Origin: Diaporthe sp. PMI_573
Lineage: Eukaryota; Ascomycota; Sordariomycetes; Diaporthales; Diaporthaceae
Reading direction: 5' to 3'
NCBI GenBank assembly: GCA_021399435.1
Contig: JAJTUP010000063.1
Span: 186,001-250,000, forward strand
Length of the DNA: 64,000 nucleotides
The translations under genes were made by a program, and so were the position numbers. The notes under the pieces are model-generated. The model was not told where the DNA came from. It was given only the letters and a program-made list of their open reading frames with translations, and ran no database searches. Each line of letters opens with the position of its first letter. Position 1 is the first letter of the stretch. Shown piece by piece: positions 1 through 64,000 of this stretch.

Positions 1-2
1 TA

Positions 3-2128
3 TGGGCGGTTATCCGCAACACCCTCAAGGCGTCCGGCTTCAACTCCATCGTACGCCTCATGGACCTTGGCGTACCCGGTGGGCCGGGCGAAGAAAGGGT
101 TGCCATCTTCAAGGACAGATTCGTGGCGCTATTCGCGTGTGCTGTACACATCCTGCCACTGGTCGCGACGGTGGTCATGGGATACTACATCTTCAACGAG
201 CACTGGATCGGCGCCCAAGTGACCGACCATGGCGCGTGGGACAGCGAAGCCAAGCTGGGCTTGCAGTTCGCGGCCAAGATCCTCGAGGTTATCATCGTCG
301 CGTCTCTGGCAACCATGATCTTCACCTTTGCGCGTTACGAGGCCATCCTCGGGCGAGGAGCGCCCTGGCTAGCTTCCTCGCCGGCACCGACTTCAGCTCG
401 CCAAGTTTCCTGTGGTCCGAGGGACTCCTAGCCATGTTAACAGGCCGATTCTCCTCTGCCGGGAGGAAGGTTTTCTTCCTCTTATTCACCGTCGTGTGCT
501 GTGTCCTGGCATTCGTCGTAGCTCCCGCCACGGCGACGGTGCTTCTTCCCATCGAGGATTGGTACGTCCTCAGCGGCACGCGGACGTACCTCAATACAAC
601 CGACGTGGACCCCTATCCCAGAGTCATCACCACCGAGAACAACACGCCAGGAGAGGACGCATGCCGGGGTTGGGGGCGTGCATACTGCCCGTCTGACGGG
701 TGGGAGTTTGTCCGCGAGCTTATTGCTCCGCTGGCCTCCCGTGATGCACCGACTCACCTTAGTCGAACCGTGGCGCGAAATGTCGCCAGACCCAAAGGCT
801 ATGGCTATAACATAGCAGCTGGTTTGAACGTCTGCGTGCCGAGGGAGTCTTACATGTCTTCTCCAAACCAGCGAAATGTGACCATCATCTCTATTCCTCA
901 CCACGCCAAGGCAGAGGCGCTGATGTACTCTAGCACTATCTGGGGCCGAGCGTTGGACCTTGCTGAAGACAACGGAAAGTTTTATCGTGGGTCAACCCAT
1001 CGTATTAAGTCATCCGCGGAACAAATCGCCGTGGAGACAATTTGTACTGTCCAAACAGATCGTGATGGCTACCAGAACAGCTCATCGCTGACTTTCCCCG
1101 ATGTACGCGGGACTGGTCATGATGCCAGAGACGTGGGCTTCAGCATCGAAAACCCCGAATTTGTGGAATTTCCCGCTCAGCTGAACGGATCTAGAGCCGA
1201 GCTACACTTCTTCGACTTGCCGGAGGACCTGCAGGCTGTGGCCTCGGTTGGGGCCGTGGCCGCACTGCCCCGACCAGAAGGCCCCCCGACCGTACTCGGG
1301 TGCTTACTGAATGCTCAGTGGCATAAGACTCCCTTCACTTACAACATTGACAATCGCGAGATCTGGACTGAACAAGAGCCAAACGACCACGGCTGGTACG
1401 ATGCCAAGGGCATCAGGGTCTCCACCTCTTTTGCCAACCTCACCAACCTTCCCATCGAAGACGCCATCCTTGGCAACAGCTCGATCTTCGAAGAGCTAGT
1501 AAAGGTCTCGGCCGCGGGGACATTGCTTGATCTTGTTGCGAGAGACTCAGGGTCAGCGTCGATTCCATGCGTCATCGAGGCCGTCCTCAACGCTATGCTC
1601 GGTAACGGTCTAGTCCGCACGACGCCGCAGATCGGGCCGTTCCTCGCCCTTAAAAAACAAGACGACTGGTGGAAGTCCTTCTTCCCACCACCAAACCAGA
1701 CGTTCGGCTTCATCCCGGGACAGACAATCTTCGACGTGCCGGAGGATCTAGTCCAGAGTGGGCACTGGATCGACATGGTAGCGGAGATGTTTGGCTTCGC
1801 ATACACTAGTCGGGACAGGACGGTGCGGTACTCCATGATTGGACTCTTCGTACACAGCTTCATCGCCGTCTGGTACATCTCGTGGAGTGTGGCTGTTGGG
1901 GTCACGAGCTCGACGTGGCAGTCCACTCCTGAGATCGTGGCCCTCGCCATGAGGAGCCCGCCACCAGGAGACGACAAAATGCCGACTAGTGTAAACTTTG
2001 GCACACAGGGACTGAAGCAAAGTTATGCTCTGGTTGCAGAAGAAAATGAGATCCGGCTCCAGTGGTTGAAGAGCAACGAAAGGGTTCCTCCGGAGAAAAG
2101 AGTGAAGCCAAACCTGTCGTACATGTGA
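3..2128 (+). pseudogene. multi-pass membrane protein, 3' part, apparently frameshifted
   Basis: The gene enters from the left edge and ends at TGA 2126-2128. Reading starts in the frame of base 3 and shows two hydrophobic segments, around 138-205 (LFACAVHILPLVATVVMGYY) and 270-330 (VIIVASLATMIFTF, followed by ARYEAIL). The conserved continuation (ASFLAGTDFSSPSFLWS, then the third hydrophobic segment VFFLLFTVVCCVLAFVV) is in the frame of base 2. The switch falls at about 350-366, inside GCGCCCTGG, and I see no GT-AG pair that could be an intron there. One missing base in the C run would explain it: either a sequencing error or a true frameshift. A large extracytoplasmic-looking loop with several NxS/T sites follows, then a last membrane segment near 1840-1905 (YSMIGLFVHSFIAVWYISWS). 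It resembles an uncharacterised fungal membrane-protein family; no function can be assigned. Confidence 0.6.
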
Positions 2129-3184
2129 GACAGCGATCATTGGCGTCATCTTCCCCTTTCCAGGATCTCGGTCAGGCCTGGACGACCAATGATATTACAC
2201 GGCATTTTTATCCTTTCCTTTCTTTCCTTGGCCTATAATCCTTTAATGTTTTGCTGACGACGGAATTGCAGCGCCTCTTGTTGGTTACACCTCTGATGGA
2301 GCCGTATTGTTGCTTCCGGCACCATCATCGGAGCTTGAGCCAACAATACCAATAGCGCATTGATTGGGGATTGGACTTTCATTGTTCAACTAGTGCCTTG
2401 ATGCTACAACGTGAAAATATTCCACAGTTAGTTGGCAGGCGGTTTACATTGCCCTCAGCCGGGCCTGAGAAAGGACGTGCAGGCGTACCAAAATTAATAA
2501 CTGCGTTTGCAGTTGAAATCAACGACTAATACCTGGGGTGCCCAAAAGGCCCCGTATTCTACAGGGATGTTCCCCCAATCTTGCACAAGCACAGCAGCTC
2601 CAGAACGTCGGGTTGTTCAATGTGACGATATTGGCTGTGTGCTTGGTCGTCCGAACAGAAAGAAGAATGGCCTTGTAATTTGTTTTTATCAAAAAGACCA
2701 AGGAATAAATATTCCATTACTAAAAGGCTACAGTACTAAAATTTATAATAATTTAAATAAGTTAATTACTCTTTACTACTTTAAGCTACTCGATAGGCTA
2801 ACTATGTTTATTAAAAATTACTTAGGCTTTATTTTTAAAGTTAATACCTATAATAATATAACCACAGTCGTAGCAGTCAGGCTGCTTCATTCATGTGATA
2901 TTGAAATCTACTGTCTTGTGCCGAAGTAGAGGATTACATAATCCTGGATGGCAGCGCAGAGCAACCAAGCTCACCTGCCTGCCGGGTCGACTTTCGCGAT
3001 AAGCTCCCTGCCATGTCGACGTCACGGGCCATTTTAATTGTCCCCCATCTCGAGCTTCCTGTCCTGCCACCACTCACATCTATGTTCTTACGCGCACTCA
3101 CGCCCACCCACACGCATTGAGATGCCCGCATGACAGGCAGCACCCAACACGCCTGAAGATGCTGCGAGCCTGCACAGATCCGCC
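2129..3184. other. intergenic, with an AT-rich block at about 2690-2875
   Basis: No gene is visible here. Bases 2129-2680 have ordinary composition. From about 2690 to 2875 the sequence turns sharply AT-rich, with many TA-rich words (ttataataatttaaataag and similar) and stop codons in all frames. It then returns abruptly to GC-rich DNA, which becomes the leader of the next gene. Confidence 0.6.
2690..2875. repeat. AT-rich relic, candidate RIP-mutated transposon remnant
   Basis: This 185-base island is mostly A and T, enriched in TpA and nearly free of long GC runs, inside otherwise GC-rich DNA. In Pezizomycotina such islands are usually old transposon copies degraded by repeat-induced point mutation. 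No coding trace or terminal repeats are recognisable, so the type of element cannot be named. Confidence 0.4.
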
Positions 3185-6100
3185 ATGGCAGACGATGCGC
3201 AGCTCGGCGCTCTCGACCGCTCCCATTCCAGCTCAAGCTCCAGCCTGTCGGCCGCTGGGATCGACCCTTTGACGGCCTCTTCGACAACCTTCGCGTCCAT
3301 TGCCCTACCTGACGGCTCCAAGCGGCCAGGGTCCAAGCACTCCCGCACCAGCTCCAACGTCTCGAGACGACGGAGTGCTCGCTCCAATGCCACACCAACG
3401 GACCCCCTCTCGGACAAGGCGACAGTCCAACTGATCCGCCGCGTCCTCTGCCCCCAGCAAGCTTCCGACCGGGGCAGGGCAACTCCCGCCCCGATCCATG
3501 ACCTCCTGCCGCCCCTGACGAGCCGGAACGACGTCGATCTACAGCTCTATGCCATCATCGCCATCATACTACGCGACTTCGTGCAGGCCTGGTACAACAA
3601 GATCACCCCGGACGAGACCTTTGTCGCAGAGATTGTCCACATCATCGCACATGTTACGCGGGCCCTGGAACAGAGGCTGAGGAAGATCGACGTCGAGAGC
3701 CTGCTGCTGGACGAGCTCCCGGATCTGTTGGATAAACACGTTCAGGGTCAGTTTCCCCCTATCACGGCACTGCCTTTCACATGTATGGGAACAAGCAGTT
3801 GGCATGTGGGAAATCAGCAGCTGATGGCAGCCTCGCGCCAATTTTAGCATATCGAGCATCTCGCAAGCCCATTGTGCAGGCTCCAGTCCAGGCCGACTCA
3901 CGCGCCATCTACCATGCAATATGCCCCCTGCCTCAGCTGTCACCAATCCCCGACGCCGATAACCCCGACACCATTTCGAAACAGGCCGAGAGCGAGGTGG
4001 CATACAGGCAGCTACTCGTCCAGGGCGTGTTGGCCGTCCTCCTCCCCACCGAAGACCTGGAGAACGAGTGCCTGACGTCCCTGGTTGGCGAGATCCTGTC
4101 CGAGATGATCATTGGCGGCGTCATCGCCAAAAAGGTATCGGAGCCATGGATGATCTGGACAGGCCTGACAATCCTGTCAGACGTCCTTCAGCGGAAACAG
4201 AAGGACGCCCGTAGATCGCGCATGACGAGGAGGAGCTCCGACGGACAGGGCGCTAAGCGGCTGTCCATCCCAGGGCTGTTCTGGTCCCTCGTGCACTGCC
4301 TATTCGCGTTCACCACCTTCGTGCGAGTCCTCGTCATGACTTTGGCCACCAGTCGAAATCTCCCTTCCAGGGGCCGCGTCTGGCCGCTGAGCACCAACGA
4401 GTCGGCCCGTCACAGTGATGGCTCAGAAAAGACGAAACTGAGGGCCCAACCCTCTGCCGAATTATCATCAGAAGCTGCCAAAACACCGGTCTTGGCTTTC
4501 AGCATCTGGCCCACCATCTCGAATTGGTTGGAGATGGACAGGCGCATGCCCTGGCTCTGCGGCAATTTATCTCTGGTGCAGTGGCTTGCCATCGCCGGGC
4601 CTTGGCGCGTGGCTGGCGTCGATGGAGTTGTTGACAGGTAGGAAACTATTTTCACGTCTTGTCAGACGAGCAGAGCACAAACCCCCATCCTCCCACACTC
4701 TTGTCGTTACACCGCATGCGGGACTGGTCACTTGACTCTGCATTCTCCCACTCATTTGGATAAGTCACGCCTCTGTCGCAAGTGCAAGTTGGTGGGCAGT
4801 GCCCACCCTCCTGTGGGCCTCAAGTGGGCTCTACCATGCGTTAGGCTTTGGTGGACACCTGGGTGAGCACTATGTCGGGAAGCTTTGTGCGGCGCTGGGG
4901 GAGGTGGTGTGTCGAACCTGGTGCTCGCCGGCCAATGTGCACGCTGGGAGGGCGAAGGAATTGGCGACTATACAGCCGGAGTCATCAGGGCCTGCCGTGG
5001 AACACGCCCCGGAGATGCGCTGCGGCCAAATCGGCAGCCACAAAAGCCCCGCCAAAGCCACCGCAAAATGCGATGTGCCTGGGTTCATGCAGCTGTTCTC
5101 CAGATGGCTGGCCCGGCTGGCCAATTGCGGCATGTGGCCGCCATGCACGCATCCGATTGAGCGATAGGCCCACGGCAGGCTTGCACGGCGGTCCAGCAGC
5201 GAGCTGCGGTTACGCGCCCGTCATCCAAGTCCAGGGCTCCTTTGCAAGGGTCGACCGGCTGATCAACAACCACTTTCGCCAGAATCCGCATGGGCGCCCT
5301 GTGAAGTTGGGATGGATGCGAGCCGCTCCACTAGCCTGCCGGCCGCCCTGCGCGTTACATTCTGTCTCCCTCTGGCCCTTCTTCATCTGGCCCTCGCCCT
5401 GCCAAACTTCCGGGAGTTGGACCCGACCATTCCCAATGGGTATTATGGGATCCATCCAGACCCACGACCCACGACAGTGCCGCGACAAAAAGGCGCACGT
5501 TGCGTTGACTTCTCCCGCGAGGTGCTGCCCATGCATAGCGGTGACCGGCGCCCGTCGCGAACTCGCCCATCCTACAGACACTCGGTCTGGACGCCAGCGT
5601 CATTATAGCCAGGGACCTCGATACTCCCAACGGGAGGCTGCTGCAGGGCGCATGGCTGCCCAATGACGGAGGTCTTGTTCGCCGGAGCACTGGCCCTGCG
5701 TCCTGCCCACCCCCCACTGTCAGGGCGAATTCCACCCGTCGTCTGATAACTTGGACCGCCGTCCGGTATGCCGCATCGGCTTGCGGGATGACAGAGACAG
5801 GGCGGTCTTGGGCTGGGCTGGCTGGGCTGGGCTGGGCTGGGCTGGGGGGACACCATTGGGGACTTGGAATGGCCAGGGCCCCCAGCAAGCTGTCCATCGG
5901 CTTGGCCCTATTTGACCCTGATCACCGAGCCGTGTGCTGCACACCATCTCGGACCCGTCCCCGCACGGGATCACAGGGACTCGATGCTGCTCGCCTGTTG
6001 CTTCTACAAACCGGTCAATTCTGCCCGAAGGGTGACCGCCTCGCCAGTCTGCGCAGCCCCTCCCCCTGGGAGCACATGTCTCGTGCCGCACTTTGCGCTG

Positions 6101-7044
6101 CGAGGGCCTCATGCTAGCACGCCCTGCTTCCTGGACGGTGACATCCTCGTCGCGTCCAGCACCCTGTGGTTATGAGATCGCAGTCTCCTGCCGTTTCCCC
6201 CTATCTTTTATTCCATTCTCCCTGACCAAACCGAACTGCCCTGGCCCATCTAGCGATCCCAAGCTGCACCTCATGCCCCCCAGCAATTGAGCCGGTTTGA
6301 ATCGCTGCATGCACACACCTGTTTTCCCGTTGTGCGACCCATTCGTTTTGCTAACCATGCGGCGCTCGCGCCACCCCGCGATACAGGCTCCTCTCCGACT
6401 CGATTCGGCGGCACGTCCTTGACCCGGCACTCGTGCCCACGGCCCTGCGCAACCTGCGTGGGGCGCTGTTCCCCAACAACGCCATGGGCACACCAACGCT
6501 CTTCCCGCCCGGGTCGAACCACGAACTGCTCGCGCTGCGACGAAGGTGTGCTAGCGCGCTGTGGGCCCTTGCGCCCAGGCCAGTCGGCAGGTTGTTCTTT
6601 GGCGGCAGCGCCGCGGCGTGGTTGGCCCGATGGCTCAACAGGGCCGCCGGTGACGAGGAGCCGCAGCCTCGGTCCGGTCCGGCCCCCAACGCCGACACCA
6701 ACACCAACACTGACACTGACACTGACACCAACACCAACAGCAGCGACAGGGCCGCTTACCCTGGCGACCCTGGCGACCCTGCCTCTGCTAACCAACGGGC
6801 ACATGTCAACGGCGACGGCCCAGGGGTGGACCACCAGCTCCCCCAGCAGCAGCACCACCAGCAGGAACTGGACCCGGACGCGCGCATCATTTCCGAAATT
6901 GAAGCTGGAATCCTGGACGTCTTCAGCGATCCCTACTGCAACAAGCACCTCATGTACGGCGCCCTGGAGCTGATTCTTGTCAGGCTGGTGCCGGAACTGG
7001 CCGAGAAGGGTGTCGTCGAGCTGTGGGAGGAGAGGTTGAGTTGA
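3185..7044 (+). CDS. PXA-domain (sorting-nexin-associated) protein
   Basis: Three exons: 3185-3746, 3848-4637 and 6387-7044, giving about 669 aa. The start has a good context (gccATGG). The N-terminal 100 residues are Ser/Thr-rich and probably disordered. The PXA domain, found next to PX domains in sorting nexins, begins near residue 117 (DVDLQLYAIIAIILRDFVQ), continues through exon 2 (NECLTSLVGEILSEMIIGG) and ends in exon 3 (EIEAGILDVFSDPYCNKHL). A hydrophobic stretch near residues 326-355 may be a membrane segment or hairpin. No PX domain is present, so this is the PXA-only fungal form; a role at endosomes or ER membranes is inferred. Intron 1 is 101 nt. Intron 2 is 1749 nt, has a CTAAC branch site at 6351-6355 and a CAG acceptor, and joins a conserved DR/LL sequence, so I believe it. 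Exon 3 contains an Asn/Thr/Asp microsatellite. Confidence 0.8.
4638..6386 (+). other. exceptionally long intron (1749 nt) of the PXA gene
   Basis: The donor is gtagga at 4638, the branch-like site gctaac at 6350-6355 and the acceptor cag at 6384-6386. The intron is GC-rich, holds many spurious open frames with biased composition, and contains a GGGCT repeat at 5810-5846. I see no recognisable nested gene or RNA. Confidence 0.65.
5810..5846 (+). repeat. GGGCT short tandem repeat inside the intron
   Basis: About seven pentamers of the type GGGCT occur with one interruption (ggctgggctggctgggctgg...). It is purely a low-complexity tract within the long intron. Confidence 0.85.
6694..6740 (+). 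repeat. coding microsatellite, ACACCA/ACACTG hexamers
   Basis: Tandem 6-mers within exon 3 of the PXA gene encode alternating Asn-Thr and Asp-Thr pairs (ADTNTNTDTDTDTNTN). The tract lies in an insert between conserved parts of the PXA domain, where length variation should be tolerated. Confidence 0.85.
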
Positions 7045-8430
7045 GGAGCAATTTCTTGTCCCTACCCATGTCGCGCCACACCTTGCCCCCCTCCCTCCCC
7101 CGCCGGGGAAAAGACTTCATTCTTTCTTCTTCCTCTTCTGGCCCACTCGGGAACGAGTGTTTCGGGCTAGAGCAGGTCACTTCTTCTTGTATAGGGCGGA
7201 TGGGCGAGCAGGCAAAGCAAGTAGGAAAGCAAGCCACGGCCGCCCGCGGGCTTCTCTGGTTGGACCCCTCCCCCTCAATGTATGTACGTATGCATTGTAC
7301 TTTAGGTATACCCCTTCTCAGGTGCCTGCTTGGGACGCGGGTGTGCATGGTAGTATAGTCTATTGCCTGGTATGCACGTACCCAACCGCAAACAAGCAAC
7401 CCGCCAGCTTTCTTAGCTCCGCGGCACCTGGGTTGATTAAAAACTTGACTGATCATTCACATCTACTGCACACCTGACTTGGCTGACTGGATTCCTCGAC
7501 CGTTGTGCCCTCCTATCTGTCTGTCGCCTGCCAGTGATAGTTTAGAGGCCGACCCAGAGAACGCCATGTTCTGGTCCCGTCCCGCCGTCACCCTTCTGGT
7601 CTACCTACAGTAGTGTTGGTGGTTTACAAGCAGCCGCCCGTCCTGCCCAACCCAACCAAACCAATCCGCCAAGACCTACCTTGCGCCGCAAGGCAGCCGT
7701 ACCCGCGGCCTTGATCGAGTGCCGCTAGTGAAGGAAGGTTCTGATGCAGGTCGATAATAGCTTGCAGGAGAGACACAATAGAATTAACCGATCTGCCAAT
7801 TAATCAATCAAGTTAATTGAGTTCCCCCCTCAGCTGCCAATGGTTCTTTCATTCATTTGCAAAAGTTTCTCTCTCTCTTTTTCTTCCTGCACTCCAACTG
7901 CCGGTAATTCACATACTAGGCACCATTGATGCAAGCAGGCGGCCGGGCAACAGCATCACCACCACTATCAAACCAAGTTCAATAGTCAAAACCAAATGCA
8001 TGCATGGGGCAGGAAAGGGAAAAAGGGAGCACACCACCTATTTGGGAGACAATTCACAATTCACAATATGCGTGTGCTTTTTTTCTTGTTCACGGAATGT
8101 TTTTTTGGGGTCGGTAGATTATGATTTGCTTATCGTCGAGTCCAGAATATGCAGATAGCCGCCCTTAGGGATGGAGGGTTTGTCGGTTGGCTTGGTTGGC
8201 TTTTCTTTTTCCTTTGTTCCCATTGAAGGTTTGCTGGGAGGGGTGATGGGGGGTGCTGCTAATTGGTGCCGGCTGCATACATAGTAGAGGGGGGGCGTGT
8301 GGGTGGAAACCATCCCCTCGCCCCCTCATCCAGTAACACCATCCATCACCACCAACCTCCACTGGGAGAAAGAAAATAAAAAAACCAATAACACCATTTA
8401 CCTATACCCATGCTAATCCCCTGTAGATAT

Positions 8431-8524
8431 GTGTGTGTGGATGTGTGGATGTGTGGATGTGTGGATGTGTGGATGTGTGGATGTGTGGATGTGTGGATGT
8501 GTGGATGTGTGGATGTGTGTGTGC
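8431..8524 (+). repeat. 8-bp minisatellite (GTGGATGT), 10 copies
   Basis: Ten uninterrupted copies of an 8-base unit are flanked by a few extra GT dinucleotides. There is no spacer structure, so it is not a CRISPR-like array. It is probably polymorphic between isolates. Confidence 0.95.
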
Positions 8525-9826
8525 CCTTCTGTGTTGCTTGGCCCTCTCCTGGGCATGGGCACATAACCTACCTAGATACAGTATCTATTAACCAAGGGCT
8601 GACACCTCGAACACCCCTCCTCCAAGCCGCACCCCATGCTAGAAGAACCCTCTCACAAATCGAGATCCAACATTTGTTCCTGGGTGCGAAAGGCCGAGCC
8701 AATGTCAATCCCTTGGGGTCGCCTCATGTCCCTGTCCGTCCTGCACCATCCCCCAATTATGCATCCATGCATCCCGTACCCTACACCATCCTGCCCTTGT
8801 GCCTTGTGCCCTCCCCCCCTCCAAAGTATCCTGACCTTTGGGTGTCCCCAAGTTCCCCCATAGGGTATCGATTGTCCCTTGATCTCTGCGACCATGGTCA
8901 ACGACATTCGTCGTACCCAGCTTCATCCCATCCGTCCGTCCGTCCGTCCCTGTCCTCCCCTGCCCACAACCTTGCAATCGGTAGGTATCTTTCCTCCGGC
9001 CAGTCCCTTCATCGAACAAGCACACATGTAGGTAAAAGGGTAAACGAAAAAGGGTGATAAGGAGAAATAGAAAACCCCAATAAAGAAAAATTGTCCAGAG
9101 AAGTACAGATTAAGAGGAGATCAAGGAAAGACAAGAAATGAAATAAAAATGAACCGAAGAATATATATGAAAAGATGATGAAATGGGGGACCAAAATGCC
9201 GGCGAACCCCCTGGCGCCCTTCCCCCCCCCCAAGCCGTCCTAAGAGGACTGTTGAAATATGCGAGAAGGAGAAGGGGGAGCAAGAAAAATACCGAGATAA
9301 TTGGGGCTGGGGGGAAACGGGGGCGTTGAATCTCTGAAAGAGACTCTGGAAGAGAAAGGGAGAGGCGTTTGTGAAAATCCTTCCGATTTTTTTTCGCGTG
9401 AGCGGGAGAGTTCTTTCCTTGGCCGTGAAAAGTCCGGGGTATATGTATATATTGTTGTGGGAGTGTGTAAATAGAGACCGACCTTGCTCGCGTCTTACAC
9501 GAGTTGTGTGTGTAAAGCTCGTGGTTGGACGCAGTTGGTGGCGCGGGGTGGTCGTACTGATGACGGTTGGGTATTGAAAATCATAGGATAATAATAATTT
9601 TTGGAGCCTTTGAGGGCGGAAGCTGTCTTCGTGGTTGACTGGTGAACTTTTTTGGTTGGTCTCCCCTCGGGGGATCGGTTGTACGTCGCGAGACGTCGTG
9701 CTCATGTGTAAAGTCCGATGGTTGTGGTATTCGATGATGATTGTTGTTTTTTTTTGCTGCCCCCCTCAATCCTGGGTTCCCCGTGGAGGGAGTGGAAATC
9801 TCCCGCTGTAATCAGACGCCGTAGCA

Positions 9827-9852
9827 GTGTGTGTGTGTGTGTGTGTGTGTGT
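9827..9852 (+). repeat. (GT)13 microsatellite
   Basis: An uninterrupted dinucleotide run of 26 bases. It lies in the presumed 3' region of the minus-strand CENP-B-type gene. Confidence 0.95.
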
Positions 9853-10121
9853 CCTGTGAGAACCAAGGAAACGTGTAAGCTGGTGGGGACCATGGATTGC
9901 TTTTTCGTGGGTGTTTCCGCTCCGACCAAATGCTGCATCCCCTGCTCTTTCGGGGTACGGTCTCGCCCCCCTCCCTATATCTTTCGCGGTGATTTCCGCG
10001 AAGGATTGCGAGGCGAGCAAGGTGCGCGATAGCGGAGAAGAGTAGAAAGAGAACACGTACAGTGATGATAATGGAAATGGCGCCGGCCCCGGAAGGGGAA
10101 GAGGAGAGCGCCGGTTCTGCC

Positions 10122-12116
10122 TCATACCATGGTTCCCTCGTGCTTGACCATGCCCCCATCCTCGAGGTGCTGCCCGGTGTTTCCCATCTCGGCGTCCCCC
10201 TCAGGGATCCGGTCCAGACCACCCATGCCCAGTCCCATGGGGATTCCGCCCAGCTGCATGCCGCCCATGCCCTGCTGGCCTCTCGCAGCAGCCTGCTGTG
10301 CCTGCTGGTGCAGCCTCAGCTTCTCCGTCAGCCGGATCACCGCGTTGTAGTCGCTCTGGTCCACGAAAGCGTTTGGCCCGCTGTTCGCGATGAAGGAAAG
10401 CAGCGTGTCGGCGGCTCGCCTTGCATCCTCCTGTGTGGGAGAGACAGGGGACGAGGCGACCGAGGACATCGCAGCGCTGCCGATGATGGGCGTCGTGCCG
10501 CCTGCGCCTTGCTGCTGCCGTCCCTGCAGGCTGCTGGCGCTGCTGCTGTGCCGGAGTGCGTGGTGGCCCTGGTGGTGAGGCGATGCCATCGTGTTGTCGA
10601 TTCCAAATGGTCCAGCCGATGCGAACTCGTGGGCGGGAGACTCGATTGCAGAGGAGGGTGCTGTCGACGGGACTCCATGCTGGCCTTGTGGGAACTTGGG
10701 CGTAACGGGATCGTTGTGGTCGTGGTTCGATGTGTCGTTCATGTACTCTAAATCAAGTGTCGGAAACGTTTGGCTCCGCGGCCTCTGGAAATTAGGGCCC
10801 CCGGGTGGTATATGCCTTGCTTGTGAGTGATCTGATGACAAAAACCCTCCCATGTTGGGGTCTGGAGAAAATGTGAATTGTCCCCCGCCTGTGGGGCTCA
10901 TGGTGCTTTCAGAGAAAGACGAGCCTCCAGTGTCCGATGCGAATCCGCTGCTGCTCAGGGATGTACTGCTTTGGTTTGTCGAGGGGTACTTGAATGTTGG
11001 TCCAGCTGTGCTCGATGACGGCGCAGAAAAGTCCATCATCATCCCGCTGCTGCCACTCTCCTTGTCGTCATCTCCTCCTACTCGAGGCCCAGCCGAAAAG
11101 GGCGAGACAGAGTGGTTCGCCACGGGGGAAGCCGAAGAGATGGAGCTAGTAGGCTGCGAATTTGCCAGCGTTGGCGATGTAGTCGACAGCTTTCCAACGG
11201 CACTGGGGATATTCGTCTCGGAGGCCCTCCTGATCAAGCGCCCTCCCATGCCGTGCTTTTGCTTGAATTTCTCGAGCCACGAGGGGTTGTTGATTTTCGT
11301 CTCCGCCTCCCTGAATGGACGGGCGTACATCCGGGCTTGCTCCTGTATCTCGGCGTCTGACACGCGCCGGCCTTTGTGCTGCTCGTTGCGCAGCCAGTTG
11401 GCCAGCGTCTTGTCGATGTCCGGAATCTTGCCCTTGCTTTTCTTGATTGGCGAGCTGCTGCGGTCCTCTGGATTGAGCCACTTGTCCTTGCGACTGAGGA
11501 CTTTAGACACAGTGCTAGAGGAAAATAATTAGCCAGGTTCTCGCAAGTGGGAGATGGGCTCTGCAGATCCGACAACGCAGGATAACGCAGCGGTCTTTGG
11601 TTTTCTTCCTCACCTTCGCTCCACGCCAAACAGCGCACCGATTTCGGTCTGCTTCATCGAAGGGTTGTCAATGTGATACTGGCACATGCGGCGGCGGTCG
11701 TCGTCCGTCAGCGTTTTTCTGGGCTGCGATGCCATCGGCGGTGCTACCGGCCTCGAGGTCTTCAGCGACTGGATCGGCGCCGATGCAGGGGGTATTGCGA
11801 CGGGGGGAGACGTGTTGTATCCGTTTGGGTTCGTGAGCATGCTCGGCCATGTCGGATGTGACGGCACCATCAGCATTGGCAGCGTTGGATGGTGCGCCGG
11901 TTGCGAATGCTGTTGAGGTAACGGCTGCTGTGGAGGAGTTGCCGACGGCGGCATCCGGCCCAATTGTTCGGACGGCAGTCCGTGTGAGATCGGTGGCATG
12001 TAGCCAAAACCGCCGCCGTACTCTGACATTGTCGTCTGCATGTAGGGGCTCAGGTCGTTCCATTGGTCATGGCCATAGGTCTGCTCGTGGTGAGCGAGGT
12101 GGGTTTCTGGGTCCAT
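10122..12116 (-). CDS. CENP-B-type helix-turn-helix DNA-binding protein
   Basis: Two exons on the minus strand, 12116-11614 and 11514-10122, give 631 aa. The 99-nt intron interrupts the first DNA-binding domain and rejoins VERSTVSKVL in frame (AG|C, GTGAGG donor, CTAG acceptor). The first helix-turn-helix, near residues 130-180 (PRKTLTDDDRRRMCQYH through VSKVLSRKDKW), is the CENP-B N-terminal/psq type. The second, near residues 195-260 (IPDIDKTLANWLRNEQ...SDAEIQEQARMYARPF), is the Tc5/CENP-B type. The rest is Ser/Gly/Gln/Pro-rich, as in transcription factors. No DDE nuclease domain follows, so this is a domesticated regulator, not a transposase. I chose the start at 12116 for its A at -3 and G at +4; an in-frame ATG at 12152 would add 12 residues. 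The target is unknown; the family also includes ARS- and centromere-binding proteins. Confidence 0.8.
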
Positions 12117-15100
12117 GCTTGACGATCCTCCTATCCCTCCTTGGTTGTGCATCCTGTGTATACTCCAGTCGGTCCCGAGGTGTTGTGCGAGGTTCCTCCT
12201 ACTCGAAAGTATTTTGCCTCGAGGACGAAGTGAAGCCAGATGCAAATCTAGATTTTGCTAGGAACTCCCAGGACAAGAGGGGCGGGTGCGCGACCCGGAG
12301 TATGGGATGTAAGTGTGGGGGAGGATATCTCTGTACCCGACAGGACTGATGTGATTGATCTTCATGTACGGAAGGCGGCATGCATCAGATGACGACAATT
12401 GGTTCCTGGATGGCTCTGTGTAATGGACTCGAGTCTCCCTTAGGTTAGAGGCACTGTGTCGTCGACAGCTGTGGCGGCCGTCGACGTTGATGGTGCGGTA
12501 CTCTGGGGTGCGCGCGTCCCAAACGAGAGGGCGCAGATGCAATGCACGCCGAGACTATTCCACCCCAAGGGCAGAACGAGGCACAGGAAAGTTCAAGCCC
12601 AAAGCTTCCCGGAGGCCCTCTGATGTTTCGAAACAGAGCTTGAGCACCCTTCATAAAATATCGATCCTCAGCTGTTCTACCTCGCCGATGTCAGCAGTAG
12701 GGCCGTCCTGGTGGTCTCGTTGCTAAGCCAATGCGCGTTGTTAGTTTCCTTTTTCCTCAGCCGCCTCTTTTAATCCGACCGATGCCGCCCATAGTCGCGC
12801 AGACAGCTTCGGGCTTTCCTGGATTTCTTGCCGGGTGTGCGAGGGGGGGGGTTCGCTCAGATGTGGGCAGGTGGCTTACGTTGTTCAGGCGGTCTTGTCC
12901 GCCATACATGGCCAAACGATGAGACGCCCGACGGAGATGCTGGTCCAGACAAACGAATGGCAGATGAGAGCAGTGACAGGCAGATGGCTCGCAACGATAG
13001 AAATGAGCCTACTGCAGTTACAGACGTCGCATGCAGTTTGCAAACGCTGATGTACTGTAGCTGACCTGTAGAGAGGTGCAGGACGACCAAGTGATGGGCC
13101 GCACCACGGCTACATGTATGTTTGCAGGACGGTCTGTACCGGCAAGGGTAATGCTAGACCCCCCGTCTGGGAGGGTTGCAGAGAATGGGGGGCAGACTCG
13201 GAGGGCTCAGGACCAGGGCCGCGAGATGGAGGCAGCGAGACGGATCAATAGAGACTGTCTGGGGGTTGGTCTGGTGTGGGGAGACAGTGATGCGAAGGTC
13301 TAGCAGCTAGCCCAAGGTATAAGAGTGTTGCATCAGGAAGCTATAGCTGCCAGGGGGGTCAAAAGGCACATGCGGGATGGTACCGCAGCTGCGTCGGGTG
13401 CGCATCAAGGTACCAGGAAGACCATGTACATATGATATAAGGTCAAGGATCGAGCCACGTCCCGCAAGGTAGAGACCTGGCCGGCTCTCGTCCCCTATAG
13501 CCAGGAGGGCGAATGCCCTAATCCACAATTACGTCCTCGGGTCGGAACAGATGCCCCATCAGCTCCGCGGGAAGATCATGGCGATGGGGACTGAGGAAAA
13601 GGAACATGTCGTGAGTTGCGTCGGGAGTGGTCGGTCAGTCCCAGCTCCTGCGTCCTGCGCAGAAGGAGCCCAACCAACGGCAGCGCGTTAATTGCATTCC
13701 CCAATATTCGGCCAGTGGTACTACCACCGTGTGAGAAGTCGTCCAAGGTGTGCGAATCACCAGGGCAGCGGTATGTACTGTAGTCCAAAGAGGCTTCCCG
13801 TCATAGGTGGACCGAGCCAGGGTTTGCTGCCAGGGGCTCCACTTGCAATGGCTCCCAGTACCCGCTTTCCTTAATGAAACCCCTTCAGATGAGTCTTCGT
13901 CACCGGGTCTCACCAGCCTCGCAATGTGGATGCATGCTGCTCGTGCTGTTTTGAGTTCTTCGAGGCTGCAATCGCAATCCGCGAGGCATGGCCACGCTGA
14001 AACTATCCGGCGGTCCGGCGAAATGAATAGACAAGATTTCATCATGGCCACTATTATGAGCGTTGACGGTTTTGGCAATGAGCCCGACCAATCTAGCACA
14101 CCTAGTGGGTTCGAAGCGGTACTTCTTTCCCGCTTGGCTTCTCGAGATCCTCACCGGGGAAACCGCGGCGGTGCTGAATCGGGCGGAAAGCTCCAGTCAA
14201 AAGTAGGTCAAGATGCCGCTGATCGTGTGTGGTTCCGTTGCGCATCTGGACAGATTTTGAGCCCATGTTGGCCAAGCTGCATGCGACGAACGAGGTCTTG
14301 TAACTTGGACCTCGCCCAGGACCATGGAACAAACCGCATTGTGTGCACAAGACTCGACGCGGCCCGGTGGGCTACATTGTCGCGCAGGGCCACAGGGCCA
14401 CAGGGCGAGAGAGTTGCGGCCGGCATGGCCAAGGTCACCCACTGGCACCTGCTCAGGGAGCTCTGTCCAGGGGCGGGGGGCGGATCTACAGTATTCCCCG
14501 AATGGACGAGTCCAGGTGACCCGCAGTGAGATTGATTAGTCGCAAGCCACTGGGTCAAAAATCCCCTGTGCGCTCGCTGTACGGAGGCGATGGCTTGCCG
14601 GCAATGCCAGCAAGCGATTTAGGGCTCTCAGAACAAGGCTCCTGAGCTGCCTTCTGCCTTGCATCCCCTCGCGGGTCGCTGTCAAGATGGCCTTTGTTCC
14701 TGCAGAGGTGTGGCGTTGACATTGCATGACGACAAGGATCGACAAATTCTCGTGTCCACGATTCCACGCGACGCCACAGGCCGTCGAGTTGCTGGAAGCA
14801 ATGTGGAATCGTCTGGGAGCACCCCGGATTGGGCTTCGGGATCGTCGCTGTCCTGGCTTGTGTCATGCGGATGTACCAAAGAGGAATTCGATGAGACATG
14901 AGGGACGACGTGCCATTGCGACTGCGGGAGTGGGGTGAAAGCCTGCCGTGGTGAAGGCTTTTCCCTGGGCACGGGCTTGAAGCGGTCGCTATAGTAGCAG
15001 TTATTTCCGCAAGTAGCGGCACGGCTTGGCTACCAGGCTACCAGAAAGAGGAGCCAGGTTTATATTATCGTGCATTGAGAGACTTTTATTTCATGCGTCG

Positions 15101-17199
15101 ATCGGCGTCGATAGAATCGACCCGGTGCCTCAGATGGAGCGGGATCCGCAACTCTGGGACGCCCGCGCTGCCGCGTCGACTTCGTGGTCCAACCGAGGGC
15201 GGACAGCCTCAGGGACGGCAGCGGACGATATGCTGTGCGAGCCCCGGAACCCCAGCTCAGCGCAGGACGGTCCGCCTGTCAGGGCCGCGCTGTACTCTGA
15301 CAGAAGTCAGGCCACTCGGAAGGGCCAGAAGAGCCTAGCGATTCGAGACGGGTCCGGCTTGTATTCCAGTTCGCCGGCTGCTATCGCGACCCCTGCCTGA
15401 CGGGAGCCCTTCCAGGTACATGCTAGTGGAGGGAGGGAACTGTTAGGGCCTAGTGCGGGAAGCTCCCCGCGAATCGTGCCCAGAAAAGTCTGCGTGTTTT
15501 GCTTCTCAGGCGAGCCGTCCGGGGGCGCTGGTGGCCCAGAGAGGCCAGAGAGGGCAGCGAGGACTGTGTGGTAATCTAGCTTTGTCCGCAAGCAGCAAGA
15601 CGAACTTGGCGGTGGACCTCGAGACGAAACGAAGATACGCTCTGCGCGTGCTCCTTCGATATCAAGTCATCTAAGTTCGACCAGAATGGATCACTAGGTT
15701 GCACTCATGCGTCGATTCAGAGTGGGATTCTTTTAACAGGTCTGCATCTGACGAGCCAATCGCTCAACAGATGAGCTTGCTGTCAAGAACCTTGTAGCAA
15801 GGCTATCCAGGCTTGCCTTGCCTAGGGCAGACCCCGAGGGCCCGGCCGACACAGGATCGCCGAGGGGCTGCTTGCTGACACCGGCCGAGTTGATCCAGTG
15901 GGAATAGCCCCACGGCTGTGCGGACAGAACCCGGTGTCCAAGCTTAGGGAAGCTGGCGTGCCCGACACTCTGGGTTGGGGATTTATTGTACGTGAACCAG
16001 AGCCGCTGAAGTGAAACCCTTCAAGATCAGTCAGTTATTACAGTGAGCTGGGATCGCATGTGGAATGCGATGAAAGCCGCGGCCGCTAGGCACGGTACGA
16101 GCGCATGATCCACCATTGGGTACCTTGGTGCCTTAGTACCCACGAGCAGCTATGTTTGTACTGTGCCCACTGCTGTGTCCTCTGGCGACGGGCTACCCAA
16201 GCCCCAACTGACGGGGATCGCGCTGTCAGGCAGCCCAGGTAGTCAGGCACCGGCAGAGAAGAGGGAAAAAAAAAAGGGGATAAGAGCACGGACGGCGATG
16301 ACTTGTTTCGGCCCAAGCAACGACGTTTTCCCCCCTTGATCTCGCGCTTGATGTTCTTCCCGCAAGACGCTAAGAAAATATGGACTCTTGTGGATTCTAT
16401 TAGGTCCAGGCACACAGATATGCGGACACGCGCGTGCATTACACCGCGCGTTGACGTTTAATAACCTCGTTCTCTCCATCGCCCCGGCTGAGGAGGGTCC
16501 GAGCAACAGGCCAGGACTGTTTCCAGCAAGTCGCTTAACTTGTGGTGAAAGCTCCGAAATTCGCATCACGGCCGCGGGTATGTCATCGCGGCTAGTGTGG
16601 CAAAATGAAAATGAAAATGAAGAAAATCTGAGGCTGACGGGGTCGTCGAAGCTGGCGACGAGCGGATCGAGGAAGGCCGCAGGCGGGCAGACAGGGGAGG
16701 CAGCTCAAGCCCAGAACCTGCGGTCCCCTCTCCCCCGCCTCTGACGTGAGGAGAGCACCACTCATGCGAGGTACTCAGGCCGTGGAGGTCGAATGCGGCG
16801 GTAAGAGGTTCCCTGTGAAAGGCCAAATCCTCGGATGGTGTAGGCAGTGAGCAGGGCCATTCAAGCGAGAGCCGTCAATAAGTCCCATTGGTTAAAAGAT
16901 TCCGAATGGTGGGTGGAGACGACTTCTGGGCTTCCCCAAGCTTTACCTGTCCCTGCTGCCATCATGATCGCGCTGTTGCCGGTGCTCATCCTCGGCAAGA
17001 TTTTCGTCTGTTCTGATGTCCCGTGTGATCTTGATGCGCACCAGGACCTGATGCTCCTCTGATGCTCCTCTGAGCGATTGCGGAATCGCACGCCCGTAAG
17101 AGATGAGTTGACTTCCAGCCCCTGAGTCTATTTCTGGCCACGGAAGCTGGTCGAGAAGAGTCGGCTCACAGGCATGACGGTGGTCCGAGAGGCTGAATG

Positions 17200-17344
17200 C
17201 GCCCAGGGGGGCGTGTTCAGGAATACCAACAGTGCTGAGGCAAACAGAGAAACAGCTCTCAGCTCCCTCGCCCAGGGGGCGTGCTAAGGAATACCACCAA
17301 AGATACCGAGAGGCGGCCAGAGCAACAGCTCCCTCGCCCAGAGG
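17200..17344 (+). repeat. imperfect 66-69-bp tandem repeat, two units plus a partial third
   Basis: Unit 1 is 17200-17268 and unit 2 is 17269-17334; a third copy begins at 17335 and fades after about 10 bases. Each unit opens with CGCCCAGGGGG, contains GGAATACCA and closes with CAGCTCCCT. The middles differ, so the duplication is old. Confidence 0.75.
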
Positions 17345-17560
17345 ACACTCCCGCAGGCCGCGTAACGTAGCGAACGGCAGCTCGGTGCCCGCGGTGTCAT
17401 CGCGCAGAACCATCCTGCCCGCGTGAGGAGAGGAACAAGAAACCGGAATGGCATCCCCGCTTGCCCGTCGAGGTTGCCCAGTCTATCTGGGTTGACCGAG
17501 TGTGTGCGTGTGTTGAACCTCCCTCCGAAGGAAGGGCCCTCGACCGCGGGCAATGGCATC

Positions 17561-17582
17561 AGCATCAGCATCAGCATCAGAT
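17561..17582 (+). repeat. CATCAG hexamer run
   Basis: Three to four copies of CATCAG in a row, within the gene-free stretch. Low complexity only. Confidence 0.8.
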
Positions 17583-18344
17583 GCCGCTGGCTCTAATCTG
17601 CGCGCATGAAGACAAAGAACAACCCTTGATGCTTGATGCTTGACCGCTGGCCTTGCCCGCAAAGGGCAGCATGCCGGCCGAGCAGATCGCGTGTTGAGAC
17701 GACCACCTGCGCCCAAACCGTCCGGTCCCCCAGTATCAGACTTCGGATGCTGCACTTGCTCCACGCTCTGGGGCCGCTACAACAACACGCAGGATTCGAG
17801 GGAAGTTAGATGTCCAACAATGTAACACCGGGGAGGCAACGTGGCTGGGAGGTTCAGGGTAGGCAAACAACGTAAAGCTTTGCGAATCTTGCATTCATTT
17901 TATCGATCCCACCCCAAGGAACGTCCCCTTCACTTGTAACCTCGCCTTGCCGGTTTCGACAAGTATGCCGCAGTATCTGATTGATAAAGTCTCACGTCGT
18001 GCAGGCGTTCCCATGTTTCAAGCTAAGCTGGCAGGCTGTTGCTTTTCTCAGTCCAGCCGCGCTGGCGGATGCATCGATGCCTACAGAGCCGCGAACTGTA
18101 AGGATTGATGCAGGGACAGGAGTTGAGGATTAGCTTTATGGCGAATGTCTCCACCCGACTTGAACCTGAAATTCCCCGAAATTGGCGAGTGCAATCGCTG
18201 TCATAGATGATCCCGTCTCGGCGCAACGGTCTTCGCCCAGCGAGTCGTGTCTGCTCACGTAGAAGGGACGACCGGCAGCAGGTGGTTGACAGTCCGGCTG
18301 GAGCCTTTGTGGCTCCGTTAGTAATTTGTCGTCGAGGCAACAAA

Positions 18345-19983
18345 TCATCGCTTTTGGATCGTAACTTGACCGAGAACTCGAATTAGCAACTGAAAAGCCT
18401 GTCCCCACCACAATCTGCCGGCGCCTGGCGAGGCTACGCGCTCGGGGAAACACTCACCGATGTCTTCATCTGCAAGCTCGTGCGCCAGCCCCACTCTCTG
18501 GGGCTGATGCTTGACAGACTTTCCGTACACGATGGCTGTTTTGAATTGCTCGAGGATGCTGCGGTGGATAGCGTTGCACTGTGACGTGCTGTCAGAACGG
18601 AACTGACCATCACCTGACCGCGGTGGAACAGCTCAGGAGATTTGCGACCAGTTCTGGAACTTACGAAATCTTCCACCGTGCATCTCGTGGAACGGAGCAC
18701 GACAGGTGCAGAATAATCAGGCATCCTTCCCTGGGGCTTGGTGTAGACCCGAACCAGCTTCAACTTCTCCCACCTGCAGCGCAATCCCATCTCGTTAGCA
18801 TACCGAACAAATGACGGCGAAAGATGTCCCAACGCCAACGAGAGACCAACGCTGCCGTGAACATCTGGGTGAATTTGGGCAAATCATGACCCGAGAAGGG
18901 AAGCAGGGACCGGGAGGAAACGCACATTACTTCCATCAGCTCATCAATATTCCACCCCTGTTCGGAGCTGATGGGCACCGCGTTGGGGATCCGGTACAAC
19001 AGGTCCAGCTCCTCGATGCTGATGGCGTCGATCTTGTTCAGCACGTAGACAACGGGGATGTAGCTCCGGCTCTTGGCCTCCAGGATGTCGATCACGTCGT
19101 CGATGGTCGCGTCGCACCGGATGGCGATATCCGCGGAAGATATCTTGTACTCGTTCATGACGGCCTTGATCTCGTCGTGGTCGATGTGGGTCAGCGGGAC
19201 GGTGCTGGTGATGTTGAGCCCGCCCTTGTCCTTCTTCTTGAACGTGATGTTTGGCGGGGACTTGTTGCACCGGATCCCAAACCCTTCCAGCTCGTTCTCG
19301 ATCACCCTCTTATCCGTCAGCGGCTTGTTGACGTCGAGCACGATGAAGATCAGGTGGCATGTTTTTGCGACCGCGATGACCTGCCGCCCACGACCTCGTC
19401 CGTCCTTGGCTCCCTCGATAATTCCGGGTAGATCGATGATCTGCAGCGGTGCGCCGTTGTACATCACTTGGCCCGGCACACTCGTCAGGGTCGTGAATTC
19501 GTACGCGGCCGTCTCGGAGTGCTGGCCCGTCAGCTTGTTCATGAGTGTACTCTTCCCTACGGACGGGAACCCGATAAACCCAACACTCGCAACACCTGTA
19601 CGGGCAACATCGAAGCCGGCGCCGGCGCCACCACCCCCACTTGACGGTGTGAGTAGTTCTCTCTTGAGCTTCGCGAGCTTCGCCTTAAGTTGGCCCAGAT
19701 GGAACGAGGTTGCCTTGTTCTTCTGGGTTCGAGACATCTGTCACATGCTGTTAGTATCATATCGCCCGTCCACAGCCACGATCTCGTGTCTCGTTGGCGA
19801 CGGGGCGCGGGCGAGGGCAGCCATCGTGCATCGAGAGGCCTTGACTGTCGAGAAGTATGGGTCTATTCGGGGGTTGAACGCACTTCGGACTCGATCTCCT
19901 TGATCTGTAGTGGATGTGGTCAGCCATGGCAGTCTCGTCGCAAACAAAGCATCACTACCGACCTTCTCCACCGTGGTCGACAT
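18345..19983 (-). CDS. RBG1: DRG1/Rbg1 developmentally regulated GTPase
   Basis: Six exons on the minus strand: 19983-19963, 19904-19884, 19737-18926, 18773-18665, 18578-18458 and 18364-18345. They total 367 aa, the usual DRG1 length. The protein opens [32 protein letters not shown] in the typical DRG1 pattern; the first two pieces come from 21-nt exons. GTPase motifs are intact: G1 GFPSVGKST, switch/G3 [10 protein letters not shown]4 NKID. The C-terminal TGS domain ([12 protein letters not shown]...TVEDFCNAIH) ends DEDIVTIQKR. The protein family binds translating ribosomes with a DFRP partner (Tma46 in yeast) and relieves stalling. Every boundary was set by keeping conserved residues across the joint. 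The last acceptor is AAG instead of the usual CAG/TAG. Confidence 0.93.
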
Positions 19984-20879
19984 CTTTGCGGCGTCTTGTC
20001 GGGCAACAAGCCACTAAAGAGATCAGAGCAAATGGTAAAGTATTCGAATCTGTTCGTATTGCGGACCGTGTGGCGTTTTGTGCCTGCGTTTGTTGTACTT
20101 GACGAGAGAGGAACGGATTAACTTGGGCTGTCGAGGGGCACCAAGAGAGAGAGCCTCAGCAAAATTCTGCCCCGCTGATGTCACCGCCTTCCTCCCGAGT
20201 TCATCACTTGTGAGCGAGACACCTCGGACGCAACAGATTACCAGGCAATCAGCAACAAAGGACATTCATCAGGCAATCTTGGAGTGAGCTCCTCAGTGTC
20301 CCGAGGCAGCCGCGTCGTCCGTTGTTCTGTATTAGGCCAAGTCACAGCATCCTATGTCACATAAAACATGTCATATTGTCACTCCCAAGTTCGCAATTCT
20401 TGTCTTTCGACAACCAAATCGGCTGTCTCCTCTCAATTCATTGCTCATCGCCATGCTATGTTGATGCAGGTACATAATTGTATACGATGGTTAGCCACCT
20501 CGTAGAATGAAGCCATCTTCCAACTTGTCTTCAGTTGGGAGCATACACAAGAGTTCTCTTGATGTATTTCTCAGGTGACGATGGACCCCAGCCATCCTCC
20601 ACACAGAACCGCAACACCCATCCAAGAGCCCAGAGCTATCGATCGTGTCGACTCGACTAGCCTTGCTGCTTTGGAGTAACAGGGTAATTCCCATGAAACT
20701 TTGCCCTGGCCCCGGTATCGAGGTCAAGGGCGCATACCACACATCCTATCGCTTAGATGTTCATAGAGAGATCCAGCCAACTGCTCCGACATCCAAAATT
20801 GGACACGGGGGCAAATCCTGCCAAGATGTGAGTCGGCAACGAAAAGTTCGCGGTCAAATTCGGGCAAACAGTCCAGGAA
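19984..20879. other. intergenic, presumed DRG1 promoter region
   Basis: About 0.9 kb between the DRG1 start and the 3' end of the Hos4-like gene, both on the minus strand. No coding sequence is recognised. It should contain the DRG1 promoter and the Hos4-like terminator; I could not identify specific elements. Confidence 0.6.
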
Positions 20880-23800
20880 TCAGTGGTCGATCGCATCGTT
20901 GCTGGGTGGGATGCGCCCAGTGGTGCCATTTACCATTGGTTTCTCCTGCTCACCCGCCGACCCTGTAGACGAGCGCGGCTGGTGTCCATCGCCGTTGACG
21001 AAGGTCGTGGCATCGGACTGGGGCGGGGACAGGTCGCCATTTGCACCCTGGAATGCTCGCTGCGAGAAGAGTTGACCGGGAGATGCACGTGCAGCAGTGG
21101 TGTTGGGAGGTGTCCTAAGGCCAGAGAAGAGATGACTGAGGCCTTGCTCTTTCGCGAGTCGCACGTAGTTCGGATTCGTGGGTGATACCGCCGTCAACCC
21201 ACTCCTGGGTACCCGCTGTTCCGGCCACGGCGTCCTGCTGACAGTGTTGATATCAACCTTGCCTTCGCGGACAAGTTGACCGTTGACATAGTACTTGGGT
21301 CGTGGACAGAAACCCATGTACCGGTCTGCGTCGGGATCATCTCTCCACCGAGACGGGTACTCCCCTTGCTCGTACTGTTCTACGGTCTCGGGAATCTCCT
21401 CGTACATGACCACGATCTCGAGGTTGCGGAGATGAGTCATGTTCGGGACAGAGAACAAAAGGTCAGACAACTAGAGCCGCATTAGCAAAATTAAATCCTC
21501 TCAAGAACACACAATGGACAGTCTGCTCACCTTGACAAAGAACAGGTCCATAGCCATGAACTTCAACTTGGACTCCTCCTGGAGCTGTCGCTTTTCCTTG
21601 AAGCTCAATTGTCCCGGTTCTTTGCCGAAGTAGTAGCCAGGAAGCTGTCTGCCTAAGTCCCATTCATCCGCGTCGATGAGGCCGCAGCTGGGTCTGCCTT
21701 TGCCGAGTATGACGTACTTTGCAGCGTCGGATGCTGGTACGTGGTTCCAGCCCGAGTAACGACTGAGCTGGAGATCGGTCTCGCCCAAGAGAAGAGCAGC
21801 TTGCGTATTCAAGATCCACAGCTCACGTCCCTCGTCATTGCCGGCTGTCTCGGGCCGAATGCTGTCGAACCGGACGCCTGTGAGGATTCGGAACCTCTTG
21901 GCCGTCTCTGGGCTCCTGATGTTGACACCGCGATCAAGCCAGCGCAGAAACGCGGGAAGCTTTTCGAGACGAGCCTTCTCCTGCTCCTCGCGCTTACGCA
22001 ACTCAGCCTCCCTAAGCGCACGCTGGCGTTCGCGACGTTCCTGCTCCCTGCGTTCTTCCTCCTCGCGCCTGCGTCGAGCTTGCTCCGCAGCCTCTTCCTC
22101 CTTGCGGATCCGCTCTTGCTCTTCCCGCTTCTTGCGCTCCTCCTCCTCCTTCTCCCTTTCGAGGCGCTTCCTCTCCTCTTCCACCTTGCGTCGTTCGTCT
22201 TCCTCTTTCTGCAGCCTCTCGGCCTCCTCGCGCTTCTTCCTCGCCTCCTCTTCACGTCGCTTACGCTCCTCTTCTTCCAGGCGCTTCTTCTCCTTTTCGG
22301 CCTCCTCGCGCTGCTTGATCTCTGCTTGGCGGCGTTTGAGCTCTTCCTCCTCGCGGCGTTTTCGCTCCTCGGCCTCTTTCTCTTTTTTCCTAGCTTCGGC
22401 CTCGGCGCGGCGCTTTTTCTCTTCTTCTTGCTCTCGTGCCGCGCGGGCTTTGTTCTCTTCCTCCTGGGCTTGGTCTGCGTCACGCATCACGATGTCGGGA
22501 TCTTCTGCCTTTACATGGATACTCTTGTCCGACGGCGCGCACTTGCCGGATTCTCGCCGGTTGCTATCCGATGCCGAGTCAGACTTCCGAGACTTGACTG
22601 AGTCCTTCTTGTCGACTTGATCCCCGTGTTTGCGAGTAGACTTTTCGTCCTGCTTTGAAGAAGCCGCAGTATCACGAGGTGCGGTCGATTTGCGGCTGCG
22701 ATCTGGAGAAGAGCTCGGTTTTGGTAGTCGCTCCTTCTTTTCGGCATCCAGCCGCCTCCTCTTGACGGGCTCGCCTTCTTTCTCGGACACACGGTCCGGA
22801 GTGGCACTAGTGCGGCTACGTTTGCTGGAATGCTCGCCGGAGACGGACAACCTGTCCCGCGACTCATCCCTCTTGAGCGCCTTGGCGCGGTCGTGGTATT
22901 TCTCGGTTGGAGGCTCAGGTGGGTCGTCGGTGCGACTGTCACGGGGGCTCGAGGGCTCACGAAGAGACGAAGCATTGGACACCATGCTGTGGCGCCGGTT
23001 CTTCTCCCTTTGTTCCTTCAAATCCCTCCCTGACATAAGTCTTTTTCGTGGCTTGGATTCGCCCTCGGAGGAGAACGAGGCAGTGTCCATGTCTGGGCGC
23101 TTCTGCTTGCTTGAGGTCGACTTGCTGGCAGGGGAGTTCTCACCGTCCGATATGGCGATCGTAGGCAGTGCGCGGTCGTCCTTCCTCGGCCTTCCAGGCC
23201 CACGCTTGGGTGAGATCAGCTCTTCATTCTTCGAGCCGACAGAGGCTACACCCCTGGCTTCCTTGTCGGCCGTGCGCGTCTTCCCGGTTGCGACACGGTG
23301 GCCATCACGCGTGGGGCTAGTGACCTTCCGCTTCAGGCTTCTGGCCGGTTCATCTTTGGACTCCGCTCGGGCACTTCGCTTGGTCTCTAGCTCGCGCCGG
23401 TTCGGAGATTTCTTGTGAGGATCTCGGTGGTTGCGCTTATAAGCGTCATATGCATCTTTCAAGATGTGCTCTTCTTCCTTCCAATTTGGCCCTTGCCGTT
23501 TCTGAGCGATCTCGTGGTAGGTGTGTCCTCGGAATTTCCTGGTCGGGTCGAAGTTTGACTGAGCCAGTAGCAATCTTATAACCCTAATATTTTCTTGACC
23601 AATGGCTGCCAAAATCGGCGTTGCGATTTCTGGGCGTTCCGAATCCACCGGGGAAGGGTCTGGGTTCGCATTACCAAGTGCCAGAAGCAGATTCATGACC
23701 GTTTCATGTCCACCCCGCGCTGCAGCGACCATGGATTCTGCGTCGTCGAAATTGTCCCTAACCTGGAGAATGCGCTCCACGGTTTCCAAGTCGCCCCGAC

Positions 23801-25595
23801 CAGCTGCTGACCGCAAGGTCTTGTCATCCATGTGCATGTACAGCAGGTGATTGCTGAGCTTGTGAGACCGCGAACTGGCTCCCCTCCTGGTGCCTGCGGC
23901 AGAGTCGGCCAGGGCGGGCGAGCGCCGCGGGCTGTCGGGGCCGTGTGATCTGTTGTCCTGTTGGTCTTGTTGCTCTTCCGAGGTTCGCCGACGGTCTCCC
24001 TGCTTTTTCCTGGCGTCCATCAGCGCTTGACGGATCTCTTCGCAGTTCTCGAGCTCATCGTCTACCCGGTCCAGTGGTTCTTCGCCGTTGACGTTGGCTT
24101 TGCGCGGATTGACTCCAGCCTCGAGCAGGACCTTGATGACGTCGAGATGGCCGTTGTCTACAGCATCTAGAAGCGGGGTGTCCTTGTCGTGGTTTACGCA
24201 ATCGATGTCGCAGCCCGCATCAACGAGAAGCTTCACGATATCATCGTAGCCATTGATTGCTGCAATCTGCAGTGGAGTATTGCCTGCGTAGTCGGGAAAA
24301 TTCAGGTCCTGTGGGCGCTCTTGAAGCCTTCGCTTCACGTTGTCGTATTCACCGCGAGAACATGCCTTTGCGAGTTGCGTTTGTCCGTGCGCATCGACGT
24401 GTTTTTTGTGGGCGGGGTTCTTGGCAGATGACATGTTCGAATCAGCAGTGGCTGGTGTCGTCAGGCCGCGCATAGTCGAGCTTCGGATGTGAGGGCTGCC
24501 ACTTGCAGAGGATTCGTCTGAGTGATAATCGGTGGTGAGAGGGGGAGGAACACGCCTTTTCTTCTGGCTGAGACCGCTGGATGACTGCGAAACGATTTGG
24601 GTGGACGCACTTCGTCGGTGAAGTCGAGGGTGTGGGGAAATTGACCGTTGCCGCAACGACGAAATGTTGTCATGATTGGATTTTGCCTTCACTTGATCGC
24701 GATCCTTGTATTGAGGGCGTGGAGCCGAGGATGCATCTATCGAGGTAGAAGTCCTCCGTCGGCGAATCTTGTGGCCTTCGTTGTCAGCCTCATCGTCAGA
24801 CTCTGCCTTGTGGGCCTTCCGCTTATGTGTGGCTGTCTTGTCCGAGGACTTTGCTCTCGGCACGTCCCTGTCCCGATCTCTGGATTCTTTCTCCTTGGGG
24901 ATGACTTTGGTCGGCCTCGCGTGTACAGAGTCGCCCTCTGATTCTTGGCGGATGTCACTTGACTGTTGGCGGGAGCGCTGCAGAGGAGATGCTGGTGCCG
25001 AGCTCAAGCCACTCGAGTCCTTACTCCGTGGGTGATCCAGCAGTCGCTTCCGCTTTGCATCGTCCGCCGAGTGACCGGTGCCGCCGCTACTGCCTTGCTT
25101 GGTGCCATGACCATCGTTCTTGCCACCGGAGGGCTTCCGTTTCGCTGGGGAAATGTCGATGACACTATTTCGATCCTCGCCATCACTGGCATCTTCGCGC
25201 TTGATCACTTTGCGGCTCTTGATGGGAGAGCCGTCTTTGCCCGGAAGAACGATTGTCTCGGCCTCGGAATTGTTCTCGGCGCCAGTCTCATCATCGTTTT
25301 GCGTGGCGGCGGCGGCGGGAAGGCTGACCTTGGAGTCGCTAGATTCCTTGGGACTGTCGGCTTCCTTGGCCTGCTTCGGCTCCTTAGGTTCCTTGGGTTC
25401 CTTGGGCTCCTTGGGGTCTTTTGATTCCTGAGCTGATGACGTTGGAGGTAGCGGCGACTTCTTCTTCAAGGAGGGCGGAGAGGGTGGTGGCTTGGTGGCC
25501 TGATCCGGCCCGGTAGCCTTGCCTGGCCTAGGAGAGGCGGAAGTGGAAGCAGGTAGCTTCGTAGCGGCGGACTCTGCAGCATTCTGCGCATCCAT
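20880..25595 (-). CDS. large ankyrin-repeat protein, Hos4-like (Set3 complex)
   Basis: Two exons, 25595-21531 and 21470-20880, with a 60-nt intron (FVK|LSDLLF in frame), give about 1551 aa. The N-terminal 430 residues are Lys/Ser/Pro/Glu-rich and disordered, with nuclear-localisation-like basic clusters. A first ankyrin block lies near residues 430-515 (GNTPLQIAAINGYDDIVKLL, DTPLLDAVDNGHLDVIKVLL) and a second near 580-680. Residues about 1040-1215 are an almost pure E/R/K stretch (KEKEAEERKRREEEELK type) that should form a long single alpha-helix or coiled coil. The C-terminal 300 residues (KLPAFLRWLDRGVNI, PGYYFGKEPGQLSF) are conserved. In yeast, Hos4 is the ankyrin subunit of the Set3 histone-deacetylase complex; the filamentous-fungal relatives are much longer, like this one. 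The assignment rests on domain order and is an inference. The start is the first ATG after upstream open frame without conserved sequence. Confidence 0.75.
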
Positions 25596-28500
25596 ATCAT
25601 TCAGTTCGAAGGTGAGGTGTTCCTGTGCACCATCATGGGCACCTCTGGACCACGGAGTTGAAGGCGGGGGTGACAAGAGGCTGGATGAACCGCGTCGAGC
25701 CAGGTGGTTTGAGGTGGAGTGGCGTGGCGTGGTGTAGTGTGCCAGAAGAGAGAAGAGAGGCCCGGGGTTGTGGGACTGAACAGGACAGGACGGAACAGCA
25801 GCAACAGGACAAGCTGATAGGGACAAGACTGAACCTTGGCCAGGCCAGGTCAGTCAAGGTCGTTCGTTGATGGGGACAGGATGGTCCGGGCGCTGTTGCC
25901 TCGAGCAACTCGGTCGGGGTTGGGTGGACTGAAACCAAGCCAACTGTCACGAGGACTCCCGGTCGAAGGGTGGAAATCAAAGAGGCTGGAGGGCCGGCGC
26001 GATGTGGGTGTCGGTCTGCAATCGGTCGGAGCTCTTTGGAGTGCAACAACAAAGGCCTCACACGCGCACAGAAAAGGAGGGAGGCAAGGACCAGTCCAAC
26101 GAACAGACGGGTCAAGGCACGACTGATCAACGGGGGTTTCTGCAGCGGATGCGGTGAGGTACGATTTGGTACGGGAGCGGCAGCGGTAGCTTTAGCGGTA
26201 GCGGTGCGGGCGCGCGGGGGACGGCACTGGTCGGGTAGGAAGTAGTAGTAGTGTACAGGATGGAAAAGACTGAGAAACTAATAATAATAATGTCTCAGTG
26301 GCCGTCAGAGTGTCCCCTTGAGGATCGTGGGATGCGGGAGGGTTGGAAGAAAAAAGACTACGCAGGAGGCGGGAAGACCCAAACGGAGCGTGAGTGAGCG
26401 AGAAAGAGTCTAGAGAGAGGCTAGAGAGATTGGGGTTTCTTTTCTGAATTGAACTGGCAGGACGGGCCCAGGGCTCAGGACTGGCTGGGCTGGATTGGAT
26501 TGGACCACCTTGGATTTGGACCTGGGTCTGGTCGGGACTGGGACTGACTGGACGGAGCCCACAGAGCCTGGTTCGGGTGGCAGGGTAGGCAGGGTAGGGG
26601 GGGTGGGGGGGGACACACAATAAGGCAGGCAGGCTACGGGACTACGGACTAGAAACCACAGTATTGATTACCACACTACGACTGGGCCATCTGTCCATGA
26701 GGGGGAAGGGGGGAGGAGGTCAAGGGGGGAGGGCCACACCCACCCACCAAAAGCTTGGAAGAGGAAAAAAAGAGGGACGCACAGAGAAAGAGACGGACGG
26801 ACAGACAAGAACAGACCAGACTGACTGACAGACAAGATCAGACAGCAAGAGCAGAGGAGAGGGCCAGAGGAGACAGACACACACACAGACCAGACAGACA
26901 ACAGACAGCCATGGAGATAAGACGGTGCCATTGGCTGGAACAGGCGGGAGATGGAGATTTTCGCTGGGTGGCCCCCCTGTCTAGCCCCGACTGGGTACCT
27001 CTAGACCCCTGCCTCTCCCGTGGGTTCGAAGTGACCCAAGTCTGATCTCGCACCGCGCCTTCCCTGCGCGTTCCCATTGCCACTTGACCTGATTGGCCAG
27101 CAGCTTGAGTCTGCATACGGCAGGCGACAACCTCCTGTGCTGTCGTTTCGAGCCCTGCCTGGTCCTGCCTGGCCCTTTTGCCCTTTTGCCCTGCACTATT
27201 CCGCTGCACATAGTGGCAGACTGGATGATGTGTTCACTCGCTTGGTCTGTGTACGGCAATACGGCCCTCTACTAGTCTACACATGCACAGTAGACGGTGG
27301 TGAAACTCGTCACCAGGATTTAAACATGACGACTCCTCCGAGGTACAGACTTCTGCCAGCCTGCCTGACTGCCTGGTGCCTGAGAGCCTGCCTTCTTGGG
27401 TTATCTTTTACCTCGCCACCTGCTTACTTCCAAGTGATCGTTGGTGAGAGCCTGAGACTGACTGCGCCTCATTCTGTGCGCCCGTGTCTCTGTCTCGTCG
27501 CGTTCGCATTACCTACTGTACCCAGGCAGACAGGCAGAGAGGCGATACTTTGATACTTTCCCCGCCCAGGGCGCTCCGACGCGCAAGGCCACCCTGACCA
27601 CAGGAATAGCAAATAAGCTCCCGAGCGCCACCAAACCTAGAGAACTTCACGTGTCCTCGCTCCCAAGTGCGTCTACAGTACCGGACATTTCACAGCCGAC
27701 TTTCCGTCTGTCACCTGGCAACATTCGGCGACTCGCGTACGATCGCACAATGTGATAGTCGCTTGTTAGACGACAGCAAGAGCATCCGAGGGACTCTTGT
27801 CGCCTACGGCACACTAACCCCGGCTTTTTTTATCAAGATTTGCCTTCCTACCGATACAACCCCGGCATAGTGGCAGCGAGTTGAAGGAGACCGAGAGACA
27901 AGACAGGGTGGTAGGCCAAGGACAGCCTGCCTGACTACCGACCTAGGCAACTAGCTCGCCCGGGTAGTTAGGAGAAACCTAGTCTGCGTGTTAGCCGGCT
28001 AACAATTTCCCTCGGTTCTGCCCTCAGCTAAGCTGTCACACCACACAGAGCACACATCGCCTCGTCCATCCCATCATCTCGTCCGACTGTCACTAAGTGA
28101 AGACAGAAACTTGACTTGGACCACTTTGGCTTCAAGCTTTGTAGGGGCCTCGTCGCACAGCATGCGGAACCTTCTCTGACTCGTTCGGTTCTGGTGATAT
28201 TCTGCAGTCATCGTCTTCTTAAGCTCTCAGCTCCGAGCTCCCAGCTCCAGCTCCCTAGCCTGTCCGGCCCTAGGCCCCTTCAGTCCCACCCCAGCCTTAC
28301 CCAGAACAACCTTCACCCTGCTCCGGTCTTAACCAGCATGACCAGCACGGATCCATCAGAAAGGTTGCTTGCCTGCGGCATCTCAGCCACGAGGCAGCCC
28401 ACTCGATCTAGGACTGGCGCAACAGCAAACGTGCTGTTTAGCAAGAGTCTTCACACATTCATAGACTCTTCTCAGCCTGCTCACTCTGTCAGCGCACTGT

Positions 28501-28747
28501 CTCGGCACCCGAACGGTTGGACGTCCGTCTCTAGGTCGCACCGTAACTCACTAGTACTGCCTCTGCGAGGCGACGAGCGAACGAGGGCCCTTCGAGATTA
28601 CCAGAGGAATTGAGTCGTATGCTTTCACGAGGTCTCGGCAACCCAAAGATCGAGTCAAAGAGTTGGACAGACCGGGCAGAAAGCATTCTGGGGTGCAAAC
28701 AATTCCGTTTGGGTTGCACTGACCGTCCCTCGCCCCCTCCCACGGCC
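25596..28747. other. 3.15-kb divergent intergenic region
   Basis: The region separates the start of the Hos4-like gene (-) from the start of the AlkB6-like gene (+). It contains purine-rich and CAGA/CAGACA-rich tracts (about 26755-26905) and GGATT/GGACT-like degenerate repeats (about 26480-26560), but no gene that I can support. Long leaders and two promoters are the likely content. Confidence 0.55.
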
Positions 28748-29569
28748 ATGGGTCATGTAGCTCCCCCCACAGGAGTTTCACTCCCCTCTTCCCTGGCCCA
28801 GGCCAGGATACCTCGCCTTCCTGCCACCGCGTACTACATCGCAGACTTCATAAGTGAAGAGGAAGAGCGTCTCATTCTGGATAAGGTGCGCGCATCATCA
28901 TTTCCCACTCTTCGGTACCGGACTGGCAAGCTCACTTTGGACAAGATCTCAGGCGCGCCGAAGCCGAGGTGGAAGCAACTCTCTCATCGACGTTTACAGA
29001 CGTGGCCATCCGACCTGGTCCATGACAGGCTCCTCGAGGCACCTCTGCCAGCCTGGCTCGGGGAGCCAGTCGTGTCGCGGCTGCTCTCGATCCCTCTTGC
29101 CGACGACAACTCCGCCAAGCTCTTTGTCTCTAGCCCTCACAAGCGCCCTAATCATGTCCTCATCAACGAGTACCCTCCGGGAGTAGGTATCATGCCGCAT
29201 AAAGATGGGGCCGCGTACCACCCGGTTGTCTGCACCATCAGCCTGGGAGCCAGCCTTTGTCTCAACATACACTCGAGCAAAGAGGATGGAGCCCTTAACC
29301 CTGAACCAGCCTTCAGGATCCTCCAGGAGCCCCGAAGCCTCCTCATTACGACCGACGACCTGTACACCCAGTACCTCCATGGTATCGCAGATATTCAAGC
29401 CGACGTTGGTCTTTCGCCGGAGACTGTCAGCAACTGGGATATGCTCCGGGCCCCGGAGGATTTCTCCAATGGTGTTAATCAGCGTTCGGTCCGAACGAGC
29501 TTGACATATCGGGACGTTCTGAAGGTGTCCAAGCTGGGTAATAACATTGGCAAGTTTCTCAAGCGTTGA
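28748..29569 (+). CDS. AlkB homologue 6-like 2-oxoglutarate/Fe(II) dioxygenase
   Basis: The start is ATG 28748 in a strong context (gccATGG); the stop is at 29567-29569. The open frame is continuous (273 aa), but bases 28886-28945 look like a 60-nt in-frame intron (donor GTGCGC, acceptor AAG). Removing it joins LILDK directly to ISGAPKPRWKQLSHRRLQTW, the arrangement usual in ALKBH6, and leaves 253 aa. The catalytic core is complete: the HxD pair in MPHKDG, the downstream His in QYLHGI, and the 2OG-binding Arg in VRTSLTYR, preceded by HVLINEYPPGVGIMPH. The family is nuclear/cytoplasmic; its substrate is still uncertain, with nucleic-acid demethylation the presumed activity. The 3' end lies only 20 bases from the stop of the convergent polyprenol reductase gene. 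Confidence 0.88.
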   Translation: MGHVAPPTGVSLPSSLAQARIPRLPATAYYIADFISEEEERLILDKVRASSFPTLRYRTGKLTLDKISGAPKPRWKQLSHRRLQTWPSDLVHDRLLEAPLPAWLGEPVVSRLLSIPLADDNSAKLFVSSPHKRPNHVLINEYPPGVGIMPHKDGAAYHPVVCTISLGASLCLNIHSSKEDGALNPEPAFRILQEPRSLLITTDDLYTQYLHGIADIQADVGLSPETVSNWDMLRAPEDFSNGVNQRSVRTSLTYRDVLKVSKLGNNIGKFLKR

Positions 29570-29589
29570 CGGCCGCCCGGCCTGGAATC

Positions 29590-30618
29590 TCAGTACACAA
29601 ACGGTATCATAATCTTCTTGAACGCCACCTTGTCCGACCCAAACTTCTCGATATACCAGCTCTTGGTCCCTCGAGCCGTCACACCTAGGTTCACAGCCAC
29701 GAAAAGGAGCGCGGACAGCATCGTTCGGTTGCACAAGTGTCCCTCTGGGGCTGCGACAATTGCCAATGACAAGTAAATCAAGCACTCGCAGGTGTAATGG
29801 GGACTGATAAGGTATCGAAACATGCCTTCTTCAGGCAGTGAATACTTCTTGAGGCCTGCCAGATGTCTGTGACAGCGGTACTGTGAGGTCCAGGCGAAGG
29901 AGAACAGCGGCGCAGCGATGGCCACCTTGAGCAGGGCATCCTCCGTGAGCTCCATTGCCCAGGGGCGCAGCTGTTTTTGCAACACGGCGCCTGCCACAGA
30001 AATCAGCAAACCAAGCGACTCCGAGATCAGGGTCCTGTGGAGAAACCTACCGGATGCCTCGACCCATATGGCCACACTAATACCCACGTAGAAAAGCTGC
30101 CCGAGTAGCCAATGGACAATCCACATGGTGGACTTGGATGGTTTCGCAAACGCCCAGGACTCGTATAGCCGCCTCGCAGCCTGAAGCAGCATCAGGCACC
30201 ATGCCACAGCGACGTGGCCGTTGGTGGGCCGAGTTGGGTTGAGCTCAACCTGCAGACGGGCTATTGAGGTCATAATTGAGCCGTCGAGAAAGTATTGGCC
30301 GGCCCAGAAGACAGCGCATAGAATGTAGGTTGCGTAGAACGTGAAGAACCACGCGTGGGGGACCTGACCGAGCGATGTGATCTTCCGGACCGACGTGAGC
30401 AGGAGGTCGTCGTCCCTCTTCTGTCTGGCGGCGGCGTTATCAGCCGTGGGTTGTCCCTGGCTGCGGGCTCCGTAGTTGACCAGAAGCTTCCGCTCCCTGG
30501 ATGGGGTGACGGCCACGGCCAGGACGGCGCATGATGTGAGTGCGAAACAAGCCTGACAAAGATGTGCCGGGCTCACCGAGCACAGCAGCTGGCCGACTGC
30601 CTTAGTGAGCTGCTCCAT
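29590..30618 (-). CDS. DFG10: polyprenol reductase, Dfg10/SRD5A3 type
   Basis: A single exon of 342 aa on the minus strand. The protein has about six hydrophobic segments and the steroid 5-alpha-reductase C-terminal domain (residues about 190-342): SQYRCHRHLAGLKKYSLPEEGMF, RYLISPHYTCECLIYL, then TKSWYIEKFGSDKVAFKKIMIPFVY at the end. The ISPHYTCE and WY-x-x-KF elements are typical of the family. The enzyme reduces polyprenol to dolichol in the endoplasmic reticulum, supplying the lipid carrier for N-glycosylation. I took ATG 30618 as start; an ATG at 30741 would add 41 residues with no hydrophobic or conserved character. It is convergent with the AlkB6-like gene. Confidence 0.85.
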   Translation of the reverse strand: MEQLTKAVGQLLCSVSPAHLCQACFALTSCAVLAVAVTPSRERKLLVNYGARSQGQPTADNAAARQKRDDDLLLTSVRKITSLGQVPHAWFFTFYATYILCAVFWAGQYFLDGSIMTSIARLQVELNPTRPTNGHVAVAWCLMLLQAARRLYESWAFAKPSKSTMWIVHWLLGQLFYVGISVAIWVEASGRFLHRTLISESLGLLISVAGAVLQKQLRPWAMELTEDALLKVAIAAPLFSFAWTSQYRCHRHLAGLKKYSLPEEGMFRYLISPHYTCECLIYLSLAIVAAPEGHLCNRTMLSALLFVAVNLGVTARGTKSWYIEKFGSDKVAFKKIMIPFVY

Positions 30619-32218
30619 TGTCGCCCTGCCCGTGTGCTGCACCGGTCTGCTGTTGGTCGTGCGTGTATGTGCGAGACGAACCGATGGATGCACACCGCGC
30701 CAGCTCAGTCCAGCCTCAACATCTGTGACGCACGGTGACACGGAACCAGAGGACCTGTATGGTTCGGCCCGGGGAACTGGCAGCTAGCTGCTGGCCTATG
30801 CTTTTCCCTGTCTCTGCCTTTTGTCTCTGGCGCGCGTCTCCACTCTGGTCTTGGTTTTTGCTTTTGCAACGCATCGCACTAGGGGAAGTCCCGCCGGTCG
30901 CGCTGCTCATGCATCAGTTCCAAAACTTTCAGCTTTGGTTCTCTGGGAGCCTCTTTCGACACGAGAGCTTCAACGTGGGCCGACCTGTGTCCCCCAAATC
31001 GCATCTATGTTAGTTGCGCTCCTGCATGCAGGCCCGATCGTCCCATGCAAGCAGCAGCTCTGCCTGCCTCGGGGCCTGGGTACGGTAACCGCAAGGCCGA
31101 TTTAGGATGACCAACCAACCTTTGCACCGAACAACACAGCATCAGATGGGGAACCACAAGACGGGCACACGACGCAGCACGGCAATCAGGAACCGAGCCG
31201 GGGTCGCACGCCCAGGCAGACTTCGGGCAACGCCAGCAACCAGGCAGAAGCGATTGACATCGTTTTTCCCAAGGACGGTTTCACCGCCTCTGAATCGCCA
31301 CGGGGCGCCAGCGATCAAGTCGTGCGGCGTTCTTAGTAGTGCTGTCCGGATGCTTTTTCTTTACGCCAACTACTTTGCTTGTGTCTACGTACACATACAC
31401 ACACATGTAAGACAGAAGGACAAAGAAGACAGCCGTTGCAGACCACTGCAGGCACTGCAGGCCGCCGGCTTGGCCCTGGTGCCAGCTGTTTACAGTATGA
31501 TCACCCTGGGGAGGCACGAGGGTTCGCGAATCGTGGCGGCCGGGTTATGGGAACCATGCAACCGCTGTGACGTGCTCCGGCATATCGTGAGATCCTGGCA
31601 GACCTTGCCTCGTCCTTCCTAACCGGTCCCCGGCCCACCCCCTGGCATGGCACCTGCTTCTTTTTGCCCATTATTTTTTATTATTATTGTTGGGTCACTC
31701 CCTCATCGAACCCATGTGTTGGGTTTGAGGCTAATGTCGGGCTTGCTCGGGGGGCGCGAGCGATGTCGTAGAACAGGGCCCTGGTTCGTAACCGTGACTG
31801 TAGTAGGTAGTTCGTCGAGAGATTGCGGTTGATGGATGTGAGTGGGGTTCGGCCGGCCACGAACTCACGCTACCCGTTTACTTACCGCAAAACCTTTAAC
31901 TCACGCTACCCTTTTCTTTTTGTAATTGCGAGCACATGCAGCATTTTTGTGTATATATATCGCGATGCCCCCACGCTACAGGACGTCACTTGCACGAATC
32001 TTATACCAGAGCTCAGAGCGCTCAGCATCTTTGCATCTTTCCTGAATTTATCTGTGGAGTTTGGATTTTTTTGGCAAGGAGTTTTATACGTCGGTGTTTA
32101 TAGCCAAACCGCACCCACGGGAAACGTCAGTCAGTCGGTCAACCATGGCGGTAAGAAACTCTATTTTATTCCCGCAGGACCGCAGGATCACGTTTCGACC
32201 AAAACGGATTTACTTACA
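30619..32218. other. 1.6-kb divergent intergenic region
   Basis: Lies between the polyprenol reductase (-) and the GDSL esterase (+). There is no recognisable coding sequence. It includes a direct repeat of ACTCACGCTACCC at about 31862-31912. Confidence 0.55.
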
Positions 32219-33292
32219 ATGCGAGCCCAGACCCCATATCCCCAGGTCGTCCTCTTTGGCGACTCGTTGTTCGAGGGCTGTGTAGATGTCCAGGATGGCT
32301 TTTCATTCTACGCCACTTTCCAGAAGCGTATGTCCTCCATGAGTCTCACCTAAAAGCCGCAGGCATACACTCCTGTGCTGACCGGGGAATTTTCCACAGA
32401 CTGCCTTCGCCGGTATGATGTCGTCAATCGGGGCTTTTCGGGTTATAACACATCCCAAGCCCTGAACATCTTCGAGCAACTGTTCCCGGCGCCAGGCCCC
32501 GGAACGCCCAAGATGGATTACCTGGTGAGTCCGGCCTGATCCCCCCTGTCTGCCTGCCTGCCTGCCTTCCTCTCTTCTTCTACACGGCAACCCCGGGTAG
32601 CAAGGGACCAGAGACGAGAGAGCATAGGACCGTGACACAAATAACCTGCAGAGGTCCATTCAGAAAAACAAACTGACCCCCGCCCCGCGCAGGTCATCCT
32701 CCTCGGCGCCAACGACGCGGCCCTCCCGCTGGACGACGACAACCAGTGCGTCTCCCTGGACGAGTACAAGGAGAACCTCGCGCGGCTGGTGGGCCACCCG
32801 CGCGTGGCGGCGCACGGGTGCAAGGTGCTGGTGGTGACGCCGCCGCCCCTGGACGAGATCCGGCGCACCGAGGTGGACGTGGCGCAGCACGGGCGGGCGA
32901 CGCGCGAGCAGGCCCGCAGCGCGGCGTACTCGCAGGCGGCGCGGGAGGTAGCAGCGGCGGCGCAGGAGAAGAACAAGGAGCGGTCGGTGGTGTGTGTCGA
33001 CCTGGCCAAGGCGCTCATGGACCACGCCGTGGCCAACACGCCCGGCTGGGACGCCAGCCAGCCGCCTCTGGGTTCGGCGGCGGGCGGGACGCGGGGGTAC
33101 CTCGAGAAGCTGCTGCCCGACGGCCTACACATGAGCGGGGAGGCGTACCGGGTGCTGTGGGCGCTCGTCGAGCCTGAGATCGAGCCGCGGTTCCCTAATG
33201 AGAACACTGAGGGATATGTGTGGCCTGTGTGGAGGGATGCGGCGTGGCTTGAGCCTGGGCAGTCTGTCTTGGAGAGGAACTCGACCAAGTGA
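32219..33292 (+). CDS. IAH1: GDSL/SGNH esterase, isoamyl-acetate-hydrolysing type
   Basis: Three exons, 32219-32327, 32400-32524 and 32693-33292, give 277 aa. All four SGNH blocks are visible: block I with the nucleophile Ser in VVLFGDSLFEG (residues about 10-20), block II Gly in VVNRGFSGYNT, block III Asn in LLGANDAALP, and block V Asp/His in LPDGLHMSGEAY. Introns are 72 nt (phase 1, after FQK) and 168 nt (MDYL|VILLGAND, phase 0), both with GT-AG ends. There is no signal peptide. The yeast relative Iah1 hydrolyses short acetate esters; the true substrate here is unknown. Exon 3 is markedly GC-richer than the upstream exons and carries Ala/Arg-rich inserts. Confidence 0.88.
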
Positions 33293-35092
33293 GATCAAAT
33301 GTTTCTTTTTGTCTGTCATTTGCTTACTCGTGTCTTCTGTATCTTTAGTGCACGGTCATCGCGAGATGGAGTCGGTTTGGGGGGATGCCTACACAGGTCC
33401 GGGAGATGGAGTTCAACATGTTGCAAATTGGTAAATTGGTGTTGGGTGTGTAGGCAGTGAGTACACCACATTTAGTCTACATGGCAAAGCAGACCATGTC
33501 AGGCCGAAGTGGAATGGAATAGAAAAAGAGAGATAGTTATTTTTAAAAATTATATTACGTCCTAAGTTACGGTCAAACGTGGGTAGCAGTCTTTCCGGTG
33601 TCTTGGAATGTCCAGCTTTCCCCCCTCCTTGTCAGGTCGCATGGGGGACTTCGGACGGAAACCTGGGGACGGAAACAAGACCAGACGGGCAGGGGCAGGG
33701 GCGAGGCTTAGATAAGCGATTCGCTCCGTCGCGCATCCGTGACTAAATCGAGAACAAGGCATGGCTTGGCAGACCCAAGCCTGCTTGCGGTAGGCTGTGG
33801 TACGTACTCGGCACAGAACTGCTGTTTGGAGTGCAGGTGCACACACACTGACACAGCAGGCAGAGGGCATGAAAGAGAGACAGACAGGTGAACTGGGTGC
33901 AGGACTAGTCTCGACTGGGACCGTAAACTGGGGTGGACTGGGATGATCCAATCGATAAATCACACCCATCATCATCATCGCACAGCCTCCAGCCCCAACC
34001 TCCAGCCTTCCCCCAAATGCAGCACTGACTGACTGCACGCCCACGCATCATCAATCCACGCCTGCCTGGCAATCTGCTGTAATCTGTTCGCCTTTTCCGC
34101 CTTGCCTCCAAACGAAACTCTGTCCCAACCAGCGAGTAATTCCTGACTCCTGATTGCCTTACCAACACCTCAGCCCCTCCCCCCCTCTAATAATCCATCG
34201 TTGTCTCTTTTGACCTGCCGTTTGCATCTGGCCTTAGCCAAACATCCGCCCTTGCTGTCCCTCTCCAGCCCTTGCCCTCGACCCCCCCAAAAGTCCACCG
34301 CACTCGCCGTTCCCCTCCGTGAACGATCCCAACCACCAAACCGCGACGATTAGAACCCACAATTTCAACACGAACATCGCCTCTGCGACTGTGCCACTGC
34401 CACCTTGGTCTGTCCTTCCCATCGAAACATCCACGCCCATCCCGAGGAGCTCCAACGTGCCTGGGGGCCAACTGAAGGAACGCTGCACAGGATTCCCGCC
34501 TGGCCACTTGGCCGTGAATAGCAACAACAAGCCCCAGGCGGCCATCGTTGGATCCATTCAACCCCTCGAGTCAACCCAAAAGTGAGGCAGACAATTCCAA
34601 CATCAGTAGATAACAGGCCCCGACGCTCCCTCCCAACCTACGCATCCTCCTGCCGACGTTCGCGTTCCATTGCCGCCCAACAGCTCCCCGGCTTACACGC
34701 GAACGCAACCCCCGATCCCGACCGACCTGTACTTTTGCGTCAGTGCTGCACCTGCTACAACAGAGCCACGCCGCTACCAATCCCAACTCCGGCGGGACAC
34801 ATCGCAGAAAAGACCTACTGGTCTTTGCGTGCGATGTGGGGGCCGTACAACCTGGTGGTCTGATTCTCGACGATCGAGGTCGCAAACGACAACCTCTGGG
34901 GTGGTTCTGGGCTGGGTAATACATGAGAATACTGAGGAGCTCAACAAACACACCCGCTGTTGATTGCGGTGCCCATCGACCTAGGCCCCAGCAAGCGCCA
35001 TAGTTGCTCGCCTTGCCCGTTCATCGCAATCCCCGCCTCGTTCCATCGGACGACAGCCTCCAGAGCCAATCACCCGGTCAGTCCATTCTGGC
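33293..35092. other. 1.8-kb intergenic region, leader of the next gene
   Basis: No gene is recognised. The right part (about 33900-35090) is rich in C and in CAACC-like words, as in long fungal 5' leaders. There is no clear upstream coding exon. Confidence 0.55.
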
Positions 35093-37141
35093 ATGGATTC
35101 TCGTTTGACGCCTCTCCACCAAGAACTCCATAATGTGCAGATGGAAGTAAAGCAGGTCCAGTTCATCCAGGCCAGTCATGCCGAGAGGTTGATGAGGCTC
35201 GAGAGACGCCAGACAGAGGATGCCGTGAAGTCGGTCTGGAACCCCTCCCCCTTCCCCAGTGTTCTGGGAGGGACACCCCAGCACGGTAAGGCTTCGCCTG
35301 CGATCACCAACCTTTTAGTTCAGGACTTGTTGCTGACGCAGACTTCAGGACCCGTGCAGATGCCCAACAACGAGGTCTTCGATGACTTCGACGATGAGCA
35401 GGGTCAGAACCTCTTGGGCTCACTTCACCTGGATGCAGACGAGGAGCCCACCCGTCGGGGGGCAGCATCGAGGGCAAATAGTGTCCGCTTCGACGAGGCT
35501 ACTCTTCACGCGTCCAACTGGGGTCAAAGTGCGCGTCACTCCGGCGAATTCGGTCCTGCCAGGCCTGGAAGTGGTCTGGGAGGTCCTACCCTGATGGAGC
35601 GCTCCTTCTCCCACAAATCCGACGGACGACATAGCTCTGCGGGTCATTCTGTCCATTCTTTCCACTCGGTGGCGTCCGGCAGGACCAGTAGTCTCGGTCT
35701 TGACTTGCTACTGGGGAGTAGCCGGGATGATGACGACGACGACGAGTCGCCGATTGAGATCACCCGGCCGCCCCCAGGACTCATGTTCCTAGGGCCCGTA
35801 CCGTCTATTGTCCGATGCTGGCTCACAACCCAGTACGCACACGATACGCTCCTTTATGCGGTTGTTTGTACGGGGTCTCAGAAATCGACCCTTGACTACT
35901 CGCTTCTGAAGGACTTGAATCTCGTGGACGAGGCTCATCGAAACATCAACGGTGTCTTGCACGCGAGACTTCCCGTCTACTTTGCTGAAGCCACCGTGGC
36001 CCAATCAAGCTCTCGGTCCTCCAGTCCCTCTCGTCGACAGGTGCCTTATATCAATGTCGACTTCGAGATCACTGGAGCGGAGAACGGGGAGGCGGGGGAC
36101 CACAAGCAAGGGATCCGCATTTTTGTCGGCAGCGACACTCTTACCGCGAACAGTGCCGACCTACTCTTGTCTCAGAATCGGATGACACTCTTCGGCAACG
36201 GTGATGATCGTGACAGACTCTCCGTGCCTTTTGTCCGCCCTGAAGACGAGTCGACATATAGGCACATCACCACGCTCAATGTCGTGCCGGAGAAGCTCAA
36301 ACTCAATGCCAGCGCGCCGGCATTCGTATCTGGTGACGCTCGTCCCCAGATGGCGTCAGTCCCTGACCAGACAGAGACGTCCGCCTCCCACACTGATGTA
36401 GGAGAGTCTGAGCTCACAAGTCCCTTCTCCTCGAGCACGAATCAGGCGGCTTACTCGTCGAAGAACACGGCCACTAGCGCTCCATCTGATAGTGGCAGCG
36501 AGCGGCAACAGAGGGGTACTGCTTCCGGTGCGGAGGGCGTGGACGAAGGCAGCGGCAAGGAAAATGCCACAGGCTCGGACGGAGGAACAAGGCGAGACTC
36601 TACAGCCGGCATCTGGGGATCCTGGCGACAAGGCGGCTCAGCCAGCGGTGGCGAAGCCACTCAGCGCGAGAACGGGCTGAGCGGGTACCAGCCGGCGGGC
36701 AGGGGCGGACGCAGCATGAAGATCCTGAAGCCTCAGAAATCAGTCTCGATATCCTCCCCCGCAGCCCGCAACGGAACAGGGTTCGACGCGCCCGCCGCGT
36801 CGTCCCGGTCAAGCGGCGAGTTTAGCCGGCGCAAGAGCCATGGCGCCGCCTCCGCGTTGGAGCAGAACGGCAGTACCACCTCCACGCCGGCTCCCGTACG
36901 CTGGGACAACGTCAGGCGTAGCGTCAGTGCCGCCACGCCCGGCTCGAGCAGCGGCGGGGCGCCGCCGACCCCGACTTCGTCGTCTGCGTCTGCCACGGCG
37001 GACAACAACAACAATAAGCCCAAGGCGCCTGCGACCCGCTCGAACCCCGTCGGCGGAGCCTCTGCGTTTTCGTGGATGGCGGGCGGCGGCGGCGGCGGCA
37101 AGCCTATGGAGAAGCCCAAGACTCCTGCGACGCCTGTCTGA
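35093..37141 (+). CDS. Ser-rich protein of unknown function with a possible inactive retropepsin-like core
   Basis: A single open frame of 682 aa. Residues 1-45 form a likely coiled coil (LHQELHNVQMEVKQVQFIQ, then HAERLMRLERRQ). A low-complexity Ser/Gly region with an acidic patch (SRDDDDDDESP) follows. Residues about 232-375 are the only folded-looking part: PSIVRCWLTTQYAHDTLLYA, VVCTGSQKSTLDYSLLKDLNL, then VPYINVDFEI and ADLLLSQNRMTLFG. The order resembles a retroviral-type aspartic protease fold: an active-site loop, then a DLLLG-like strand. The DSG/DTG loop is replaced by CTGSQ, so it would be catalytically dead; this is inference from pattern only. The C-terminal 250 residues are Ser/Ala/Gly-rich and end in a Gly run and KPKTPATPV. 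The family appears fungus-specific; I cannot assign a function. Confidence 0.8.
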   Translation: MDSRLTPLHQELHNVQMEVKQVQFIQASHAERLMRLERRQTEDAVKSVWNPSPFPSVLGGTPQHGKASPAITNLLVQDLLLTQTSGPVQMPNNEVFDDFDDEQGQNLLGSLHLDADEEPTRRGAASRANSVRFDEATLHASNWGQSARHSGEFGPARPGSGLGGPTLMERSFSHKSDGRHSSAGHSVHSFHSVASGRTSSLGLDLLLGSSRDDDDDDESPIEITRPPPGLMFLGPVPSIVRCWLTTQYAHDTLLYAVVCTGSQKSTLDYSLLKDLNLVDEAHRNINGVLHARLPVYFAEATVAQSSSRSSSPSRRQVPYINVDFEITGAENGEAGDHKQGIRIFVGSDTLTANSADLLLSQNRMTLFGNGDDRDRLSVPFVRPEDESTYRHITTLNVVPEKLKLNASAPAFVSGDARPQMASVPDQTETSASHTDVGESELTSPFSSSTNQAAYSSKNTATSAPSDSGSERQQRGTASGAEGVDEGSGKENATGSDGGTRRDSTAGIWGSWRQGGSASGGEATQRENGLSGYQPAGRGGRSMKILKPQKSVSISSPAARNGTGFDAPAASSRSSGEFSRRKSHGAASALEQNGSTTSTPAPVRWDNVRRSVSAATPGSSSGGAPPTPTSSSASATADNNNNKPKAPATRSNPVGGASAFSWMAGGGGGGKPMEKPKTPATPV

Positions 37142-38283
37142 GTGGGATCAAGTGCGGGATACTACACATTTGACTTGAGTAGTTGATTTGAATGGTTGCC
37201 GGTTGTCGAATGACTGTGTACAATGAGCTGCGCCCTGTGTGTTTGAGCACAACCGACTTGAACCTGATAAAAACACTTCTGTGAGACTAGTTATGGCAGT
37301 GCTGGGGAAGACTTTGGTCTATGTTGTGTTACTGCGCTGCTCTTCACACCTACCTCCGCCTATTTTCCCGAGGACTGCCCAACCCCAATCGCGCACCTTT
37401 TTGTTCTCGTACTGCCTGCCTCCTTCTCCCTCTCTCTACGTGTACACTATTACAGACAGCACAACACAACCTCGGCATACAGCAACTTCGCTCGGGCAGG
37501 CCTTTTTAGAGGGAGCCTCGATACACTACAAGCAAACCTACCTTACCTATATGAAGAGAAGGATCAGACAGACAGACAGAAAATACAGATAAATTGAGAT
37601 AACCTTACATGCTTGGTTAGTTGGTTCTTGTAGTGTGGATGCTTATTGGCTTCCTCGTCCCTTCAACAACTACACGATCTCTGGTACTTTGCAAGAGACC
37701 ATGTTGAAGCATGCGATCCAATATCGCAAAACAATGCAAGTATGGTACACAATGTCAAATACCTCACTATTTACATCATATACTTTTGCATAGATCTAGT
37801 GCATGTATGAATACGAATTCTCAGCATTATATTTGTCCACACCTCAATACATACATCCCATCCTTGCCCTCTCAGCTTCAGCTCCCAGCCCACCCACTGA
37901 GAAGCGGGCAGGGTCCATCTCATAATTAACAAAGGAAGCCGCCCGGTGAGAATGAGGCTGGCTCATGCGCTTATTGGCAGCCAAACCCCCCCACACAGTC
38001 CAGCTGACCTCTGGCTCTCTCCTGCAGCATGTTAGCTGCCAGCCCCTGTCCTTGCGGTGTAACAACCGCCCAGGCAGACTGCGAGGACCTCGGAATGCCT
38101 TGCACTCTTCATAGCACTCACCGCCCACGTTCTCTCGTCGATCCTGGCCTCACCAAGCAAATCGAGGTCCCGGTTCACATCATTCTGGGCAACCGTGGGA
38201 CCATCCGGCACTCGTTCCTGACTTTTTTTCCGCATAAGACTTTTCAGCACTGCGCAGCGCATTCCAGACCGCGTCTAACACAG
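37142..38283. other. 1.1-kb intergenic region
   Basis: Between two plus-strand genes. It has AT-richer parts (37500-37860), a short CAGA run at 37565-37580, and no recognisable gene. Confidence 0.6.
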
Positions 38284-39916
38284 ATGGAAGCCGTCGGAGC
38301 AGCCGGGGCGGCCGCGTCCGTGTTCGCGGTCGTCGAGCTGGTCGGGAGGGTGTCGGCCCTGGCGGCGTCGTTTATGCGCGGCGTCAGGGACGCGAGGAGG
38401 GACATGATCCAGGTCCGCAAGGACATGTCGGACCTGTCTACCGTCCTGGAGATGGTCGCCGAGGACCTGGAGAAGGAGGGTGACTCCTCCGCGCTGGGTG
38501 GGGACATGTCGCACAGCCAGCGGCACATTGTCGACATTGCGCATGGCTGCTGCGCGGTCCTCTTGGAGATCGAGGCGGTCATCCGCGAGGGCCAGTCCCG
38601 GCTGCGGTGGGTTCTTTCTGGTAAAGAGAGGGTGAATAAGCTCAGGGAGAGGCTGGAGACGTACAAGTTGTCGCTTGATGTTGCGCTGGACTACCGGACC
38701 ATGTAAGCTTGGCTTAGTTCCTTTCACCCCCCGGCCGGATATGTCTAGTCCGGCAGTATAAGTGACACTCATGTAGGGTCGTCGTTCAGGACATCAAGAA
38801 GGACAGCACCCAGATCGTGGGCGATATCTCGGCCATCCGGAGCAACATGGAGCTCCTCATCGCAAAGGTCGGCAAGATTGAGCGCCAGGTCTCGAGGGGC
38901 CAGGACTCGCTGGGCGGCGTGGACCCTGCGGGCGGCGGTGTCATGCTCGACCGCTTCCTGAACGAGTGCAGGAGTGACGCCCAGACGGTCCTGGATAATA
39001 TCGAATACCAGCAGGACCCGGACTTTGAAGATTTCCCACGGCAGGTACAGGTCGAGGCCTGGGGGTTAGAAAACTCATCTCCGCCGCCGACAATAGTGTT
39101 GAAGAACTGCCTGGGTCACCGTTTTAAGATTCCGTTGGAAGTATGCACGCCGTGGGTGGTAAGAGCGTCCCCCCCAACCCCACCAGAGCTCTTCTGCCAA
39201 GACTCGCAATGTTAACCGAATACAACAAGCAGGATATGGAGAGGATGATCAAGCAGTCCTACCCACGCCAGGATGGCAGGAGAGAAATCGGGAAAGGCCA
39301 GTATAGCATATACCACGAGGGCCAGGCCATACCCCCGGAGTTATGGGCTGAGTCCGTTGGCCCAGGGAAAAAGTTTGAGGTAAAGCTGTGGAAAAGCGAA
39401 ACTATCAAGTTCAAGGATGCAATCGGGAGAAAATTCAATTTCCCCTTTCATCTAGTCCAAACTTGGAAGGTGAGCCAGGCGTTTTCTCCGACCCTACACG
39501 TACGTTTCTTGTTGCAAGCTGCAGGGACTAAACCATCCATACACACACAGGGGATCGAAGAATTGGTCGCAGAAGCCTTCCGCCATGTGAAAACCCTCGG
39601 ACCATTGCACTACGATCTAATAGGTCCGGACGACAAGATCATAGGGCCCGCCGAGTGGGAGCAAATCATCAGGCCCGGCATGTCCATTACCATGAGGATG
39701 CGGCCTTTGGCCGCCGTACAGGCTGGGGAACACCAAAAACAACGCAAGACGAGGCCGGGTGACTCGACGTCGAAACAAGAGCAGCTACGGCGGGCGACGG
39801 GGCTTCCCACACAGGGGGGAAAGGGCGGCACTCCCAAGTCCAAGTCTAGAAAAACATACAGGTACAAACTCTGGGGGAGGGAGTTTGGGACATTTGAACG
39901 TATAACAAGCACGTGA
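38284..39916 (+). CDS. NLR-type N-terminal domain plus two ubiquitin-like domains
   Basis: Four exons, 38284-38702, 38777-39158, 39233-39469 and 39551-39916, give 467 aa. The N-terminal part (MEAVGAAGAAASVFAVVELV...ASFMRGVRDARRDM, residues 1-170) is the helical domain found at the N-terminus of fungal STAND/NLR proteins (Helo-like/PigL_N group). After a linker come two ubiquitin-like units of the fungal ULD_2 kind. The first runs from TIVLKNCLGHRFKIPLEVC to PGKKFEVKLW, the second from TIKFKDAIGRKFNFPFHLV through GIEELVAEAFRHV and YDLIGPDDKIIGP to GMSITMRMRP. Each is split by an intron at the same place, just after the Trp in CTPW and QTWK. No diglycine end and no nucleotide-binding domain are present. 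The C-terminus is basic. A signalling or adaptor role in self/non-self response is inferred from the domains. Intron 3 (81 nt) is in frame and lacks stops. Confidence 0.82.
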
Positions 39917-40236
39917 AACGGACAATATCTCCCGAGGCATATAGGCGGTTCCAGCAATATTTGTTGGTCACCCATGCATGATAAGACAAGAGACTATCAT
40001 GGCTTCCTAATCAAGACGCCGCATATTGTTACTTGCTCGCGAAAAGGCACCGAGGACTGAGGACTTGGACAATTGAGACGGGGCTTGTCAATGGCACAGT
40101 CAGCGCCGAGTTGTGATATGGGATTCGTAGACCATGGCTTATGTACAAGCAATATACACTGTATGTATGGTACACATATCAGACCTTCCTGCTCTGGTCT
40201 GCCGACGAGGGCTTGCCAATGTGGAGTTTCTAGATT
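39917..40236. other. 320-base convergent intergenic region
   Basis: Holds the 3' ends of the ubiquitin-like-domain gene (+) and MSS51 (-). Nothing else is seen. Confidence 0.7.
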
Positions 40237-41829
40237 CTACTCCACCTCCTTCCTCGTCGTCTCGTACCTTTTTCGCTGGTTAGCATTGTGCATGTCGCCG
40301 CGAATTTTAGAAAAAGAATGAAGGACGTACCTCTTTCCACGGAAGGCCCACACTCCCCAGTTACCACACGTGACATCCTGGGGGTCCATGTCGTTGAGGT
40401 CCCACCTCAGACTCCTGAAGGTGTTCTCCCCGGGCTTCAGCAACAGGTCGAACTCGCCGGCGGCGGTCTTGTTGACCCACTCGATGTCCCTCTCCATGTC
40501 GTACTGCGTGTAGCCCGTCACGATGATGGGCGCCTTGGTCTCCAGCAGCATGGGGATGGTCTCGGCCCACTCGTGCGAGCTGGCCGGGTGGCCCAGGCCC
40601 GGGTGGAAGAGCACGAAGCAGTCGAAGTAAGGGTCGTAAGGGTAGAAGTGGCCCGTCTTGTGGATGGTGTGGTAGTAGTCGACGATGGTGCTGATCTTCA
40701 TGTTCTGCCATGGCCTCTCGACGACGGCCCCGAACGGGTTGCTGGGCGTCCTCTCCGGGAGCGGGAACTCGTCGTCTCGGTTGGCCATGGCCTCCGGGCC
40801 GATGAAGACCAGGTGGAAGCTGGAGCGCGGGAAGAGGTGGGCGAGCTGGGCCCATGCGTCGCGCGGGAGCGACGACTCGGCGCGGGCGCCGAGGACGAAG
40901 AGGCGGACGGGGGGCGCCTCAAGGCGCAGGTTCTTGACCTCGGTGCCGCCTCCCGTCCTGGGCGGGTGCAGGGTGTACCTCAGGGCGCTGAAGCTCTTGA
41001 GGCCCTCGGGTGTCAGCTGGCCGCCCTCGCGCAGGGTGTGCGGGCTGAGCTCGTGGAGGATGCTCCCGACGGTCACCGGGTAGGTGAGGAGCCTCGTGGC
41101 CTGCCGCATGCTCCTGTCCGAGTTGATGGCCTCGAAGTTTCTCGTGTACAGGAACGTGTCCCAGTTGGTCATGTTCACCATGGCCTCCTCCAGCTGCGGG
41201 CCCGCGTACTGGAACTCCGGGAAGAACCTGCCGGACCGGAGGTCGTGGTCGTCCTCGTTGATCTGCCTCAGCGTGTCGCATATCTCCAGGTGGGACTCAT
41301 AGTCGGCCATCCAGTGCTCCTTGCTGCAGTATACGGGCACGCCGCAGTCCGGGCACTCGAAGTCGACCTTCGCGGGGGGCAGCTGCGCGGTGCTGGCATC
41401 CTGCCGCAGGGGCGTGCCACTCTCGGATAGTCGGGTTGGGCGGTGCTCTGGGCAGGGGCAGTAGGCATGCTGGCGCATGAAGGCCGCACGATTTCGGATC
41501 TCGGGGATGGGCGAGTCGGTATAGGAGTTGAAGAGGTTGTCCTCGGTGAGGACTTGTTTCTTTGAGGCGTCGGGATCGCTGCCGACCTCGTTCTTGAACC
41601 CGAAGGCATTGGCAGCTTGCGCAAAGCTCGAAGAGGACCGCGTGGTCCCGTCTGACCTCGGGGCGCTCACTGCGCGCCTTGCTGGCTTCGTCTTCCCCGT
41701 ATGTACTGTCCGCGCTGTCGTCGACGATGCTGCCACTCGAGGAGCCCATCGCTTCGCTGTGGTTCGGGCGCATTGCCGGCACATGGTGCTCAGCGCAGCG
41801 CGTGCTGCCGACTCAATTGACGGTGCCAT
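40237..41829 (-). CDS. MSS51: Mss51, mitochondrial COX1 translation regulator
   Basis: The start is ATG 41829. Read through, the frame encodes 530 aa. Bases 40268-40330 look like a 63-nt in-frame intron (donor GTACGT, branch GCTAAC, acceptor AAG); removing it gives FRGKRYETTRKEVE at the C-terminus (509 aa; exons 41829-40331 and 40267-40237). The first 60 residues are Arg/Ser/Ala-rich with few acids, as in a mitochondrial presequence. A zinc-binding region follows: AYCPCPEH, then ECPDCGVPVYCSKEHW and SHLEICDTLR (MYND-like). The long C-terminal domain contains the conserved LFVLGARAESSLP, FHLVFIGPEA, and LFHPGLGHP. In yeast, Mss51 activates COX1 mRNA translation and couples it to cytochrome oxidase assembly in a haem-dependent way. 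The gene diverges from RSE1 across 429 bases. Confidence 0.88.
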   Translation of the reverse strand: MAPSIESAARAALSTMCRQCARTTAKRWAPRVAASSTTARTVHTGKTKPARRAVSAPRSDGTTRSSSSFAQAANAFGFKNEVGSDPDASKKQVLTEDNLFNSYTDSPIPEIRNRAAFMRQHAYCPCPEHRPTRLSESGTPLRQDASTAQLPPAKVDFECPDCGVPVYCSKEHWMADYESHLEICDTLRQINEDDHDLRSGRFFPEFQYAGPQLEEAMVNMTNWDTFLYTRNFEAINSDRSMRQATRLLTYPVTVGSILHELSPHTLREGGQLTPEGLKSFSALRYTLHPPRTGGGTEVKNLRLEAPPVRLFVLGARAESSLPRDAWAQLAHLFPRSSFHLVFIGPEAMANRDDEFPLPERTPSNPFGAVVERPWQNMKISTIVDYYHTIHKTGHFYPYDPYFDCFVLFHPGLGHPASSHEWAETIPMLLETKAPIIVTGYTQYDMERDIEWVNKTAAGEFDLLLKPGENTFRSLRWDLNDMDPQDVTCGNWGVWAFRGKRYVLHSFSKIRGDMHNANQRKRYETTRKEVE

Positions 41830-42258
41830 TGCAAGTCAATTGAAGGGAGCAGGTAGTTCTCCCGGTTCTGAACGGAAGAGATCCAACTGCAAAAGTAGTA
41901 GTATAAATCCTCAAGCCTGTCGAAAAGGCAGGGCGAATGAAGTGAGGTGGGAGAATAGTGAGCTCATGATTTGGGGAACCTGCCTTGGGGTAGTTGTGGC
42001 TGAAGCTTGGAACTCAAAAGTGGCGCAGCAGTACTTGCCATTTTTTTCCGAGCTGGACGACGGGAGCTTTTGACCTCGCCTGCCTCGTCGCGCCTTGGGA
42101 CAACCCAACAACCCAACCACTGGAGCTTTTGAGCTTCACAAACAACCCAAACCTCGACCCTCAACCTCAACCCTCGACACGCGCGACCACCCGTCTAACT
42201 TCAGCTTGAATAGACCCATGAGGGCTCTGCGCAGGCCATCTGCGACCCAGAAGTCAAG
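41830..42258. promoter_or_regulatory. bidirectional promoter between MSS51 and RSE1
   Basis: 429 bases separate the two divergent start codons, so both promoters must lie here or overlap into the leaders. The right part is rich in CAACC/ACCC words close to the RSE1 start. I see no TATA box that I would defend. Confidence 0.55.
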
Positions 42259-45200
42259 ATGGCGACCACTTCCAACATGTTCCTGTACTCCCTGACGATC
42301 CAGCCGCCGTCGACCATGACACAGGCCATCCTGGGTCAATTCTCAGGCACCAAGGAGCAGCAGATCATCACGGCCTGTGGCTCGCGTCTTTCCCTCCTGC
42401 GGCCCGATCCCACCCAGGGAAAGGTCATCACGCTGCTCTCCCACGATGTCTTTGGCATCATCAGGTCCGTCGCCGCCTTCCGCCTGGCAGGCAGCAACAA
42501 AGGTAAGCCCACCCTCTTCGCAACCCACTCCCCTTCTTAAAGCGTGGGCTCTTAGTGATTCAAAGCCGGCCTGCCAGATCTATCGCCAGTCCCAACATGA
42601 TCGGGCTGTGTCTGTCTTTGTACGAAGGGCCCATCTCATGTCCCAGGCCTTTGCTGATAACGGTCGCAGACTACATCATCCTGGCCACCGACTCTGGTAG
42701 GATCGCCATCGTCGAGTACCAACCGTCGCAGAACAGGTTCACGCGGATCCACCTCGAGACCTTCGGAAAGTCGGGGATCCGCCGTGTCATCCCGGGCCAG
42801 TTTCTCGCAGCAGACCCAAAGGGCAGAGCGTGTCTTATCGCGTCCGTCGAGAAGAACAAGCTCGTCTACGTCTTGAACCGTAACTCTCAGGCAGAGCTCA
42901 CCATCTCCTCCCCCTTGGAGGCCCACAAGCCTGGCGTCCTTGTCTTCTCCCTCGTGGCCCTCGACGTCGGCTATGCGAACCCCGTCTTCGCCGCCCTGGA
43001 GACCGAATACATGGAAGCGGACCAGGACTCTTCAGGCCAAGCCGCCCGGGAGGCGGAAACGCAACTGGTGTACTATGAGCTCGACCTCGGGTTGAACCAT
43101 GTGGTTCGCAAGTGGTCAGAGCCTGTCGACCCCACCTCGAGCCTGCTGTTCCAGGTCCCGGGAGGCAACGACGGCCCTTCGGGTGTGCTTGTCTGCGGAG
43201 AGGAGAATGTCACATACAGACACTCCAACCAGGAAGCTTTCAGAGTGCCCATTCCACGGCGGAGGGGCGCAACAGAGGACCCCCAGCGCAAGCGCTCCAT
43301 TGTTGCAGGAGTCATGCACAAGCTCAAGAACAGCGCCGGTCTTTTCTTCTTCCTTCTCCAGACCGAAGATGGAGACCTGTTCAAGGTGACCATTGACATG
43401 GTCGAGGACGCCGATGGCAACGCAACTGGCGAAGTCGAGCGCCTGAAGATCAAATACTTTGACACCGTTCCGGTCGCATCTAGTTTGTGCATCCTGAAGA
43501 GCGGGTTCTTATTTGTCGCGAGCGAGTTCGGGGACCACCGGTTCTATCAGTTCGAAAAGCTTGGTGATGATGACGAGGAGCTCGAGTTCAGCAGCGACAA
43601 CTTCCCGACCGACCCGCAAACGGCCTACGAGCCAGCCTATTTCCATCCCCGGCCGAATGAGAACCTAGCTCTCGTTGAGAGTGTCAACTCAATGAACCCC
43701 CTCTTAGACGTCAAGGTTGCAAACCTCACAGACGACGACGCGCCACAAATCTACGCCGTGAGCGGCAATGGCGCACGCAGCACATTCCGCACGCTCAAAC
43801 ATGGCCTCGAGGTTAATGAAATCGTGGCATCGGAACTCCCTGGCACGCCATCGGCAGTCTGGACCACGAAGCTTCAGAGCGACGACCAATTTGACGCGTA
43901 CATTATTTTGACGTTCACCAACAGCACTCTGGTGCTCAGCATCGGCGAGACTGTTGAGCAAGTCAGCGATACTGGATTTTTGGATTCAGTCCCGACTCTC
44001 GCCGTGCAACAACTCGGAGATGATGGTCTCATTCAGGTCCATCCGAAAGGAATAAGACATATTCGGAGCGGCCGAGTAAATGAGTGGAGCGCACCCCAAC
44101 ACAGATCCATTGTAGCCGCAACCACGAATTCCAGACAGGTCGCCATCGCCCTCAGCTCCGGTGAGATCGTCTACTTCGAGATGGACGAGGATGGGTCGCT
44201 GGCTGAGTACGACGAGAAGAAGGAGATGTTCGGGACTGTGACGTGTCTGAGTCTCGGAGATGTCCCTGAGGGCCGGCAAAGGAGCTCCTTCTTGGCCGTA
44301 GGCTGCGACGACCGCACGGTTCGCGTGCTGAGTCTGGATCCTGACTCTACCCTCGAGAACAAGTCCGTTCAGGCGTTGTCTGCAGCTCCATCGTCGCTGT
44401 CTATCATGGCGATGGAAGACTCGGCCACTGGAGGGTCGACCCTCTACTTACACATTGGCCTGCATTCGGGCGTCTACCTGCGGACGGTCCTGGATGAGAT
44501 CACGGGCGACCTGACAGATACTCGACAGAAGTTCCTGGGCATCAAGTCTGTCCGGCTGTTCCAGGTGACCTGCCAAGGATCAGTCTGCGTCCTCGCCCTC
44601 AGCTCCCGGTCGTGGCTTGGTTACGCCGACCCCCTCACTCGGAGCTTCATGATGACGCCCCTTGATTATCCTGAACTGGAATGGGGCTGGAGTTTCAACA
44701 GTGAGCAATGTGTGGAGGGCATTGTAGGTATACATGCCAACTATCTGCGGTCAGTATTTTTTACCTTTTCACAACAACACCCCCGTAAATTTCATGATGA
44801 TAAAAGGGATACCGACCGCCTTTTCTGGCTATGAGGCCTTGTAATCTTTTTAGATTTCAATTGTTCCTTCTGATGATACCCACAATCCCCGAGATTCTGC
44901 CGTTGCTACCTGTGTCGCATTTATACTGACGGCGTAGTAGAATCTTTTCGATCGAGAAGCTCAGTGAAAACCTGATTCAAAAGTCGATACCACTTACCTA
45001 CACTCCCAAAAAACTGGTCAAACATCCCGAGCAGCCTTATTTCTACACTATCGAGGCCGATAACAACACATTGCCTCCGGAGTTGAGACAGCAACTACTG
45101 GCGGATCCAGGGGTTGTTAATGGCGACTCCACAGTCCTCCCACCAGAAGACTTCGGATACCCTCGAGGACGTGGACGATGGGCATCGTGCATCAATGTAG

Positions 45201-46323
45201 TCGACCCCGCTTCAGAAGAACCCGGCGTTACGTACAGGGTAGATCTCGAGGGGAACGAGGCAGCAGTGAGCGTGGCTGTGGTACCTTTCGCAAGCCAGGA
45301 TGGCGAAAGCTTCCTGATCGTAGGCACAGCCAAGGACTTGATCCTCAACCCACGCCAGTTCACCGAAGGCTATATCCACGTTTATCGGTTCCAGGAGAAC
45401 GGAAGGGAACTGGAATTCATTCACAAGACGAAGGTCGAAGAGCCACCAATGGCTTTGCTGCCGTTCCAAGGCAGGCTACTTGCGGGCATCGGCACAACAT
45501 TACTAATCTACGACCTGGGTCTGCGGCAGCTACTGAGAAAGGCGCAGGCGGACGTCTCACCCAACCTCATCGTGTCTCTTCAAGCCCAAGGCAACCGCAT
45601 CGTCGTCAGTGACGTGCAGCAAGGCGTGACGTACGTCGTGTACAAGCCCGAGACTAACAAGATAATACCTTTTGTGTCTGATACTGTCAACCGATGGGTA
45701 ACTTCAACGACCATGGTCGATTACGAGTCAGTGGCTGGCGCCGACAAGTTCGGCAACGTCTGGATCCTCCGGTGCCCCGAGAAGGCCAGTCTCGAGGCGG
45801 ACGAGCCAGGGTCCGAGGTGCACCTTACCCACGCGCGGCCGTACCTTCACGCCTCGCCTCACAGGGTGGACCTCATGGCGCACTTCTACACGCAAGACCT
45901 GCCCACCAGCATCACCAAGACGAGTCTCGTGGTTGGTGGTCAAGAGGTGCTGCTGTGGAGTGGCATCCAGGGGACCATTGGTGTCTTCATCCCATTCATG
46001 AGCAGGGAGGACGTGGACTTCTTCCAGAGCCTGGAGCAACACATGAGGTCTGAGGACGCACCGCTAGCAGGGCGTGACCACCTCATGTACCGTGGCTACT
46101 ACGCCCCCGTCAAGGGCGTGATTGATGGCGACCTCTGCGAGAGGTACTCGCTGCTTCCCAACGACAAGAAGCTGATGATCGCGGGAGAGCTGGACCGCTC
46201 GGTCCGGGAGGTCGAGCGAAAGCTTTCGGTGAGTTCAACCTGGCCCGTGTTGACATTTCCCCTCGGTTCAAGGTCAAAGCTAACAAAATCATGCAGGATG
46301 TCCGCACGCGCTCTGCATTCTAG
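42259..46323 (+). CDS. RSE1: Rse1/SF3B3 (SAP130), SF3b splicing factor subunit 3
   Basis: Four exons, 42259-42502, 42670-44749, 44941-46228 and 46297-46323, give 1212 aa, the usual Rse1 length. The protein is highly conserved from [20 protein letters not shown] onward, with [20 protein letters not shown] and [17 protein letters not shown] in the MMS1-type beta-propeller N-terminal half. The CPSF_A domain covers the last third ([40 protein letters not shown]). The last exon encodes only DVRTRSAF and the stop. Rse1 is a structural subunit of SF3b in the U2 snRNP, at the branch-site recognition step. Introns of 167, 191 and 68 nt have GT-AG ends; reading frames were checked across all joints (SNK|DY, YLR|IFS, KLS|DVR). 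Confidence 0.95.
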
Positions 46324-46595
46324 AGTCATTATTGTGTGTATGTCAAGGCGTTGTGGAAATAGGGTGGTGATAGCATCTAATGATTGTTTCATTCAAGGTA
46401 TGCGATCTGTATATGTACATACAACTGGCTTGGTGAGATGATGAGGGTTCTTCTGCCGGGCGTCTGGTGCAGGACATACATGATATACCAACCATGGGTA
46501 AAAGCAGAAATCAACAACAATAAGTCTGGCTTGCTCGACAAACATCTTACAACGGCCTCTAACTCGCCCTAATTCCCCCGTCCGCGTCGGGATTA

Positions 46596-47588
46596 CTACG
46601 GCTGCCCCTGCCGCTTCAGAAACGCAGCCTGCGCAGCCCACGTCCCGCCGCCTCCCAAGCCAAACCCAACCTTGCCCTTCCCTTTGCCCTTGCCCCGCGG
46701 GCCCTCGAGCGGGTGCGCCCTCTCCCACTCCTCGTCAGCAAGGTACCTCTCGACCGCCTCGCCGAGGTCCCCGCCGGCCTGCGCGAGGTACAGCTCGGCC
46801 ACGTCGTAGGCGGCGCACTTGCACGCGACCATCCAGCGGCGAATCCGCGCCTTGCGGGCCTCCTCCTCCTCGCCGCCCACGGGCCTCGGGGAGAGCGATA
46901 CCCCCGAGGGATAGTGCGTCCCCGGGACGAGTAAGGTGCGCCGCGCTGACAAGAGGTGGTCTGAGGTTATGTTGTTGTGGCGCCGCAGGACGGACGCGGG
47001 GACGTTGTACCGCAGTGAGAGGGAGGGGATCGTGTCTTCTGTTGGGTGGACGAAGTGGAGCGTGTCTGGGGGCGGCGGGCTGTCGGATTTCTCGTCTTGG
47101 GGGTGGTGGGCGTGGTGCGGGGATGGCTTGTACGGAGGCGGTGCGTCATCGTCTACGTCGGCTGTTGTGTCTGCTGTCGGGGTGGTGGTGTTGTTGGTCT
47201 TGGATGTCGCGGAATCGTATGAGGGCGGCTCGCGGAGGCCCTGCGGTAGGGGGTTTGACGCCTCGCTGGCGACCTGGCAGTAGGGGCAGTACGAGGCGAA
47301 TCGGGCGTTTTCCTGGTCGCGACGAGTAGACACTGTCAGCCTAGGTCTAGAGGGGCATCGCACCATGTTTGCAGTTGCATGAAACGTGAGGAAGACGAGA
47401 GAGACAAGAAAACCCACGTGGATGCATCGCCCGCATATAACCCTCGGGCAGCAGTCCAGCCTCCTATCGGCCGGGTACGGCTTCTCGGTCTGGGGCGAGT
47501 ACCTGGGGACATCCGAGAGCACCGTGGCGCACGTGCAGCACGCCTCGGACGGCTGGCCCGGCAGGATTGCTGATAGGGGGATCTTCAT
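46596..47588 (-). CDS. intracellular LysM protein with N-terminal zinc ribbon
   Basis: Two exons, 47588-47418 and 47312-46596, give 295 aa. The 105-nt intron is in frame and stop-free, but removing it joins CGRCIH to ENARFASYCPYCQ, restoring a compact Cys pattern: CCTCA ... CCPRVICGRC ... CPYC (residues about 17-75), a zinc-binding fold. A Pro/Asp-rich linker follows, then one LysM domain near residues 140-185 (LHFVHPTEDTIPSLSLRYNV...LLSARRTLLVPG). The C-terminal part (RIRRWMVACKCAAYDVAELY, GDLGEAVERYLADEEWE) looks like a small UBA/CUE-type helical domain. There is no signal peptide, so this is not a secreted chitin-binding effector; it resembles the intracellular LysM group of unknown role. 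It converges on RSE1, with 272 bases between the stops. Confidence 0.8.
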   Translation of the reverse strand: MKIPLSAILPGQPSEACCTCATVLSDVPRYSPQTEKPYPADRRLDCCPRVICGRCIHVGFLVSLVFLTFHATANMVRCPSRPRLTVSTRRDQENARFASYCPYCQVASEASNPLPQGLREPPSYDSATSKTNNTTTPTADTTADVDDDAPPPYKPSPHHAHHPQDEKSDSPPPPDTLHFVHPTEDTIPSLSLRYNVPASVLRRHNNITSDHLLSARRTLLVPGTHYPSGVSLSPRPVGGEEEEARKARIRRWMVACKCAAYDVAELYLAQAGGDLGEAVERYLADEEWERAHPLEGPRGKGKGKGKVGFGLGGGGTWAAQAAFLKRQGQP

Positions 47589-48951
47589 GGTCCGGGGAAA
47601 TACTTTAGAAAATCGACCAAGGGAGAATGTTCCGAATTTTATAATACAAGAAGTTTCCCAGAAATCGCTGAACGTGGAATATTGTTGATAGTGGGTGAGT
47701 GGGATTTGATGGTGGAAGGTGGCGGCGAGGTGACGTTCTCGATTGTGTCTTATCGATAGTGCCGCGGATGATGTGCGGCCGAAGCGGCACCGAGGCTTAA
47801 AGTGTTATCCGTTTACGGCTGTTGCAATGGAGCTCTGCCTTTTTCGCTTACAAGACATTTTTTTCATGGTTATATACGTTTAGTAACTTTGATGTGGCAT
47901 ATATGCTGAAGTTGTATTGAATTTCTGTGCCAACATATGAGTAAACAACAAGCCGCAAGGTTCGGAGTCAGTCATATCAGTTGCCTCGGACTCATGTCAC
48001 GGAATCTCGGCCGCGTGGTGTCGTTCATCTGAGATACCGTGATAATCTTTTTCCCATTCTGTGTAAGTCGTCTTGTTAGGGGTGTTGCAAGAAGGACGCA
48101 AGACCCAGTGCAGACAAGCCGACTGCAGCGCTCGAATTTGGTCTCAATGTTGGGGAGCTGCCAGCTGAGCGGATGAACGGCCCCGTCGTTGCTCTTGATG
48201 CCTTCAAGATCGCAGCCAATAGGGAGTATCTTGGTTCCGTGGACCACATTCACGCCCAGAGCTCTCAGAGTCGTACGCCGCATATCAGACTCCGATGGAA
48301 AGCACTGTGGGCTTTACTCGGAACAAGGAGGTTATGAATGGGTTCGGAATTGGGATCTAACTACCCGGACGCCGAGAAGAATTTGATCATGGTGGGCGTC
48401 TCCTCGTAATTACGCAGAGTGTTACCGTCAGCGGGAGGGGCCGAGTCGTGTCGAGGGAGGGACCGATCAGATTATTCGACCATGAGGCTTTCCCTGAAAC
48501 CGGACCTTAAAGCGGCTTGACCAATGTCCTGGTTGTCGATGAGAATGTGGGCTATCCGGACTCCACTGGGGATCGATGCACAGTCACCGTGATTCACGGC
48601 GCGGCAGGGCAAGCGGCGAAGCCAACAGAGAGGGAGGTCAGTATAGCATGAAAGGCTGCAAGTATGTATGTTGAATAGCTGATTTGACACTACCATATTC
48701 CATATTTCTCTTCATTAGTTCTTTTCAACATGTCGAAATAGCCCCTATTTAAGACTACTTCGGCTTCAACCATATTCTATGGTCTGTAACCGTGTCAAAG
48801 TATCAGCAGACGGCGCCGGCTTTAGCGGCTATCGGGGCGCCGATGCTGGGCGTACGGCCCCGTTCTAACCTGTCAATTCCTTCCGTCCTGCCACCGGCCT
48901 CCAAACGCCTCCCATGGTAAAAAGAAAACACCTTCCTTTCTAACAAAAAAA
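47589..48951. other. 1.36-kb divergent intergenic region
   Basis: Between the LysM protein (-) and the dioxygenase (+). It is AT-richer than the neighbours around 47820-47960 and 48650-48790. A 103-codon minus-strand frame (47972-48283; ALGVNVVHGTKILPI) faintly recalls a flavin monooxygenase segment but has no supporting motif; I do not call it a gene. Confidence 0.5.
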
Positions 48952-49962
48952 ATGCCTGGGGTCGGATCAGAACCTGGCGCACCCTCCTCACTCGGTCACT
49001 CGGATTCGGAGGAAGAGTTCGACCTCTTTGGCGACGATGCAGACTCTGCGTCGACCGAAAGTTTCAAACAGCGACTCCGGGACCGCGCGGACCAGGCCCG
49101 ACGTGCAAAGCTTGCCGAGCTCCCACCCTTTTCGGAACGGACATGTGCCCAGAACCGGGTGGCCTACATCCTCACACCAGCACAGCGTCTTCAGCCCACC
49201 ATACTAGCCAACGTATTCAGCGTCCGGGACTGCGAATTGGTACTCGGCTCGGTTGCTGACTACGTCCAGCGCCAAGGTGGACTACAGACCGACCGGCACG
49301 AGAAGTTCGCGACGACGGACGTGCCTGTGTCAGAATTGACGCAGGGGTTTGACGATGCCTCTGGTCTGGGGGAGAAGACCGCCGGTGATGTGATCCAGGA
49401 ATGGGTTCTGGAGAGAATCTTGACCCGAATGGCCAGCGCAACTGGGTTTAGACCCCAGGATCTTGGCCTAAAGGATTTGTTCGTTGTCTGCTACGCTGGG
49501 TCAGAGGAGGCAACTGCTAGGAAGCGGGTAGATGTGCCTTTGTATCCTATTCCCTCGAACCAGGCATCGCTTTCACTTCACAGCGATGGGTGTCTCTTGA
49601 GTTTCTCGCTCCTGCTGAATCACCGCGACGCCTTTGAGGGCGGCGGCACGTTCTTCAAGGGAAGTGGCAAGACCTTTCGCGTGGAGCAGGGCGGCTTACT
49701 CATGCATGACGCTGGACTGGAGCGTAAGTATTGCTCAAACCCGACGTGGGGCTGTGGAAGTTTTCATAGTCGAGAATTCTTAACAACGACATGATTGAGT
49801 ACTGAAACTTGCATTTCGTTAGATGCCGGCGCCAAGATCACCAGTGGGCAGAGGATTATTCTGGTCGGCTTTGTGGAGACTGTTGACGTGCTGAAAAACA
49901 AGCAGCGGTGGGAAAAGCAAAGCATTCGTCAGCGACAGGAGAGGCGGATTCCGAATGAATAA
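48952..49962 (+). CDS. 2-oxoglutarate/Fe(II) dioxygenase, prolyl-4-hydroxylase-like
   Basis: Two exons, 48952-49723 and 49823-49962, with a 99-nt intron, give 303 aa. The first 60 residues are acidic and charged (SDSEEEFDLFGDDADS). The double-stranded beta-helix core follows: the iron-binding HxD pair in SLHSDGCLLSFSLLLN (residues about 207-222), GGGTFFKGSG, and GGLLMHDAG. The intron splits the codon for the distal iron-binding His: exon 1 ends GAG C, and exon 2 begins AT GCC GGC, giving HAGAKITSGQRIILVGFV, which also carries the 2OG-binding Arg. Without splicing this His would be lost, which supports the model. There is no signal peptide or membrane anchor. The substrate is unknown; protein prolyl or small-molecule hydroxylation are both possible. 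It lies 1.1 kb from the laccase gene, and cluster membership is uncertain. Confidence 0.85.
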
Positions 49963-51108
49963 TTCGAACAAGATCTCTCTCTCCCTCTCTCTTCTCCTCG
50001 TGGCCATCTACCTAAGATGCAAAAGTACTACCTGACTGGACTGATTGTCGTGGGAATCACCTACCTACTCATTCACCGCTTCGACAGATCACTGCTGTTG
50101 CACTGCTGCCCAAATGGATCAGACTCATTACCCTCACCCAAGGCGAAGTTTCAAAATATCACGATATTGTATGCAGACAGTGAAGAGTCTGCCGGCAGGT
50201 ACAGCTAGCTAGTCAGGCTTATGTAACGTGATTTTAATTTTCAATTGCAGAATACTAAAGCATGTTCAATGTTGACAGTCTGATGTAAGCTACCTGCCAT
50301 GACATCTGGAGAGTGTTGCCAGCGGGCATCAATCAAGGTTGAGCCTCTTACGGCATATGTTGTCTCATTCGGTCAGCTTGTCATTCCCGAGAACGGGATT
50401 ACCTAGTTAGTCTTATGTCCGTTGTCAAGTTCCACACGTATCCTTAGAGCCGAGTTGGTCGACCATGTAGCTGTGCATTTTTCTCATCCCCGCGATCACC
50501 GGCTGGTGCATGCCGCTGATGTTGGATATACCGCATGTGTTCTTCCCAAATAGGAGTAACTCCGTCCCCGTCGTCCTTCCCAAATGGGAGTGACTAAGTA
50601 CTCTCACGCCCGCCCTCACCCCACATGGCTGCATGCTTCTCGATGTAAAATAACAGCACGGTGCTGCAACCAAACCTTTTCTTTTACTGTCACAGTTGAA
50701 AGCAATAATTTCCCTGTCAGGAGACATCCACAAATAAACAATAATTGATATCATGCCAATATCCCAATGTTCGAACCAAATATGGAGCTTATTCCAGTAA
50801 TTATGTATAAGAAGTTTTGCATGCACATTGTGGAGGATACATATGCAGTTCCCATTTCAGAAAATGCTTCCACCTCACCCAGATTGCCACACAATATAGT
50901 CTTCACTTGTGTGCTGACGACATCTCCGCATGGATACAGTCAGACAAGCTTTCCAATAGAGAAGGAGGCAGAGTAGAGGCGCTAGGAATTTGATATAAGA
51001 GGCTATCGTAGCTGGCCATTCGTGTAGCATCTCCAGCTTGCGTCGAAACTGCCATTGGACACTAAGCTTCAGATCAGATCCAAAGATTTTGCATGAGTCT
51101 TCGCACTC
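49963..51108. other. 1.15-kb intergenic region with a 20-bp direct repeat
   Basis: Between two plus-strand genes. It contains two near-identical 20-base copies at 50542-50561 and 50576-50595. No gene is supported. Confidence 0.6.
50542..50595 (+). repeat. 20-bp direct repeat, 34-bp period
   Basis: CTTCCCAAATAGGAGTAACT (50542-50561) and CTTCCCAAATGGGAGTGACT (50576-50595) differ at two positions. They lie 0.5 kb upstream of the laccase start. The pair could be a decayed duplication or a double regulatory site. Confidence 0.7.
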
Positions 51109-53457
51109 ATGTCTTGGATAGTTGGTTCCGTTCGCAAGCAACTGGTGCTTATCGCACTGGCTGCAACCACGTTGGGCACACATGTGGTGGCTACCGCAGA
51201 GCCGCGCATGTCAAGCCTTGGGACTTTTTCCGCGCCCATATTTTCACACACGAGAGTTGGCCGATCAACAGAAACGGTGAGCCCTGCAACCTGCCCATGC
51301 CTCCTCACCCCAGCACCCTGCTTCCCCCCCACGACACACGCATATATTGAACCCACACCTCGAGATTACATAACATGTTCCCGGGGAACCGCTGACCATC
51401 CGAGAAGACGGGAACTCCTTGGGGAAATGTTACTGCCGATCTCCAAGACCCGGATCAGATTCCAAGTACAGGGGTAACCCACCAGTACCACTTCACCGTC
51501 TCGCGCGCCAACCTCGCCCCAGACGGGGTCAACCGGTCCATGATCCTTATCAACGGGCAGTTTCCGGGCCCGACCATCGAGGCAAACTGGGGTGACATGA
51601 TAGAAGTCACCCTGAAAAACCAAGTAGTGGGGCCGGCCGAGGGCACAACCATCCACTTTCACGGGATCCGACAGATCGGTACACCATGGTACGACGGTGT
51701 CCCTTCGACAGTTCAGTGCCCTCTTCCCCCGGGCAGCTCCTTCACGTACAAGTTCCAGGCGGACGCTTACGGGTCAACATTCTACCACTCTCATTACAGC
51801 GCACAATACTCTGCCGGTGTTTATGGTGCAATGATTATTCATGGGTGCGTAACTGATTCCATCTCGCATCCGGAGGATCAATCTCAGCCCCTGGGAGACG
51901 TGACAGTAGGAAGCAGAGCCATGCACTAACACGCAGCCAGACCGAAGCACCCGAACGTAACTTACGACGATGACCTTGGCCCCATCTTCTTGGTCAGTCA
52001 CCCCTGTTCCTATCCCTTCACGCCGCAGACGCGCCCGTTGCCGGTGTCAACTCTATGTGACCACAGAAGTTGGGTGTCCAGGAACGGCCACTTGGATCTG
52101 CAATTAGCTGACCGAAAAATGTCTCTCCCAGTCCGACTGGTATCATGCAGACTACAACGAACAGGTCGAATTCACCGTGGGCTTGCCGGCCCCCATAACG
52201 CAACCGTACTCGGACAACAATCTGATCAACGGACGGATGCCGTTCGACTGCAGCAATCCTAACGTGACGGCGTACAACCTTACTTGCTCTTCCGATGCCG
52301 AGTACTCCAACTTCAGGATGACCAGCGGCAAGACGTACAGGTTGCGCCTCATGAACGTGGGCAGCCAGGGGATGCAGCGCTTCACCATCGACGGCATGAG
52401 CGTCACGGTGATTGCCCAGGACTTCATCCCCGTGGTACCGTACGAGACTGACGTCGTAAACATTGGCATTGGACAGAGGACAGACATCCTCGTCAAGGCC
52501 ACTGGGGGGCCTACAGATGCGCTGTGGATGCGGTCCGATGTCAGTCCGTCGTGCTCGACAAGCACTCAGGGGTTCGCCAAGGCTGCCATCTACTACCAAG
52601 ACGCCGACACATCGCGTCTGCCTGAGACGACGGCTACACCGTATGACGACAGCTTCTGTGGCAATGTTTTCTTAAACATGACGCGACCTTTGTACCCTAT
52701 GGATCCGCCCCCAGTCCCTGCGACCACGCTCCAGTTGGACATTCGATATGACTACAACGTCTCGGGAAACAGGCTGTGGTTTGTCAACAACGAGACATTC
52801 CGTGCTGACTTCGAGTAAGTGTCCGGGGCCAGTTCCACGACAACCCTGCCTGCCCCTGCCCCTACCTCTGTGTCCATACTCTGGATATCTGGGCTTTCAT
52901 TTATCTTGTCCCGTGCCTTTGTATACATCTGCTCTACCATCACTGCATGCTAACCTGGACGGTCTAGACGCCCCATCTTCCTGCTGGCCAAGGCAGGCAA
53001 CACATCATACCCAAACCCAGACTGGCTCACATACAACCTGGGGAGCAATAGCTCGGTCCGGATCATCCTCAACAACTACAGCATGACCAATCTAAGCCAG
53101 CATCCCATGCACCTCCACGGGCACAATTTCTGGGTCGTGGCAGAAGGGCTGGGCGAGTGGGACGGCAATGTCAACCTGGACAACCCTATGAGGCGCGACA
53201 CACATGTCCTCCAGCCCGGCGTCAGAGGCATCGGCGTCGGGTACCTAGTGATTGACTTTGTCTTGGACAACCCGGGGGTCTGGCCGTTCCACTGCCACCT
53301 GGCCTGGCACGTCAGTGCCGGTCTGTATGTGAATCTTTTAGAGCGTCCGGATGACATCGCGCAGATGGACGTGCCATCTAGTGTCTATCAGACGTGCAGA
53401 GACTGGACGGAATACCGGGGTGATGACCTTGTTCCTGAGATTGATTCCGGTGTATAG
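51109..53457 (+). CDS. secreted laccase-like multicopper oxidase
   Basis: Five exons, 51109-51276, 51408-51844, 51941-51992, 52132-52814 and 52968-53457, give 609 aa. A signal peptide is clear (QLVLIALAATTLGTHVVATA). All four copper motifs are present: HFHGIRQ, FYHSHYSAQ, HPMHLHGHNFW and WPFHCHLAWHVSAGL. In the last, the Cys is the type-1 ligand and Leu sits at the axial position. Cupredoxin domains 1-3 are in order, with several NxS/T glycosylation sites. Family members oxidise phenols and related compounds, reducing oxygen to water. The first intron (131 nt) is the least certain: CTGAC branch followed by an AAG acceptor 13 bases on. The mature N-terminus lacks the Cys-rich start common in ascomycete laccases. 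Its position beside the terpenoid genes makes a tailoring role possible, but independent lignin or pigment chemistry is equally likely. Confidence 0.88.
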
Positions 53458-54248
53458 GACTTGGTTCACATTCCAAGGTTGTCAGCGCTAGGAATACGTC
53501 TGCATGGATGACGTTCTGTGTATATTTTATATAATATTTGAGTAATGCAGGAGGCAATCTTTAGTCATGTTGGTCTGAAGCATTCGGGAACTCTGCGGTA
53601 ATCTCCACAATACGGGGCCGCTCCATGCTGTGGGCATCCGCCCCCACACCCTATCAATGATGGCTACTTCTGAACACAACTTTACGAATGATCAGCTCAT
53701 GCAACTTAGTACATCTTTTCCCCGGTGGGAAGTGATTCTGTGGGAATTGCACATGTTGTAGTAAAAAATAATGTCTCCATTTGATGTTTGCAGCAGATAA
53801 GGGAGCAAAGCGGGTCCACCAGGTGGCACAGGATACCTACCTACTCCTGCACCTGTACAGTGGTGGCTGCAAAATCTACTCCGTCAGGTTTGCAGCCAAG
53901 GAACAGTATCTGCAAGGGCAGAAGCTCCTGGTATCTGGGGCCATGATTATCGTTATTTACCTGTCCAGATACCTACCTAGGTGGGTATTTAGGTAAGATC
54001 GGGCGCTGAAATTTTCTTTCTAATCTTCTGCCACATCACTTTAGGCTATAGGTAGGAGCCACTACAGGAAAGCACTGAACTGAAGGAGGCTATCAACAAA
54101 GGTTATGGATAATAATTTAGTTAAGAATGCTATTGACATAAATCACTACTAATTCAACGCACACAAATGTTTTCGCATCCCAGTCCTCCGAGATATCTCT
54201 ATGCTCCTATGTGATGGCGAAAGCTTGCCTAGTAAGTGAGTGGATGTC
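53458..54248. other. 0.8-kb intergenic region
   Basis: Downstream of the laccase gene. It has TAGGTA/TACCTA-type short palindromic words (53965-54055), common in Sordariomycete intergenic DNA, and no gene. Confidence 0.55.
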
Positions 54249-54578
54249 TCACTTGCACACTGACCCAGTCGAAACAATGGAGAGCACAAAGGTTCCATGC
54301 CACAGTCTTCGGTTTCCTCCCCATGTGCCTCTCAGTTCCTTCATGTCGTCACTCAGTTTACCTTTGTAGAGCCAGCCCTGGCTTTCATAAAGTTTCACAA
54401 ACCACACATAGCTCAGCTGATCAACGAAACCGTTGAACCCAAAATCACCCCATTCATCTGTCCCAGAAGTCGAGAACGTGAGTACTTCCTCGTCCAAGAC
54501 CTTTGGATTGCCATTATCATAGATGTTGGTGGTCTTTGCTTTGATTTCGGGGAATCTCAGTGGTAGCTGGTTCTTCAA
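54249..54578 (-). pseudogene. calycin-like protein fragment
   Basis: A minus-strand open frame of about 110 codons without a convincing ATG at its head. Its second half has a pattern seen in small beta-barrel (calycin-like) domains of fungal proteins: GDFGFNGFVDQLSYVWFVKLY, then GWLYKGKLSDDMKELRGTWG and WHGTF. The alternating hydrophobic strands and the W-Y-G, GTWG and GTF turns look real, so this is probably the 3' end of a gene or the relic of one. I could not find an upstream exon. Function unknown. Confidence 0.4.
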
Positions 54579-55316
54579 TTCAGCTATTGACTGTTTTGTT
54601 TTTTTTTGGAAAAGGAGTCCGACCCTCCTTCAGCCAAGGCCACAAAATAATTGAGGCTCTGAGTCCACCAATCGTTCTTGGATCCTAAACGTTCCATTTT
54701 CAGGCGTGTCTCAAGTGCTAGCAGCTGAATGGCTGACCCCTACCTAGATTCCGGTAGAATCGTAAGATACCGTGACGTGTCTTAATAGTCTCACACTCTA
54801 CTGATTGACCTAGCGGGGCGTCTTGGAAGACGTCTTGTTTTCGTTGGAATCCAGGCGTGGAAATTGAGGTTACAAGTACCACTTTGCTATCTGACTCGGC
54901 CCAGAAGCTGCACTCATTTGCATACCACACTGCCCAAAACGTGCACACAAACTGCCATGTCATCAGCATTTTGTACGTCGCCTGCATTTAAATCACGTAC
55001 GAGTGAACAGTCATCCGGAAGGAGCGTTAAGTCACACACGCACCCTTCTATCTACCCCCTAATTCACCACTCTAGAACGGCATACGCATTATGTACACCT
55101 CTTTATATAATCGCCATTTTGGCTATGGATCTTGCTTCTTCTCTTGCCACCTAACAAGCCGTTATGATACGGATGGCTTCTAGTTGATAGTGTTATTAGT
55201 CAGCTACACCGAATATGTGTAATCTTGAACGAATTGAGAGACAGGGGCGGCTTTTTACAGACTTATAGTGCCAGCCCAACAACATATATACAATAGGGTA
55301 GAATATGACAAGACAA
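54579..55316. other. 0.7-kb intergenic region
   Basis: Downstream of the terpene synthase stop. It has a T run at 54595-54607 and AT-rich tracts near 55080-55300. No gene is recognised. Confidence 0.6.
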
Positions 55317-57563
55317 CTATACTCCCATCGGCACGATCACTGAGCCTTTGCTGGGCTTGCTGTTCTTAACACTGAGAAGCTTCAGTAATAGGTGCATCTG
55401 AGGATTCTCCTCCCCTGTGACGTTTTCCAACCCCCTAATCTCACTTTCGATCTCGTCCTCCATCTTGTTGAGCAGCTCCCAGCAAGCCTCAAAACTTCCC
55501 GCCTCTTGCAAGTACTCGATAATCTGAACCTTTGCAACACTGGGCATCGGGCCTGAACACCCGTTTCTCTGCCGGAAAAGACCCATGATCCGGTCGCGAA
55601 ATTTGGGGCTTTTCTCAAGGCAGTGGATGATGAGGTAAGAGAACTTTCCCTCGTCCAAGTCCTCACACCAACCCTTTTGATTGCTGTAATCGCGAGAGTT
55701 GAGGTTCATGTAGTCATCTCTGACCTGGAAAAAACGGCTGACCATGGATACCAGGGCATCGCAGACGAATTCCGTGCTGGAGCGAGGGCTAAGAGCCTGC
55801 ATCATCCTCACCAGCATCCGGAAAAGTCCGCCGGTCTTGAGGTCAATCATGCTGAAATACTCATCCTCCGTGGGCCACTTCATGTTATATTTCCAGTACA
55901 GATCCCAGCTTTGGCCGACGTGCAGATCCTCCAACTCCTCGAGGAGCACCGTCATTAACGCCGCGTTGCCAGTAGCTTGCACCTCTTGCACGACGCGTAC
56001 GTACAGGAAGGTGGCACTGTTAATGGACTGAGCCTCGCCGAAGATCAAATGTGATGCAGTCTTGCCACGCCGCATTGGAGAGTCGTCTTGGATGTCGTCA
56101 AGGATCAACGACGAGGTGTGGAGGAGATCGATGACACGCTTGATCACCGCAAGCTGTGCGGATGGAACCTGGCACCATTGGTTCATCGCATCGATGAGGG
56201 AAGAGCGCACTCCCTTCGAAGGCATGCTGCTGACGTAGTCGATAGGCTCATTGATTGCCGTCAGGCCCAGCTTCGGCATGTCATAATCCGAGCGCTTGGT
56301 GGGCTCTTCGGAATGTGAGCTCTGGCTCGTGATGTCGGTGGCATTGCCCGATGTCGCATCAAGAAAGTCATCGCTGTCGATGCTGGCAGTACTTGGGGCG
56401 AAGCTTGTTTCATGCGGGTCGTCCATCTTGGCAACTGAGGCATCCATACCAGTATCAGTTGGCTTGGCCTGCGTCGTGGGCAGGTGATATCGAGGAGAGT
56501 TAGCACTCCAGAAGCTCACACCGCCCGCCATGGACCCTGCAAGTTCAACTCGCTTCCGCAGGTACAGACGTGCTGAAGGATGATTCTCGTAGAACTGGGC
56601 TCGCAACCGAAGGTACTCGGCCTCATACCCCAATATCAAGTTTTTGATTCGATCCTTTCCTTCCTGGGCGGAGATGCCCTCCTTCCTCATGAGGACTGCA
56701 ACGGCATTGGTAAGGTTGTCAATCTTTTGACTTGCCTGGAAGTACTCGATGTCCCAACTCCAGTAGTCGTTGTTGAGCATAGCAGCCTTCTCAGCAGCCC
56801 AGACGAGGGGACGGATGAGCTTCTCCTCGTCATCTGAGAGCTTCTCACCGAGGCCGAATACGGTTTTGGTCCAGTAGATGCTGCTGATGTTAGCCAAGCC
56901 AGATTGTCTGCGAGGTAAACTTACTCAAGACCTGCACTGAGTCGTCTGAAATGAAGGTAGTCCTCCATCGTTTCCCACTCGACACCAGCCGCCAAAGGAG
57001 TCCAGCCAGCCTTGCAGCTCTTGACAAGATCCAAGCCGAGCTCTGAGTCTAACCTCATGAAGTCCAGCATGACCCTAGCGACCAGCTTCTTCTTCTTCAT
57101 GGACACCAAACCGTGGTCACGCTGAGAGACTTCGTCGAGCGAGTCCGTCATCGCCCCAGAGAAACCAGCCCACTCCTTTTGGGCGACTTCATCATTCTCA
57201 ACCTCTTCAGTTACATCTGTGATCATGCATTAGTGGTGTCTGTCAAAATATGGGCGGACAACGGAACGAACCATCGATCAAGAAGAAGAGATCTGTGAGG
57301 TAGGATATAGAGTCCAAGCGTTCAGGTATAGTCTCGCAGTAGATCAGGGAGCAAAAGCTTCCAACCGGAGAGAAGGATACTCGGTTCGGGTCTATGTCTT
57401 GAGTGCCAGTGTGTTCTGCCCAGTCTTTGAGCACACGAGAGGATGCTGCGTTTGCAATTTCGTCTCTGTTGTTGATCCTGACTGGCAGAGTTGTGAAACA
57501 GCCAGTCTGTCTGACCGTCTCCGGGTCAATTACAGTGGAATATTTCCACATTAATTCTTCCAT
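55317..57563 (-). CDS. bifunctional terpene cyclase-prenyltransferase (ophiobolin/fusicoccadiene synthase type)
   Basis: Three exons, 57563-57272, 57216-56925 and 56883-55317, give about 716 aa, the usual length of these chimeras. The N-terminal class I cyclase domain (residues 1-330) has DDVTE near 97-101, with its second Asp codon split by intron 1; the NSE metal motif NDYWSWDIE near 233; and a PRY element near the domain end. After an acidic Ser/Thr-rich linker, the C-terminal prenyltransferase (about 410-716) has the first Asp-rich motif LDDIQDDSPMRRG and the second as FFQVRDDYMNL, with DDxxN in place of DDxxD as is common in this class. The enzyme should build a C20 or C25 diphosphate from C5 units and cyclise it; the product cannot be predicted. 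Intron 2 has tandem CAGCAG acceptors (41 or 44 nt), both in frame, adding or dropping one Ser. It is divergent from the P450 gene. Confidence 0.92.
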
Positions 57564-58711
57564 TATTGAACAAAGTTGCCTGGCTGAGACTGGTGTTAAG
57601 TTGAGGATGGCGACGAGCTCTGAACTGTCTCTGTCTGGAGCTCGTGCTTGAGTGCAGTGTCTTTGTATCCCAACAATTCATTGTGACAACATCACATCAT
57701 GATGTGGAATACTGTACACATGAGTAGTGACCCTTGAAATGCAACATCGCGTATCAAGGGTCACCTTAATGCCGCCTCCCTTGTGTAGCCATGTCGATCT
57801 TAGACTTGTCAGATATCATCGCCTTTGTCGCTGCATCAGAGAATTGCTATGACTCGACTATCAAGAAGAGAGTACCCACAATAGGAGACCAAAATACACT
57901 ACTACTTATCGAAGACCTGTAATATGACTCGTGTGCCACACGTGGGCGTTTAGCAGAAGGATTGTGCACTGAACTCTGCTTTGGTTGGGTTCCCCTCAAG
58001 GATCAACGCCAACACCAGTAAGTAATACTGTTCTGCATCACACCGACCGCTGCTGGAGGTTCAAACAATGTTAGCACGCTGACGCAAATAATGGTGCATG
58101 GGTCAAGATTTTGTCTTCTTATCAAGATTAGATGATCGGCGTGGGATCGTACTCTTACTCAAACTCCCAGCAACACCGTGTCTCACAGCATCCGCGATTA
58201 AGTTCTTGCTCAAGTAACCAATTAAAGCTTGAATCAACCTCCTGATGGAAGTAGGACCCAAGCGGCTAATTGGGTCTCTACAAGCGAGAAGCGGATCATA
58301 TGGGGAGCACGAATGTTTGCACACACTTATCTATCGGCGGTTTTGTCAGTCAACCATGCCCAAAAATGGGGCGTCGGTTACCGGCACATCACCATGTGCG
58401 CTGCTAGTAGTTTTAGCCGTTGAAAATGAAATATTCTTGACTCATCACGCACTAAATTTGGTAGATAGTTGAGAATTCTGGTAAATTAGACTGCAACATG
58501 AGTAACGACCGTTTCACTCCCCATGGAGGCGTGGGGCTCTACCGAGTTTTGTATTTGGTGGATGAGAGATTTTCCCCGATGATGGAACCAGCACTTCAAC
58601 ATTAATGATCCCCCCCGGCTTGCAAAGACCAATGTAAATTTTGGCAACAGGATACAGAATTCGAACGGGCGCGTCGTAAGCCTCTTTCTAGTCTCAGAGT
58701 CTCGTTCAACA
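57564..58711. promoter_or_regulatory. shared divergent promoter region, terpene synthase and P450
   Basis: 1.15 kb separates the two divergent start codons. No gene is visible; frames are short. The divergent arrangement suggests co-regulation, typical of fungal secondary-metabolite pairs. I found no binding-site repeat that I would name. Confidence 0.5.
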
Positions 58712-60347
58712 ATGTCTTCAATGTGGCTGTTGGCCATCTGCGCCGTAAGTTACGCCGCCCGTTGATATTTTCTTTCTGACTAGGTGTAGTTTGTCGCATA
58801 CCGACTGTGCATCGTTCTATACAACCTCTTCATTCATCCTCTGAGAAACTTCCCGGGGCCATGGTACTATGCCGTTTCATGGCTTCCAAAGTTCTATCGC
58901 CAAGTTTATAGGGCTGATTACTGGAGGCACGCCAAAGTCCTTCATGAGAGGTACGGCCCAGTCGTGAGAGTCGGGCCGAACGAACTCTCCTTCTCGTCGG
59001 CCCAAGCCCTGGATGACATATACGGCGTCAAAACCAAGGGCAGGCTTGAGTTCCCCAAAGATGCAGTTTTTTACGACGTGCGAGGCACACCACTCAACGA
59101 CTCTATGATCTCAGCCGATCAGCCCACTCATCGTGCTCTGCGGCGGCAAGTCTCCCCCGCCTTTTCGGAGAAAGCACTCAAGTCTCAGGAGCCGATCATC
59201 CAGAGGTATGCAGACATGCTGGTCTCGGAACTTCGTGACAGAGTCGAGGAAGATGTAGATATAGTCGACTGGGTCACGTTTGCTACTGCTGATGTGATGG
59301 CCGACCTTTCCACTGGCGAATCACTTTACTGCATGGAGAAGGGTGAGATGGACCCCTTTGTGGACATGATCCTGAACGTCTCTCCGTTCATTGGTCTACT
59401 ACAGCTCTTCAACAGACTGCCTGTGACCAAGTTCTTGTACAAGACGGTTTCAAGCCAGAAAGGGTTGAAGACGTGGCTTGAAACGGTAGACATCGTTGCG
59501 CAGAAAGCTGAGAAGCGGGAGAGGATGGGCAACGATCGGCCTGATTTCATGTCGCTTATCTGGGCGGAGAACGACGACAGAGAGTCGTGGACGAGGGACA
59601 AGATCATCAACTTTGCTCAACTTCTGTTCTTTGCTGGAAGCGAGACATCCGCCACGACCTTGTCCGTCGTCATCTTTCACCTTCTGACCAATCCTCATGC
59701 ATACAAAAGGTTGGTCGACGAGATCCGATCAATTGAACGTGATGAGGAAATTACTTTCGCTAGACTGGCGACCACGGAGTATCTCACAGCTTGCATTGAT
59801 GAAGGCATGCGCATGCGTCCAGTAGTTGCAGCAGTGATCCCACGCGTTGGGCCTCCTGGCGGCGGCATGGTCGACGGTTGTTTTATTCCCGAAGGGGTGA
59901 GTACGTGCTCTTCTGCAAGCTGGGCCAGAGGGCTAATTCATGAAACTAGACTACTGTTGGTGTTCCACAATGGGCAGCACATCACATGGACTCCAATTTC
60001 TCAGAGCACACCTCCTACTTGCCTGAAAGGTGGTTGAAGTCTTCTGTGGACGATCCCCGCTTTGCCGCTGATCAGAAAGGAGCCTGTCAACCGTTCTCAA
60101 AGGGCCCGAGGAATTGTTTGGGGAAAGGGTGAGTGGCATGATAATTAATTCAATGAGTCCAAGGCGCTGACGGAAATGAAATAGGTTTGCCTATGGAATG
60201 ATGCGCATGTTCCTGGCGAAACTCATATGGCATTTCGATCTTGAGCTCAAGCCAGAAGATCGTGATTGGGATGTGAGGCCAAATTTCACTTCTGTTGTGT
60301 TCTGGGCAAAACCCAAGATGCATGTCAGATTAAGGCCAGCCAGGTAG
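58712..60347 (+). CDS. cytochrome P450 monooxygenase
   Basis: Four exons, 58712-58744, 58790-59896, 59950-60128 and 60185-60347, give 493 aa. The first exon codes only for MSSMWLLAICA and forms the N-terminal membrane anchor with the start of exon 2 (FVAYRLCIVLYNLFIHPL), followed by the proline-rich hinge NFPGPW. The I-helix oxygen-binding motif is FFAGSETSATT. The K-helix ExxR is EGMR in CIDEGMRMRP, and the PERW element is YLPERW. The haem-binding loop is FSKGPRNCLG with its Cys near residue 436. All introns are short (45, 53, 56 nt). The protein resembles fungal ER-bound P450s of secondary metabolism. As neighbour of the terpene synthase it is the prime candidate for oxidising the terpene skeleton. 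It is complete, with no broken motif. Confidence 0.93.
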
Positions 60348-60544
60348 TAACTTCGAAGTACTCTTCAACAGCTGGCATTTTAAATCGGAGACTCAGTTCG
60401 CGAATATGGCATAACACTTGCATTGATCTCGCATGATTGCTACATATAGTTCATACATGATTGCTCGTACAAAATAATCACCCTTGAGTCCGGACCTGCA
60501 GAGATAATACTATCGCCGTGATTCATAGCTGGGTGACTTCCTTG
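60348..60544. other. 197-base convergent spacer
   Basis: Separates the P450 stop (+) from the hydrolase stop (-). It presumably holds both 3' ends. Nothing else is seen. Confidence 0.7.
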
Positions 60545-61648
60545 CTAGAGATATGTGTCGAACCACCGGACGGCCTGTAAGAAAGCCGACTCTTTCGCAA
60601 ACACCTCTTCCGGGTTTGAAGAATTGTTCGCCTGCAAGTTCAGGATTTCGCCACGAAGTCCAAAACCATGGTTACTATTCCCATATACCACCGACTGGTA
60701 AGGAGCATCCGTGGTTCGACTGTTGTTCAGGGTGTCCACGATGTCATTTACCAAGTCCCTAGGCATCCTGTTGTCGATCTCTGGGTTTTCAATATGTCAG
60801 CAATGACCGGAGTGCATCATAACTTGAATTACGGCAGTCCTGTCACGATGACGAAATGACAGGAACATACCCGCAAAAGCATAGGTGATGGGCCCGGAGA
60901 CCAAGGCAATCTCGCCCAGAGTGTCGGCGACTCCAAACGAAGACTGGCTCGGCGTCACAGCAAAGGAGGCGTCGGCGCGAATGGTACGGTTCTCTGCGAG
61001 GAAGCGAGCCGAGTAGTATCCGCCGTAGCAATATCCGGCAATGCCGACTCGCGGGTATCCAAGCGAGTCGCGGACGTATTCCATGACCGTCTCAAGGATA
61101 GGGTCGACCACGTCGGGAAGGGGCCACCATGCGTCGAGATCGAAGTCTGGATCTGAAGTCAACGGATACGGTGCTGGGTCCCCCGAGAAGGTGTCCACGG
61201 CCAAGGTGAGGTACCCTGCTCGGGCGAAGCTATCTGCCATTCTGCACGCGTTCCTTCCCGCGTTAGCCCTGGGCCGGGAGAACACAAGGTTGGGGTTGAG
61301 GATCTTTCGTGCGACAACTGCTGCTGTATCGATGTATTCTGCTTACCGCAGCGCATAAGGGATTGCTAGTCCGTATATATCTGGGAGCAGCAAGACTGCT
61401 TTGTCGGCACGAGTTGAGATGTTGTTGGGTGGTCTTGCGAAATATACATGAACTAGTACGGGTAGAATTAGCTGTGTCCACACCCTGCAGAAACTTATCT
61501 TTGTTGAGTTCGACCGACCTCCGCTAACATTTTGCCGGCTGCCCTGCGGCTCCCCGTCATTGCGAAGCCAGGCAGTGTTCAGCAACTCTCCAGCAACAAG
61601 AGAGCACGAGCCCGCGAGGGCTACGTTGAGCAAAGTGGACGCCAACAT
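60545..61648 (-). CDS. secreted dienelactone-hydrolase-like alpha/beta hydrolase
   Basis: Four exons, 61648-61495, 61452-61347, 61253-60871 and 60780-60545, give 292 aa. A signal peptide is likely (MLASTLLNVALAGSCSLVAG). The nucleophile elbow is GIAGYCYGGYY with Cys near residue 161, as in dienelactone hydrolases, and the catalytic His is in GNSNHGFGLRG near 251. Other family features are VLLLPDIYGL near the start and DSFARAGYLTLAVDTFSGD. Introns are 42, 93 and 90 nt. The first is very short and in frame, and the second uses an AAG acceptor. An ATG at 61687 could extend the N-terminus by 13 residues. The family opens lactones or hydrolyses esters; a role in finishing a cluster product is inferred from position only. 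Confidence 0.85.
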
Positions 61649-62203
61649 GATTGGTAACGGAATAGCAGCACAGTTGCCAGTTGTCACTTGTTGTGTACAA
61701 AGAGCGTGATCTCGCCGGATGATTGTTATTTCCTGACTTTCATCCTCAAGTTATTTGTCAGAGGGCCTTGAGGCGTGCGCGTACGCTGACGAGGAAGAGT
61801 CTCATCCAAGCCGTTCTCTGTTGCATTTTCATTTCTTGTTCAAACCTAAAGACATAGCGATATGCTGTACATAATTAAGAAAGGGGTTCCTGGAGAATTC
61901 ATGTGCGTCGGACTGCTGGGCATGATTTTAAACTTTGTGCTGTCGCTGTCACACACAGGTGGTCACGACTGGGGTCACGGATCGTTTCTATGGACCCGGA
62001 GCGCTTTCTTGTTTATGAAAATAGCTAGGCACGCAATTATTTCTACAGGATGAAGGAAATGAGAATGATCTTGCTGCCGAGGGTGAAAAAAACCCACTTA
62101 TATAAACATATTGAGTCTTGGCAGTAAGCATTGTGTGGCCATCCACAAGTTTCTATTAAAAGTGGTTGGGCCAAATTCGCCGGATCGAGTCTTATCTTGC
62201 AGA
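61649..62203. other. 0.55-kb intergenic region
   Basis: Upstream of the hydrolase gene and downstream of the casein-kinase relic. No gene is seen. Confidence 0.6.
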
Positions 62204-62530
62204 TTAACTTGATCGAGCCATTGATCTTATCCACACCTCTCCAGGATGACGGCTCTGAAGTTCGTTAAATAGCCGTTCGGTCCAGTCGAACACCTTGTCA
62301 TATTTGAACCCCTTTCTGAAAAATAGTTGTCGAAATTTGGCTTGAAGATGCACGTAGTCGGGCTTCTGACCGTATGCAAGTGAGCGGATGTAATCAATAT
62401 ACTTGGCGAATTCGTCAGGCAAGTCCCTGCAAAGTTCTTTCCCCGACATGCTTGCTTTCTTTTGCCTGATTTTTTCCCGCTTACGTAGTAGGCCTCGTCA
62501 ACCGGAGGAAGACATAGATTATCCTCCTCC
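62204..62530 (-). pseudogene. casein kinase I C-terminal fragment
   Basis: The minus-strand frame ending at 62204 encodes KREKIRQKKASMSGKELC, followed by the CK1-specific end of the kinase domain: LPDEFAKYIDYIRSLAYG, QKPDYVHLQAKFRQLF, and YDKVFDWTERL. A TGA sits at the spot where casein kinases have the conserved Trp of the PWQGL segment. Just upstream, a kinase-like IYVFLR occurs in another frame. None of the ATP-binding or catalytic-loop motifs is present. It is therefore a 5'-truncated, frame-broken relic of a CK1-like gene. Several fungal lineages carry expanded, degenerate kinase families, and this may be one of those copies. Confidence 0.7.
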
Positions 62531-63168
62531 GAGCAAAAGTCGGAGACGGGTTGATCGCGGAGCACAAGGGATACAGATTGTGGACGTCGAAGGTGACAGT
62601 TCGACAAAGAGAGTCAAAACGACGAGCCAAAAATATGTATAGAGAATTGAGTTTCCTTTCTCTTTCTCTCTGGTGGTGGAGTCTTTTGTCTTTTGCTGGG
62701 GGAGGGGGCAGCAGAGGCAAGCAGCTGTGCTATGAGAAAGAAATTCGTCTATAATATATAGATGCGCAAAGGTTAGGGGCAGGCGTGTATATCGATCAAT
62801 CTAGACTAGATATTAGATGACTGCTGCGTTATCGTCATCAAGCTGGCTGAGGTATCTCCTACACATATTTACCTTTCTCATATGAGAATACTCGCGATGA
62901 CACTATGATTTGAATGGTATTTCGAGGGTGTGTCAGATTTCTATAAGCTCTCTAATCTGCACACTAGCACCATTTTTGTTCCCAGAGGGTGTCCATCGCC
63001 ATACTTTATTACCTATTACGGGCTCAAAGTTTAGTCACTAGAGCCATTTGTCAATATTGGCTACTACGCTTTCTGTCAATGAAATGGTGTCTGTCACTGT
63101 GCTCATGCTTTCAAGATCAGTCTGAGGCAGCTCATTAGACATGAAACATCCATCTTGCTCAAAATTAT
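62531..63168. other. 0.64-kb AT-richer intergenic region
   Basis: AT-richer than most of the window, with no open frame of interest. It lies between two degenerate elements. Confidence 0.55.
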
Positions 63169-63640
63169 TGTTGGGGTAGAATTCTAACTTTTCTGGACTT
63201 TTTGTCAGGTTGAAGGGTCACGAGTAGAGTGAATAGGTACACGCAGCGTAGGCACAGCGTAGAAGTGGTGTAGGAGCAGTGTGTAGAGGATAGAGAACTA
63301 CTGATCGTTGACTTCCTCCCTCCTTCCTTTCCATCCTTCCTTCTCCCTCCTTTTATAATTGAGGATGTCCCTCCCTCGCAGTGTGAGCCCTGCGTCCTCC
63401 CTGTGCTGGCACCCCGTCCCTGGGTTCCCTCATAGGTAAAGGTGGCTGGGGTGCTCCCTTCCCATAGCATGTGACAATGGTCCCTGACACTTTTCAAATA
63501 TAATGCAGTCTTATGAACTGGCCATTCCATCACAGTCGACTTGTATCGCCTTGAGAGGGCTGCAGAAAGATACTGAATCAGAACTATCCGCCTGAGCTTG
63601 AACTGCTGGGCTGCCGTGATCACGGCTTATATCATCGTAA
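63169..63640. mobile_element. possible solo or truncated LTR
   Basis: The segment opens with TGTTGGGGTAGAATTCTAAC at 63169, preceded by ATTAT, and holds a pyrimidine-rich tract (63313-63352) followed by a TATA-like TTTTATAATT, all features seen in fungal Ty1/copia-type LTRs. I could not find the matching CCAACA end or a second ATTAT target-site copy, so the right border is uncertain and the call tentative. A 152-codon minus-strand frame across it looks incidental. Confidence 0.25.
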
Positions 63641-63931
63641 CGATTTGTGAACCACCAGGCGACCCTCTGAGAACTCGTTGTCAGAACGCGAATGCCCTAG
63701 CCAGGACCGAGAGAAAGAGTTAGGACTGCTTACCTGGGAGTTTTGTGTGCAGTCGAATGTTCTCGTACCTGGAGAAAATGGCGGGTCACCAGCAGATCCG
63801 CAGTTCCAACGGTGGTCTGGAGGGGTCATGGGAACCACAGACAACGCATCCAGAGGCTGGAATTTCCACGGAGCTTTTGTTACTTCTACAGTAACGCTTT
63901 CCACAATTGTTGCCTCCGAGAAGTCTGCCAT
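63632..63931 (-). CDS. hypothetical small protein or 5' exon of a broken gene
   Basis: ATG at 63931 opens a 99-codon frame (MADFSEATIVESVTVEVTKA; WKFQPLDALSVVPMTPPDHR). A good donor, GTAAGC, follows CTQNSQ at about 63736-63731, and CTGAC plus CAGAG acceptor-like words lie 60 bases on, so splicing is possible. In either case a stop comes soon after, right at the edge of the LTR-like segment. I recognise no domain. It may be a gene cut short by the element. Confidence 0.25.
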   Translation of the reverse strand: MADFSEATIVESVTVEVTKAPWKFQPLDALSVVPMTPPDHRWNCGSAGDPPFSPGTRTFDCTQNSQVSSPNSFSRSWLGHSRSDNEFSEGRLVVHKSLR

Positions 63932-64000
63932 GTGGAATGATACGCTCGTCAGGAAACCCTTCCTAGCATCGTAGATTTCTGAAATCGAGTGCTTGTCTCT

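What the first reader, a model, noticed from the sequence alone, without database searches (positions are those of the whole stretch)
51109..61648. Candidate di-/sesterterpenoid biosynthetic cluster
A chimeric cyclase-prenyltransferase, divergent P450, dienelactone-hydrolase-like enzyme and laccase occupy 10.5 kb. The synthase needs no separate GGPP/GFPP synthase. The combination with a secreted Cys-nucleophile hydrolase and a multicopper oxidase is not one I recognise as a described pathway.
Basis: partly seen in the sequence, partly recalled or inferred. Interest (0 to 1): 0.75.

Follow-up and report, generated by a model that had tools for sequence, protein, structure and literature searches.

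The report
Fungal sesterterpene synthase with P450 partner
A plant-associated fungus carries an intact enzyme that probably builds a 25-carbon terpene, beside a P450 that probably oxidises it; the laccase and hydrolase next door look like unrelated neighbours, and the enzyme may have come from another fungal genus.

Summary
The synthase (55317-57563, minus strand) is a chimeric terpene synthase with all four metal-binding motifs. Of 26 close relatives, 11 are named: 9 Colletotrichum (67-88%), Diaporthe ilicicola (86%), Coleophoma (65%). Indirect evidence points to sesterorbiculene synthases (C25, type A cyclisation). The divergent P450 (58712-60347) is a likely partner: 3 of 6 full chimeric loci in this genome have a divergent P450 within about 1.2 kb. 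Laccase and hydrolase probably do not belong: the hydrolase's named close relatives are only Diaporthe, and in D. ilicicola it is on another contig than the synthase; none of 19 named laccase relatives is Colletotrichum or D. ilicicola; neither enzyme was found within 20 kb of the other five synthase loci. The unprecedented four-gene pathway is not supported; a synthase-P450 pair of known kind is. The Diaporthe synthase nests inside Colletotrichum (Colletotrichum-only clade rejected, p-AU 0.0001), suggesting horizontal transfer. Interest is modest.

The parts
55317..57563 (-). chimeric (bifunctional) terpene synthase, cyclase + prenyltransferase domains, 715 aa; exons 57272-57563, 56925-57216, 55317-56880
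   Evidence: acceptor of exon 3 set by homologues
57564..58711 (.). 1148-bp divergent intergenic region between synthase and P450 (putative shared promoter region)
   Evidence: gene models; same divergent arrangement at C197 (L028) and C196 (L029)
58712..60347 (+). cytochrome P450, 493 aa; exons 58712-58744, 58790-59896, 59950-60128, 60185-60347
60545..61648 (-). dienelactone-hydrolase-like protein, 280 aa, Cys150-Asp205-His240 invariant in 10 aligned rows; probably a neighbour, not part of the pathway
51109..53457 (+). ascomycete-type laccase, 610 aa, C-terminal DSGV; probably a neighbour, not part of the pathway

Best explanation
A two-gene sesterterpenoid module in a Diaporthe (probably strain PMI_573). 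The C-terminal prenyltransferase domain of the synthase builds a C25 diphosphate (GFPP) from C5 units, and the N-terminal cyclase ionises and folds it by a type A (C1-IV-V) cyclisation, most likely to sesterorbiculene or a close relative. The divergently transcribed P450 then hydroxylates or otherwise oxidises the hydrocarbon. The laccase on one side and the hydrolase on the other are resident Diaporthe genes between which the synthase (with or without the P450) sits; the synthase itself probably entered Diaporthe from a Colletotrichum-like donor. Shown: gene content, intact motifs, relatives, nesting in the tree, recurrent synthase-P450 pairs in this genome. Inferred: product, chain length, P450 step, transfer.
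For: 26 of 67 hits have 65% identity or more over at least 46% of the query; 11 carry an organism name: 9 Colletotrichum, D. ilicicola, Coleophoma. The cyclase domain's best solved relative is sesterfisherol synthase, 209 bits; fusicoccadiene synthase is next at 108. Three sesterorbiculene synthases are published, from C. orbiculare, C. gloeosporioides and C. incanum (table in PMC9605422); CoSS shares 70 and 77% with the two others of that product (PMC8307374 section 8). Stand-ins from the same species groups (group membership recalled) give, C. spinosum against SAR 10_70, 76.7% over alignment length or 82.2% over shared columns, and, C. spinosum against C. incanum (truncated record), 73.2% over shared columns. 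Tree and AU test. Divergent P450 at 3 of 6 full chimeric loci. No laccase or hydrolase match within 20 kb of the other 5.
Against: The sequences of the characterised sesterorbiculene synthases were not held, so the match is by species and by identity figures of stand-ins, and the agreement depends on the denominator chosen. Bit scores do not separate cyclisation types cleanly: stellatatriene (79) and astellifadiene (62-63) synthases, recalled as type A, score below fusicoccadiene (108) and variediene (93) synthases, recalled as type B. High identity does not guarantee the same product (PMC8307374 section 7). The P450 was not searched in other species. It is no closer to the P450s beside other chimeric synthases (34%) than to another P450 of the genome (38%). 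3 of the 6 loci (C133, C151, C112) showed no P450 within 2 kb in lists that scored only the best candidates.
Confidence: 0.66

Rival explanations
1. A genuine four-gene (or larger) cluster special to this lineage: the P450 oxidises the terpene, the hydrolase opens or forms a lactone or ester, the laccase couples or oxidises the product outside the cell.
For: The four genes lie within 10.5 kb with no other gene recognised between them; the hydrolase keeps an invariant Cys/Asp/His. A PF02458 acyltransferase lies about 6.7-8.2 kb right of the hydrolase (L009:4309-5872).
Against: Hydrolase and laccase do not share the synthase's named taxonomic spread and the hydrolase is on another contig in D. 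ilicicola; 0 of the 5 other full chimeric synthase loci have a match to either within 20 kb. A review of 52 fungal chimeric synthases has 0 occurrences of 'laccase' or 'hydrolase' in its main text (find counts).
Confidence: 0.1
2. A three-gene module: synthase, P450 and hydrolase, without the laccase.
For: The hydrolase and P450 are tail to tail at 196 bp.
Against: As above for the hydrolase: close relatives named only from Diaporthe, on another contig in D. ilicicola, best named Colletotrichum hit 34%.
Confidence: 0.12
3. The synthase makes a diterpene, like the C. gloeosporioides dolastadiene synthase CgDS (clade II-D), or a non-squalene triterpene, like CgCS of the same species.
For: Both are chimeric synthases from C. 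gloeosporioides (PMC9177416 passages), the species complex (recalled) of the 33-member relative P0003.
Against: Cyclase domain is nearest to sesterfisherol synthase; the next groups in the tree hold BtcA-type synthases (Pb1, C25) and a group with M. phaseolina and Colletotrichum rows that may be the Bm3 (C25) synthases, judged by species only. CgDS and CgCS sequences were not held, so this is not excluded.
Confidence: 0.2
4. No horizontal transfer: an old duplication in the common ancestor, with losses, makes the Diaporthe gene look nested among Colletotrichum genes.
For: C. tofieldiae and C. incanum, recalled as close species, fall in different subclades, so the Colletotrichum gene tree is itself not a species tree.
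Against: 88% identity between orders (orders recalled); would need several losses; Colletotrichum-only clade rejected (the group was named after a first tree was seen).
Confidence: 0.25

Closest known systems
Colletotrichum sesterorbiculene synthases CoSS, CgSS, CiSS (PMC8307374; PMC9605422)
   Same: Chimeric cyclase-prenyltransferase; the Colletotrichum relatives found here come from the same species groups with roughly matching pairwise identities
   Different: Here in Diaporthe; product not tested; characterised sequences not available for direct comparison
Two-gene PTTS + P450 clusters such as AcldAS/AcldA-P450 (asperterpenols A, B) and AuAS/AuAP450 (PMC9605422, passages)
   Same: One chimeric sesterterpene synthase with one adjacent P450
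   Different: Not shown to be the same synthase clade; substrate of this P450 unknown
Solved ascomycete laccase 3sqr (Botrytis aclada, organism recalled)
   Same: Full three-domain multicopper oxidase, 337 bits, C-terminal DSG end
   Different: Two changes beside copper ligands (F in IHFHG, F before HCH) not seen in five aligned relatives
Fungal dienelactone-hydrolase-like proteins (PF01738)
   Same: GYCxGG nucleophile and invariant Asp and His
   Different: A subfamily named only from Diaporthe, 34-44% to the other hits

Membership tests
Fungal chimeric (bifunctional) terpene synthase, PTTS | N-terminal class I cyclase with DDxxD/E and NSE motifs | tested here: met
   DDVTE and NDYWSWDIE in frame; PF19086
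Fungal chimeric (bifunctional) terpene synthase, PTTS | C-terminal prenyltransferase with two aspartate-rich motifs on the same chain | tested here: met
   DDIQD and DDYMN; PF00348 198.7 bits; full-length alignment to solved PTTSs
Sesterorbiculene synthase group | Falls with CoSS, CgSS and CiSS in a tree | tested here: inconclusive
   Only stand-ins from the same species groups available: 76.7% over alignment length or 82.2% over columns (published 77%), and 73.2% over columns of a truncated record (published 70%)
Sesterorbiculene synthase group | Makes sesterorbiculene from GFPP | not testable with these tools
   needs expression
Biosynthetic gene cluster of all four genes | Laccase and hydrolase conserved together with the synthase in other species | tested here: not met
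   limited to predicted proteins, capped candidate lists and one name per cluster
Biosynthetic gene cluster of all four genes | Co-expression | not testable with these tools
   no expression data
PTTS + P450 module | P450 adjacent and divergently transcribed | tested here: met
   window, and 2 of the 5 other full chimeric loci of this genome
PTTS + P450 module | Same P450 beside the synthase in other species | not tested
CgDS clade II-D diterpene synthase | Nearest to CgDS in sequence | not tested
   CgDS sequence not held
Ascomycete laccase | Four copper-ligand stretches and C-terminal DSG end | tested here: met
Dienelactone hydrolase family PF01738 | Score over curated cut-off; Cys/Asp/His triad | tested here: met
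   32.3 bits on one exon against 21; C150, D205, H240 invariant in 10 rows

The most novel reading that the evidence does not exclude
A Colletotrichum sesterterpene synthase moved into Diaporthe, landed between two resident genes, and this lineage recruited the Diaporthe-only hydrolase (perhaps the laccase too) into a new oxidised sesterterpenoid pathway that no other species has.
Probability: 0.08. Interest if true: 0.55.

Novelty: new member of a known kind. Interest (0 to 1): 0.27.

Why it matters
It places a probable C25 synthase of a Colletotrichum clade in Diaporthe, with Diaporthe-type genes on both sides, and so gives a small, testable case of a terpene synthase crossing fungal orders. 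It also shows how easily a four-gene 'cluster' can be read into an enzyme and its chance neighbours, and that divergent synthase-P450 pairs recur within one genome.

Tried and rejected
Rejected: the four-gene pathway as main reading. Contamination of the assembly by Colletotrichum: judged unlikely, because the synthase is on the same 321-kb contig, between a laccase 91% identical to one of D. helianthi and a hydrolase whose named close relatives are all Diaporthe. Base composition as a transfer signal: uninformative (third-position G+C 0.66 synthase, 0.60 P450, 0.69 laccase, 0.64 hydrolase, 0.69 for the long ORF at 42507). Sigma-70 promoter scan of the intergenic region: not meaningful for a fungus; 0 sites found. 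Literature: four searches combining bifunctional terpene synthase, Colletotrichum, Diaporthe, laccase, dienelactone hydrolase, P450, sesterterpene and gene cluster listed 20 of 289, 20 of 38, 18 of 18 and 15 of 41 papers; none by its title or start of abstract describes such a gene set. A search for horizontal gene transfer with Colletotrichum, Diaporthe and terpene synthase listed 5 of 5, all by title reviews on endophytes or fungi. Papers were read only in part: PMC8307374 sections 7 and 8 and passages; passages of PMC9605422, PMC9177416, PMC9409727, PMC12526002, PMC7414894, PMC9826473; of the rest only listings.

Results against my reading or limits: a single clade of window + D. ilicicola + P0009 was also rejected (p-AU 0.0098), since unnamed rows interleave, so one transfer or several cannot be told apart. 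The Colletotrichum-only clade was tested after a first tree had been seen. Of the 15 relatives without an organism name in the close set, 6 were put in the trees and 9 were not. Rows P0030 and P0032 were left out of the second tree, and P0031 (C. zoysiae, 40% identical, another synthase group) was not counted among the nine Colletotrichum rows. The synthase and laccase searches scored only the candidates sharing most words (7,995 and 7,993), hold only predicted proteins, show one name per cluster, and the laccase search was cut at E 1e-200; absence is therefore absence from these lists. The own-genome searches work exon by exon and list only matches at E <= 0.001.
Full report
Setting. The window is bases 186001-250000 of contig C178 (321,422 bases) of an 83.7-Mb genome in 217 contigs. 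It is a Diaporthe: the laccase is 91% identical to one of D. helianthi and the hydrolase's named close relatives are D. citri, D. ilicicola and D. eres. Contig C207 is 1,657,956 bases long, exactly the contig length given for a hydrolase of Diaporthe sp. PMI_573 (P0079), which matches C207 in five pieces at 97, 96, 92, 81 and 74%, read without regard to introns. I therefore take the genome to be Diaporthe sp. PMI_573 (listed as GCA_021399435.1 in PMC12526002, passage). This is an inference.

Observation. Gene models built from the sequence give four unbroken genes with GT..AG introns: laccase + 51109-53457; chimeric terpene synthase - 55317-57563; P450 + 58712-60347; dienelactone-hydrolase-like protein - 60545-61648. 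Pfam supports each. The synthase is a full cyclase-prenyltransferase fusion; it aligns over residues 9-698 with variediene synthase and 4-700 with fusicoccadiene synthase. Its own supply of prenyl diphosphate is simply the definition of this enzyme class.

What the synthase is. Of 67 hits, 26 have 65% identity or more over at least 46% of the query: 9 named Colletotrichum (67-88%), 1 Diaporthe (ilicicola, 86%), 1 Coleophoma (65%), and 15 without an organism name, one of them 99% over 68% of the query. C. chlorophyti is at 88%. The cyclase domain's best solved relative is sesterfisherol synthase (209 bits; fusicoccadiene synthase 108). The next groups in the tree contain BtcA-type synthases, which make the sesterterpene Pb1, and a group with M. 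phaseolina, C. zoysiae and C. tamarilloi (P0028, P0031, P0032) which, judged by species alone, may be the Bm3 synthases MpBS and CfBS. Three sesterorbiculene synthases are known, from C. orbiculare, C. gloeosporioides and C. incanum (table in PMC9605422); the first shares 70% and 77% with two others that make the same product (PMC8307374 section 8); which figure goes with which species I infer. The same species groups (membership recalled) are in the present clade. C. spinosum, of the orbiculare complex, against SAR 10_70 gives 76.7% over alignment length but 82.2% over shared columns; against C. incanum 73.2% over shared columns of a truncated record. Sesterorbiculene is C25H40 and was assigned type A cyclisation. 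I put about 0.65 on a sesterorbiculene-like C25 product.

The P450 is probably a partner. It is divergent to the synthase across 1148 bp. One search finds six loci in the genome where both cyclase and prenyltransferase parts match: the window, C197, C196, C133, C151 and C112. Two of the other five, C197 and C196, also have a P450 immediately divergent to the synthase; so 3 of 6. With the most generous count of P450 candidates (817 in the first look) a P450 within 2 kb on either side is expected at about 4% of places, so 3 of 6 has a chance of about 0.001 (arithmetic by hand). At C112 the nearest listed P450 is about 3.4 kb away, at C151 about 9.5 kb, and none is listed near C133; these lists scored only 88 of 817 and 87 of 602 candidates. 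The review of fungal sesterterpenoids describes two-gene synthase-P450 clusters (PMC9605422, passages). What the P450 does to the hydrocarbon is inference, and its presence beside the synthase in other species was not tested.

Laccase and hydrolase are probably bystanders. Ten of 67 hydrolase hits are at 61% or more; the three with an organism name are D. citri, D. ilicicola and D. eres; the one named Colletotrichum hit is 34%. In D. ilicicola the hydrolase is diail_4449 on a 98,272-base contig and the synthase diail_2044 on a 142,401-base contig; contig breaks could in principle part neighbours, but both genes would have to lie at contig ends. D. citri, D. eres and D. helianthi are not named among the synthase hits; clusters show one name each, so hidden members cannot be ruled out. 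Of 24 laccase hits at E <= 1e-200, 19 are named, none from Colletotrichum or D. ilicicola. In the own genome, no hydrolase match (27 matches, 37 of 37 candidates scored) is on C197, C196, C133, C151 or C112, and the nearest laccase match to those five synthases is about 46 kb away, on C112 (41 matches, 43 of 43 scored). So 0 of 5 have either within 20 kb.

Transfer. In a tree of 33 rows the window gene, D. ilicicola and six rows without organism name share a 12-row clade (100/99) with C. chlorophyti, SAR 10_70, C. spinosum and C. tofieldiae, and C. truncatum, C. incanum, C. cereale, C. eremochloae and C. falcatum lie outside. In a second tree of 21 rows the same holds (100/99; with C. truncatum 97/97), and forcing the nine Colletotrichum rows into one clade costs 34.9 log units, p-AU 0.0001; the group was named after the first tree. 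Since the gene sits on a contig between Diaporthe-type genes, contamination is unlikely and horizontal transfer is the simpler account, though hidden paralogy remains possible: C. tofieldiae and C. incanum fall apart in the tree. No housekeeping yardstick was available. A fragment in D. amygdali (P0051) is fused in its record to a transporter and lacks the cyclase domain and a stretch with the first aspartate-rich motif; with the two intact Diaporthe genes this suggests a patchy spread in the genus.

Beyond the window. To the right lie a transferase (PF02458) at about 68.3-69.9 kb in window count, a Myb-type factor, an amino-acid permease, a copper amine oxidase, a HET protein and short-chain-dehydrogenase-type proteins. 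The transferase could in principle belong to the pathway; nothing here links it.

Verdict. A new member of a known kind: a probable sesterterpene synthase with a P450, likely acquired from a Colletotrichum-like donor. The proposed unprecedented four-gene pathway is not supported.

Noticed in passing
L009:4309-5872 (contig C178, about 68.3-69.9 kb in window count): A PF02458 acyltransferase to the right of the window, followed by a Myb factor and an amino-acid permease; possible outer edge of a cluster, nothing links it.
   Followed up: partly
G000 C197 (L028) and C196 (L029): Two more divergent chimeric synthase-P450 pairs in the same genome, with pieces at 25-46% identity to the window's synthase.
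   Followed up: yes
window 51109-53457: The laccase has F for W in the IHWHG copper stretch and F for L just before HCH, unlike five aligned relatives; effect on the copper sites unknown.
   Followed up: no
G000 C4:98706, C179:258085, C139:857049, C200:183825; also C192:167066, C140:866988, C192:31512, C214:202540: Near-identical scores and frame lengths of a weak multicopper-oxidase match at four places and of a P450 match at four places, suggesting recent duplication or carriage by repeats.
   Followed up: no
G000: At 83.7 Mb the genome is well above the 51.5-63.6 Mb given for 11 Diaporthe species (PMC9409727 abstract, seen).
   Followed up: no
window 50000-64000: G+C falls from about 0.57 to about 0.50 around 48-50 kb; five intergenic stretches here are 0.42-0.47.
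   Followed up: partly
P0051 (Diaporthe amygdali): Synthase fragment fused to a transporter, lacking the cyclase domain and one catalytic motif; a decayed or misannotated copy.
   Followed up: partly
P0040, P0043, P0044, P0049: Chimeric synthases whose records also carry an FAD-binding oxidase domain (PF01565), named from Colletotrichum karsti, Alternaria panax, Neofusicoccum parvum and Stemphylium lycopersici; real fusions or merged neighbours.
   Followed up: no
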